Shown: one piece after another, positions 1-48,610 of the stretch
Layout of the letters: every line of letters begins with the position of its first letter
Numbering within the stretch: position 1 is the stretch's first letter
Assembly: GCA_024280855.1 (NCBI GenBank)
Contig: JAJRPG010000090.1
Location: 1-48,610 of the forward strand
Origin: Planctomycetota bacterium
GTDB taxonomy: Bacteria > Planctomycetota > Phycisphaerae > UBA1845
Direction: 5' to 3'
Length of the DNA: 48,610 nucleotides
Position numbers and translations under genes: made by a program
The notes under the pieces: generated by a model
What the model was told of the DNA's origin: nothing
The model's database searches: none
The model's input: the letters and a program-made list of their open reading frames with translations, nothing else

Positions 1-1
1 G

Positions 2-2008
2 TATTACCCCTCATTTTCGCGCGACGGCAAACAAATTGTATACTCAACTTTCAGCGACTCAGGACTGGGGAGCGTGCGGGTCGTATCTGCTAACGGTGGC
101 GAAGGTCGTGTTATCTCGCATAAACCTGGCCATTATGTTCAACCTGTATTTTCACCAGATGGCAAGCAAGTTGCCTACCGCCGCATCGGGGCAGGGTATC
201 TAAGAAGCCCCACATGGTCGCAGGACAAAGGCGTTTATGTTGTCAATCTTCAAACCAAGAACACGCATCTCGTATGCAAGGACGGTTCATCACCTCAGTT
301 CGGCGCACGCAGCGACCGCCTTTTCCTAACCCGCATCAAGCGAGAAAAAGAAACTGCAAAGCGAAAACTCATTAGTTTAGACCTCGATGGCAGCGATGAG
401 CATACTCACTACAGCTCTGAAAATGCTACGGAGTTTCGTCTATCGCCAGACGGTCATTGGCTGGCATTCACAGAACGCTTCAACGCATACATCACCCCAT
501 TTGTGCCAACCGGACGAGAAGTTGACATTAGTCCTAAGAGCAAAGCCATCCCCACGGCCAAGGTCTCGCGCGATGCAGGACAATTTCTTCACTGGTCCGG
601 GGATAGTCAAAAACTTCATTGGACATTGGGACAGCAGCTTTTTACCCGCCAATTATACGAGGCGTTTAGCTTTATAGACGGCGCAGCTGACGAACTTCCG
701 GACCCTCCCGAAACCGGCATCAATATATCTTTCTCCTTCAAACATGACGCACCAAAAGGAAAAATCGCTTTTGTCGGCGGACGCATTATCACCATGAACG
801 CTGACGAAGTTATCGAAAACGGCGTCATTGTCGTTGATAAAAATCGCATTACCGCGATTGGGCCTCGCAACAAAGTGACTATTCCTAATGGCGCATTGAT
901 AATTGACATAACTGGCAAGACCGTTATGCCGGGCATTGTCGATGTCCACGCCCACGGCGCTCAAGGGACAAGCGGTTTTATCCCGCAGCAAAATTGGATG
1001 TCTTATTCGTCGCTGGCTTTTGGGACGACGACCATCCATGACCCATCCAATGACACGAACACTATTTTCGCAGCGGCAGAGTTAGCGAAAGCGGGCCTGA
1101 TTCGTGGCCCGAGAATTTTCTCTACCGGGACAATCCTTTATGGCGCGAAGTCGTCATTCAAAGCCGTCGTCAATGGCTTGAAGGATGCCCAATCGCATCT
1201 ACGTAGAATGAAAGCCGCCGGGGCTATTAGCGTGAAAAGTTATAATCAGCCAAGGCGCGATCAGCGTCAGCAAGTGATAACCGCTGCGCGTGAAATTGAT
1301 ATGATGGTCGTACCCGAAGGTGGATCATTGTTTCAACACAACATGACGATGATTGTCGATGGACATACCGGCGTCGAACACGCCATCCCCGTTGAACGAG
1401 CCTACAATGATGTCACGCAACTATGGTCAGGATCGCAAACGGGATACACGCCGACAATCGTCGTTGGGTATGGCGGCATTTGGGGTGAAAATTATTGGTA
1501 TCAACATACAAAAGTCTGGGCTAATGAGCGGCTGCAAACTTTTGTACCCAGGCTCGTCATTGATCCACCTTCGCGCCGACGCTTCTCCGCACCGATTGAG
1601 GAGTACAATCACATTCATATCGCGGAGTATTGCAAAACGCTCGTCGACGCTGGTGGCCATGTGCAACTCGGCGCTCACGGACAGATGGCTGGTCTCGCGG
1701 CTCATTGGGAACTCTGGTCTTTCGTGCAAGGCGGCATGACAGAGCTTCAGGCCATTCGCGCAGCTACGCTAGACGGGGCGCGGTATGTGGGTCTGGATGG
1801 CGATGTCGGCTCACTTGTGGTTGGCAAACTCGCAGACTTTCTTGTACTCGACAGCAATCCGCTGGATGACATTCGCCAATCAGAGAATATCCTATGGACG
1901 GTTATCAATGGCCGAGTGTTTGATGCGAAGACAATGAACGAAGCTGGCAACGAGCCACACAAACGAAAACCATTCTTCTGGGAGACTAATTACAGCAAAC
2001 TTCGTTGA
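2..2008 (+). CDS. TolB-propeller amidohydrolase, 5' end outside window
   Basis: The frame is already open at base 2, before the first possible start (GTG at 74), and the residues before that GTG continue a WD40/TolB-like repeat (PSFSRDGKQIVYST). The gene therefore begins upstream and about 668 codons are visible. The N-terminal part holds further propeller repeats (FSPDGKQVAYR, LSPDGHWLAFT). From about base 770 an amidohydrolase domain follows. It has the HxH metal motif VDVHAHGAQG, a Lys in AISVKSYNQP that fits the bridging carboxylated lysine, His in DGHTGVEH, the family block LGAHGQMAGLAAHWELW, and the C-terminal GKLADFLVLD. Relatives of this fused type are large, usually secreted, metal-dependent hydrolases of unknown substrate. 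I infer a periplasmic peptide or amide hydrolase. The family call is secure; the substrate and the presence of a signal peptide cannot be judged here. Confidence 0.9.
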   Translation, partial: YYPSFSRDGKQIVYSTFSDSGLGSVRVVSANGGEGRVISHKPGHYVQPVFSPDGKQVAYRRIGAGYLRSPTWSQDKGVYVVNLQTKNTHLVCKDGSSPQFGARSDRLFLTRIKREKETAKRKLISLDLDGSDEHTHYSSENATEFRLSPDGHWLAFTERFNAYITPFVPTGREVDISPKSKAIPTAKVSRDAGQFLHWSGDSQKLHWTLGQQLFTRQLYEAFSFIDGAADELPDPPETGINISFSFKHDAPKGKIAFVGGRIITMNADEVIENGVIVVDKNRITAIGPRNKVTIPNGALIIDITGKTVMPGIVDVHAHGAQGTSGFIPQQNWMSYSSLAFGTTTIHDPSNDTNTIFAAAELAKAGLIRGPRIFSTGTILYGAKSSFKAVVNGLKDAQSHLRRMKAAGAISVKSYNQPRRDQRQQVITAAREIDMMVVPEGGSLFQHNMTMIVDGHTGVEHAIPVERAYNDVTQLWSGSQTGYTPTIVVGYGGIWGENYWYQHTKVWANERLQTFVPRLVIDPPSRRRFSAPIEEYNHIHIAEYCKTLVDAGGHVQLGAHGQMAGLAAHWELWSFVQGGMTELQAIRAATLDGARYVGLDGDVGSLVVGKLADFLVLDSNPLDDIRQSENILWTVINGRVFDAKTMNEAGNEPHKRKPFFWETNYSKLR

Positions 2009-2081
2009 TAGCCAGAATTATTTGTTGAGGGTTGCCCCGCTAGGCATTTATCAAAAACGGCTCTCTTGCACCCACGCCCCA

Positions 2082-2108
2082 TTGTGCGTTCGCACAACTC
2101 CTTGTTTT
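2082..2108 (+). terminator. possible Rho-independent terminator after the amidohydrolase
   Basis: TTGTGCG-TT-CGCACAA forms a perfect 7-bp stem at 2082-2097, followed by CTCCTTGTTTT. The T-run is short and the loop is only two bases, so this is a weak candidate. It lies about 75 bp after the stop codon of the gene upstream. Confidence 0.3.
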
Positions 2109-2275
2109 ACAATAGGTTACGATTGCCTTGCTCAAGTCCGTTCATAGGCTATCCGACATACCCATGACGCAATAGCGCCGATTCCAATCGCGATGAGGCC
2201 AAGTTAGTTTCCAGCATATCATCGCGCGAACATAGACAGTCACTAAAGACTTTGTCTCACAGAAAGGAAAAGGCT

Positions 2276-2350
2276 ATGAAACTCATTCAAATGATCATCG
2301 ACCTGCTCGAAGGTTTCGTCCCACTGATTTCTTTAGGCATGGAAGGCTAA
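2276..2350 (+). CDS. tiny amphipathic/hydrophobic peptide (24 aa)
   Basis: This is a 24-codon ORF starting MKLIQMIIDLLEG. It is preceded by AAAGGA at 2263-2268 with a 7-nt spacer to the ATG, which is a near-ideal ribosome binding site. The peptide is mostly Ile, Leu, Met, Phe and Val, with scattered K, D and E that could give one amphipathic helix. I know no family for it. It lies 54 bp before a second small ORF that also has a strong Shine-Dalgarno site, so the two may be co-transcribed. Small membrane-active peptide or type I toxin-like are possible roles, but these rest on composition only. A chance ORF is the main alternative. Confidence 0.4.
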   Translation: MKLIQMIIDLLEGFVPLISLGMEG

Positions 2351-2404
2351 CAGGCATTTTTATTAGGCCAAGTTTTCGATGCTAAATCTTAAGGAGTTAA
2401 CGAG

Positions 2405-2527
2405 ATGAATTACCCATTGACTACCAACGAGGTGATTATATTACGATGGGCCGGTCGCGTGTTTCCTACGATGGCTATTGCCATTATCGCGGCACTTAGT
2501 AGTTTGTCGCTCTCTTGGGCTGGATAG
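2405..2527 (+). CDS. small single-pass membrane peptide (40 aa)
   Basis: This is a 40-codon ORF with a textbook AAGGAG at 2391-2396, 8 nt before the ATG. The sequence has a polar N-terminus (MNYPLTTNEV), basic residues (LRWAGR), then a hydrophobic stretch of about 20 residues (FPTMAIAIIAALSSLSLSWA). This suggests one membrane span or an uncleaved signal anchor. Its last 32 bases overlap, on the other strand, the 3' end of the kinase gene. It follows the 24-aa ORF on the same strand. No family was recognised. The support is the ribosome binding site plus the TM-like composition. Confidence 0.4.
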   Translation: MNYPLTTNEVIILRWAGRVFPTMAIAIIAALSSLSLSWAG

Positions 2528-4988
2528 TCAACGTATCGTCTAGTGCCGAGCATATGTCATTCACGCTGTGACGTTTGCGATCGAGTATCCGATGTCGGTT
2601 GCGAACAAATTCAACCCACAGCGCCCCTGACATAGGCCCCAATAACGCAAAGCAAGCCATACTGGCATGCACACCCGTAAAGCTTTCGCTAATCACAAAC
2701 AACGCGAAGCTTACACCCGCCCCAAGCATGACCACCGCATGAAGTCGATGCCGCCATTTATCCGAATCAAAAAACGGCCTGCGTGCCAGACGAATAGGTA
2801 TGAGGCATCCAACCGTAGCGATCAGCAACATGAGCGGGAATGCCGCACCCATGGGTGGGAAAGCCGCTCGATAATATCGCCGGTGCAAGAGCGAGGTCAT
2901 AACGTCGGCTTGCAGATAAACGCCGGGCACATCCTTAATAATGCCCTGACTATACTTCGCAGCATGCCGATCAGCAGCTAAGCCCCATCTCGGGTTACGT
3001 AAATCTCCGATGATAACCAGCTTGCCAGCGACCATCTCTGATATCATATTCTCCTCCGCTTGGAGAAGAGACTCGTACGCAATAGTGCGAGATTCCCACG
3101 ACGCGGGTTCATGCAGGGGGCAGGTCAGGCTATACAGCAAATCCCCTTTTTGTACGCCTGGACCATCGACCTGACTATGCATCGATTTCGTAATTTGGAT
3201 GATATCGCGTTCCCGTAGATAATGGCTAGGCCCGGTTTGATATAACATCGAAAGTTTTCGATCGTGCGAATTTGCTTCTACGTCCAGGACCGCGCGAGGG
3301 TGAAGCACCGATGACAAAGCCGTTAAAGAAAGCGTAGGAACCGTCACGCCATCTTGACGACGCACGGCTAGCACAAACTCACCTTCACGTTTGACCATAT
3401 CCCTCGCTACGATCGCGCCGTGCCTGAGTTTATCGCCTAACATGCGTTGCAACGTAGCGCTAAGTTCCGGACGACCCTTTTCGTCATAATTTTTAGTCGC
3501 CAAGATGACGGGGATACCAGCTTCATCCATGCGCAAGATCGCTTTAGCTAGCACCTGATCGCCGGGCTGATCGGATCGAAAATAGTAATCCCACACCACT
3601 GCGACTGGCCGGGCGGATCTTATCTTATCCAGAAAATGACCATGAACGCCACGCCAACTTCGGATGTTATTCGTAACGCCAACCATGCCCTGATCTTGAG
3701 CGTATGATTCTACGGCTTCGATCGTCTCATCAAATACACCGACAATCACGATACTATCTTGAGGATTAAGCGGCGCAGTGCTGCTTGACGCTTGCAGTTT
3801 AGAGCCAAGATACGCAGTGCCATCCACTTGCCATCGCACGTCAAATAAATAAGTTGACGCCCAAATCGTAAGCCCCACGAAAGCAACAAACACCGCCGCA
3901 AACCCCCACCGAGATTTCGTGGCTGCACCTATGGCTAATCTGCGCAAGCGATATCCCAATGTTAACGGCTTCGTGCGAATTCGATCACCTCGGCAGTAAG
4001 ATTTGAGATCATCAGCTAACGTCTGCACGGAACTGAGTCGAGAGGTTCGTTCCCAGGTTAAACACCTTTCGATTAAAATACGAAGCTCGCGCGGACGATC
4101 AACATCCTGCAATTCGGGCATGCGTGGTAACTGCTTTCGAATCCGTTCGAGCAAGGCCTCCTGCGGCGACTGGTCTGGCGTAGCGGCTAGCGGGTAAGGA
4201 TAATCTCCATCGGTGGATATTTCAAAAAGCATCACACCTAAAGACCAAATATCACTACGCTCGTCGATCGTCCCGCTCACACCACCCCACGCCTGCTCAG
4301 GAGACATGTACTTCAACGTACCAAGCACATCACCAAGATGGGTAATCGTTTGACGAATAGAGCTACTCCATCCCGTGGCGTCAATACTGCAAATGCCAAA
4401 ATCCAATATGTGCGGATTCCCGTCTTGGTCGATAATGATATTGCGGGGCTTGAGGTCACGATGAACCACCCCCACGCGATGCGCATCCCCCACGGCTTGG
4501 CACACACGTTGAAATATGGTTAATTTTTCAATTAAGGTTTCGCACTGCTCAGCTAGATATTCGTCGAGGTGCGTACCGTTGACGTGATCCATCACATAAT
4601 ACTGTGTGTCGTTGACAGTGCCAGACTCAAGACACTTTACGATCCACGGAGATTCGATTCGTTCGAGAACATTTATTTCCCGGTCGAAACGCTCCCGCTC
4701 CATATCGCCCAGCGCGCTCAATACTTTCAAGGCTACCACCCTCGGCTGCCCCTTCATCCACCAGGCTTTGTACACCACGCCAAACCGACCACGGCCAATC
4801 TCTTTGACGATGCGGCAATCCTTGATTTCCGGCAGCATGGATTCTCGACCCAGCTCGAAATACTGCTGCAAACAGGCGCGACATCGAGATAAATGCTGAT
4901 CTAAATCAGCGCTCCGCTGTGTGCCCAGCCGATCCTTGGCATAGGCTGCGATCGCTTCGATATCCGGACATTGTTTGTACGCTGCCAT
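2496..4988 (-). CDS. Ser/Thr protein kinase with N-terminal zinc finger and C-terminal CHASE2 sensor
   Basis: The 830-aa protein phosphorylates proteins on Ser/Thr in response to an extracytoplasmic cue. Residues 32-39 (HLSRCRAC) match the HxxxCxxC core of anti-sigma zinc-finger domains. The kinase domain runs from about 58 to 330: glycine loop GRGRFGVV near 65-72, catalytic Lys88 in VALK, HRDLKPRN with Asp178, DFG at 196-198, and MSPEQAW in the activation segment. All key residues are present, so it should be active. A TM segment lies near 361-378. It is followed by an external CHASE2-like domain (about 385-650; SIVIVGVFDETIEAV) and two or three C-terminal TM helices. This layout is typical of planctomycete Hanks-type kinases. 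The gene stands alone. The signal sensed and the targets are unknown. Confidence 0.93.
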   Translation of the reverse strand: MAAYKQCPDIEAIAAYAKDRLGTQRSADLDQHLSRCRACLQQYFELGRESMLPEIKDCRIVKEIGRGRFGVVYKAWWMKGQPRVVALKVLSALGDMERERFDREINVLERIESPWIVKCLESGTVNDTQYYVMDHVNGTHLDEYLAEQCETLIEKLTIFQRVCQAVGDAHRVGVVHRDLKPRNIIIDQDGNPHILDFGICSIDATGWSSSIRQTITHLGDVLGTLKYMSPEQAWGGVSGTIDERSDIWSLGVMLFEISTDGDYPYPLAATPDQSPQEALLERIRKQLPRMPELQDVDRPRELRILIERCLTWERTSRLSSVQTLADDLKSYCRGDRIRTKPLTLGYRLRRLAIGAATKSRWGFAAVFVAFVGLTIWASTYLFDVRWQVDGTAYLGSKLQASSSTAPLNPQDSIVIVGVFDETIEAVESYAQDQGMVGVTNNIRSWRGVHGHFLDKIRSARPVAVVWDYYFRSDQPGDQVLAKAILRMDEAGIPVILATKNYDEKGRPELSATLQRMLGDKLRHGAIVARDMVKREGEFVLAVRRQDGVTVPTLSLTALSSVLHPRAVLDVEANSHDRKLSMLYQTGPSHYLRERDIIQITKSMHSQVDGPGVQKGDLLYSLTCPLHEPASWESRTIAYESLLQAEENMISEMVAGKLVIIGDLRNPRWGLAADRHAAKYSQGIIKDVPGVYLQADVMTSLLHRRYYRAAFPPMGAAFPLMLLIATVGCLIPIRLARRPFFDSDKWRHRLHAVVMLGAGVSFALFVISESFTGVHASMACFALLGPMSGALWVEFVRNRHRILDRKRHSVNDICSALDDTLTIQPKRATNY

Positions 4989-5223
4989 GGCAACATTCCG
5001 AGGTTTGTCTACTCATCCAAAACGAATATCTCTCGACTAGGCATCCTGTGGCGCTCACGAAAACTATAAATTTTTCGCTTGAATCAGTATCGGCGTTATA
5101 GGTTAAACACGATCACGGAATCCGGGCGTGGGTCACAGCATCCCCCCTATCTCCCCCGAATCCCCACCAGGCAACACTGCGACTTCATTAATTGTATTTG
5201 CAGGAAAATTCGTCGCAGCCCCA

Positions 5224-6693
5224 TCATAGCAACGAGGCAAGTTTGCGCTTGAGGACTTTCCCCGTAGGGCCTGTGGGCAGGTTCTCGCTAATGATGATAC
5301 GACGGGGAACTTTGAAGCCGGCGAGTTTTTGTCTGGCGTAAATTTTCAGCGCCCCCTCATCGACGCTCTTGTCGGGCGAAAGAACCACAAACGCGATGGC
5401 CACTTCACCGCGAAGGTCATCCGGCTGCCCAATAACTGCGGCTTGCAGAACTGAGTCGTGTGATTCTAGTACATCCTCTATTTCTCGCGGGAATACATTC
5501 TCGCCTCCCACAATTATCATATCTTTGACCCGCCCTGTGATGGAAAGAAAACCATCGACGTCGAGTTGGCCAATATCGCCGGTCAGATACCAGCCATCTT
5601 TCGTGAAAACCTTATCCGTTTCCTCCGGACGTTTGTAATAGCCTTTCATAACGCCCGGACCTTGAACTTGAATCTCGCCATCTGCGCACGCGGGGCAAAG
5701 CTGGCTGTCCTCTTTGACGATTTGAATTTTCGTTTGAGGTATTACCTTGCCAACGGTTCGCTCACGATAATGCGCATCGGAGCAGATACACACCACGGGC
5801 GACGTTTCAGTTAAGCCATACCCTTCAAAGAGGCGCAAGTTATAGCGATCGAGAAATGCTTTTCGCACCGTGTCAGGTAATGGCTCACCGCCACTGATTA
5901 CAATTCGGACAGACTCAAACGTCGCAGCAGTGCTAGACTTTGTGCGCAACAGCGCGGCGTACATACTGGGAATAGCCATTAATATGGTGATGCGTTGTTT
6001 GGCAACAGTGCGAACAACAACGGCCGGACTAAAACGTGGCACGGCATAAACACAAGCTCCCATGTACATGGGCACTAACACGGTCGCAGTCAAACCAAAA
6101 ATATGGAACGGCGGTAACACATTAAGAAATCGCTGCTGCGGATCAATGTCGAGCGCGGCTATAGTGTTCTTGCAATTGGAAGCCAGGTTGCGATGGGTAA
6201 GTTCAACTCCCTTTGGCTGACCTGTCGTACCAGAGGTGTACAAAATCAACGCAGTGTCATCAGGCGAAACATCAGGCAATGCAGGTCGAGGCGTTATACT
6301 CGCCCACAGCATTCCACGCTTTAGAGGAAGGTCTTCGAGGTACACGGCGCGTACTGGCAACTTAGAAATCAACTCACTGAAATGTCGAACAGTCATGACG
6401 ACATCAAGCTCAGCATCTTTGACAATCGTGGCTAACTCATCACTGGCCAAAAGGAAATTGAGTGGCACGGCCTTTCGTTTGGCCCAAAGCACACCGAGAA
6501 AAACCGCTGGAAACATGCTGGACGCGGGCAACATAATACCGATACGATCACAATCAGTAAGACGGCTGATCGTGCGTTTCATGACGACGGCGAGCTTGAG
6601 AACTTGGCCATAGGTAAGCTGCCGACTAGCGTCCTCGACCGCGACGACACTTTTCAGGCGTGAGATAATCTCAACTATTTCGCGTAGCAACAC
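5224..6693 (-). CDS. AMP-dependent acyl-CoA synthetase (ligase)
   Basis: This 489-aa member of the ANL superfamily would activate a carboxylic acid, probably a fatty acid, with ATP to an acyl-adenylate and then to acyl-CoA in the cytoplasm. The nucleotide-binding motif YTSGTTGQPKG is at 152-162. The A5 motif YGLTETSP lies near 300, the TGD and GR motifs (GWYLTGDIG, SITGRVKDMIIVGGENVFP) follow, and the C-terminal lysine motif PTGPTGKVLKRKL is intact. The protein is slightly shorter than typical long-chain FadD enzymes. The start is GTG with GGAG about 10 nt upstream; the nearby ATG at 6703 is out of frame. It is a single gene, divergent from the TPR gene at 6957. Chain-length preference cannot be told from the sequence. 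Confidence 0.9.
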   Translation of the reverse strand: MLLREIVEIISRLKSVVAVEDASRQLTYGQVLKLAVVMKRTISRLTDCDRIGIMLPASSMFPAVFLGVLWAKRKAVPLNFLLASDELATIVKDAELDVVMTVRHFSELISKLPVRAVYLEDLPLKRGMLWASITPRPALPDVSPDDTALILYTSGTTGQPKGVELTHRNLASNCKNTIAALDIDPQQRFLNVLPPFHIFGLTATVLVPMYMGACVYAVPRFSPAVVVRTVAKQRITILMAIPSMYAALLRTKSSTAATFESVRIVISGGEPLPDTVRKAFLDRYNLRLFEGYGLTETSPVVCICSDAHYRERTVGKVIPQTKIQIVKEDSQLCPACADGEIQVQGPGVMKGYYKRPEETDKVFTKDGWYLTGDIGQLDVDGFLSITGRVKDMIIVGGENVFPREIEDVLESHDSVLQAAVIGQPDDLRGEVAIAFVVLSPDKSVDEGALKIYARQKLAGFKVPRRIIISENLPTGPTGKVLKRKLASLL

Positions 6694-6956
6694 AGTGCGG
6701 CATCTCCGTTAATTCCACGAGCCTGCGAGCTTAGGGCCATTAAAGAATACTGTCCATCCAGGTCAAGCGAAAGCGACTTCTTGCCAGGACGTTTCCCGCA
6801 GCCTACCGCCTATCGTCCCATATTTCTCATCATTTCAGCATCATCGCTAACTTATAGCCGTGATTCTAAGTCCTGATAGATAACGGCCCATGTGTCACTA
6901 TCCGATATATCTTTCGCCTGACATCTTTCGGAACGGTATCCGTAGAGGACAGTTTA

Positions 6957-8165
6957 ATGAATGCTCAGAACAACACACAACAACACCAGGATAGTTCTAC
7001 CCAGCAGCGCAGCCAACGGCTCGCAGATTTGCTGCGTACACACTACGAAGCCTCCAGAAACATTCGTCGTGGCGTTTGCATGCTCAATGGCGGCATGTAC
7101 GAGCAAGCTCAAGCCGCGTTCCAAGAAGCATCGCAACAAGGATGCGCAAACCGCTCGCTCCCCTCTTTTCTAGCCGCTTGCCTGATTGGAAACGGACATC
7201 TCCGAGACGCCACGCAACATTTCGCGGACATGGTAGCTGACGACGAAACTAATACTCACGCCCAGATAAGACTCGCCCTTGCTTTGTGGGCTGGCGGGAA
7301 TCAAGACGAAGCTATCCTTTCACTCAGAGAAGCCATACGCTGTGACCGCGAAAATGCGGAACTACATTTTCAACTAGGCACGCTTCTAACAAGTATGGAT
7401 CGAATTGAAGAGGCAGAGTTACGTTTTACGCAGGCCTTTACGCTTCAAAAAGATTACGCCCAGGCTTACGTCAGCCTAGCTATGTGCTGCGGCGTTCGGC
7501 AAGCGCCGATTGAAGCCGTGAAACATTTGAAACAAGCGCAATCGATCAGACCCTTTGACGCCCGCATCGGAATGCTTCTCACGCAGGCAATTCGCGCGGT
7601 TCAACAGCAAGGACTTTCGATGTCGGTTCACGCAAACATGCCCATAGAGGACCATATTGACGATCAAGACGGTATTGATTTACTTTCGCGCGTCATCGAA
7701 CAAGAGCCGGATTTCGTCAATGCTTTTTTGTCGATCCCTTTCGACCAGATAGACGCCAATATATTTTCCATGCTGCTATTGACCATTCGTGTAGCCTTAG
7801 AACGTCAGCCTGAACATGCTGAGCTTCATTATCATTGCTGCCAGGTACTCGAACGTCTTGGTCGATCGCAGGAAGCCATCAACGAAGGCGAACGCGCAAT
7901 CACCCTCGACCAACAACACACTAAAGCACTGATTCGTCTTGCTTATCTGTATCGTGCGACCAACAGAAGCCAGGACGGCGCATCGCGTCTGGAACAGGCC
8001 ATCGAACATGGCGCAGACTACGCCGACGTGCATGTGCTGCTGGGACATTTGTATCGTGACTGTGGACGCTTGGATCGCGCGCGTACATCTTACGAGCGAG
8101 CGTTAGCGATCAATGACAATTATGTCGAAGCGCAACAAGCTTTGACTTCATTAGCTACGCAATAA
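6957..8165 (+). CDS. TPR-repeat protein (402 aa)
   Basis: This soluble-looking protein is made almost wholly of tetratricopeptide repeats. Helical pairs with the TPR pattern are visible in ENAELHFQLGTLLTSMDRIEEAE, ALIRLAYLYRATNRSQDG and VHVLLGHLYRDCGRLDRARTSYERALAINDNYVEA (shown in parts). There is no signal peptide or TM segment. TPR proteins are scaffolds for protein-protein contacts, and nothing shows a catalytic role. A second TPR gene starts 15 bp after its stop on the same strand, so the two very likely form an operon. The partner and pathway are unknown. Confidence 0.85.
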   Translation: MNAQNNTQQHQDSSTQQRSQRLADLLRTHYEASRNIRRGVCMLNGGMYEQAQAAFQEASQQGCANRSLPSFLAACLIGNGHLRDATQHFADMVADDETNTHAQIRLALALWAGGNQDEAILSLREAIRCDRENAELHFQLGTLLTSMDRIEEAELRFTQAFTLQKDYAQAYVSLAMCCGVRQAPIEAVKHLKQAQSIRPFDARIGMLLTQAIRAVQQQGLSMSVHANMPIEDHIDDQDGIDLLSRVIEQEPDFVNAFLSIPFDQIDANIFSMLLLTIRVALERQPEHAELHYHCCQVLERLGRSQEAINEGERAITLDQQHTKALIRLAYLYRATNRSQDGASRLEQAIEHGADYADVHVLLGHLYRDCGRLDRARTSYERALAINDNYVEAQQALTSLATQ

Positions 8166-8180
8166 AATTCGGCGAATTAT

Positions 8181-9866
8181 ATGTCATTTTTGTTAGAGAT
8201 ATTGGGCCGCGGCTTAATCAGCGAGCTTTCTGTAGTCTTCGATGAAGACCTGCAAAATAGTGCCGGTGCGCCGAGTCCTCAGAATTTCCCCGACGCGGCT
8301 GAAGCCTCACACCTGTCATCGAATGCTGCTGACATGGACGACCCTACGGGCATAGCTGTTTCTCATCTGCTTCGCTCAGACTATTCGCTAGCCTTCGAGC
8401 TATTTTCAGACATCCTGGAACAGCAACCTCATAACATAACTGCCAGAATCGGACTGGCCTGTGCTTGTGACGAAATCGGCATGCCAGCGGACGCAATCGA
8501 TCTGCTTGAAGAAGTCGTCACAAGACAAGACGATCACGCCATTGCGTGGTTTGCCCTGGGATTTTGTCACGAAAAGTCCGCCCAAATCGAACAGGCAATC
8601 GCCGCTTACGAAAATGCCATCGACATTGCACCTGAATTGCGCAATGCTCATGAACGCCTAGCTGCGATTTATCTCAAACTCGACAACGTGGACATGGCTA
8701 TCACCCACTACGAACACATTTGCTGGTGCGTCCCTGGCGAAATTGAATCTGCGATCACGCTGGCGAATTTGTACATCCAGGCAGAACGACATGAAGATGC
8801 CATTCAGAAGTTCGAGCAAGTCCTAGCGCTAGACCCGGACAATTGGGAAGCCCAACAGGATTGCGTAAACGCCTTCGCTGACGCGGGCAGGCAACATGAA
8901 GCCATACAATTGCTTGAAGAGATGGTCAACCAACATCCAAACAGCGCCGAGCAATACATTCGTTTGGGAGATATGTACAAAACAGTTGGCCGACATGATG
9001 AATCACTGCGAGCTTATGAAAATGCATTAACCAACAATCCGGAATATCTGGAAGCAGCCATCAAAACAGGACGGGGACAACTACAGGCAGGCCGTTTTAT
9101 TGAATCAATCCGATCGTATAGTCGAGCCGTTGACATAAATGATCGCTTCGTGACTGCTTATGTCGGGCTTGGCATTGCGCAGCAGGCAGCCGGATTAGAG
9201 CGGAATGCCTCAGAAAGTTTCGACCTAGCCGCAGAAATTGAGCCTAACAGCACCCTCTTATTCAGCGAAACAGCTAGGTTGCAATTGGAATGCGTCGCGG
9301 CTCAGCAGATGAATGAATACCTATCACCAGAAAATATAGCTAGGGGGAAAACGCATGGTACGTCTCAGGTAGACAATATGTTGGATCAGCAAATCGCCAA
9401 AATCCAGCAAACACTCCAACACCGCCCCAATTACGCAGATCTGCACTACCGATTAGCTCAACTGCTGCAACACCGGGGCGATATACGTTCAGCTATAGAA
9501 GCCTATCGCCAGGCAATTTTGATAAACCCCAGTTACCTGAATGCTTTAACCAAGTTGGGCATCGCCCTCCGCGAAATTGGCGAGCAGGAAGAAGCCATCG
9601 AAACTTTCCAACAAGCACTAAACCTTGAGCCACAAGCCGTAGAGCTTCATTACCAATTAGGATTAATTTTTGCTGATCGACAACAGTTCGCAGCGTCAAT
9701 AGAAAAGTTCGAGCGAGCGGTCGAAGGCGACCCGGAAAATGAAGACTATATCGCGAATTTAGCCTTATCGTTACAAGACATGGGTTTAATGGATCGAGCG
9801 ACAGCTAGCTGGCAAATCGCTGCAGACATTAACGAAATGGATGGTTCGCTAACTTCGCAGCGATAA
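8181..9866 (+). CDS. TPR-repeat protein (561 aa)
   Basis: This large TPR protein is probably co-transcribed with the TPR gene 15 bp upstream. The first 70 residues are low in repeat character. From there on, 34-residue units recur (AIAWFALGFCHEKSAQIEQAIAAYENAIDI; ALTKLGIALREIGEQEEAIETFQQALNLEP, shown in part). A linker near residues 385-415 splits the array into two blocks. No signal peptide, TM segment or catalytic domain is seen. It starts at ATG 8181 with only a weak purine-rich site upstream, which suggests translational coupling to the previous gene. A scaffold role is inferred. Confidence 0.85.
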   Translation: MSFLLEILGRGLISELSVVFDEDLQNSAGAPSPQNFPDAAEASHLSSNAADMDDPTGIAVSHLLRSDYSLAFELFSDILEQQPHNITARIGLACACDEIGMPADAIDLLEEVVTRQDDHAIAWFALGFCHEKSAQIEQAIAAYENAIDIAPELRNAHERLAAIYLKLDNVDMAITHYEHICWCVPGEIESAITLANLYIQAERHEDAIQKFEQVLALDPDNWEAQQDCVNAFADAGRQHEAIQLLEEMVNQHPNSAEQYIRLGDMYKTVGRHDESLRAYENALTNNPEYLEAAIKTGRGQLQAGRFIESIRSYSRAVDINDRFVTAYVGLGIAQQAAGLERNASESFDLAAEIEPNSTLLFSETARLQLECVAAQQMNEYLSPENIARGKTHGTSQVDNMLDQQIAKIQQTLQHRPNYADLHYRLAQLLQHRGDIRSAIEAYRQAILINPSYLNALTKLGIALREIGEQEEAIETFQQALNLEPQAVELHYQLGLIFADRQQFAASIEKFERAVEGDPENEDYIANLALSLQDMGLMDRATASWQIAADINEMDGSLTSQR

Positions 9867-9908
9867 AAATTTTAGTGCCTAACTGATAACACCATTCATC
9901 TAAAAAAT

Positions 9909-10994
9909 TTATTGCCCATACAACAATTGAGTTACAACGTCTTTAAGCTCTACGCCATGATTGATGTCATGAACGATACCATCACGGTCCAGTACTATAA
10001 AACAAGGTACGGCATATATATCCAAACTTTTTCCGCTGCCCACATTGACGATTTTCTGATCGACGCAGTTTGGCCAAGGTGTCATCTGCCGTTTGAATAT
10101 GCGCTTCATCAATTCGGGGTCTTTATCAATCGAAACACCAATCATATCCAAGCCATTGCGACCGTGCTTGGTGAACATATACATTAAGTCAGACCAAATA
10201 TTCGTAGATTTAGCACTATGGCCTGACCAATACGCAATTACTAACACTTTTCCCTTAAAATCTTCTTTAGTAGAAATTTTTCGCCCGTCACGCGTGGTAT
10301 AAATAACTTCAAATGGCTTGCCAAGTAGCTGAGGGCGAAGTACTTCCTCTTGAGCGCTAAGCGTGTTGCCATCATCGGGAAACTCCTGCACGAAACTGCT
10401 TAATACCTTTTTTGCTTCCGTAAGCATGTCAGACAATACTAAATTTCGAATCAAGCTCGCGTACGCTACCGGACGCATGGGAGACTTTGGAAAATCAGCG
10501 ATATAGGCTCGATACCGTTCCATGACACCGTTAAGGCGAAGTTTTCCAGGCATGCCCTCCGCACGCGCACCATACACGAAAGCCTGAATTGCAAACCAAC
10601 GGTTGTGCAAATCAAGTGCCAAATCGGGATGGCCCTTGGAAATCTCCTCTGTCAATTCGAGAAGCTGCTGCAATGACTTTGGCTTAAATCTCGCAAGATC
10701 AGCAAGCAAACGGAGCTTGGTCACCAAGACTTTATTGCGAGCATTACTCTTCGGAAACCGACTAAGCAATTCATCGACTGCGGCAATAGCTTGCTCATGA
10801 CGCGCGTAGTATTCACCACTATCATCAGACTCAGATGCGGTCGGCGTTGTCAACTTCTTTATTTTAGCAATCAAACTCGCTTCGCTCATCTCTCCCGATT
10901 GTGCAACAGAACATGGCGACCATCCGCACAACGCAACCATGACCACCACCAAAGACAAAGCGAAAGAGTTTATATGATTATTTCTGGACTTCAT
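9909..10994 (-). CDS. exported thioredoxin-fold (TlpA/AhpC-TSA-like) protein lacking CxxC
   Basis: I chose the ATG at 10994 (361 aa) because GAGG lies about 7 nt upstream and the protein then opens with a clean signal peptide (MKSRNNHINSFALSLVVVMV, cleavage likely after SVAQS). An upstream in-frame start at 11021 is weaker. Residues about 30-220 are helical and TPR-like. A C-terminal thioredoxin-like domain follows: GKVLVIAYWSGHSAKS, the beta strand MIGVSIDKD, and the cis-Pro segment AVPCFIVLDRDG. The active-site position reads SGHSAKS where a redox CxxC would be expected, so classical disulfide exchange is unlikely. Single Cys residues remain in WPNCVDQ and VPCF. Location is probably periplasmic. 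The gene is tail-to-tail with the TPR operon. Confidence 0.75.
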   Translation of the reverse strand: MKSRNNHINSFALSLVVVMVALCGWSPCSVAQSGEMSEASLIAKIKKLTTPTASESDDSGEYYARHEQAIAAVDELLSRFPKSNARNKVLVTKLRLLADLARFKPKSLQQLLELTEEISKGHPDLALDLHNRWFAIQAFVYGARAEGMPGKLRLNGVMERYRAYIADFPKSPMRPVAYASLIRNLVLSDMLTEAKKVLSSFVQEFPDDGNTLSAQEEVLRPQLLGKPFEVIYTTRDGRKISTKEDFKGKVLVIAYWSGHSAKSTNIWSDLMYMFTKHGRNGLDMIGVSIDKDPELMKRIFKRQMTPWPNCVDQKIVNVGSGKSLDIYAVPCFIVLDRDGIVHDINHGVELKDVVTQLLYGQ

Positions 10995-11121
10995 TTTCAA
11001 CCTCACTGTTAAGCCAAACAAAAACTACCCCTATAGACTAACAAAACAAAAAGAAGCTTCAACCGCACATACCACTCATCACGAGGCCAATGGATTATCA
11101 GCGGCCTATCGCAACACCTTG

Positions 11122-12315
11122 TTACAACGGTATGACAACGATTTGATTGTCACCACAATACTTCTCCAACAGCGAAGTCAAAGGCTTATTCCCCGCAAGG
11201 TCAACACGTTGCTGCGGGCGACGTCCACCGTAGCCAAATTTCAAGGGGGCAGCTACGATGTCACCTTCCAACAAACGACAACCAAAGCACCCTTCCGACC
11301 ACGCCACATCAGGACAGCCCCCCAGAAAACAAAGTCCCGCAGCCGACAATATACTCGTCTCCCCCACCATACAGCCTAATTGAATACCGACCCCCTCTCG
11401 CCGAGCAAAGGCCGCTATCCTCAGCGATGGCATGAGTCCGCCACACTTGCTCACACGAATGTTGAAATGGTCCGCTACGCCCAACGAAACCAACCGCTTG
11501 GCGTCTTCCATATCTACCAGCGATTCATCATGAACAATCGGCAACCCACCGTCTGACTTGAATGGAAGAAGTAACGACTCCTGACCAGGCGCTACCGGCT
11601 GCTCTATCGCTTCAATAGGGTACTTACGCAACCAAGTCATCGCCTCGCCAATATCATTTTCATCCCACAAACTGTTCGCATCAACGCGCAATCGAACCCG
11701 GCCATTCGCCAGCGGATGACGCAAATAATTGACAACCTTCTCCAGCCGTATTTGGTCGTCGGGGAACCCCACCTTTAGCTTGAAACATCGCAGGCCCCCC
11801 CAGTACATTTTGCGTAACTGTTTACATAATCGGCCGAAATCCGAAGTGGCTAATACCCCGCTAAAGCGCGTGCGTCCCAAGCTTCCTGGTGAGCCAAAGC
11901 CTGGCATCCCCATCCATTGCACGATATCATCCACGCCGCGATTGAAACATTGCATCGCAACGTCGAGCAAGGCTAACTCCACCGCACCGCGCGCGCTAGA
12001 AATCCGCTTTCCTTGACTATCCTTGAAAGCAAGACCTTCAATAAATGATAATGCTTCGGGAAAATTTTCCGGGTGAAAATCAAGCAGGGCCGGCGTAAAC
12101 ACATGCTCGACAGCATCTACCACACTATCAGCCGTCTCGCCTGTCACATAAGGCCGAGCGACAGATTCACCATAGCCTATGACACCATTTTGACACTCAA
12201 TGGCAACAACCACAGGGTCTGCATGAACCCGCTGAGCCGCAGCGTGTTCAACGCGACTTCGCAAGGGAATACGAAGCGGATAAACCGTAACTCGTTGTAC
12301 TATGGCTCGCTTCAC
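11122..12315 (-). CDS. enolase-superfamily enzyme, MLE/dipeptide-epimerase type
   Basis: This 397-aa member of the muconate-lactonizing-enzyme branch abstracts an alpha proton next to a carboxylate, using Mg2+. All superfamily residues are visible: the KxK pair Lys179/Lys181 (CFKLKVG), metal ligands Asp212 (RVDANSLW), Glu238 (AIEQP) and Asp263 (VHDES), and the opposing Lys290 (RVSKCGG). The N-terminal capping domain (VYPLRIPLR...GYGES) is complete. Possible activities are dipeptide epimerase, o-succinylbenzoate synthase or cycloisomerase. No men, catabolic or peptidase neighbours point to one of them, so the substrate stays open. The start appears to be GTG at 12315 without a strong Shine-Dalgarno site. 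Confidence 0.85.
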   Translation of the reverse strand: MKRAIVQRVTVYPLRIPLRSRVEHAAAQRVHADPVVVAIECQNGVIGYGESVARPYVTGETADSVVDAVEHVFTPALLDFHPENFPEALSFIEGLAFKDSQGKRISSARGAVELALLDVAMQCFNRGVDDIVQWMGMPGFGSPGSLGRTRFSGVLATSDFGRLCKQLRKMYWGGLRCFKLKVGFPDDQIRLEKVVNYLRHPLANGRVRLRVDANSLWDENDIGEAMTWLRKYPIEAIEQPVAPGQESLLLPFKSDGGLPIVHDESLVDMEDAKRLVSLGVADHFNIRVSKCGGLMPSLRIAAFARREGVGIQLGCMVGETSILSAAGLCFLGGCPDVAWSEGCFGCRLLEGDIVAAPLKFGYGGRRPQQRVDLAGNKPLTSLLEKYCGDNQIVVIPL

Positions 12316-12412
12316 CTGTTCGTCCGAAAGACCATATACCCCTTATTAATCGCTAACGAACGACCAATCTCGCCAGTGCAATACTACAGGAAAATCAAGT
12401 GGTTAATCAAGC

Positions 12413-12931
12413 CTACTGATCAGGCTGCGATGTTGTAGCAGCCACGCTTTCAGTAGTCTCAGAAACGGATTTCCCCGCCGACCTCACTTGCGCAAGAACA
12501 CCGGACATCAACACAATCGCAGCCGCCAGAAACAACAATAAGGATAGCCATTTTTTAGATTTTGCTCTCATGCCATCAAACGCTGGCGACTTCCCTGCCA
12601 AGCCGCTTGCTATGAAAAAGACAGCCATCGCGGCAAAGAATTTAATGCCAAAGATGGCATGATATGGCATCGGCTCAATTTTGGGTGGCATAGCCAGCAT
12701 AGCAAAATTGATGCCCCCCGTAAGCAGTAACAGCCCTACGCAGCCTTGCACAAACTTGTTCCACCGAGCGCGCACGGCTTCGCGTAAACGATTATTATCC
12801 TCCTCCGAAAGTGTGGACGAAGCCGCAGGCGTTAAAACAAACCGAAGAAACGCCGCGCCACCAATCGCAACAACAACCGCGCCAATGTGCAACCATCGTG
12901 ACACCAATACAACGACATCTATTTCGCCCAT
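12413..12931 (-). CDS. four-TM integral membrane protein, CopD-like
   Basis: This 172-aa protein has four predicted membrane spans (about 7-32, 60-80, 92-110 and 126-146). The first span carries a His in VSRWLHIGAVVVAIGG, reminiscent of CopD or heme-containing small membrane proteins, where His in TM1 binds metal or heme. A second His lies in MPYHAIFGIKFF before TM3. The C-terminus is polar. This resemblance is pattern-level only. It is a single gene between the MLE-type enzyme and the ACT-domain gene, with about 100 bp on each side. It could also be a cytochrome-like or purely structural protein. Confidence 0.6.
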   Translation of the reverse strand: MGEIDVVVLVSRWLHIGAVVVAIGGAAFLRFVLTPAASSTLSEEDNNRLREAVRARWNKFVQGCVGLLLLTGGINFAMLAMPPKIEPMPYHAIFGIKFFAAMAVFFIASGLAGKSPAFDGMRAKSKKWLSLLLFLAAAIVLMSGVLAQVRSAGKSVSETTESVAATTSQPDQ

Positions 12932-13018
12932 AAAAAGTCACTCGCTTTAGAATTGATTATTTTCAACAAAACATGCGCTACTGTGCAACATGCTGATATC
13001 GATGTCGCATGCCCGCCA

Positions 13019-13588
13019 TTAGGGGTCAAGCAGATCGGGCTGGGAAAGCACCTCAAAATTCCTACTTCGAAGTACTTCTACCGCCTGCTCCAGGGTGTCT
13101 GGCAATACGACAATCGCCGCATTTCCGCGTGGCCTAACCAGCAGTGCATAGGTGTAGTGAATGCTAATTTCCGCCCCAAGCAGCGCCGCCCAAATCTCAA
13201 GAAGCCCGCGCTTACCTTGAGGCACACTCACCGCAAGAAGTTCAGTCTCACTTACCTGAAACCCAGAATCTCGCATGACGTCATACGCCCTATCTGGCTC
13301 GTCAACGACCATACGACAAATCGCACAATCGACAGAATAGACGACCGACACAGCCAAGATGCGTACATCCGCGTGGTCGAACAGCTTGGTGAGGCGAAAA
13401 ATCTGGCCAACCCGGTTCTCAATAAAGACCGATTGCTGACGAACAGTGGGCACATCGTGGGATGAGGCGGTTTCTAACGGTTCCAACATCATGTCGCACA
13501 GTGTATCCAGACTGGGTTCAACGGAAAGCTTTTTCTTCGTTATAATACGCCCTGAAACTGCCATTTTCGCGCCCAAACTGCCTGTCAT
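13019..13588 (-). CDS. tandem ACT-domain regulatory protein
   Basis: This 189-aa protein contains two ACT-like beta-alpha-beta-beta-alpha-beta units. The first is VFIENRVGQIFRLTKLF with RILAVSVVYSVDCAICRMVVD. The second covers ELLAVSVPQGKRGLLEIWAAL with YALLVRPRGNAAIVVLP. ACT domains bind small ligands, often amino acids, and regulate partner enzymes. No enzyme domain is attached, so it may be a stand-alone sensor. The N-terminal 45 residues look unstructured, and a start at the ATG pair near 13492 is possible. It is divergent from dnaK with about 180 bp between the starts. The ligand is unknown. Confidence 0.65.
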   Translation of the reverse strand: MTGSLGAKMAVSGRIITKKKLSVEPSLDTLCDMMLEPLETASSHDVPTVRQQSVFIENRVGQIFRLTKLFDHADVRILAVSVVYSVDCAICRMVVDEPDRAYDVMRDSGFQVSETELLAVSVPQGKRGLLEIWAALLGAEISIHYTYALLVRPRGNAAIVVLPDTLEQAVEVLRSRNFEVLSQPDLLDP

Positions 13589-13688
13589 CCTGGCAGTTGG
13601 CAGTCAAACGCACACCATCCCGACCAACCACCACAACCGTAAACACTTGCAAATAAACAAGTTATGTAATATCTCGACACCTGTCGAA

Positions 13689-13705
13689 CTGGCACGCAGT
13701 CTGCA
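13689..13705 (+). promoter_or_regulatory. sigma-54-like promoter upstream of dnaK
   Basis: CTGGCACGCAGTCTGCA fits the -24/-12 consensus (YTGGCACGrNNNTTGCW) at nearly every position and with exact spacing. The mismatches are C for T at the start of the TTGC block and C for the purine after GGCACG. It would place transcription start near 13715, about 50 bp before the dnaK ATG. No CIRCE element is seen in this gap. A CCCATA at 13711-13716 could instead be part of a heat-shock sigma-32 type -10. Evidence is by motif only. Confidence 0.4.
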
Positions 13706-13767
13706 ATTAGACCCATAGAGAATTACGCGCAGCCTAGCTGTGCGCTTTTATATGTAAGGAGAAAAAA

Positions 13768-15690
13768 ATGTCAAAAATCATTGGAATTGACCTCGGAACC
13801 ACAAATTCCGTCGTAGCTGTCACGGAAGGCGATACGACTAAGGTTCTCACAAACGCCCAAGGCGCTCGGCTGACGCCCTCTGTTGTCGCCATTACGGACA
13901 AGGGTGAACGATTGGTTGGCCAGGTGGCCCGTCACCAACAGGTGACGAACCCCGAAAACACCGTTCACTCTATCAAAAGATTCATGGGCCGACGTCATAA
14001 TGAAGTGGGCCAGGAAGAAAAAATCGTCCCGTACAAAATCGTCGGAGGCGCTCAGGAATTGGTGAAAGTTGAGATTCGTGGCAAGATGTATACGCCGCCG
14101 GAAATCAGCGCGATGGTTTTACAAGACCTCAAGAAAACGGCTGAAGACTATCTGGGCGAGACTGTTACACGAGCAGTCATCACCGTACCCGCTTATTTCA
14201 ATGACGCACAGCGCAAAGCTACGAAAGATGCTGGCGAAATTGCCGGGCTTACCGTCGAGCGAATCATCAACGAACCAACCGCCGCGGCACTTTCTTACGG
14301 GTTGGACAAGAATAAAGAACAGACCATAGCTGTGTTCGACCTTGGTGGCGGTACGTTCGATATTTCCATTCTTGAAATCGACCCGGAAATTGGCACGTTT
14401 GAAGTAAAAAGTAGCAGTGGCGATGGCCATCTCGGCGGTGACGATTACGATGAGGAACTAATCAACTTCTTGGCTAGCGAATTCAAAAAGCAGGAAGGTA
14501 TCGAACTCCGCGAAGACCCGATGGCCCTTCAAAGACTTAAAGAAGCGGCGGAAAAGGCCAAATGCGAGCTATCTACGGTCCTTGAGACAACGATAAACCT
14601 GCCGTACATCACGGCTACAAACAGCGGACCAAAGCACTTGCAAGTTACCATGACGCGAAGTCAATTCGAACAGCTTACCAAATCGCTGACAGAGCGGTGT
14701 CGCAAGCCCGCCATGGACGCCCTTCAAGGCGCGAAGATGACGGCTAAGGATATTGACGATGTTGTTCTTGTCGGTGGCTCCTCGCGTATGCCGGCGGTTC
14801 AGGCTTTATGTAAAGAGATTTTCGGCAGAGAGCCAAACAAAGGCGTAAACCCTGACGAAGTCGTCGCTATCGGGGCGGCTGTGCAGGGTTCTGTCCTTGC
14901 GGGCGAGCGTGATGATATTGTCCTGTTAGATGTCACGCCATTGACACTCGGCGTAGAAACAATGGGTAGCGTGATGACACCTCTTATTGAGGCGAATACG
15001 ACTATCCCAACGTCCAAAGCCGAGGTGTTTTCCACGGCAGCGGATGGCCAAACGGAGGTTACGATTCATGTGCTGCAAGGCAATCGCCCCATGGCTGGCG
15101 ATAACCGAACGCTAGGCCGATTCAATCTGACTGGCATTGCATCGGCACCGCGTGGCACGCCGCAAATTGAGGTCAATTTCGATATCGACCGCAACGGTAT
15201 TATCAGCGTTTCAGCAAAGGACAAAGCCACCGGCAAGGAGCAGTCGGTACGCATCGAAGGCGGCGGCGGTCTTTCCGACGAAGAAATTGAGACCATGAAA
15301 AAGGAGGCCGAGCTGCACGCCGCAGACGACCTGCAAAAGGCGGAGTTCGTAAAAGTACGCAACGAAGCTGACCAGTCTGCCTACCAGATTGAACAACAGC
15401 TCAAGGAGCATGGCGAAAAAATCCCTGCGGACGAGCGTGGCAAGGTCGAGGCTTCGATCAATAATCTTCGAGAGGCCCTAAAGGGCGATGACATGGATGC
15501 CATCAAAAAGGCACAAGAGTCACTGATGCAGGATGCCCAAACCATAGGTAAAATTATCTATGAAGAAGCAGCCAAGCAGCAGCAAGACGCTCAGGCGACG
15601 GGTGACGCACCCCCAGGCGCAGAGGCCCCGGCTGGCGCAACTGATGACAATGTCATTGATGCGGAATTTGAGGTAAAAGACGCCAAATAA
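13768..15690 (+). CDS. dnaK: molecular chaperone DnaK (Hsp70)
   Basis: This full-length 640-aa Hsp70 binds exposed hydrophobic peptides in an ATP-driven cycle with DnaJ and GrpE in the cytoplasm. It carries the phosphate-1 motif [13 protein letters not shown] at 6-18, the phosphate-2 motif [15 protein letters not shown], the adenosine motif [14 protein letters not shown], the [11 protein letters not shown] linker, the substrate-binding domain and a Gly/Ala/Pro-rich tail ending in [21 protein letters not shown] lies 7 nt before the ATG. It is monocistronic in this window: no grpE or dnaJ is adjacent, and a strong terminator follows. Expression may come from the sigma-54-like site upstream. Confidence 0.98.
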
Positions 15691-15738
15691 GGCGATACGA
15701 GACGCGAGTGGAATGCGACATTCGCGACTATAGATACA

Positions 15739-15778
15739 AGAAGGCTCATCGGAATAATACTCCGGTGGGCCTTTTTTC
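15739..15778 (+). terminator. Rho-independent terminator of dnaK
   Basis: The arms AAGGCTCATCGGA and TCCGGTGGGCCTT pair over about 13 positions (two G-U pairs) around a short AATAATAC loop, and TTTTTT follows. The hairpin begins about 50 bp after the dnaK stop and is the clearest terminator in the window. Confidence 0.85.
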
Positions 15779-15899
15779 TGCAATAAAAAGACGTCACGCC
15801 AACTGAGCCGAAGTCTCTCCAGAATAGTTGTTAAGCTAACGCCATCATGGTCCGAAAAACCATTAGCGAGCGTACTAATGTGCGAAGTCTGAGCTGGGA

Positions 15900-17573
15900 A
15901 TGCGCGCGCCAGAATCGGGATTAAACATGACTGGGAACAACGACAATCTCATCGCCAAGCTTGATTTACAAGTTGGACAGGCATCAACGCATGCGCTCAA
16001 GCCGATTCTATGGATTGTTGCCAGTGTCAGCATCGCAATGCAGACGATTTTATATTTTTCCTCAGATTTGATTGTTACGCCTGACTCCGCAGGGTACATC
16101 TCACTGGCTCAAGGTCTTGTCGAAAATCTAGACTTTCGACAGGACCACTTCCAGTTTCGCACGCCTGCTTATCCCATGTTTTTGGCTGTCGTTTTCAAAA
16201 TTTTCGGCAAGGCGAGCGTCGTCGTTTTGCCATTGCTACAGCATCTAATGGTGGTTGGCAGTGTACTCGTGGCTTGCCTGACTGCGTATGAACTCAAACC
16301 ATCAAAGAGTTTCGCACTCATCGTGGGCCTAATCGCAGCGAGCGGTTTTCACCTGGGCGCTTACGCCAACGCGGTCCTCACTGAAACGCCTTATGCATTG
16401 ATAGCCAGCCTTTGTGTTTACTATAGCATTCGCTATCTGCGCCGCGGTGAAAGCCGATCAATCATTCTGGCTTCCTTTGCCGCTGGGCTGGCAACTATGT
16501 TTCGGCCTGTTGGCCAAGGCTTGGTCGTCGTTTGTATTATAGTTGCATTGCTGCGATTGTTTTCAAGAGCTATGCATAAGCGCTCAACAGAAAAATCGTA
16601 CCCCGAGAATTCCGTATCATCCCGCTCGAGACGCCACAGCCTTACTTTTGATATGGTTATGGCTGTCATTCCTGCACTGCTTATCATCGGCCCTTGGATG
16701 TGTTACAAGGCGTCGATTTATGGGAGATTCGATTTAACGTATGCTGGCAATATGGCATTTTATCAACGTGCCATAGTGCATGATGGTATAGACCCGGCTG
16801 GATATCCATCTTTTACGCCCATTGGTCAAGCGATTAAAATTGCGCAAGATGAAGGCTATATTGACAAAAAACTTTCTCACCTAGATTTTTATACTGCCAT
16901 GCGTGCGCACCAATATGTCTACAAGTCGACGCGAAGTGAAGCCGCATACGCAGTAGGCGCGGTCGGCCAAGAGATTATGCTCGCCACTTATACCCAAGCA
17001 TTATCGCACACGCCCAAACATGCCTACCGCACGTTATTTATGCCCGACACGATTTACCGTTTTCTGCCAAATGGATCGCCTGGGACTAGCGGGAAGTTGG
17101 CTAAAAACGCAACCTTATTTTCAGCTCATTCCTACGCGAATTCAGTGACGCAGCGCACGGGGCATGACACCATGCAGATGTATCTACCATTAAAGCATTC
17201 CTCGAACAGGTTCACGAAACCCTGGGAATCCTTTTGCCGATGGTATCGAACGAGGATTGAACTAGGAAAGCCGTTGTTGGGGTTGTTGGACACACCTTAT
17301 GAAGAATGGATGGCCTTATCCGTAATTGGTTGTGTTATCTCGATGATTCGCCGTGACCGGAAGCTTTACCTGCCGTTATTATATATTCTCGCGTTTCACA
17401 CCGTGGTGACGTCATTTTTTGGTGGCGCACTACCTCGCTATATCGTGCCAATCAATTCGGTGCTGGCAATATTTACTGCGATCCCCATCAACTTGGCTTA
17501 TGAATTTTGCACAAACCGATCGCGCAAGCAGTCGCGTGTGACCAAGCGTAAATTAAGTATCGTGCCTGCCTGA
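15900..17573 (+). CDS. GT-C/GT39-type membrane glycosyltransferase
   Basis: This 557-aa polytopic membrane protein has about ten hydrophobic spans. After the first span (PILWIVASVSIAMQTILYF) comes the external segment VTPDSAGYISLAQGL, with the acidic residue typical of the first loop of ArnT/PMT-like enzymes, then FRTPAYPMFLAVVF. Such enzymes move a sugar from a polyprenyl-phosphate carrier to an acceptor on the outer face of the membrane. The C-terminus is basic (NRSRKQSRVTKRK). ATG at 15900 or 15927 could be the start. It lies before a methyltransferase and a deacetylase, consistent with envelope glycan assembly, but donor and acceptor are unknown. Confidence 0.7.
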   Translation: MRAPESGLNMTGNNDNLIAKLDLQVGQASTHALKPILWIVASVSIAMQTILYFSSDLIVTPDSAGYISLAQGLVENLDFRQDHFQFRTPAYPMFLAVVFKIFGKASVVVLPLLQHLMVVGSVLVACLTAYELKPSKSFALIVGLIAASGFHLGAYANAVLTETPYALIASLCVYYSIRYLRRGESRSIILASFAAGLATMFRPVGQGLVVVCIIVALLRLFSRAMHKRSTEKSYPENSVSSRSRRHSLTFDMVMAVIPALLIIGPWMCYKASIYGRFDLTYAGNMAFYQRAIVHDGIDPAGYPSFTPIGQAIKIAQDEGYIDKKLSHLDFYTAMRAHQYVYKSTRSEAAYAVGAVGQEIMLATYTQALSHTPKHAYRTLFMPDTIYRFLPNGSPGTSGKLAKNATLFSAHSYANSVTQRTGHDTMQMYLPLKHSSNRFTKPWESFCRWYRTRIELGKPLLGLLDTPYEEWMALSVIGCVISMIRRDRKLYLPLLYILAFHTVVTSFFGGALPRYIVPINSVLAIFTAIPINLAYEFCTNRSRKQSRVTKRKLSIVPA

Positions 17574-17593
17574 GAATCATCCGTCGAAAAATA

Positions 17594-18340
17594 TCAAACG
17601 GGCTTACCAACCATGATGATTGATTGGCCAAAGAGCGGAGGCACAAAACGTTCGAAGGCATCCAGATAGGGCGACAAGCGGTTCACGATATTCGCAGGCC
17701 CAGCGGTTACATGACGCCTTTTCAGAATCCGGCTGGAGATCATCCAGCCGAAATAGCCCGGCATATTCATGTATGAAGTGTGAACCACTCGTAAGCGCGC
17801 AGCCTCAAAAACACGGCGGAGCGATCTCTTATTATAACGACGGCGATGACCAACGGAGCGGTCTAACTTACCGTAAGCGCTCATGTGTGCAGATGCCACG
17901 ATGATGACATTCCCGTTTGGGCTGCACAATTGACGCATCCCTGAAAGTGACGCAACGTCATTCTCCAGACTGTCGAGCAATCTCATGCACACTACGCTAT
18001 CGAAAGACGCTGCGGGGATTTGGTCGTTAGGACAATTCGTCAGGCAATCCTGGACAAATTCAATATTGGCATGGTCGCGGAAACGAGCGATGGCTTCATC
18101 ATAGCTAGGCCCAAATGGTTCCAAGCCAACCACCCTAGACTTGTCTAAAAGAAAGCGAATAAAGTTACCATTTCCGCAGCCAATATCGAAAATGCTATCG
18201 CCCAAATAAGGGCGAAGCCGGCTATACGTCCAATGATTGTATTCATACATCTCAGCTAACATGCCTAGCGAGTCGTGAACTTTGTCCTCGACGCTGGGCA
18301 TAGCCTGAGAAGCGCTTGCGATGATTGTTTGCGTACTCAT
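17594..18340 (-). CDS. class I SAM-dependent methyltransferase (248 aa)
   Basis: A Rossmann-type methyltransferase with motif I in SIFDIGCGNGNFIRFLL, the acidic end of strand 2 in VVGLEPFG, and a motif-IV-like SFDSVVCMRLLDSLE. This is the pattern of Methyltransf_11/23 proteins that methylate small molecules, lipids or sugars. Cytoplasmic, no signal peptide. It ends tail-to-tail with the GT39-like gene 20 bp away and is divergent from the deacetylase gene at 18554. The neighbourhood suggests glycan or lipid modification; the acceptor is not deducible. Confidence 0.85.
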   Translation of the reverse strand: MSTQTIIASASQAMPSVEDKVHDSLGMLAEMYEYNHWTYSRLRPYLGDSIFDIGCGNGNFIRFLLDKSRVVGLEPFGPSYDEAIARFRDHANIEFVQDCLTNCPNDQIPAASFDSVVCMRLLDSLENDVASLSGMRQLCSPNGNVIIVASAHMSAYGKLDRSVGHRRRYNKRSLRRVFEAARLRVVHTSYMNMPGYFGWMISSRILKRRHVTAGPANIVNRLSPYLDAFERFVPPLFGQSIIMVGKPV

Positions 18341-18553
18341 ACCTGTTGTTATCGGTCACTAAGAAGTTCGACTGAATCCACTTTTGCTAGGGTATGCAGG
18401 TTTTTCCTACATCAGGTTTTATCCCGATAAAGTATTGCGATTCCGCGTCCGATAGATCGCTCATTGCACCGTACAGTGGCCTCTAATTCTCATACGCGCA
18501 GATAAAGCGTGAGCGTTGGCGAGAGGTAAGCCGTATTATTATGGATTTGATTC

Positions 18554-20053
18554 GTGCCCAGTAAGCGTAAGGAACATGCTGAGTTCATGGAAATAAGCCA
18601 AGAATATATCCCTGGCGTATTGGAGCCTGTATTTAGGTTTTGGGGCTTTTCCCGAAAAACGTATCGTGACGCAGTAGGTTCAGGATGCGCAATCATCGGT
18701 GAAAGCCTGCCTTTTGCTCTGCCACATTATGGTACGCTGCACTATTCCCCTGTCGTAGCTGATTTGATTAGCACGGAAGCGCACGGACAAATCCAACTTC
18801 GTAACTCCTGGCTACTAATTGACGAGTCCCTACGGCCCGAAGGTGAACCGCTCGCCTGGCTCGAAATAAGAAAGGGATTACGATATCCCATCATCACGCG
18901 GACCAGTGAAAACGACTTTCACTTTTGGTTCGACGTTGATCGCACCATTCAATTTGTACAAAACGAGGCTCATCTTAGACACGCAGCGCCTTTATATGTG
19001 AAGCTTGGTGTTAATCCTCATCGATTACCACGCCATATTCGTGACCTTGCTTTTCATAGTATGCACGCGCTTCGCCGCCTGCGAGGTTCTATCGGGTCCA
19101 TAGGCCAAGGTCTCGCGGCAGTGGATATGTGGCGAGGGCTGATTGGCCAAATCATTGAAACGCAATGCGACGCGACTCCAACGCCATTTTGGCCTAACGG
19201 AAAACAATATGCCTGCGCAGCTAGCCATGATCTCGATACGGCTGCGTGTTTTCTAAAACCAAAATTGCTTGAGCAGTTTCGATCTATTGATGAAGACTGC
19301 GGAATGCTCACCGCTTGGATGGTAGTCACAGCCAACATGGCCCCCGGTCGAGCGGCGCTAGATGATTTACACGATCACGGTCATGAGATTGGATTTCATG
19401 GCACGAACCACGATCACCGCTTAGCTTTTGCTTCCCCTGCTGAAATGGCGCGACGGGTCGCGGAGGTCAAAACGCTGGTTTCGTATTATGGGAGTACTGG
19501 ATTTCGTTCGCCCGCCTATTTGCGAACACCCAATTTGTATCGCGCAATTGATGATGTTCTAGCTTATGACATGAGCATGCACGATGCGATCGAGGGGGTC
19601 TGTCGGCCTTCGCCAGCGAACGAGGGTTGCGGTACTTGTCACCCCTTCATTTTACACGGCACCGATTTGCTGGAAATACCCACGACCGTGCCAGAGGATT
19701 GGCAGTTTGATTTGATGGGCGTTACGGATTGTGACAATATTGTGTCGTCGCAACTTGAAAGTATCGCCCGCATAAAATTACGCGGCGGCGTTGCGAATGC
19801 GCTTACCCATACAGAGCCGGAACCAACGACCAAACCGTTCATGATTCAGGCTTACCGACATCTCATGACGCACCTAGCTAACGACGAACAAGCCTGGCTT
19901 GCGACGCCCGGTGAGATAAATCGCTGGTGGAGGATGCGCTCGGCATCTATCGAAATGCTCTGGACACATGGCGTAGCCTTCGCCCCCGTTTCAGCTTCCG
20001 CGCATGATATACTGCGGCCCCAAAAGCCACGCCATTCCACGACGCTAACATAA
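18554..20053 (+). CDS. polysaccharide deacetylase (NodB/CE4)-like protein
   Basis: The C-terminal half of this 499-aa protein has CE4 features. Motif 1 is SHDLDTA at 224-230 (the catalytic and metal Asp residues in a divergent setting). Motif 2 is HGHEIGFHGTNHDH at 274-287, with the metal pair His281 and His285. Motif 3 is TGFRSPAYLRTP, followed by LLEIPTTVPED and ALTHTEPEP. The N-terminal 200 residues are a separate domain I do not recognise. The fold is expected to remove N-acetyl groups from a glycan. No signal peptide is visible, so it may act in the cytoplasm on a precursor. The start is GTG 18554 or ATG 18587 (AAGGA lies 14 nt before the latter). Confidence 0.8.
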   Translation: MPSKRKEHAEFMEISQEYIPGVLEPVFRFWGFSRKTYRDAVGSGCAIIGESLPFALPHYGTLHYSPVVADLISTEAHGQIQLRNSWLLIDESLRPEGEPLAWLEIRKGLRYPIITRTSENDFHFWFDVDRTIQFVQNEAHLRHAAPLYVKLGVNPHRLPRHIRDLAFHSMHALRRLRGSIGSIGQGLAAVDMWRGLIGQIIETQCDATPTPFWPNGKQYACAASHDLDTAACFLKPKLLEQFRSIDEDCGMLTAWMVVTANMAPGRAALDDLHDHGHEIGFHGTNHDHRLAFASPAEMARRVAEVKTLVSYYGSTGFRSPAYLRTPNLYRAIDDVLAYDMSMHDAIEGVCRPSPANEGCGTCHPFILHGTDLLEIPTTVPEDWQFDLMGVTDCDNIVSSQLESIARIKLRGGVANALTHTEPEPTTKPFMIQAYRHLMTHLANDEQAWLATPGEINRWWRMRSASIEMLWTHGVAFAPVSASAHDILRPQKPRHSTTLT

Positions 20054-20058
20054 AACCA

Positions 20059-20835
20059 TTATTCGCAGGTTATGGATTCGTAGCTTGTAACAGCGGCTGC
20101 TTGCCCTGCGTGAACAGGTTTGCTAGCAGAAATAATGAGCGACCCGGCTATCTCTCGCATAAAAGGTAAATGCTCGGCTGTAGCGCCGAATACTTTCACC
20201 AGGCCAATTAAAAGTTTTGGCGTGAAAGGATGCAGGAAGTCGAACGGAACGATGGAAACCGACTCAAACCGCGAGTTCGTTATTTGCTTCATCAGGCTCC
20301 AGCGGACAAAGGCAATCTCCTCTGGACTCTCCCCCGCTAACCGTCGCAGGAAGGGAATTTTCCGCTGCATAACAATCTGAGGGTTCATCATATTCGGTTC
20401 AGCAAAAGCGATTTGACCACCTGGCTTGAGTACGCGAAACATCTCGGACAAAGATTTATTAACATCGAGATGGTGCAAAATGCTTGATCCTACCACGGCG
20501 TCAAAGGTATCATCTTCATAGGAAAGCGCTTCCGCATCATCCAGCCTAAATAGCACATCGCCTGGAATTTCCTTCGAGGCGGTATGGGCTAATAAGTCTG
20601 GCGAAACGTCGATGGCATCCACATGACACCCGGTTGCGGCGAACGCACGAGTGAATAAACCGGTACCGCAGCCAATTTCTAAAATGCGCATACCCGGCTT
20701 TAGACCAGCGGCTTTGATAATTAATTCGCCGCGACGGGCGGCTCGTTGACGCCCTGCTGGCGAAGCCCAGTTCCAGACCGACTCCGCCTTATCTGCAATT
20801 ACCTGGCCATGCTCAATTTCGCCTGGACGTACCAT
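20059..20835 (-). CDS. UbiE/Methyltransf_11-type SAM methyltransferase (258 aa)
   Basis: Motif I is MRILEIGCGTGLFTRAFAAT, followed by VDAIDVSPDLL (acidic residue binding the ribose of SAM), FDAVVGSSILHHLDV and LKPGGQIAFAEPN. This is a very typical class I methyltransferase. Its stop lies 5 bp from the stop of the deacetylase gene on the other strand. AGGAG precedes the ATG by about 10 nt. The target could be a lipid, quinone or sugar; context favours envelope lipid or glycan work but does not prove it. Confidence 0.9.
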   Translation of the reverse strand: MVRPGEIEHGQVIADKAESVWNWASPAGRQRAARRGELIIKAAGLKPGMRILEIGCGTGLFTRAFAATGCHVDAIDVSPDLLAHTASKEIPGDVLFRLDDAEALSYEDDTFDAVVGSSILHHLDVNKSLSEMFRVLKPGGQIAFAEPNMMNPQIVMQRKIPFLRRLAGESPEEIAFVRWSLMKQITNSRFESVSIVPFDFLHPFTPKLLIGLVKVFGATAEHLPFMREIAGSLIISASKPVHAGQAAAVTSYESITCE

Positions 20836-20887
20836 ATCCGTAGCTCCTGTATTTTTGACGATCCTACAGGGTTACTATCGGACACTT

Positions 20888-21403
20888 TTAAGAGTTTTTT
20901 GAGTCCAGAAGGCCTACGATATGGGTTAATTGGGGGACGATTAACTTGTCGATGCCTAGCTCAACGGCTTTGGATGAACCTGGCAGACAAAATATCGCCG
21001 TGGTGGCTATCGAGCCAGCTATCGCACGGGACAGCATCGCTGCGGCGCCGATTTGTTCGTAACTTAGCGCGCGGAATAGTTCGCCGAACCCATCAATTCG
21101 CTTGTCCAATAATGCGGACACCGCTTCAACGGTAGTATCTCGAGGCGAAAGGCCGGTTCCGCCTATGGTGATAATAGCCTGACATGCCGCGTCGGCGCTC
21201 CATTTGCGAACAAGATTAGCAACATCCTCTGGCTCATCGGGGACTATCTCATATTGTGCGACCTTGTAACCGGCTGCGGTCAGTCGCTCCCACGCCCATT
21301 GGCCGCTTCGGTCGGTGGCGGTGGTGCGCGTATCGCTAACGGTCAATATGCCGCAACTAACGGTAATCGGGTCAGAGGAATGATGCGAATCTTTAGTCAT
21401 CAT
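20888..21403 (-). CDS. moaB: molybdopterin adenylyltransferase family (MoaB/MogA)
   Basis: This 171-aa protein of the MoaB/Mog fold belongs to molybdenum-cofactor synthesis; family members adenylylate molybdopterin before metal insertion. The signature GGTGLSPRDTTVEAV is intact, as is the N-terminal CGILTVSDTR and the late FCLPGSSKAVELGI. Length matches the family. It stands without other moa, moe or modABC genes here. MoaB and MogA cannot be separated safely from the sequence alone. MoaB is chosen on length. Confidence 0.85.
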   Translation of the reverse strand: MMTKDSHHSSDPITVSCGILTVSDTRTTATDRSGQWAWERLTAAGYKVAQYEIVPDEPEDVANLVRKWSADAACQAIITIGGTGLSPRDTTVEAVSALLDKRIDGFGELFRALSYEQIGAAAMLSRAIAGSIATTAIFCLPGSSKAVELGIDKLIVPQLTHIVGLLDSKNS

Positions 21404-21491
21404 GTTTTGGTTGTTACTTCAATCAGCATTTTTTTTGCCTCACGGGTACGCAGTAGCGTATCCATGCCACCCGAAACATCAAATCAACGGG

Positions 21492-22040
21492 TTATTTTAA
21501 CGAGGAAGCGCCTTGCTTGCTACGCATGTCGTTGACTACTGCGAACAGCTTGGGGTCACGTCTTAAAAAGCTAACTATCCCCGAAGTCGTCAGGCCCAGT
21601 ACAGAAGCTGCTTCACTGATCCTAGCCTGAACCGCATGAATAATATCCAGCAGCTCAGCTACGACAAATGGATAATCCGTGTTTTTCATACTTATCGAAA
21701 TGCTGCTGCCTTTATGGCTATATCCGCCAATCGTTTCGCCAATGTGTTCTCCTTCGAGACAAACTGGAAGACGGTAGCGATAAGCGACCATCATACGCAG
21801 CCGAATGACTGCCCGGCTTTTGTTGGTATGTTGAGATCGGTCCTCCTCTGCAATAGCAATCAGTTTTGTAGACAGATGCCGCAAGCGAACGGCTGAACAT
21901 GTCTTGTTTCGTTTCTGACCGCCAGGCCCGGAGGCACGATATACATCGATCTCACATTGCTTGAGCAGACTGGCGTCGCCAAGAAACAATAGTTCACGCG
22001 CTTCAACGGGATTCGGATCTGAGACAGATGACAAAATCAA
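21492..22040 (-). CDS. stand-alone class I release-factor-like (GGQ) protein
   Basis: This 182-aa protein keeps the peptidyl-tRNA hydrolysis domain of RF1/RF2 ([23 protein letters not shown] at 40-42) but lacks the codon-recognition domains. Relatives such as ArfB/YaeJ or C12orf65 rescue stalled ribosomes. Beyond the GGQ domain is a C-terminal extension of about 80 residues, part of which ([19 protein letters not shown]) looks like a helix-turn-helix. It lacks the long Lys/Arg tail of ArfB, so its way of sensing empty mRNA channels may differ. The start is a TTG at 22040 or 22034; the latter is better spaced from GAGG. Confidence 0.75.
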
Positions 22041-22373
22041 CCTCGACCTACGTCGTGACTCAATGACGAAGCAACCATAATTACGGTTTTTGTATAACGT
22101 AGTCTCAAAAAAACCTCCAATTCTCGAAACGCCATGTACCTATTTATTGTAGGCTATTTACATCCATTTCGCACATCGCGTGATTTTATTCGGACTGAGG
22201 GTTAGCCGGATGGCTATCGGACGCCCCGCTTCATCACTCCGAATTATATACTACTTTCGAGCGTTCCCCAGGAGGAGGTGGCCACAAGTCTACGCGACGC
22301 TCAACCGATAATCTAAGCAGTGTAACGAGAACAATCCCGGTCCATCGGTCTAACGTCGATGTGGGAGAGAACT
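22041..22373. other. 333-bp gap between divergent genes
   Basis: I see no convincing ORF here. It must hold the promoters of the release-factor-like gene (leftward) and the FG-GAP gene (rightward). A small hairpin (TAGCC at 22203-22207, GGCTA at 22212-22216) and a purine run GGAGGAGG at 22271-22278 are present; the purine run has no well-placed start codon after it. No known riboswitch pattern was recognised. Confidence 0.4.
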
Positions 22374-24197
22374 ATGAGATTGCGTATTATCAAAGCGTTG
22401 TGTGTATCGATAGCAGCTATGGCGGTTGTCTTCGGATGTAGTACCAGCTTCCAGAGTTCTGACGGGAGCAGCTCTTCGACGACTTCTTCCTCGGATACGA
22501 TCAGTGGCTCGTCCATTGAAAGCGAATTCAGCAATGCCTCAATTTCTCCCGGTGGTACTGGTGGGATCATAATTGATGGCGTTAATGAAGAAGGCGAAGC
22601 CGTAGGCGAGGAAACCCGCAGCTTTTTTGAAGCGTTCCAAATAGACCCGGCTGCGGAAGATACCGCTGGTCCAAAATTTGTCGCGGCAGGCGACGTTAAT
22701 CAAGATGGCCTGCTTGACCTGGTCAGTGCGTGGAACCAATCTCAACCAATTCAATTGCATCTTCAAGAACGCGATGCCAACGACAACGTCAAGTTTCGAA
22801 CGGTGACTATCGCTGGTAGTACGCCAATCGCTGTCGTAGCTGGTCTTGAGCTTGGGCAGATAAACAACGATGGCTTTTTGGACATCGTCGTGCTTGTTAA
22901 AGCCACAGGCCTTGTCGCCTTGTGCCCGCCGGTTATCGCTGGCGACCCGCCAAGCGTGGTAAGTAATCTCGAAGGCCAGATCATCGTCATGTTCAACCCT
23001 GGCGTAGTTTCGCAAATCCCCGATGGTGATTCATGGCAGGAAATGATTCTAGTTAATCCATTCGTGCAAGACCCCTGGGTACACAACCAGTTCCCAGGTA
23101 ATCAGGAAGAGGAATTCAACACATCTAAAACACGACCTGAGATTGCCGGTTTTTCTTCATTGGTCGTAGCCGAAATTGACGGCGTAGCGGGAGATGACAT
23201 AGTCGTGGCACTAAATCCTGGCGACTGCGAAACATTGGACCAAAGACCACCTACCACAACTGTTGATCTGTGGACTAATCCAGGACCTGGCTCGGCTACG
23301 GACAGTACGCTTTGGGGCGCACCAGCACCTAGCGGGCAATCTAGAAACGTGCCGATCACGCTTATTGGTGACGCGCCACAGGTCAGAGACCTTGAGGCAT
23401 TAGATGTGGACGGTGACGGCGACCTTGATATTGTTGCGACGTTCACGAACTCGATTAGCCTGAATGTGCGATGGGTAAGGAATCCATTTGTGCCTCACAC
23501 CACCGGCGGCGCTGGTGGTAGAGCGGAGGTGATTCGTGGTTCAGATGATGGATGGCGATTTTTTGCCAGCGGCTGGCAGGAAAGGCCAGTCGGGCAAATC
23601 GATTCCGGAGCAGACGTGTTAACCATTGGAGACATTGATCTGGACGGATTTGAAGATATTGTCGTTCGCTCTACAGCCGGACAACTCGTACAGTGGTTCC
23701 GGCGACCGAATGCGTTAACCATTGAACCAGAATTCCCGCCCAATGATCCGGTTCCAGACCGCTTCAACTTCCCCTGGCCAGTATTTACACTTACAGAATT
23801 CAGCGGTCAATCTCCGGAAGCCGTCGCGCTCGGCGATGTCACCGGCGATGGGCAACTAGATCTTATGGTCGCAGCTGAGGGTGCGGTATTCTGGTATGAC
23901 AGTACGACCAATGGAAGTGTGTTCGATCCTTGGGCATCAAATACGATTATTCAAGACTCGCCGTCTACCGATACGACTGGCACGCAGGCTGGTACCGCGC
24001 CTACAGCAGGCACAGGCGTCGGTGTGAACGCGGTCGATACAGACACAAATATCAACTCGCTGCTTGTAGTGGATTTGGATGCAGATGGCCGACTGGACAT
24101 CATCGGTACACTCGACCGTCGCAGCGGCACGGGCCTTAGTGATGACCGACTCGTTTGGTATCGCAACATCCGAGAGGAAGCCCCAGTAGCGCCATAA
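22374..24197 (+). CDS. FG-GAP/VCBS-repeat lipoprotein
   Basis: The ATG at 22374 is chosen because GGGAGAG is well spaced and the protein (607 aa) then opens with a lipoprotein signal peptide ending in the lipobox VVFGC. A Ser/Thr-rich linker follows. At least six Ca-binding-type repeats follow, with cores such as DVNQDGLLDLV, QINNDGFLDIV, DVDGDGDLDIV, DIDLDGFEDIV, DVTGDGQLDLM and DLDADGRLDII. These usually form a beta-propeller on the cell surface or in the periplasm and mediate binding. No enzymatic domain is seen. It is convergent with the FtsB-like gene. Ligand unknown. Confidence 0.88.
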   Translation: MRLRIIKALCVSIAAMAVVFGCSTSFQSSDGSSSSTTSSSDTISGSSIESEFSNASISPGGTGGIIIDGVNEEGEAVGEETRSFFEAFQIDPAAEDTAGPKFVAAGDVNQDGLLDLVSAWNQSQPIQLHLQERDANDNVKFRTVTIAGSTPIAVVAGLELGQINNDGFLDIVVLVKATGLVALCPPVIAGDPPSVVSNLEGQIIVMFNPGVVSQIPDGDSWQEMILVNPFVQDPWVHNQFPGNQEEEFNTSKTRPEIAGFSSLVVAEIDGVAGDDIVVALNPGDCETLDQRPPTTTVDLWTNPGPGSATDSTLWGAPAPSGQSRNVPITLIGDAPQVRDLEALDVDGDGDLDIVATFTNSISLNVRWVRNPFVPHTTGGAGGRAEVIRGSDDGWRFFASGWQERPVGQIDSGADVLTIGDIDLDGFEDIVVRSTAGQLVQWFRRPNALTIEPEFPPNDPVPDRFNFPWPVFTLTEFSGQSPEAVALGDVTGDGQLDLMVAAEGAVFWYDSTTNGSVFDPWASNTIIQDSPSTDTTGTQAGTAPTAGTGVGVNAVDTDTNINSLLVVDLDADGRLDIIGTLDRRSGTGLSDDRLVWYRNIREEAPVAP

Positions 24198-24253
24198 TTC
24201 GGGCTTGAGCCTTGCCGGAAATTGTTTGATCGCTGGCTTTAAGCTTCTATCTT

Positions 24254-24279
24254 GTCATTCCCGCGCAAGCGGGAATGAC
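24254..24279. repeat. REP-like palindrome GTCATTCCCGC...GCGGGAATGAC
   Basis: GTCATTCCCGC-GCAA-GCGGGAATGAC is a perfect inverted repeat with 11-bp arms between two convergent genes. This type of sequence is dispersed in many bacterial genomes. It may also act as a bidirectional terminator for the FG-GAP and FtsB-like genes. A related but less perfect copy is at 47843-47870. Confidence 0.7.
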
Positions 24280-24303
24280 GACGACACAGTTTTCTTTCTC
24301 GCC

Positions 24304-24849
24304 CTACTCAGTTCGGCTAGGTTGTGTTCCAGGCCGACCGAACAGCAGAAACGCCGAGGCGATTAAGCCTACAGACAACACCATAAGTAATTTTCTGGTT
24401 TGCCCATCGCAAAACAAACGATCGTAATCATACGCCGGTAACCGCAATAGCATTGATGAAACGAATTCTGGAGGCTCCACCTCCTTAGCGACGAAATCCT
24501 TTGTTTGCGGTTCGTACCATTGCGCGGCTTTTTCTACATAAATAGTCTTGTCATCAATGCCGTGGAAGCCCAACTCGCGCCTCGCCAATCGACCAATCAC
24601 TGCTGGGTCACTGTACATCGCTTCCAGCAGCCGTCTCTCCTGCGCAAGCGATTCACCCATCTGCTCACTATGATACTGAGCTTGCTGCTTGGCTAATTGC
24701 AAATCTTCATACGCCCGCCACTCTGGCACGAACACGCACGCGGCTAACACCGCTAACCCCATCCCACATAGTAGCCAAAAGGTTAGCGCCGCACCAAACC
24801 CTTGGCGAGCAGGCGTATCAACAGCTTCAGAATCAAAGGCGTATTTCAT
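24304..24849 (-). CDS. FtsB/DivIC-like septum formation initiator protein
   Basis: This 181-aa protein has a short N-terminal tail, a TM span near 23-42 (FWLLCGMGLAVLAACVF), then a coiled coil (DLQLAKQQAQYHSEQMGESL). Next comes RRLLEAMYSDPAVIGRLARRELGF, which matches the DivIC/FtsB signature of a DP turn followed by an ARxELG helix. The C-terminus is longer than in FtsB and ends with a second TM span (LLMVLSVGLIASAFLLF). FtsB-type proteins link divisome components. The ATG follows the eno stop codon directly (TAG-ATG), so the genes are co-transcribed; eno-ftsB is also a known gene pair in proteobacteria. Confidence 0.65.
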   Translation of the reverse strand: MKYAFDSEAVDTPARQGFGAALTFWLLCGMGLAVLAACVFVPEWRAYEDLQLAKQQAQYHSEQMGESLAQERRLLEAMYSDPAVIGRLARRELGFHGIDDKTIYVEKAAQWYEPQTKDFVAKEVEPPEFVSSMLLRLPAYDYDRLFCDGQTRKLLMVLSVGLIASAFLLFGRPGTQPSRTE

Positions 24850-26166
<1,317 letters not shown>

Positions 26167-26308
26167 CTACATCGCCTTGTTAAGTATCGTCATCGAAATA
26201 CGAATATCTCCACCGCAACTCCGAATCCTATGATGCGGCGAATATAGGTTGACCGATCAAGCGGTCAAGGTTATACCGAATACAGGGCAAATATTTTCTT
26301 GAGCGATT

Positions 26309-27244
26309 ATGGCCAATATACTCCAAGTCAAGAATGTTCGCGTAGAATTCGGTGAGACAGTAGCTGTGCGCGATCTGTCCTTTGATCTACAGGGCGGGCA
26401 ATTACTCGGACTCATTGGCCCCAATGGCGCAGGTAAAACCACACTGCTTCGCGTCCTGGCTGGTTTGCAAGCACCAACCCAAGGACAGGGACTCGTCATG
26501 GGCAAGCCCGTGTTAGGTAAGCACGAGGTCGTTCGTCATCACATCGGCTTCGCACCAGACTCCCCGCCGGTTTATGAAGAACTCACAGTCGAACAGTTCC
26601 TACGATTCATTGGCCGGGCGTATGGACTTGGTGCTGACGAGACGAACGAACGCATCGACTATTGGCTGGAACAACTTTGGCTAACTGATAAACGCGATTC
26701 GGAAATAAAAAATCTTTCGCGCGGCATGAAGCAGCGCATTACCTTAGCGAGAACCTTCTTACCCCAGCCTCATGTACTTCTTCTCGATGAACCGCTTGCA
26801 GGATTGGACCCAGCCGGGCGAATACAGCTTCGTGACGTGTTGACGATGTTATGTAATCAGGGGTGCGCGATGATTGTTTCGTCACACATTCTGTCTGATC
26901 TAGAAGAAGTCGCCACCCACATTGCGATCATCGAACATGGCAGCATTCTTCGCTGGGCTAAAACCAGTGAAATGCACCATGCAGAAGAAAATCGGCGAAC
27001 CTATAGCTTGACCACGCTCGATTATCATGCGTCGCATACGGCGATACTCGAAGCCATTGGCGGCGTTTCAAACGTTACTGTTGATGGCCGAACTTATACG
27101 CTGGACTATCACGAAGGCGACGAACACGCTGCGGCATTATTACAGATTATTTTAGAACTGCGTATATCCGTATGCGCTTTTAGCGTGGTCAAAACATCAC
27201 TCGAACAAGTATATCTAAAAGCTGGCGTACAACAGGTGGACTGA
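26309..27244 (+). CDS. ABC transporter ATP-binding protein
   Basis: This 311-aa ATPase subunit has Walker A GPNGAGKTT at 37-45, a Q-loop before HIGFAPDSPPVYEEL, the signature LSRGM (instead of LSGGQ), Walker B VLLLDEP, the D-loop GLDP and H-loop SSHIL. A C-terminal extension of about 80 residues (after SILRWAKTS) resembles that of ABC-2 export ATPases of the CcmA/GldA type. It overlaps the permease start by one base (TGATG), so the two are translationally coupled and form one transporter. The substrate is unknown. Confidence 0.93.
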   Translation: MANILQVKNVRVEFGETVAVRDLSFDLQGGQLLGLIGPNGAGKTTLLRVLAGLQAPTQGQGLVMGKPVLGKHEVVRHHIGFAPDSPPVYEELTVEQFLRFIGRAYGLGADETNERIDYWLEQLWLTDKRDSEIKNLSRGMKQRITLARTFLPQPHVLLLDEPLAGLDPAGRIQLRDVLTMLCNQGCAMIVSSHILSDLEEVATHIAIIEHGSILRWAKTSEMHHAEENRRTYSLTTLDYHASHTAILEAIGGVSNVTVDGRTYTLDYHEGDEHAAALLQIILELRISVCAFSVVKTSLEQVYLKAGVQQVD

Positions 27245-28773
27245 TGAGCGAACGATTTCAATTACCTATAGCTTTGATTAGTGTGCAATATCGTTTGCTC
27301 GGCGGACATACCCGTATCTGGGGGATGTGCATACTTTATACGATAGCATTAATCATCTGCTTTCTGGTTATGTGTCGAATCATGATTGAGGAGTCAGCCA
27401 CAACTGCCGCAGACGTCGCACAAGTTGCTGCTTATATTATCGTGGGGGTACAGCCATTATTCGCTATTCTTGGCGGTTCAAATGCTGTCTATCGCGCCCT
27501 GCTCCGAGATTATGAAACGAAAATGTTCGAGTCTCATCGCCTGACTCCGATGACTAACGTCAGTGTCGTACTTGGATATACCTTTGGGCCAACCTTACAA
27601 ATCATGGCCTTGCTAATGGTTGGCACGGCATTTGGAGGCGTGATGACGGTGATGGCTGGCGCGTCACTATCCATGTGGCTCTTCGGAAATTTACTCCTTA
27701 TTTCAGGCGCTGTAACTATTTGGGTCTTGGTTGTATTCTCCGGGATGAGATTGGCTAAGCCTGTATCACCCACACCTATTATGGTTGGCATCAGCATATT
27801 GAGTTCGTCGCTCATCATTTTTCCTGGCGGTGGATTGCTATGTGGCGTTTATTCTGTATTTCTTTCCTGTTGGATCATGTCACCCAACAACACCCTGAGT
27901 CCGGCTGCGGTCATCCTTGTGGGCGCGGTCAATTTGATATTCGCATTGTTCTGGATATCGGCTGCGGCGGCAAAATACAGACGCCCTGACCTACCAGCGA
28001 TGAACGCCACGCGTGGCTTGGCATTTTTTGTATGCTGGCTCATTATTGCAACAATTGGCATCATGGTTTATGACCAAGTTACGGTGACAGCCATGAAAAA
28101 TTTCCGCGAACCTGAACTTCTCCTCAGTCAATGGGTAGGTACGATGATTGGTTCGCTGCTGGTTGGCGCATTCCTGGTCAACAGCGCAGTGGCTTGTGGT
28201 ATAGCTGTTCGTCGAGGTGCGGCCTCGCGCGGGTGGGGAGACCGTGTCCCTCATTCCCTCGTAACGTTTTTGATCGCCCTTATGATCTGCGTCATCATGT
28301 CAAGCATAGGTTTTTCACTGTGGAAGAAGTGGTTATCAACCGATGACGTCTTCAACACAACGGCGGCGATTCGTACCTGGGGCTATAGTCTCGCCGCGTG
28401 CATGTTAGCAATGTTCATGCTGCGTGGCTGGTTGGTAATGATCTACGCACGGGCGAAGAAGCCTGCTAAGTATGGAACCTTAGTGGTGTTCTTATTGCTA
28501 TGGGCTGTGCCTATAGTCCTAGATGTTGCTCTGGCAAGTCTCGAAGTCGAAAATAATCTCGAGCCTCAAATGTCCTGGATTTTCGCATGCTCTCCGGCGG
28601 GAACGATAGTCGCAGTTTGGGAAAATATGGACATAGACCTTTGGCCTGGCATTTTGGTTCAAGCTGCGATAGCAGGGTTATTCTCACTCATCGCATGGCG
28701 TTACAGCCGACTCTTAGCTTTTCGCTACAACAAGAAAATGCCAATGTCAGATACGACTCAATTGGCAAGCTAA
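27244..28773 (+). CDS. ABC-2-type transporter permease
   Basis: This 509-aa protein has about twelve hydrophobic spans, beginning with IWGMCILYTIALIICFLVM. It is translationally coupled to the ATPase gene. The loop with YRALLRDYETKMFESHRLTPMTN after the second or third span resembles the coupling-helix region of ABC-2 exporters, in which the ATPase contacts the membrane part. Together the two genes probably encode an exporter in the inner membrane. Neither the sequence nor neighbouring genes show the cargo. Confidence 0.8.
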   Translation: MSERFQLPIALISVQYRLLGGHTRIWGMCILYTIALIICFLVMCRIMIEESATTAADVAQVAAYIIVGVQPLFAILGGSNAVYRALLRDYETKMFESHRLTPMTNVSVVLGYTFGPTLQIMALLMVGTAFGGVMTVMAGASLSMWLFGNLLLISGAVTIWVLVVFSGMRLAKPVSPTPIMVGISILSSSLIIFPGGGLLCGVYSVFLSCWIMSPNNTLSPAAVILVGAVNLIFALFWISAAAAKYRRPDLPAMNATRGLAFFVCWLIIATIGIMVYDQVTVTAMKNFREPELLLSQWVGTMIGSLLVGAFLVNSAVACGIAVRRGAASRGWGDRVPHSLVTFLIALMICVIMSSIGFSLWKKWLSTDDVFNTTAAIRTWGYSLAACMLAMFMLRGWLVMIYARAKKPAKYGTLVVFLLLWAVPIVLDVALASLEVENNLEPQMSWIFACSPAGTIVAVWENMDIDLWPGILVQAAIAGLFSLIAWRYSRLLAFRYNKKMPMSDTTQLAS

Positions 28774-28789
28774 ACGTGTGTTGGTGCGC

Positions 28790-28925
28790 GGGTGCCCCAT
28801 TCTTCGCGTCGCATAATTTAATCCCACAGAAAGTTAATGCATTCGGCGACGCGAAGGGTGGGGGACGGACGGCTTTCAATTATCCATCCCCCACCCTTCG
28901 AGAGTACTCGAAGAATGGGACACCC
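28790..28925. repeat. 136-bp nested palindromic element (REP/MITE-like)
   Basis: Three inverted repeats are nested or chained. The outer arms are GGGTGCCCCATTCTTCG (28790-28806) and CGAAGAATGGGACACCC (28909-28925), matching at 16 of 17. CTTCGCGTCGC (28802-28812) pairs perfectly with GCGACGCGAAG (28846-28856). CGAAGGGTGGGGGACGGA (28852-28869) pairs with TCCATCCCCCACCCTTCG (28883-28900) at 17 of 18, with a 13-nt loop. It lies just after the permease stop and before the TlpA-like gene. The structure resembles dispersed non-coding palindromes seen in other phyla, and no ORF fits it. Confidence 0.75.
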
Positions 28926-29009
28926 GACTGCTCGGTATCATCACTCAGTCGTCATCCCAAAATATGGCGTTCGTGTACATTTTATGATGCAACGATACAA
29001 TCGCCCAGC

Positions 29010-30248
29010 ATGAATATAACTATTTCTACAGCGATTTGGATAGCTGCGATGACCGCTCAGACTTCTAACACATCACCATTACAATCAGGAACTTGGCGTG
29101 CATGGCTGGAAAGCCCTGGCGGTCCGCTCCCGTTTATTTTGGACTTGCGTCACGAAGGTGATTCATGGCAGGCTGTCATTCATAATGGCCAGGAGCGTAT
29201 CGACATCCCCACCGTAACATTGAGTGACGACAAACTCACGCTCAGCTTTGACCATTACGATTCAACCATCACGACTAACATTTCCAAAGACGGACAAACG
29301 CTCAACGGGGAATGGCGTAAACAAGGCAGCGGAAAAAACATATCGACCTTACCTTTTCAAGCAGCCGCAAACCAAACCGCTCGATTTGAACAGGGTAATC
29401 GTAGCTCGAATTCCGCCGCCCTAAGCCGCGACGTGACAGGTCGTTGGACGATTAAATTTCCCAAAAGCCAAGACCCAGCAATCGCCCGATTCAAACAACA
29501 ACCCGACGGCATTGTCACTGGCACGATTATGACAACCACCGGCGACTATCGTTTTCTCGAAGGAGATTTCGATGGCTCGCTCTTACGACTATCCGTTTTC
29601 GATGGCGCACACGCATTCCTTTTTCAAGCAAAGTGGCAGGAAGATGGCACTTTAACCGGCGACTTTTGGTCACGAGATGTATGGCATGAAACGTGGACCG
29701 CCCGCCGAGATGAGAATGCCGCTTTACCAGATGACTTTTTGCAAACAAAAATCGTTGCGGGTGTTGATCTAAAGACCCTTACATTTCGTGATCTTGATGG
29801 GCAGGCTAAGTCGCTGGGCGACGAAGCTTTTGCTGGAAAGGTTATGCTTATCGAAATTTTCGGTAGCTGGTGCCCCAATTGTCACGACGCCTCACAATTC
29901 ATGGTAGAACTCGACCAGGAATACAAAGACCGTGGGCTACAAATCGTCGGCTTAGCCTTTGAGCTTACGGGCGATTTCGCGCGAGACGTTCGACAAGTTC
30001 GCCGTTTCGCCAAAAAACACGACGTCACTTATCCCATACTCATCGCCGGCGTTTCCGACAAAGCCACGGCCTCTAAGCAAGTGCCATTCATCGATAAAGT
30101 GCGTTCGTATCCGACAGCGATTTTCGTAGACCGCAAAGGCGTCGCCCGTTATGTACACACCGGATTCACCGGCCCAGCCACTGGCCAAACTTATGAAACC
30201 TTGCGATCAACTTTCAGGCAGCACATCGAAGCACTACTTAGCGAATAA
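29010..30248 (+). CDS. TlpA-like thioredoxin-domain protein (412 aa)
   Basis: I start it at ATG 29010. Any longer reading of the frame runs through the palindrome and the permease gene. The N-terminus (MNITISTAIWIAAMTAQTSN) could be a short signal peptide. Residues about 25-240 are beta-rich with repeated WRAWLESP / LTLSFDHY / LNGEWR patterns. The C-terminal thioredoxin domain has IEIFGSWCPNCHDAS (active-site CPNC), a TlpA-like insert (GLAFELTGDF) and the cis-Pro SYPTAIFVDRKG. It should carry out thiol-disulfide exchange outside the cytoplasm. No Shine-Dalgarno site is evident. Confidence 0.8.
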   Translation: MNITISTAIWIAAMTAQTSNTSPLQSGTWRAWLESPGGPLPFILDLRHEGDSWQAVIHNGQERIDIPTVTLSDDKLTLSFDHYDSTITTNISKDGQTLNGEWRKQGSGKNISTLPFQAAANQTARFEQGNRSSNSAALSRDVTGRWTIKFPKSQDPAIARFKQQPDGIVTGTIMTTTGDYRFLEGDFDGSLLRLSVFDGAHAFLFQAKWQEDGTLTGDFWSRDVWHETWTARRDENAALPDDFLQTKIVAGVDLKTLTFRDLDGQAKSLGDEAFAGKVMLIEIFGSWCPNCHDASQFMVELDQEYKDRGLQIVGLAFELTGDFARDVRQVRRFAKKHDVTYPILIAGVSDKATASKQVPFIDKVRSYPTAIFVDRKGVARYVHTGFTGPATGQTYETLRSTFRQHIEALLSE

Positions 30249-30271
30249 GCCTCTCAAGTTGAATGATCTCA

Positions 30272-31940
30272 TTATGTCTTTGGTATACAAAGACAGCTTG
30301 ACGCGATGGGCATATCTGCGCGTGACCAAGACTCACGAAAACGTGCTTCTATTTGCTCAGCTTCTTTAAGCTGGCCCTGTAAACGTAAGCTTCTACCCAA
30401 TCCATATAACGACCAACCATTGTTAGGCCAATTGGCTAAATCTTCGCGGTATACTGTTTCAGCCTCGGCTGCGCGTCCTGCACTGAGTAACACCGCACCA
30501 AGCGTATGTCGGGTCGGCTGCATCCATTCGGGAGGTTCCATATATAGTAGTGAGTCTTCTAGTTCTATCGCTTTGTGCAATTCGTCCACCGCAAGGTCGA
30601 TATGTCCACGTCGAAATTCGATCTCTCCACGAAGAAAATGAGTTGCTATCTGCATAATTGTCTTCGCCGGGTTAATAGCCATAATCGCATCTTCGGGAAT
30701 ATCATCCTTTGCTCTTTCAAACGCCGCCTGCTCGATCAACGCATGCCTGACTTCACCTTTAGCCGCGAAGGCCAATCCGCGATGAAAACGCCAATGCGCA
30801 GTAGTGATTGGCAAATACGCTGGCGGGGCAGGCTCCTGCAGGATTTCATCCCACAGGCCAAAACGTTTGAGCGCGTCATAAATAGACCCCATGTAAGCAT
30901 CCATCCATGATGCGTTTCGTTCAAGATATTCCTTCGGTACAGTATCACGAACCTGACGAGCGGAACGTATCGCTACGTCACAACGTCCTTCCATCATAGA
31001 AGCAAACGATAACATGTGATGGTTATGAAGCATGTACAAATGATAAAACCCCTGCTTCGCTGACATCCCGCGATATTTCCGATCAGCGCGGATCGCTAAT
31101 TCATTTTGCTCAGATGCCTCTGCCCACCGCCCAGTCAATACGTCGATATGTGACGGCATGTGCACTAAGTGTCCGGAAGTGGGTACCATGTTTCTCAATC
31201 GGTCTGCAGAGTCATTGGCTAATTCCGGATGGGCTGACGACTCAATAGCGTGAATATATAAATGGTTGGCCCCTGGATTTGTTCGATGCCAATCGCAAAA
31301 CGTCCTCAAGTACAGCCACCACCTCTTTGGTACCTGCTTTCGGCTTGCCATCTTGCGTCCACATATCCCAAGGATGTAAATCCATTAGCGATTCAGCGTA
31401 TAACGTCCCCACATCTTGATCGTCCGGATGATCTTCCCAAACTTTTTTCATCGCGTCTGCGTAGGCTTGATCTAAATGACCTCGATCCTTAGGCGGAGGA
31501 TTGGCATATTTCGCCGAAAGTGCGCGGATGAGTTTCTGTTCAATCACCGTCGAGTTCTCGATCACAGCTAAGCTTCTTTGCAGCGCATTCCAGGCTGCTA
31601 TGGCACGATCCTCTAGCAGCACAGGATTGTTGATGTGCGGGCCATTGCAAAGCGCAATCCCCCACCAAGCCATAGCGCAATTAGGATCGATGCGTGCTGC
31701 TTCGGTAAATGATCGGATAGCTTCGTCATGATTAAAACCATAGGCCCAAATCAATCCTTGATCAAAATATCGTTGTGCGTTTGAAGACTCAGTAGAGACC
31801 GTTCGTTGATGAGGCCCCATGCCTCTAAATAGTAAGGCTTGACCCTGACCATCACGCGCGTAGCCATGGGAGATCGCGCAGCCAGTAGTCATTGATATTA
31901 CAGTTAGAATAATCAGTGCACACGCTCGGCCAATAAGCAT
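30272..31940 (-). pseudogene. TPR lipoprotein gene with one frameshift
   Basis: Two overlapping reading frames encode the two parts of one protein family. The 5' frame starts best at ATG 31940 (AAGGAG upstream, 1 nt after the peptidase stop). It has a lipobox TTGC and TPR-like ARIDPNCAMAWWGIALCNGP, and runs to EVVAVLEDVL. The 3' frame resumes with HRTNPGANHLYIHAIESS and VHMPSHIDVLTGRWAEA, which are family-typical. Removing one T from GCGATTGG (one of the two A at plus-strand 31291-31292) joins them as VLEDVLRWHRTNPGANH with no gap. It could be a real mutation or a sequencing error; about 555 aa would be restored. Function unknown, likely surface-exposed. Confidence 0.75.
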
Positions 31941-31941
31941 A

Positions 31942-34035
31942 TCACGCTCCTTCATTCGAATTAGTAACTGCCTCCGCACTCTCTTCGACCTTACCCAGTA
32001 GATATTTATCAAACCATCCCAAGTCCCAACTCATCTTGGCTTTGCGATGTGTGTATGTCGTTAGCCCATGACCTTCGCCAGGATAAACAACTAATTCCGT
32101 AGGCACATGTAGATAATGCTTCAGCGCTCGGTATAACGTGCGGCTATGAGCAGGCGGCACGCGCGGATCATTTTCACCGACATGAATGAGCGTCGGCGTC
32201 TTGACCTTATGCAGATTGTATAACGGCGAACCTTTATGATACTCACCAGCCTTGGTCCAAGGTTGACCTTCCATAAAATTGATGACATGTCCCGGCGTAT
32301 CTTCCGTACCCCACTGAATAACCTGGTCCAACACGCCCGCACCACTGCTAGCTGCTTTGAATCGATCCGTCGTGGTAACTAAACAATTCGTCAGATACCC
32401 GCCATTGCTCCACCCCATCACGCCAAGTCGATCACCATCAGCTATCCCATCAGCTATCAACTGATCGACGCCTTTGAGAATGTCTTCCACTTCGATATCG
32501 TTTTCTCGGCCAATCAAATCTGTCAGGAACTTGTCACCATATCCCGTTGATCCTCGATAATTCGGACTCAGCAACGCATATCCTTTAGAGGCTAACAGCG
32601 TTCTGCCATAAATCCAAAAACGCAATTCAAGATGCGTAGCTGAGGTCGGGCCGCCATGAATTTCGACAACCGTAGGCAACGCTTTCCCCGGCTTATAATC
32701 TGCAGGCAATTCGAGTATTCCTTCCACCTCGTCGCCATTAGCCCCCTTCCAATGATATCGTTTGATCTGTGGCAGAATCCATGTATCCACCTGCGGGTTG
32801 ATCGTCGTCATGCGATCAACATGATTCGGCGAATTCACGATAAACGCATCCGGTGGGTGCGTCGTCGTTGACATAACCACAGCTAATTGATTGCCGGATT
32901 TTGAATAACTATAAGAACCAACCACGACATCCTCAGGCGTGCGAGCTATTGCAGCTACATGTCCACCCACTTGTGTCGATAACATGCAATATAGCCGTTT
33001 TGTGGCTTTAATCTCACCAAGAAAACAAACCTCGCGCGTATCGCCTCGAAAAGTCATACTACCACCAACGACCGTCACATCCGCCGGATTAGCTAACGTC
33101 CGCAGGCTTTGTTTACCATCTCGCCATTCGCTCAAATAAATCACTGGCGAATAGCCATCATATGAAACTGTAAAAGCTAGGGCGTCGCCATCCGCAGAAA
33201 AAGATACGGCGTCAAGCCAACCATGCGGCACAGGATGATCCGCGCGCCAACCGTCCGGCGTGATATTTGTAACTTCCTTAGTCTCGCTATCATACACGTC
33301 GATCTGAGACCAACCTTCGTTCGACATCAATGTATCGTCGGGTGTAGTAATCATAGCTATGCGGCGTTCATCAGCAGAGACCTCGAACGTCGTAATGTAA
33401 CGATGTTCGTCAATGATTTTTTCACTACGCCAATGTACTAAATCCAGCTTCCACACTTGCGTGAAGTCATTCACACCATGCGCATAGTTAAGCTTCTTAA
33501 ATTCTTTACGAAGCTTGCTCCATTCATCCTCAACAATTTCAACTGACTTCGTGAAATAAAGCGTTAAGCCATCACCGGAAAGATGGAACTGCCCTATGCC
33601 ATCAGCCGCGCGCGTCACCGGAAAAAGCTCCCCACCATCCACTGTGATACGCCATACCTGCTTTTTACCGTTGTATGGCGCATCGGCCTCATCCCCACGC
33701 TTACGACCGCTCGTGAAATAAATATACTTCCCATCCGGACTCCACGTCGGCGAGCCATCCGACGCACGATCAAACGTCAGCCGTCTAACTTTCTTAGTCG
33801 CCACTTCGACAAGCCACAAATCGGTATTACGTTTTTCAGTCGGCGGCGTCCACCTCATCTCACGATACACCAGATATTTTCCATCAGGCGAAAGCTCACA
33901 TCCCGTCATCACACCAAGCGAGAAATAATTTTCCGCTTCAATCTGGTGCGTTCGCTCTGCAAAACAAATTGACGAAAATCCGCCAATGATAAAAACCAAT
34001 AGATGTACAAAAGCATTTCGACGAGTCGCTAACAA
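31942..34035 (-). CDS. S9 family prolyl oligopeptidase/dipeptidyl peptidase
   Basis: I choose the TTG at 34035 (697 aa) because GGAGG lies 8 nt upstream and the protein then begins with a compact signal peptide (LATRRNAFVHLLVFIIGG...CFA). The N-terminal part is a propeller with TolB-like units (LSPDGKYLVYR, TWSPDGKYIYF). The C-terminal alpha/beta hydrolase has the catalytic Ser in GWSNGGY, Asp in GENDPRVP and His in GEGHGL. It should cleave oligopeptides in the periplasm or outside. The frameshifted TPR lipoprotein gene follows at once and is probably in the same operon. Confidence 0.92.
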   Translation of the reverse strand: MLATRRNAFVHLLVFIIGGFSSICFAERTHQIEAENYFSLGVMTGCELSPDGKYLVYREMRWTPPTEKRNTDLWLVEVATKKVRRLTFDRASDGSPTWSPDGKYIYFTSGRKRGDEADAPYNGKKQVWRITVDGGELFPVTRAADGIGQFHLSGDGLTLYFTKSVEIVEDEWSKLRKEFKKLNYAHGVNDFTQVWKLDLVHWRSEKIIDEHRYITTFEVSADERRIAMITTPDDTLMSNEGWSQIDVYDSETKEVTNITPDGWRADHPVPHGWLDAVSFSADGDALAFTVSYDGYSPVIYLSEWRDGKQSLRTLANPADVTVVGGSMTFRGDTREVCFLGEIKATKRLYCMLSTQVGGHVAAIARTPEDVVVGSYSYSKSGNQLAVVMSTTTHPPDAFIVNSPNHVDRMTTINPQVDTWILPQIKRYHWKGANGDEVEGILELPADYKPGKALPTVVEIHGGPTSATHLELRFWIYGRTLLASKGYALLSPNYRGSTGYGDKFLTDLIGRENDIEVEDILKGVDQLIADGIADGDRLGVMGWSNGGYLTNCLVTTTDRFKAASSGAGVLDQVIQWGTEDTPGHVINFMEGQPWTKAGEYHKGSPLYNLHKVKTPTLIHVGENDPRVPPAHSRTLYRALKHYLHVPTELVVYPGEGHGLTTYTHRKAKMSWDLGWFDKYLLGKVEESAEAVTNSNEGA

Positions 34036-34196
34036 TGTAAAATCCTCCGAGTTCGATGATGTCAATGAAGTATTACCGCTGCCAATTTCTAACGAGACAC
34101 CAAGCCAGTTAAAAATCCTTAGCCAAGCCCCTAGCTTAAAATTGTACTACCGTCAGGCAGATGTAACAAATAGCCCGTGCGAAAATGGACTTGGGG

Positions 34197-34427
34197 CTAA
34201 GCGTCAGATTGATTTGAAGATTGATCTTGGGAAGGTGTATGCAATTGCACCAACGGCTTCATGGTCGCCTTGGGGATGTCGTCGCTGTTTTTCGATGCGA
34301 CATGGCAAGGCTTACCAGAGCCGCACCCACACCCAGCTTCCGCGCTCAGCGATTTCCTCACCCACCGCACGGCAAAGAGCAGCCCAGCACCCGCAATCAA
34401 CAAAGCTATCCAATCCTGACCACTCAT
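34197..34427 (-). CDS. FeoB-associated Cys-rich membrane protein
   Basis: This 76-aa protein starts at ATG 34427, with GAGG about 6 nt upstream and just behind the feoB stop. One TM helix (DWIALLIAGAGLLFAVRWV) is followed by a Cys-rich motif, AGCGCGSGKPCH. Small proteins with this layout are found next to feoB in many bacteria and are thought to help iron uptake, perhaps by binding Fe(II). The C-terminus is polar. A longer reading from 34532 would overlap feoB and is not favoured. Confidence 0.75.
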   Translation of the reverse strand: MSGQDWIALLIAGAGLLFAVRWVRKSLSAEAGCGCGSGKPCHVASKNSDDIPKATMKPLVQLHTPSQDQSSNQSDA

Positions 34428-34435
34428 AATTATCC

Positions 34436-36712
34436 TCATGCATACAATTTGGAGGCGATAACAAAAGTCAACCACGCACCAATATAAGCCAAAGTCGTCA
34501 TATAGACGAACGTAAATATGGGCCAGCGCCACGATCGCGTTTCACGTTTTATCGCAGCCAAGGTGCCACCACACTGACAGCAAAGTGCAAAAAACACCAT
34601 AACCGAAAGCGCTACCGGAAGATTGTAAATCGGTCGACCATCCGCGTGTCGTGAAGCCTTGAGTTTATCTCGCAAACCAACCGACTTCTCATCCTCATTT
34701 TCACCCAGATTGTAAATCGTCCCCATCGTAGCTATCATGACTTCTCGCGCGGGAAAAGAAGCCAGCACCGCAGTCCCCATGCGCCAATCCCAACCAAGTG
34801 GCGCAACCACAGGCTCAATCCATCGCCCCATACGACCAAGAACGCTCTGCCGCAAATACTCGCCCGCCTCATCCTGATCGATGCGAGACAACTTAGCCTG
34901 CATCTCCAAAGTTTGTTCATCCAGCGAAGTGGCCACGCCATCGCCGCCCCGCTCGATTTCCAACAACACAACCTCATGCTCAGCCGTAACCGCCTGCCGC
35001 TGCGCATCGTGCGCCACAGCTATGGACTTTGCATGAGGATAGTAACCCAACGCCCAAACGACCACAGTCACCGCAAAAATAATGGTCCCAGCTGATACAC
35101 AAAACTCTCGCGCCTGCTCATACGCCCGGTGAAAAACCGTACGAACCTTAGGCCAACGATACGGCGGCATTTCCATAAGAAAAGGCTGCGTATCACCTTT
35201 GAGTAAAAATCTCTTGACCAGAATCGCAACTACAATAGCCACGATCGTACCGACCAGATACATAGCCAATAAAACCAAAGCTTGTAAACCAATCGCGCCA
35301 CCTAAGAATTGCGTATCAGGAACAAACGCGCCAATAAATAACATGTACACCGGCAAGCGCGCGGAGCAACTCATTAGTGGCGCAATGAGCATTGTAATAA
35401 TACGCGCCCGACGATCCGAAATAGTACGCGTAGCTAATATGCCCGGCACTGCGCAGGCGAACGACGACAGCAGCGGAATAAAAGATTTCCCGCCCAACCC
35501 GATCAGCCCCATCCAGCGATCAAGCAAGAAAGCCGCCCTAGCCATGTATCCACAATCTTCCATCACAGCAAGGAATAAAAACAAAACGACAATCTGCGGC
35601 AAGAATACCAGCACCGCGCCAACCCCAGCTATTGCCCCATCGACAATCAAACTTTGAAGCGGCCCTGCAGGCAACCACGCCGACACCAATGCGCCGCCTG
35701 CACCAATAGCCGAATCTACAGCATCCATAATCGGCGTAGACCACGCATAAATCGACTGAAAACAAGCCCCCATCAGTATCGCTAAAATAGCTAAACCCAT
35801 TACGCGATGCGTAAGAATTCGATCAGCCCTCGCCGTACCCGTAGGCCGACCCTCATCCCGCTTAACCGTATCTTCGATCAAACGATCAATCCACGCATAT
35901 CGCACATCGCCTTCGATGGAAGCGAGCGAGTCACCATTTTTTACCACCGCGCTTCGCTGCTGGCGTAACAACAATCGAAAATCGTCGCCACACCGCTTAG
36001 CCCAACGCTGCTCGTGATAACCGCCATCACCCAGTAGCGTCTGAAGTAGCTCAGCTTTGAGCGCCAAACGGTCCTTGCCATTTGCGACTCGCTCTAAAAT
36101 ACCGTGCATTACTTCAACAGCTGACGTAACTTCACTAGGCCAATCTAAGGCCACAGTCACGTCAGGCGAAGCATCGGCCTTATCGATCGCCTGACAAAGC
36201 AAGTCTAAGCCCATCTGCTTCGTAGCTACGACGGGAATGACGGGGCAACCTAACCTTTGTGACAAGACCTCGGCATCAACATGAACGCGGGACTTCTTGG
36301 CTAGGTCCACCATGTTCAGCGCAACAACAGTTGGCCGATTTAATTCCAAAATTTGGGTAGCTAAAAACAAATTCGCCCGCGGATTGGTCGCGTCGATTAC
36401 GATCACGATAACATCGGGAACATCCACGTCTGACAGCTCGCCCAATAGCGCATCCAACACGATGGCCTCATCTGCAGAATGAGCCGCTAGACTATAAGTT
36501 CCAGGTAAATCGAGAAGGGTATGCGGCGTAAGGCCATCTTCGCTACGAATCAGCCCTTTGCGGGTCTCAACCGTCACGCCGGGATAATTACCAACTCGGC
36601 AGCGATAGCCTGTAAGCGCATTAAAAAGAGTGGTCTTGCCCGTGTTGGGATTACCCGCCAAAGCGACCAGCTTGTGACGACTCGCCGGCAGTGGCTCTAC
36701 ATGAGTAGACAT
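34436..36712 (-). CDS. feoB: ferrous iron transporter FeoB
   Basis: This 758-aa inner-membrane Fe(II) importer has a cytoplasmic GTPase domain: G1 GNPNTGKT at 20-27, G2 region GNYPGVTVE, G3 DLPGTYSL, G4 NMVD, and a G5-like PVVATKQMG. A helical switch region follows, then about ten TM spans with the Gate motifs (FACAVPGILATR; ALCCQCGGTLAAIKRET). A soluble insert between TM segments (about 590-650, EHEVVLLEIERG) is longer than in E. coli. It lies 131 bp after feoA on the same strand and is probably under the same operator. Confidence 0.96.
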   Translation of the reverse strand: MSTHVEPLPASRHKLVALAGNPNTGKTTLFNALTGYRCRVGNYPGVTVETRKGLIRSEDGLTPHTLLDLPGTYSLAAHSADEAIVLDALLGELSDVDVPDVIVIVIDATNPRANLFLATQILELNRPTVVALNMVDLAKKSRVHVDAEVLSQRLGCPVIPVVATKQMGLDLLCQAIDKADASPDVTVALDWPSEVTSAVEVMHGILERVANGKDRLALKAELLQTLLGDGGYHEQRWAKRCGDDFRLLLRQQRSAVVKNGDSLASIEGDVRYAWIDRLIEDTVKRDEGRPTGTARADRILTHRVMGLAILAILMGACFQSIYAWSTPIMDAVDSAIGAGGALVSAWLPAGPLQSLIVDGAIAGVGAVLVFLPQIVVLFLFLAVMEDCGYMARAAFLLDRWMGLIGLGGKSFIPLLSSFACAVPGILATRTISDRRARIITMLIAPLMSCSARLPVYMLFIGAFVPDTQFLGGAIGLQALVLLAMYLVGTIVAIVVAILVKRFLLKGDTQPFLMEMPPYRWPKVRTVFHRAYEQAREFCVSAGTIIFAVTVVVWALGYYPHAKSIAVAHDAQRQAVTAEHEVVLLEIERGGDGVATSLDEQTLEMQAKLSRIDQDEAGEYLRQSVLGRMGRWIEPVVAPLGWDWRMGTAVLASFPAREVMIATMGTIYNLGENEDEKSVGLRDKLKASRHADGRPIYNLPVALSVMVFFALCCQCGGTLAAIKRETRSWRWPIFTFVYMTTLAYIGAWLTFVIASKLYA

Positions 36713-36843
36713 GCGTACAAAATAGACCGTTTAAGAATCGTGCTGTCGTAAAGCACAGAAAATATAAAAAGGTTATCCCAGCCCGAAATTTTTCCCCGCA
36801 CAAACTAGAGAAAAACCAATATCGAGAATTCCCAAATAGGCAA

Positions 36844-37074
36844 CTAAGCCGACAACAGGATCACTTCTTGATGACCAAGTCCCAGGCCAACTAGTCGATC
36901 ATCAATGCGAACGATGCAAGGTTTGCCACTACGAACCATAGTGATCGAAGCACCATCAACGAACCCAAGGTCCGCGAGGCGCTTTGCCCCCGTCCGGTGA
37001 TTGGCAATAGCCGATACACAAGCCGAATCGCCAGCCCGCAATTGCCGCAGACTTCGCACTCCCTGACTAACCAT
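36844..37074 (-). CDS. feoA: FeoA SH3-like iron-transport accessory protein
   Basis: This 76-aa FeoA-fold protein has the typical sequence KRLADLGFVDGASITMVRSG followed by CIVRIDDRLVGLGLGHQEVI. FeoA supports FeoB-dependent Fe(II) uptake in the cytoplasm. It is the first gene of the feo cluster, downstream of a Fur-type operator and promoter. Length and the GLG/LGF pattern match the family. Confidence 0.93.
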   Translation of the reverse strand: MVSQGVRSLRQLRAGDSACVSAIANHRTGAKRLADLGFVDGASITMVRSGKPCIVRIDDRLVGLGLGHQEVILLSA

Positions 37075-37113
37075 ATCCGTCTCCTCAACACCACTCGCTC
37101 AATAACCGCCCGT

Positions 37114-37142
37114 ACAATGACCGACGATCCCACCTCTGTCAA
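37114..37142 (-). promoter_or_regulatory. candidate sigma-70 promoter of feoA
   Basis: On the minus strand a perfect TTGACA (37142-37137) is followed by a 17-bp spacer and CATTGT (37119-37114), a weak -10. It lies about 40 bp before the feoA ATG and 4 bp downstream of the 7-1-7 operator. Confidence 0.45.
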
Positions 37143-37146
37143 TAGT

Positions 37147-37161
37147 TGAGACTCAGTCTCA
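37147..37161. promoter_or_regulatory. Fur-type 7-1-7 operator upstream of feoA
   Basis: TGAGACT-C-AGTCTCA is a perfect 7-1-7 palindrome, the symmetry of Fur boxes (TGAtAAT-N-ATTaTCA, often TGAGAAT-N-ATTCTCA). It sits just upstream of the -35 and 73 bp before feoA. With iron bound, a Fur-family repressor would be expected to shut off the operon. The base identity differs from the classical box at several positions, so DtxR or another dimeric repressor is possible. Confidence 0.6.
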
Positions 37162-37375
37162 CTAATAAACTGAAAACCCAATACGATATTCGACTCGCAA
37201 GTGGTGTGCCATGTGAAAAATCCGGTGAATAATGGCTTCAAAAAGCCCTCTGGTTGCTCAGAAAGCCTAATCTGGAACTAATCCTCTGGAAATGAGCCGC
37301 CGTAGTCTATGGATGAATCGAGCTTAGAACCGTAGCGACTTATCGGAGCATTAGACTCACATTCAATGAATACTA

Positions 37376-37732
37376 TCAATCAGGCCAGCGTTCTAAAATC
37401 GCCGTAACTCGCAGCGATGTTATCTCCACATCTGCCTCATCAAAATCCCTCGCGTGCTGCTGATTCAATTGATGGCTAACAGAGTTCTTGAATAATTCCT
37501 GCGTTGAAAAATGGTCTGCCAGGATAGTGAAATTCTCACCGCTAACACGACATTCAACGAATCGATCGATAACCGCGTCGTCCTGCTCATAACCAGCCAC
37601 TTGCACAGCATGCGCAGCCGATTCAAATAACACCGACATCTCTTGCCGAAGTCTATCAAAATCCAATGTGGCTAATCGATCGGAATGATCTTTGGTCTGA
37701 TCGAAAAGCGTCTCGCGGATAAGCTCAGCCAT
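37376..37732 (-). CDS. uncharacterised acidic protein (118 aa)
   Basis: I start it at ATG 37732 (MAELIRETLF); the frame also allows a TTG 27 bp upstream. It is soluble, mainly helical, rich in D and E, and has no recognised motif or signal peptide. It follows the P-loop/deoxyribosyltransferase-like gene by 39 bp on the same strand, so the two could be co-transcribed. The phrase HFSTQELFKNSVSHQLNQQH suggests a compact helical bundle. I cannot assign a family or function. Confidence 0.55.
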   Translation of the reverse strand: MAELIRETLFDQTKDHSDRLATLDFDRLRQEMSVLFESAAHAVQVAGYEQDDAVIDRFVECRVSGENFTILADHFSTQELFKNSVSHQLNQQHARDFDEADVEITSLRVTAILERWPD

Positions 37733-37771
37733 GGCGTGATGCCCAATGAAAACGCGCAACGTCGGTGCGCG

Positions 37772-38941
37772 TCAATCCAATCTCATTTGATGATCGCCGA
37801 TATAGTCGCAGCTTTGAAAATGCGCGAACAGTTCAGCCAACGTGTGAAAAACTTGAGTCGCGGTTTCTGTCACAAACGGCGAAGGCTCGCAATCTGCCCG
37901 CCAGATGACAAAAACTTCCTTGGTACTCTCAAACGCATGTTGCAACTCTCGCTCAACCCCCGAAGACAGCGCGGGCCTACCGTCGGGTAATGCAGGGATG
38001 TAACTCACGATCATATCCGACTGGTCAATAAGCTTAAAATCGCGGGCGTAAATCTGGGCGTCTATGTCATGAGCAATCTGAGATATTTCCAACACGCTAA
38101 TTGATATATCCCGGCCGTTGACCTTGAGGTCCACCGTTTGTTTACCACACTTGGTAGCTTCACCAGCCTCGAAAAGAAGCCGCTTTTCATCCAAATCCGC
38201 AGGATCAAACGTGATAAAATGCTCGGCTAACGATGCCCGAAAAGACTCAATCTCAGCCATGATTTCCGGCAATTCAAACACATGCGTCATAGGAAAAGAA
38301 GGATAAACCCGCTTACGCTGCTGCTCGAACATCAGCCGATATAGCGATTGAGCGGCCACGCTTGCATTCTCTCGCGCGATGACGTAAGAATTGCCAAATC
38401 CAGCAACCGCCTCAGCCATGGCTTCTGTCACGACAATTTCCTCTTCCCGCCAGACAAGAATATCCTTGAGCGTATGACGAACACGATGCGAACGTGTAAG
38501 GCGTTCATGAATCGCATCAACATTGTCTACTAAAATGGCATAAACATCCGCATCGAGCCTAGCCATTTGTTCATGGTCGTAAGCGTGAAATAATCCATGC
38601 TTCCAGCGAAACGTCGCATGCGTATTGACAATGATATTATCCCCGGCCTCCGCAGCGGCGAGTATATCTTTGAAGACACTGCGGCGCAGTGATGTTAATC
38701 GCTGACGTGGTAAATCAAGAATACGACCCGGGGAAATGTCCGGCGCTTCCGCATACATGCGATCGCCGACATTAAACAGCTTGACCTTGTGACCATTTTC
38801 TGCGGCGAGTCGAATAACTTCTTTGAGAAATGGCTTTTTATCAATACCGACTTGCCCGGTGACAACGACGCGCACGCCATGATTTCGGTGCGACCGTTTA
38901 CCATCAAACAAGGAACGACCAACTCCGGAAGATTGTTGCAT
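37772..38941 (-). CDS. P-loop kinase-like/nucleoside deoxyribosyltransferase-like fusion protein
   Basis: This 389-aa protein has two parts. Residues about 22-215 resemble an adenylate-kinase-type P-loop domain: strand VRVVVTG, a degenerate Walker A GQVGIDKK at 29-36 (Lys instead of Ser/Thr at the end), DNIIVNTHATF as a possible Walker B strand, and a basic helix ERLTRSHRVRHT. Residues about 285-385 look like a nucleoside 2-deoxyribosyltransferase/SLOG-type Rossmann fold: DFKLIDQSDMIVSYIP, then SSGVERELQHAFESTKEVFVIW, where a Glu is expected to be catalytic. Together they hint at nucleotide handling or sensing. Neither activity is proven, and I do not know a named gene for this. It is co-directional with the small gene at 37376 and the CAP gene. 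Confidence 0.6.
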   Translation of the reverse strand: MQQSSGVGRSLFDGKRSHRNHGVRVVVTGQVGIDKKPFLKEVIRLAAENGHKVKLFNVGDRMYAEAPDISPGRILDLPRQRLTSLRRSVFKDILAAAEAGDNIIVNTHATFRWKHGLFHAYDHEQMARLDADVYAILVDNVDAIHERLTRSHRVRHTLKDILVWREEEIVVTEAMAEAVAGFGNSYVIARENASVAAQSLYRLMFEQQRKRVYPSFPMTHVFELPEIMAEIESFRASLAEHFITFDPADLDEKRLLFEAGEATKCGKQTVDLKVNGRDISISVLEISQIAHDIDAQIYARDFKLIDQSDMIVSYIPALPDGRPALSSGVERELQHAFESTKEVFVIWRADCEPSPFVTETATQVFHTLAELFAHFQSCDYIGDHQMRLD

Positions 38942-38960
38942 GGGGGGAACTTAGATAAAT

Positions 38961-39521
38961 TTAGAAGTCGAGCGGGTCGCCGAACTCAGCTACCCAGTAA
39001 ATGGAACCATCACTACCGTTGCGAACAGCGACGCCAGCTTCTTTCCATTGTTGACCGAGAATGATCTCGCGATGAGACTCACTTTCCATCCACAAACGAA
39101 CAACATCAGCGGCAGTCTCCTGCCCTTCAGCTAAATTTTCGCCGACCATATAGAAACGATATTTACCAGCGACAGAGCGATTAGCCGGCCCATCATCTGT
39201 AATCGGATCACGATGACCAAAGAAACCCAACTCGACCATCCGGCAAGCAAAGTCGGAAGCCACGTTGGTTAATTTGCTATCACTTGCCACAGGGGAAATC
39301 CCCTCGGCTGCGCGTTCTAGATTGATTAACTGAAAGGCCTGGTCAGCGAGCAGATTTGCCTCTTCGGTAGTCAGACATTTCGCTGGCTCAAAATCTTGAG
39401 CCTTGGCAATATTCTCCGAAGGTGTGGATTGACTAAAACAGCCTGGGCTCAGCAATAGCAACGCCGCTAAGCCTAAGCGAGAGAGAATAAACCGGGATTT
39501 CCACTGGCCGATAACCTGCAT
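38961..39521 (-). CDS. CAP-domain (SCP/PR-1-like) lipoprotein
   Basis: This 186-aa protein has a lipoprotein signal (LAALLLLSPGC), so Cys28 is probably lipidated. The CAP fold is shown by LINLERAAEGISPV near the start, His in FGHRDP, the motif VGENLAEG and ESESHREIILGQQWKEAGV. These supply the conserved His/Glu cavity residues. Bacterial CAP proteins occur in the envelope, often with unknown function. AAGGG precedes the ATG by about 6 nt. It lies 19 bp before the P-loop fusion gene on the same strand, so all three may form an operon. Confidence 0.88.
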   Translation of the reverse strand: MQVIGQWKSRFILSRLGLAALLLLSPGCFSQSTPSENIAKAQDFEPAKCLTTEEANLLADQAFQLINLERAAEGISPVASDSKLTNVASDFACRMVELGFFGHRDPITDDGPANRSVAGKYRFYMVGENLAEGQETAADVVRLWMESESHREIILGQQWKEAGVAVRNGSDGSIYWVAEFGDPLDF

Positions 39522-39774
39522 GACACCCTTCCACTATCGATGATGCAACGCCCACTATTGTATGTCGGCTGATACGTCTAAACAAGCAAATTGCCCGAAC
39601 AGCTAAGTAGTGATGGAATTGTTACACGCTCAGACGAACAAACCACGCTACAGGCAATCAAAACCATCATTATTTATTATAAGAATGTCGCAACCTCAGG
39701 CCAAATGGAAAATATAGCCTACACTGTCCGAAAATAACGAAAACATCGATGTTGAGCCAAACACAGCCCCGTCA

Positions 39775-41334
39775 TCAATTTTCTTCAGCGACAGGCACGA
39801 ATTGGGACAAATCGATCAACCCCAACGCTGCTAGAAGGTCGATTTGGGATTGGTTAAAACGAACGACGGCAGAAGCATAGCGAAGCCGGGCCTGGGTGGC
39901 GGCGTCCTGAGCTTGTAGCACGTCCAGCGTAGTCATGGCTCCGGCACGAAGATTGGCTTCGGAAAGTCTCAGGGCTTCTGCGGCGGCTGAGACCTGGTGG
40001 CTGGAAAGTTTCACCAACTCGCTATCCGTTTTGCTTTCCTGCACAGCTAGGACGACTTGAGACCTCACCATTACAAGCGCACGTTCAGCATCAATAGTCG
40101 CCTGGGCTTGCCGCGCCCCAGCCGTCTTGAGGTCACCAATCGAGGCCAGGGTAAATCTCCAGCCTACACTCGCGTTGGCACGTTGCTGATCGCTAAACGA
40201 ATATGTCTGGTCATCCCGCCCATTTCGAATCCCGCTTCCCAGAGCGTTGTCGAATGCCCCCCCCGCGATACGAGACCCCAAGCTGCTATCAGAACTGACA
40301 ATGTTATTGGTATTTGCGGTGATTCCCCCGTACTCATAGCCCGCCTTAAATGGAGGACCATATCCGCCCCACCAAGCTGAACCTGTATCCGCCGTGATCG
40401 CTTCCATCAATTCGCGTACCCGCTTAAGGTCAGGCCTAAATGCGAGGGCATGGCCTAACAATGCTTCAATCTCGACATCGTCACGAACCAGCCTAATAGG
40501 CGGCAACTCTGACAGATCAGGGACCAAAGTTACGGTCACATCCAGATGAAGAGTAACGCTCAGTGCCACAGATGCGTCATAAAACGACTTTAACGCAGAT
40601 ACGAAATCCTGACGACGCTGGGCCAAACGCGCCTGGGCACGCAAGTCATCAGCAAGCACGCCAACGCCGGTCTGAGTGCGCAGCTTGGTAATACGGTGCA
40701 ACTCCAGAGCTTCCGTCACCCCCTGGTGCATCGCAGACACCTGAGCTTGAGCGTAAACAAGATCATAAAACTGCACGACTGCGAGGCGAAGCGTTTGCTG
40801 TTGAACAGAACTTTCCTGAAATCGAGAAGCGGATAATCGCTTCTTGGCAGCTAGGATATTGTAATACACCTGACCAGGGTTGATGATCCACTGAATCGCG
40901 ATTGAAGGCTTAAACGTATTGAAACCAACGCCGACGATATCCCCCTCGGTCGCACGCACGCTTCCTTCAACATGCTCAAATACCGCAGTAGGCACAATCG
41001 CAGGAAAGGCGGCTCCCACTGTACTCTCTAATCGTCCTTGCGACGCAACCACTTGAAGTCGCGCGTTTTTAACTTCTAAATTATCCGCTAAAGATAAACG
41101 AGCGATCGAAGATAGATCAACCGCGAGCATCTCTGTATACATAGGCTTAATCTGAGAAGCCTCGAGTTGAAGCGACTGCTGCGAATCGGCTGCGGTCGCT
41201 GGAGAAAGGTCCGGTCGTTGCGACTCTTCTACGATAGGCTTATGCGACGCGCACCCTGTCAAGACAACAGCTAAGGCAGCGGGCACGCAACACAAACTGA
41301 AAAATTTTCCATGCTTACTGGCAAGAGAAAGCAT
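39775..41334 (-). CDS. TolC-family outer-membrane efflux lipoprotein
   Basis: This 519-aa outer-membrane channel subunit starts with a lipobox (AVVLTGCASHKP). It contains two long helical repeats with the OEP pattern (SLADNLEVKNARLQVVASQGRL; LRLSEANLRAGAMTTLDVLQAQDAATQARLRYASA, given in part). It is the third gene of the RND operon: adaptor stop and OMP start are only 14 bp apart, and GGGAG precedes the ATG. It would form the trimeric exit duct of the pump. Confidence 0.92.
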   Translation of the reverse strand: MLSLASKHGKFFSLCCVPAALAVVLTGCASHKPIVEESQRPDLSPATAADSQQSLQLEASQIKPMYTEMLAVDLSSIARLSLADNLEVKNARLQVVASQGRLESTVGAAFPAIVPTAVFEHVEGSVRATEGDIVGVGFNTFKPSIAIQWIINPGQVYYNILAAKKRLSASRFQESSVQQQTLRLAVVQFYDLVYAQAQVSAMHQGVTEALELHRITKLRTQTGVGVLADDLRAQARLAQRRQDFVSALKSFYDASVALSVTLHLDVTVTLVPDLSELPPIRLVRDDVEIEALLGHALAFRPDLKRVRELMEAITADTGSAWWGGYGPPFKAGYEYGGITANTNNIVSSDSSLGSRIAGGAFDNALGSGIRNGRDDQTYSFSDQQRANASVGWRFTLASIGDLKTAGARQAQATIDAERALVMVRSQVVLAVQESKTDSELVKLSSHQVSAAAEALRLSEANLRAGAMTTLDVLQAQDAATQARLRYASAVVRFNQSQIDLLAALGLIDLSQFVPVAEEN

Positions 41335-41348
41335 ACACTTATTCTCCC

Positions 41349-42674
41349 TTAGGAATCTGTAGCGAAAGCTATAATCGCTACGCCGGATGTCACTGAACCA
41401 CTCGTAGCAGTAATGACGGCTTCATCGCCGTTTAAGCCTGAAAGGACTTCCGCCCAAATGCCATCATCATAGCCAATATCAACCGGCATAGACTTAGCTA
41501 AGCCTCTGGTTGCGATCATGACCACGGTTTGCTTGTTATCTACACGAAGCGCCTTCGAGGGAATCATCATGGCCGGCATTTTTGATTCGAGTACAATCGT
41601 CGCCGCAGCGTACATGCCAGGTGTCATTAGTCCGGCACTGTTATCAACATCAATTTCCGCTCGCATGGTTCGCGTGCCGGGCTTAATGGACGAAGCGATG
41701 CGCGTCATGGTCGCTTTAATGGGATCAAGGCCTAACGCTATCACATCGACCATGACCAAGGCGCCGACCCGAACGAAAGGCACGTCTGTCTCGGATATCT
41801 CTACGACAACACGAATGCGGTCTATCTTGGCTATTTGTAGCAGTGAAGTAGTCATGCCCTCCTGGGCTGAGCGTACAAACGCGCCATGATCTACGCTGCG
41901 CATGGTAATAACGCCATCAAATGGCGCTCGAATACGAGCGTACCCCATGAGCGTTTCGATTTTCTTAGTGTTCGCTTGAGCAACCAATGCTTCGGATTCA
42001 GACACGGCGACGTCAGCCTGAACCGCCTGAAGCTCCGAGGATGCGCCCGACACGTCAGCGTGAGCAATTTGCACCTGAGCTTCTGCAATGGCGTTGGCAC
42101 TACGCGCTTCGTCGATAGCCTGTTGGGGAATCGCTTTGCCTGCGAACAGCTCCTCTTTTCTCTTGAGATTAGCAGCTTCCAGTTCGCCCTGAGCTTCGTA
42201 ACGTCGCACGCGAGCCTTGGCGATATTAACATGCTGTTGAGCTTGAGCGACCTTCGCCTGGAGCGCACGCACGCGACTTAGCTTAGCTTTGTGAACGGCT
42301 TGAACCTGTCGCAACTCATCAGCCATTTCCGGAACGCTAAGCTCGACGAGTACATCGCCTTCTTTAACGCGACTACCAATGTTGACATCAATTTTTGATA
42401 CATAACCGCTTGCTTTGGCATATAGATCAACGACTTCATCAGCCATAAGCGTTGCGGGAATAGTGACTTCTCTCTTCATAGCACGACGCACGGGTGTAGC
42501 GACCTCGACGTGTACGGCTTTTCCAGAAGCATTACCGTCTGCTTGCTGCCCACGAACGATTCCCACATCGCTAATGAAGGCTATGAAAAGGGCACAAGCC
42601 ATGAAGCGATATAACGAGCCGAGGGCTTTAGCCCTCGCGGACTCACGATTGTCAAGTATGTGACAAATTTTCAT
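41349..42674 (-). CDS. RND efflux periplasmic adaptor (membrane fusion protein)
   Basis: I start it at ATG 42674 (441 aa) because the longer frame needs a TTG. A hydrophobic segment near residues 25-43 (FMACALFIAFISDVG) gives export or an N-terminal anchor. Barrel-sandwich hybrid halves are seen in GYVSKIDVNIGSRVKEGDVLVELS and ARIRAPFDGVITMRSVDHGAFV. Between them lies a long coiled-coil hairpin rich in A, Q, E and K. It bridges the RND pump and the TolC-type channel and lies between their genes. Confidence 0.9.
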   Translation of the reverse strand: MKICHILDNRESARAKALGSLYRFMACALFIAFISDVGIVRGQQADGNASGKAVHVEVATPVRRAMKREVTIPATLMADEVVDLYAKASGYVSKIDVNIGSRVKEGDVLVELSVPEMADELRQVQAVHKAKLSRVRALQAKVAQAQQHVNIAKARVRRYEAQGELEAANLKRKEELFAGKAIPQQAIDEARSANAIAEAQVQIAHADVSGASSELQAVQADVAVSESEALVAQANTKKIETLMGYARIRAPFDGVITMRSVDHGAFVRSAQEGMTTSLLQIAKIDRIRVVVEISETDVPFVRVGALVMVDVIALGLDPIKATMTRIASSIKPGTRTMRAEIDVDNSAGLMTPGMYAAATIVLESKMPAMMIPSKALRVDNKQTVVMIATRGLAKSMPVDIGYDDGIWAEVLSGLNGDEAVITATSGSVTSGVAIIAFATDS

Positions 42675-42715
42675 AACCCTGTTCCCATCAAATATCAAAT
42701 GCGCAGCGTTAGTTA

Positions 42716-45700
42716 TTACTCTGCATTAACCGTCGCCGGCTCGCGTTTCACCATCACATACAAACACGGAATCACCACAATCGATAACACTGTCGCGGCT
42801 AACACACCGCCGATGATGGTTCTAGCGAGAGGTGCATTCGCCTCACCACCCGCAAACCCAATAGCCATCGGTATTAACGCTAGCCAGGTAGTCAGCGAGG
42901 TCATCAGAATGGGTCGCAATCGAATCCAAGTCGCTTGCTCCATTGCCTTGCGAACCGTCTCACCTTCACGCACCCGCTGGTTAGCGAATTCCAGCAAAAT
43001 AATACTATACTCCACCACAATACCGGTCATCATGATGATGCCCATAGCTACGGGGATATTAAAATTCGTACCCGTAATTTTCAACATAGCAATCACACCA
43101 ACAAACCCCAACGGAATACTAGCCAGGATAATCAGAGGAATAGAAAACGAGCGAAGTTGAGCGACCATAGCCAAGTAAATCAAAATACCCGCGACCATCA
43201 AGCCGTTAATAAACTGATCGAACGCGTTACGCATGGTCTCGGTTTCGCCTTTGATCTTAAAACTATAACCCTTGTAATGATCTTTCAAATTATATTCTAT
43301 ACCTCTTTTGTCTTTGAAACTTTCACTCGGTAAACTTGGTGCATTTTGCAATCGCTTTTCAATTTCATTGGCGACACTACCAGCATCAAACCCCGTAGCG
43401 ACGTTCGCAAAAACATCCGTAACTCGAGTAATGTTATGGTGATTCACAACGGCAGGGCCTGTGGTCCTGTAGAATTCCGCTACCGTTCGTAACGGAACAG
43501 GCACTTTACTATTTGTCCCCGTAATGGGAATGTTGCGAAGCGTCTCTAATGAATTGATATTCTGCTCGGCATACTGCGCACCAATAAAGTAATGGTTAAA
43601 GTTACCTGCAATCCAAAACGCCGGTTCAAAACCAATGCTGGAATTCACGGCGGTCACGACATTTTTAATCACGTCTCGCTGCATAATACCAAGCTGAGCC
43701 GCTTTCACGCGATCCACATTGATGCCAATTTGTGGATAGTCCAACCGCTGGGCGATGCGAACATCAATCGTTCCTGGTACGCCTTCCACAATACGCTTGA
43801 TGTCCCGTGCGATGTCTTGTTCAGTGTGTAAGTTACTGCCACGAACCTGCACTTGTATAGGCGAGGGTAAGCCAAAGTTCATCGCCGCCGTCATCATGCC
43901 GCCAGTATCGTAGGCAAAATCTACAATCGGGAATTCTCGTGACAGTCGCTCTCGCAGCGAATCAACAATTTCAAACGTATTGGGCTTTCCAGATTGGCCT
44001 TTCATTTGAACCAACATAAACGCATCCATTGGCCCATTGTTAGGCGTATACGCCGCTGGCCAATCCATGAGTACGCCGATGTTGGAAATCAAAATTCGCA
44101 AATTGGAATCCGGATATTTCTCATCGTTCGGATCGGAGTCAGGCTTGCCAATTTCGTCGATGATGCTCTTTTCTATCGCAGCTACCACACGCTCTGTATT
44201 TTCAATTCGCGTACCAGATGGCAAACGGATGTTGATGGAAAATTGCCGAGAATCCACAGCCGGAAACAGCTCCGAACCCATTGTCGTAGCCACAAGCACC
44301 GCAACCCCTAGCAATCCCACACTCACCAACACGACCACGAATCGCATACTCAATAAAGACGAAAAGAAACCAGCAAACCACGCAGGTATCTGACTTCTGG
44401 AATCCTGAACATCCCCGCCGGTACTCCGCAAAAGCTTGGCACTAAAAGTAGGAATCACAAACATCGCAATCAAGTAACTCGCGATAATGGCAAACGTCAC
44501 CGTGATGGCTAATGGTTCAAACAAAAACCTTGGTATCCCCGTGAGGAAAACAATCGGGAAGAACACAATAATAAATGTGATGGTCGAAACCAAAACCGGC
44601 AACGACACTTCTTTCGTGCCATCTAGCGCGGCTTGTACATTAGATTTCCCCATATGTTGATGACGAACGATGTTGTCCAACACAACAATGGACTGATCCA
44701 CGAGAATACCAATAGCCAGCGCCAGACCGCCGAGCGTCATGCTATTGATCGTGTCGCCCGTATAAAATAAGCCAATAAGCGCAGCCAGAATAGAAAGGGG
44801 AATCGCAAGCATGACGATAAAAGTTAGTCGCAAACTTCGTAGAAAAACTAGAACAACTAAGCCCGCAAGAATCGCCCCTAAGCCAGCAGAGACCTGCAAC
44901 CAACGAACTGACGCTCGCACCGTGTCTGATTGGTCCATCACCACACCAAGCACGACATCCGCAGCTTTGGGGTCCTCATCTCGCAGACGCACGCCGATCC
45001 GATTGAGCTTCTCTTTGATGCTATCCACGATCTGTAGTGTATTTGATCCGGGTTGGCGATAGATCGGTATATACGCCATAGCTGCGCCGTTGATGCGCAC
45101 CTTATTGCTCTGAATCTGATGGCTATCTCTAATTTCACCAATATCACGAAGAAAAACGACCGAACCGTCTTCCGTCTTGATCGGAAATTCGTTCATTTCT
45201 TCCACGGTCTTGGTCATCGAGTTGGAGACAATCTGATAATCTATGTCACCAATCTTCGCATTTCCCGTAGGAATAAAAACGCTTTGCTCGCCAAGCGTCT
45301 TAACCACGTCCATTGGAGACAGGCCGCGAGCGGCTAGCTTCATCGGATCAACATACGCAAGAATACGGCGCAACACGCCGCCATAAACCGCAGGCGCAAT
45401 CACCCCGCTAATCGACTGCAATTTATTTCGCAAACCATAATAGGCTACGTCGTATAATTCTTTTTCCGTCATCGTCGGACTTGATACGCTCACCAGACAT
45501 AATGGCACCGAAGCCGTCGGGTCAAAGGGCATGACCATCGGCGGAACCGTCCCAGGCGGAAGATAGAACATGTCAGACATGGCGTAAGACGTCACCTGTG
45601 ACATAGCCGTATCAAGGCTAATGTCTTCCCGGAAGAAATCCTTCACCACGCACACGCCAAGCATAGCCTTGGCTTCCTGATGCTCGATACCGACAGACTG

Positions 45701-45916
45701 ACCGGTCCATCGCTCAAGACGACTCATGATATCCTTTTCCATTACTTCCGGCGGCATGCCCGGATAGAAACAGACGATTTGCATAGCAGGCGTCTCAAAC
45801 TGAGGTAGCAGGTCCGCCGGGATTTCCATCATGGAGCGAACGCCAACCACGGCTGTCGCTAGAACAAGAACGATCACCAGGTACGGGTTCCGCAGTGTGA
45901 CTTCAATAGCTTTCAT
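42716..45916 (-). CDS. RND-family efflux permease
   Basis: This 1066-aa proton-driven inner-membrane pump is the first gene of the tripartite operon. It has TM1 (PYLVIVLVLATAVVGV), two large periplasmic domains and the second TM set. Typical phrases are GLALAIGILVDQSIVVLDN in TM4 and ILMTSLTTWLALIPMAIG near the end. TM4 keeps Asp407 (AcrB numbering coincides) but has Gln at 408, where AcrB has a second Asp. TM10 reads GIVVEYSIILLEFAN, without the AcrB lysine and with a Glu. The proton relay may therefore resemble single-Asp pumps. Substrates may be drugs, lipids or metals; the sequence does not decide. Confidence 0.94.
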   Translation of the reverse strand: MKAIEVTLRNPYLVIVLVLATAVVGVRSMMEIPADLLPQFETPAMQIVCFYPGMPPEVMEKDIMSRLERWTGQSVGIEHQEAKAMLGVCVVKDFFREDISLDTAMSQVTSYAMSDMFYLPPGTVPPMVMPFDPTASVPLCLVSVSSPTMTEKELYDVAYYGLRNKLQSISGVIAPAVYGGVLRRILAYVDPMKLAARGLSPMDVVKTLGEQSVFIPTGNAKIGDIDYQIVSNSMTKTVEEMNEFPIKTEDGSVVFLRDIGEIRDSHQIQSNKVRINGAAMAYIPIYRQPGSNTLQIVDSIKEKLNRIGVRLRDEDPKAADVVLGVVMDQSDTVRASVRWLQVSAGLGAILAGLVVLVFLRSLRLTFIVMLAIPLSILAALIGLFYTGDTINSMTLGGLALAIGILVDQSIVVLDNIVRHQHMGKSNVQAALDGTKEVSLPVLVSTITFIIVFFPIVFLTGIPRFLFEPLAITVTFAIIASYLIAMFVIPTFSAKLLRSTGGDVQDSRSQIPAWFAGFFSSLLSMRFVVVLVSVGLLGVAVLVATTMGSELFPAVDSRQFSINIRLPSGTRIENTERVVAAIEKSIIDEIGKPDSDPNDEKYPDSNLRILISNIGVLMDWPAAYTPNNGPMDAFMLVQMKGQSGKPNTFEIVDSLRERLSREFPIVDFAYDTGGMMTAAMNFGLPSPIQVQVRGSNLHTEQDIARDIKRIVEGVPGTIDVRIAQRLDYPQIGINVDRVKAAQLGIMQRDVIKNVVTAVNSSIGFEPAFWIAGNFNHYFIGAQYAEQNINSLETLRNIPITGTNSKVPVPLRTVAEFYRTTGPAVVNHHNITRVTDVFANVATGFDAGSVANEIEKRLQNAPSLPSESFKDKRGIEYNLKDHYKGYSFKIKGETETMRNAFDQFINGLMVAGILIYLAMVAQLRSFSIPLIILASIPLGFVGVIAMLKITGTNFNIPVAMGIIMMTGIVVEYSIILLEFANQRVREGETVRKAMEQATWIRLRPILMTSLTTWLALIPMAIGFAGGEANAPLARTIIGGVLAATVLSIVVIPCLYVMVKREPATVNAE

Positions 45917-46214
45917 ACGATTTTAGGCAATATCAATAAAAGAAAGAAATTTCGTCCCCAAGGCAGCCCGGCCTAAGCTGCAATACTATTTCGCACGAAC
46001 AAAACCTTTGTTACCAAGTTCTTGGACTCTGGTTATGCTAAAGGTCGTTCCAATGCGTTCCTGAAATTATGCTTGATAAGCTGCGGATCGTCAAAATTTT
46101 GGTTATTAATGGACTAATGAAGTGGTTGCGATAATGAGGTGGCCCTCCTCAGGTCGCATTTAGTCAACATACCAGGCAAGCGGCGTTGATGCCGCTGTCA
46201 ACAAATTGTCACGA
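45917..46214. other. 298-bp gap upstream of the RND operon
   Basis: I see no ORF with good signals here. It must hold the RND promoter (leftward) and the end of the comM transcript. Two small hairpins are visible: TGAGG...CCTCA near 46135-46160 and AGCGGC-GTTGAT-GCCGCT near 46178-46198. Neither has a T-run in the right direction. No regulator gene is adjacent. Confidence 0.4.
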
Positions 46215-47744
46215 TCACATTTGTCGATCTAACCGGCGATAATGAATGGCTTCCAGAATATCTTCTGTGGCAATAGTCTCCCGACCAGCGAGGTCTGCAA
46301 TGGTACGAGACACTCTCAACACCTTATCATGAGCACGGGCGGACAAGCCTAGTTCAGTCACGGCTTGTTGTAATACGGACTCACAAGCATTATCCAAGCA
46401 CGCAAACTTTCTCAACGCTTCACCTTGCATTCGGGCATTAGTGGTTGGCGTGTCAGTCGCAAACCGCGATTGTTGAATACGACGAGCGGCCATGACCTGT
46501 TCCCGTATTTCCGAAGACGATGTGCCGCTCTTTTTGTTGCGTAATTCCTGAATAGACACTGCAGGAACTTCGACATGAATATCCACGCGGTCAACCAACG
46601 GACCACTAATACGACTCAGGTATCGCTCAATTTGCACGGGGCTACATTTGCACGCTCGACGCGCATCCGTGTAATAACCACAAGGACAAGGATTCATCGC
46701 AGCTACCAACATAAACGACGCCGGAAAAGTAATCGTAGCCTGCGCACGAGCTACGGTGACTGAAGCATCTTCCAAAGGTTGGCGAAGGGCTTCCAGCACG
46801 GCGCGAGAAAATTCAGGAAATTCGTCCAAAAATAAAATGCCGTAGTGCGCCAAAGAAACTTCACCAGGCTGAGGGATGCTTCCTCCACCGACCATCGCTG
46901 CAGTACTCGCCGAGTGATGCGGCATGCGCACTGGTCGCGTAGCAAGCAACGGCTGTTCTGATTTCAATTGGCCTGCTATCGAATGAATCCGCGTCGCTTC
47001 TAAAGATTCTTCCAATGTCAGCGGCGGCATGACTGTCGGCATACGCTTGGCTAGCATGGTCTTACCAGAACCGGGCGGACCAATCATCAGTAAATTATGC
47101 ATACCCGCAGCTGCGACAGTTAGCGCTCGCTTGACATGCTCCTGCCCACGCACATCGGCAAAATCGCAATCGTACATAGCTAACTTATTGAACACCGCAT
47201 CAACATCTACCACCACAGGATCAATTTCCAATTGCCCGGTGAGAAAACCAACCGCCTCAGTAAGATGGCCAACCGGAATCACATCCACGCCAGACACGAC
47301 GCCAGCTTCCGCCGCATTTTCCACTGGCACTATAATCCCGGTCAAGCCGCGCTGCTTAGCTAACATCGCGGAGGAAAGCGCCCCCTTGGTAGGCCTCACC
47401 CGACCATCCAAAGCCAACTCGCCGCAAATCAAATATGACTCCGCACGATCTATCACGACATCGCCATTGGCACTCAAAACACCTATAGCTATGGGCAAAT
47501 CGAATGCAGGCCCCTCTTTACGAAGGTCTGCCGGGGCAAGATTGATAACGGCTTTATGTCGTGGGAAGCGGTACCCGGAGTTTTGGATTGCACTGCGTAC
47601 CCGCTCGATGCTCTCTTTGACAGCGGCATCCGGCAGGCCAACAACTGTGGCCCCAGCGAACCCACGTCGAGACACATCAACTTCCACCTCGATCGGAATG
47701 GCTTCGATACCAAAAAATGTCGCACTATGTAAACGAGCTACCAT
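46215..47744 (-). CDS. ComM/YifB-type Mg-chelatase-like AAA+ ATPase
   Basis: This 509-aa protein starts at ATG 47744 (AGGA upstream), giving the family-typical N-terminus MVARLHSATFFGIEAIPIEV. The N-terminal Lon-protease-like ChlI domain (GFAGATVVGLPDAAVKESIERV) is followed by a AAA+ core: Walker A MIGPPGSGKTM, Walker B GILFLDEFPEF and sensor motif AMNPCPCGYY. A C-terminal Mg_chelatase_C part follows. ComM in other bacteria is a hexameric helicase that promotes branch migration in natural transformation. Whether this organism is transformable is not shown. Confidence 0.92.
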   Translation of the reverse strand: MVARLHSATFFGIEAIPIEVEVDVSRRGFAGATVVGLPDAAVKESIERVRSAIQNSGYRFPRHKAVINLAPADLRKEGPAFDLPIAIGVLSANGDVVIDRAESYLICGELALDGRVRPTKGALSSAMLAKQRGLTGIIVPVENAAEAGVVSGVDVIPVGHLTEAVGFLTGQLEIDPVVVDVDAVFNKLAMYDCDFADVRGQEHVKRALTVAAAGMHNLLMIGPPGSGKTMLAKRMPTVMPPLTLEESLEATRIHSIAGQLKSEQPLLATRPVRMPHHSASTAAMVGGGSIPQPGEVSLAHYGILFLDEFPEFSRAVLEALRQPLEDASVTVARAQATITFPASFMLVAAMNPCPCGYYTDARRACKCSPVQIERYLSRISGPLVDRVDIHVEVPAVSIQELRNKKSGTSSSEIREQVMAARRIQQSRFATDTPTTNARMQGEALRKFACLDNACESVLQQAVTELGLSARAHDKVLRVSRTIADLAGRETIATEDILEAIHYRRLDRQM

Positions 47745-47842
47745 GATGATTCCTACATGATCACGTATTTTCATCCGACAAGCAAATCGGCTAGGAATTC
47801 CCAATGCCACCTAGTTGACACTTGAAAGTCCATTCAGTTTCC

Positions 47843-47870
47843 GTCATTCCCGTGCAGTCGGGAATCCAGC
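47843..47870. repeat. REP-like GTCATTCCCG repeat, second copy
   Basis: GTCATTCCCG-TGCAGT-CGGGAATCCAGC is a shorter imperfect relative of the palindrome at 24254-24279. It lies between the flavin-reductase-like and comM genes. Such sequences are commonly dispersed, so this copy supports a genome-wide family. Confidence 0.5.
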
Positions 47871-47895
47871 GTCAATGTCAATCCCAACGACTTAT

Positions 47896-48372
47896 CTAGT
47901 ACTTCAAACCATCTTTACGCAGGTGAACATAGGGCTTGGCCTCAATATCCCCTTCGCCTGCTTCGACCGTAGCCGCGAAAACAATATGATCGCCAACCGA
48001 CATTTGACTGACGATCACACACCCCATCTTGGCGATAGCGTCAGCTAAGACAGGCCCATACTCTGATGGCTCCGTAGACACTCCCTCGAAGGCGTCTTCA
48101 TCAAGTGAAAACCCTTTCCCGAAATGCTTGAACATCGCAGTCGGGTTTTCGCCAATCACATTTAGCACAAACCGAGATGATCCTTCCAGCAGCGACAACA
48201 TTGGCCTACCACCTTGTAACGCAACCGTAATCGACGGCGGCTCAAAGCAGGCCTGCTGCATCCACGAGACTAACATGCCAGAAGAATTGCCTTCATGGGC
48301 ACATGTAAGAATGGCACATCCACTTGGCATACGCCCGATGGCTTCGCCGATATGTTGACTATCAGACTTCAT
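47896..48372 (-). CDS. flavin reductase-like domain protein
   Basis: This 158-aa FMN-binding split-barrel protein of the flavin-reductase/DIM6-NTAB family. The fold pattern is visible in GRMPSGCAILTCAHEGNSSGMLVSWMQQACFEPPSITVAL (in part), then RFVLNVIGENPTAMFKHFGKG and MGCVIVSQMSVGDHIVFAATVEAG. Proteins of this type reduce FMN with NAD(P)H for a partner oxygenase, or are flavin-binding proteins of unknown role. No partner gene is next to it. AGGTGAG lies about 9 nt before the ATG. Confidence 0.85.
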   Translation of the reverse strand: MKSDSQHIGEAIGRMPSGCAILTCAHEGNSSGMLVSWMQQACFEPPSITVALQGGRPMLSLLEGSSRFVLNVIGENPTAMFKHFGKGFSLDEDAFEGVSTEPSEYGPVLADAIAKMGCVIVSQMSVGDHIVFAATVEAGEGDIEAKPYVHLRKDGLKY

Positions 48373-48511
48373 ATTTTCGACTCACCTATAACTGAGATGC
48401 AACGAGTGAAAAACTATTCCACACACCTTGACAGAATCGTAAATGCAGGCCGCAATACACGCAAGTTAGCGACACAGTACCGTAGATGGGGATGAAAGCC
48501 CGTTACTCCTA

Positions 48512-48545
48512 GGTTAGTCTATCGAGCGTTGTCTTGAGACTAGCC
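48512..48545 (+). other. hairpin upstream of the IS110-like transposase, candidate bridge-RNA segment
   Basis: GGTTAGTCT (48512-48520) pairs with AGACTAGCC (48537-48545): 9 bp, one G-U, with a 16-nt loop. It ends 25 bp before the probable transposase ATG. IS110-type elements carry their bridge RNA in this non-coding end. A TTGACA at 48428-48433 could drive transcription. The rest of the RNA cannot be modelled from the part visible. Confidence 0.25.
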
Positions 48546-48570
48546 CAGCTAACGCAAAGGAGCAACGAAC

Positions 48571-48610
48571 ATGAATGATTCTAAGGTATTTGTCGGATTA
48601 GACTACCACA
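48571..48610 (+). CDS. IS110-family transposase, N-terminal fragment cut by window end
   Basis: An AAAGGAG at 48556-48562 precedes ATG 48571 by 8 nt. The visible residues MNDSKVFVGLDYH match the start of IS110/IS1111 DEDD transposases, where the first catalytic Asp sits in a VGLDxH/VGIDxS strand. Only 13 codons are seen, so the call rests on one short motif plus the structured upstream region. It would place the left end of an insertion sequence somewhere between 48373 and 48510. Confidence 0.55.
   Translation, partial: MNDSKVFVGLDYH

What the first reader, a model, noticed from the sequence alone, without database searches (positions are those of the whole stretch)
48373..48610. Left end of an IS110-like element with a possible bridge-RNA region
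The last bases open a DEDD-type transposase, and the 198-bp non-coding stretch before it holds a 9-bp hairpin, a smaller GGG/CCC stem near 48488-48501 and a TTGACA. In IS110 elements a bridge RNA with target and donor loops is encoded in this place, so the element may be an RNA-guided recombinase of a planctomycete-type host.
Basis: partly seen in the sequence, partly recalled or inferred. Interest (0 to 1): 0.55.

Follow-up and report, generated by a model that had tools for sequence, protein, structure and literature searches.

The report
IS1111-type element, guide RNA elsewhere
The window ends inside a small jumping gene that carries its own guide RNA for choosing landing sites, but the guide lies at the far end of the element and not here; what sits here is a short end whose hairpin seems to hide the start signal of the transposase gene.

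Summary
The DNA features are real, but the reading needs correcting. The window is the end of contig C3, which breaks inside a repeated element with at least 8 left and 6 right ends in its genome. The element starts at about 48484, so only about 85 of the 198 bp belong to it; TTGACA is host flank. The gene is an IS110-family DEDD transposase. The anatomy is IS1111-type: short left end, subterminal inverted repeats, long 3' non-coding region. The guide RNA therefore lies 3' of the gene, outside the window, as published for IS1111. There, one guide is the reverse complement of the right-hand target flank in 11 of 12 elements; 0 of 100,000 swaps did as well. A covariance model of this RNA finds all six held-out right ends of the genome and nothing in the window. 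In this genome the target is an REP-like palindrome. The left-end hairpin is conserved, but as a transposase leader: the left repeat pairs with the Shine-Dalgarno region in 14 of 14 predicted folds, weakest in the window's copy. My searches found no description of that. New member of a known kind.

The parts
48373..48483 (.). Host flank left of the insertion, not part of the element (holds TTGACA at 48428-48433)
   Evidence: Not shared by the other left ends; 48361-48475 recurs at C32:1159-1274; colinear with G001 and G002 host loci up to about 48469
48484..48485 (+). Core dinucleotide AG, shared by target and element junction
   Evidence: Empty REP copies read CGTAGGTCGGG, occupied ones CGTAG|ATGGGG ... 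CATAGA|AGGTCGGG; relatives have AG, TG or CG here
48486..48570 (+). Left end (LE) non-coding part of the element, 85 bp
   Evidence: Common to the copies that reach this far; 75-87 nt in 12 of 13 relatives and 116 in L076, measured to the likely ATG
48492..48504 (+). Left subterminal inverted repeat ATGAAAGCCCGTT (right partner AATGGGCTTTCAT, 12 of 13)
   Evidence: Right ends L047-L052; exact 15-bp repeats in L017, L077 and the G176 copies
48506..48510 (+). Anti-Shine-Dalgarno strand CTCCT pairing with AGGAG at 48558-48562
   Evidence: MFE fold, 5 of 5 SD bases paired, but only 5 helix pairs, the fewest of 14 elements
48512..48545 (+).
   Evidence: inner hairpins of different sequence in the folds of relatives
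48558..48562 (+). Shine-Dalgarno AGGAG of the transposase gene
48571..48610 (+). 5' end of the DEDD transposase gene (13 codons to the contig end)

Best explanation
The window ends in the left end of an IS1111-type insertion sequence of about 1.4 kb (length from the relative L017). The transposase works with a non-coding RNA encoded in the right end, 3' of the gene and outside the window. One internal loop of that RNA carries a segment complementary to the top strand of the right target flank, followed by a segment equal to the left target flank; a second loop reads the element's own ends. In this genome the guides direct insertion into an REP-like intergenic palindrome (CGTAG|GTCGGGTCATCGACCC) with an AG core. 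Shown by sequence: family, anatomy, boundaries, guide-target matching across relatives, conserved RNA fold. Inferred: that the RNA is made, binds the transposase and is needed, by analogy with tested IS1111 elements; that the joined ends form a promoter; and that the left-end hairpin masks the transposase ribosome-binding site and so lowers translation.
For: Transposase families. sTIRs: 15 bp exact in L017, L077 and the G176 copies, 11 bp in L079 and L082. LE 75-87 nt to the likely ATG in 12 of 13 relatives; RE 132-334 nt in 11 relatives (L076's short RE reflects an ORF that runs into the RNA). Right guide: the longest word shared by the RE and the reverse complement of the right flank averages 8.3 cognate versus 5.8 swapped, 7-9 nt in 11 of 12 elements, 0 of 100,000 permutations; of 4 further elements not used there, 3 match by 8-9 nt at the guide position. 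Left guide, anchored by hand: 72 of 98 positions, 44 of 70 without the core, 0 of 100,000 permutations each. The core in the donor guide equals the element's core (AG, TG or CG) in 13 of 13 rows of A1, by my reading. RNAalifold: 27 pairs, 10 with changes on both sides. The model, built without the own genome, finds its 6 right ends (E 5.7e-16 to 8.1e-4) and nothing in the window. Own genome: 4 of 6 right flanks begin AGGTCGGG; empty copies of the repeat are present. Guide order matches the published IS1111 order.
Against: Two of 16 elements fail at the right guide (L078, L103). In one search some swapped flank equals or beats the cognate one for 5 of 12 (L017, L077, L078, L080, L081), and the 14-base flank used there includes one base of the element, which is part of the matched word in 6 of 12. 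In the own genome one right flank (C22) does not match the guide and one (C48) has one mismatch; only 4 of 8 left flanks end in CGTAG, the rest in GTAG alone. The remnant L112 has donor core CG but junction AG. The right donor guide matches only in part by eye and was not tested. Exact sTIRs of 9 bp or more at the expected place were found in only 8 of 20 loci; the rest are imperfect. With stricter filters the model finds only 3 of the 6 own right ends. The element was never seen whole in this genome: about 220 bp are missing by comparison with L017, and the pairing of this left end with C32's right end rests on synteny. The covariation term is modest (-2.0 of -27.3 kcal/mol). No expression data.
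Confidence: 0.93

Rival explanations
1. The bridge RNA is encoded in the left end, as in the IS110 group proper.
For: The left end has a conserved hairpin; a left-end bridge RNA is the rule in the IS110 group.
Against: Only about 85 bp of the stretch belong to the element; the guide-bearing RNA is at the right end in the 13 aligned relatives; the model has no match in the window; the left end is filled by sTIR, hairpin and Shine-Dalgarno.
Confidence: 0.03
2. The left-end helix acts at the DNA level: the Shine-Dalgarno region is a third, inverted recombinase-binding copy of the sTIR, not an RNA mask.
For: The same letters serve as the sTIR, and the SD region resembles its inverse.
Against: The SD region pairs better with the left strand than with the same strand of the right end in 12 of 12 elements; the SD is paired in 14 of 14 predicted folds. 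Neither excludes a DNA role.
Confidence: 0.3
3. Targets are chosen by recognition of palindrome shape by the protein; the guide matches are incidental.
For: Targets in the own genome are palindromic repeats, and the flanks of several relatives look palindromic by eye.
Against: Guide and target change together across relatives, including the core.
Confidence: 0.04

Closest known systems
IS1111 group elements with seekRNA (ISEc11, ISKpn4, ISPst6, ISPa11; Siddiquee et al. 2024, PMC11187229; parts 1-3 of 9 of the text and passages read)
   Same: DEDD transposase plus PF02371 domain, GL-P----SG motif (seen), sTIRs, long 3' non-coding region, segment complementary to the top strand 5' of the segment matching the bottom strand; ISPa11 also targets a REP
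   Different: A planctomycete clade with a REP-like target of its own; best identity 32.9% among the 30 plasmid records listed of 270. No direct comparison with those named elements was made
IS621 and bridge RNAs (Durrant et al. 2024, PMC11208160; section 12 whole and passages read)
   Same: Two-loop RNA with target and donor guides and a core dinucleotide (core as I recall it for IS621); related transposase (PDB 8wt6, E 8.7e-16)
   Different: In the IS110 group the RNA lies in the left end; here in the right end, with reversed guide order and long sTIRs
IS4321 (plasmid R751, NC_001735)
   Same: IS1111 family member (Partridge and Hall 2003, title only, in a reference list; the paper is not held); transposase 25% identical; its left repeat also pairs with the SD region, 10 bp with a 2-base interruption
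   Different: By that title it targets the terminal repeats of Tn21-family transposons; distant in sequence

Membership tests
IS110/IS1111 superfamily | DEDD (RuvC-like) N-terminal domain and Transposase_20 C-terminal domain | tested here: met
   PF01548 75.9 bits (cut-off 29) and PF02371 76 bits (cut-off 21.3) in the 292-aa copy C28; NF033542 196 bits, cut-off 140
IS1111 group | Subterminal inverted repeats of about 7-17 bp | tested here: met
   Own ends ATGAAAGCCCGTT / AATGGGCTTTCAT, 12 of 13; exact 15 bp in L017, L077 and the G176 copies, 11 bp in L079 and L082; not found as exact 9-mers at the right place in 12 of 20 loci
IS1111 group | Short left end, long 3' non-coding region | tested here: met
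   Window LE 85 bp; own RE at least 209 bp (L047); L017 82 and 291 nt
IS1111 group | Guide RNA in the right end, top-strand complement first, bottom-strand match second | tested here: met
   own RE reads CCCGACCT and later CCGTAG
IS1111 group | Promoter formed by the abutted ends | tested here: inconclusive
   A TTGA[CT]-type hexamer lies 17 bp before GA-core-AT in 11 of 11 relatives, but for L017 the fixed frame gives GG instead of the core AG; the -10 match is weak and there are no transcription data
IS1111 group | RNA co-purifies with and is required by the transposase | not testable with these tools
   Needs an experiment
IS110 group proper (IS621-like) | Long left end holding the bridge RNA | tested here: not met
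   LE 85 bp; model R1 has no match in the window at E<=1

The most novel reading that the evidence does not exclude
The left subterminal repeat of IS1111-type elements has a second job: in the mRNA it forms a conserved, co-varying helix with the Shine-Dalgarno region and keeps transposase translation low, so one stretch serves as recombination end and as translational lock. Distant relatives (7 of 13 scored have a printed z of -3.0 or lower) and IS4321 show a similar pairing.
Probability: 0.45. Interest if true: 0.5.

Novelty: new member of a known kind. Interest (0 to 1): 0.36.

Why it matters
A clade of planctomycete IS1111-type elements gives a natural series in which both guides, the core and the target changed together, useful for learning the programming rules of right-end bridge RNAs (which core dinucleotides are allowed, how many guide bases must match). 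If the leader helix is real regulation, it would explain how such elements keep transposase low, and would matter to anyone who expresses these systems from native leaders.

Tried and rejected
Left-end bridge RNA: rejected (above). Rfam, gathering threshold on five loci and E<=1 on window 48300-48610: no match, so no curated family names either structure. The exact-word test for the left guide over the whole right end was weak (permutation 3,277 of 100,000); I then anchored the left guide at the core by hand, a choice made after seeing the data. The automatic sTIR search failed in 12 of 20 loci whose repeats are imperfect or cut. A first cut of the RNA region took wrong starts for several loci and was redone. 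Alignment A2 of the left ends misplaces the SD side of some rows (L081, L082, L084), so I counted the helix from single folds instead. The pair table at the end was a script error (indices reversed) and was redone. In one search the start codon was chosen automatically; L089 (50.9% identical) gave z -0.1, probably from a wrong start, and L041, L042 and L045 gave no hit. The genome-contig scan found one relative only. Solved-structure hits to orotidine decarboxylase I take as chance. For the leader helix, searches gave 1, 1, 0 and 2 papers: the first is Siddiquee et al., where the term refers to a cargo gene; the other three I saw in the listing only, and their titles are on other subjects. Searches were more general. 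Most subscription papers are not held; TnPedia and ISfinder could not be searched. I ran no structure prediction. Orphan RNAs: model matches without a transposase found nearby by tblastn (L113, L123) look like degenerate remnants; not followed.

Full report
What is in the window. The window is contig C3 of genome G000, which ends at base 48610. Comparing the left ends puts the boundary at GTAG|ATGGGG, window 48482-48486. The 111 bp before it (48373-48483) are host DNA: 48361-48475 is found again at C32:1159-1274 at 93%, and the flank up to about 48469 is colinear with loci in two same-genus genomes.

The gene. The longest copy (C28, L006) encodes 292 aa before its contig ends; Pfam finds DEDD_Tnp_IS110 and Transposase_20, NCBIfam the IS110 RNA-guided transposase model. 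The motif GL-P----SG that Siddiquee et al. give for IS1111 transposases is present as GLTPRNASSG. The full relative L017 (76% identical over the 292 aa) has 337 aa.

Anatomy. L017 has an 82-nt left end, a 291-nt right end and a 15-bp subterminal inverted repeat. With its right end I found six right ends in the own genome (C48, C8, C32, C86, C27, C22), ending in GGGCTTTCATAGA, or GGGCTTTCATAG on C32. Short left end, long right end and long sTIR are the published marks of the IS1111 group, whose RNA lies in the right end (Durrant et al., section 12; Siddiquee et al.). Exact repeats of 9 bp or more at the expected place were found in 8 of 20 loci; the others are imperfect or cut.

Target. Four of six right flanks begin AGGTCGGG, C48 begins AGGCCGGG, C22 AGATAGCT. 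The own genome has 20 hits of TAGGTCGGGNCATCGACCCGAC with up to 2 mismatches and none of the reversed control; some hits are the two arms of one repeat and some are the occupied sites. Empty copies read mostly GTAGGTCGGG or CGTAGGTCGGG. All eight left flanks end in GTAG, four of them in CGTAG. So the core is AG and the target an REP-like palindrome. The left flank on C3 and the genes on C32 lie next to each other in G001, and about 1.2 kb apart in G002, so the window copy's right end is probably the one on C32; that is an inference.

Guides. The own right end contains CCCGACCT, the reverse complement of AGGTCGGG, and further on CCGTAG. In 11 complete relatives plus the own element I asked for the longest word shared by the right end and the reverse complement of 14 bases at the right junction (the first is still an element base; it is part of the matched word in 6 of 12): cognate mean 8.33, swapped mean 5.76, 7-9 nt in 11 of 12, 0 of 100,000 permutations reaching the cognate total. 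L078 fails, and in five rows (L017, L077, L078, L080, L081) some swapped flank is as good or better. The four G176 copies were counted once (L080), the G220 copies once (L084); L074 and L079 lack a right junction and were left out. The model search brought further loci, of which I printed 15: four have a full target loop and a recognisable right end, and L108, L112 and L118 match by 8-9 nt in the guide while L103 matches only by 7 nt outside it. The other 11 lack one or the other (L117 is shortened in the target loop) and were not counted. L112's donor core (CG) does not fit its junction (AG); it is a remnant. The left guide, anchored at the core in 14 elements, matches 72 of 98 positions, 44 of 70 without the core, 0 of 100,000 permutations each. 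The core is AG in most, TG in G176 and CG in L081, L083 and L085 (L081's frame in that output is one base off and was corrected afterwards), and the donor guide carries the same core in 13 of 13 rows of alignment A1, by my reading. The permutations ignore relatedness.

RNA fold. Thirteen right ends aligned (A1) give 27 pairs, 10 with changes on both sides: a basal stem and two similar internal loops, each framed by GCTC/GGGC-type stems. Model R1 was built without the own genome. In a search of 31 sources it found all six own right ends, and L025 and L089, which were not in A1, and nothing in the window at E<=1. In 100 relative genomes 17 have a match at E<=0.001; there, with stricter filters, only 3 of the 6 own right ends were reported.

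The hairpin in the window. In 14 elements the left sTIR and the bases after it are complementary to the region from the Shine-Dalgarno towards the start codon: cognate duplex mean -22.6 kcal/mol, swapped -16.2, 0 of 20,000 permutations as good; the window copy is the weakest at -12.1. In the single folds the helix has 5 pairs in the window and 9-16 in the other 13, and the SD is paired (3-5 of 5 bases) in 14 of 14; in 10 of 14 by the left-repeat strand, in L077, L079, L083 and L085 mostly by another hairpin; start-codon bases are paired only in L083 and L085. Against shuffled leaders 12 of 14 have z of -3 or lower, versus 1 of 11 host ORF leaders from the window; the window copy and L084 (both -1.6) do not reach it. 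The SD region pairs better with the left than with the right repeat in 12 of 12. Of 13 relatives at 23-31% identity with a scorable leader, 7 have a printed z of -3.0 or lower; 3 others of the list gave no hit, and I did not establish which of these are IS1111-type. IS4321 has a 10-bp version at -12.4 kcal/mol in both copies of R751, not tested against shuffles. This is a prediction of an RNA mask; a DNA role of the same letters is not excluded.

Promoter. TTGA[CT]-type hexamers stand 17 bp before GA-core-AT across the joined ends in 11 of 11 relatives in a fixed frame; in L017, whose junction lacks one A, that frame shows GG where the core is AG. This is as expected for the junction promoter described for IS1111 elements. 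By position such a transcript would still carry the left strand of the helix; this is inference.

Verdict. An ordinary but very well supported member of the IS1111 group. The finding's site is its left end, not its bridge RNA. The leader helix is the part that may be new.

Noticed in passing
window 48361-48475 and G000:C32:1159-1274 (L008): A 115-bp intergenic stretch is duplicated at 93% and appears to bracket the insertion, an REP pair and a 311-aa ORF (C32:235-1170, minus) that is absent from the syntenic place in G001; a DNA search of G001 and G002 with that region hit only the REP part.
   Followed up: partly
G000, 20 hits; G001, G002: REP-like palindrome TAGGTCGGGTCATCGACCCGAC, often as two inverted arms; related copies in both same-genus genomes (15 matches in G001, 1 in G002).
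   Followed up: partly
L049 about 119-131, L017 about 2793-2806: The right junction lacks one A (CATAG|AGG instead of CATAGA|AGG) in C32 and L017; unexplained.
   Followed up: no
L113 1501-1636 and L123 1501-1591 (G046): Degenerate bridge-RNA-like matches with no transposase found within about 1.5 kb by tblastn.
   Followed up: no
window 48492-48512: The left sTIR holds an ATG that opens a tiny leader frame (MKARYS, stop right after the anti-SD strand); most relatives have an ATG there too.
   Followed up: no
G000:C28 and G000:C32: Both contigs are listed with the same length, 18733 bases, though they differ in content.
   Followed up: no
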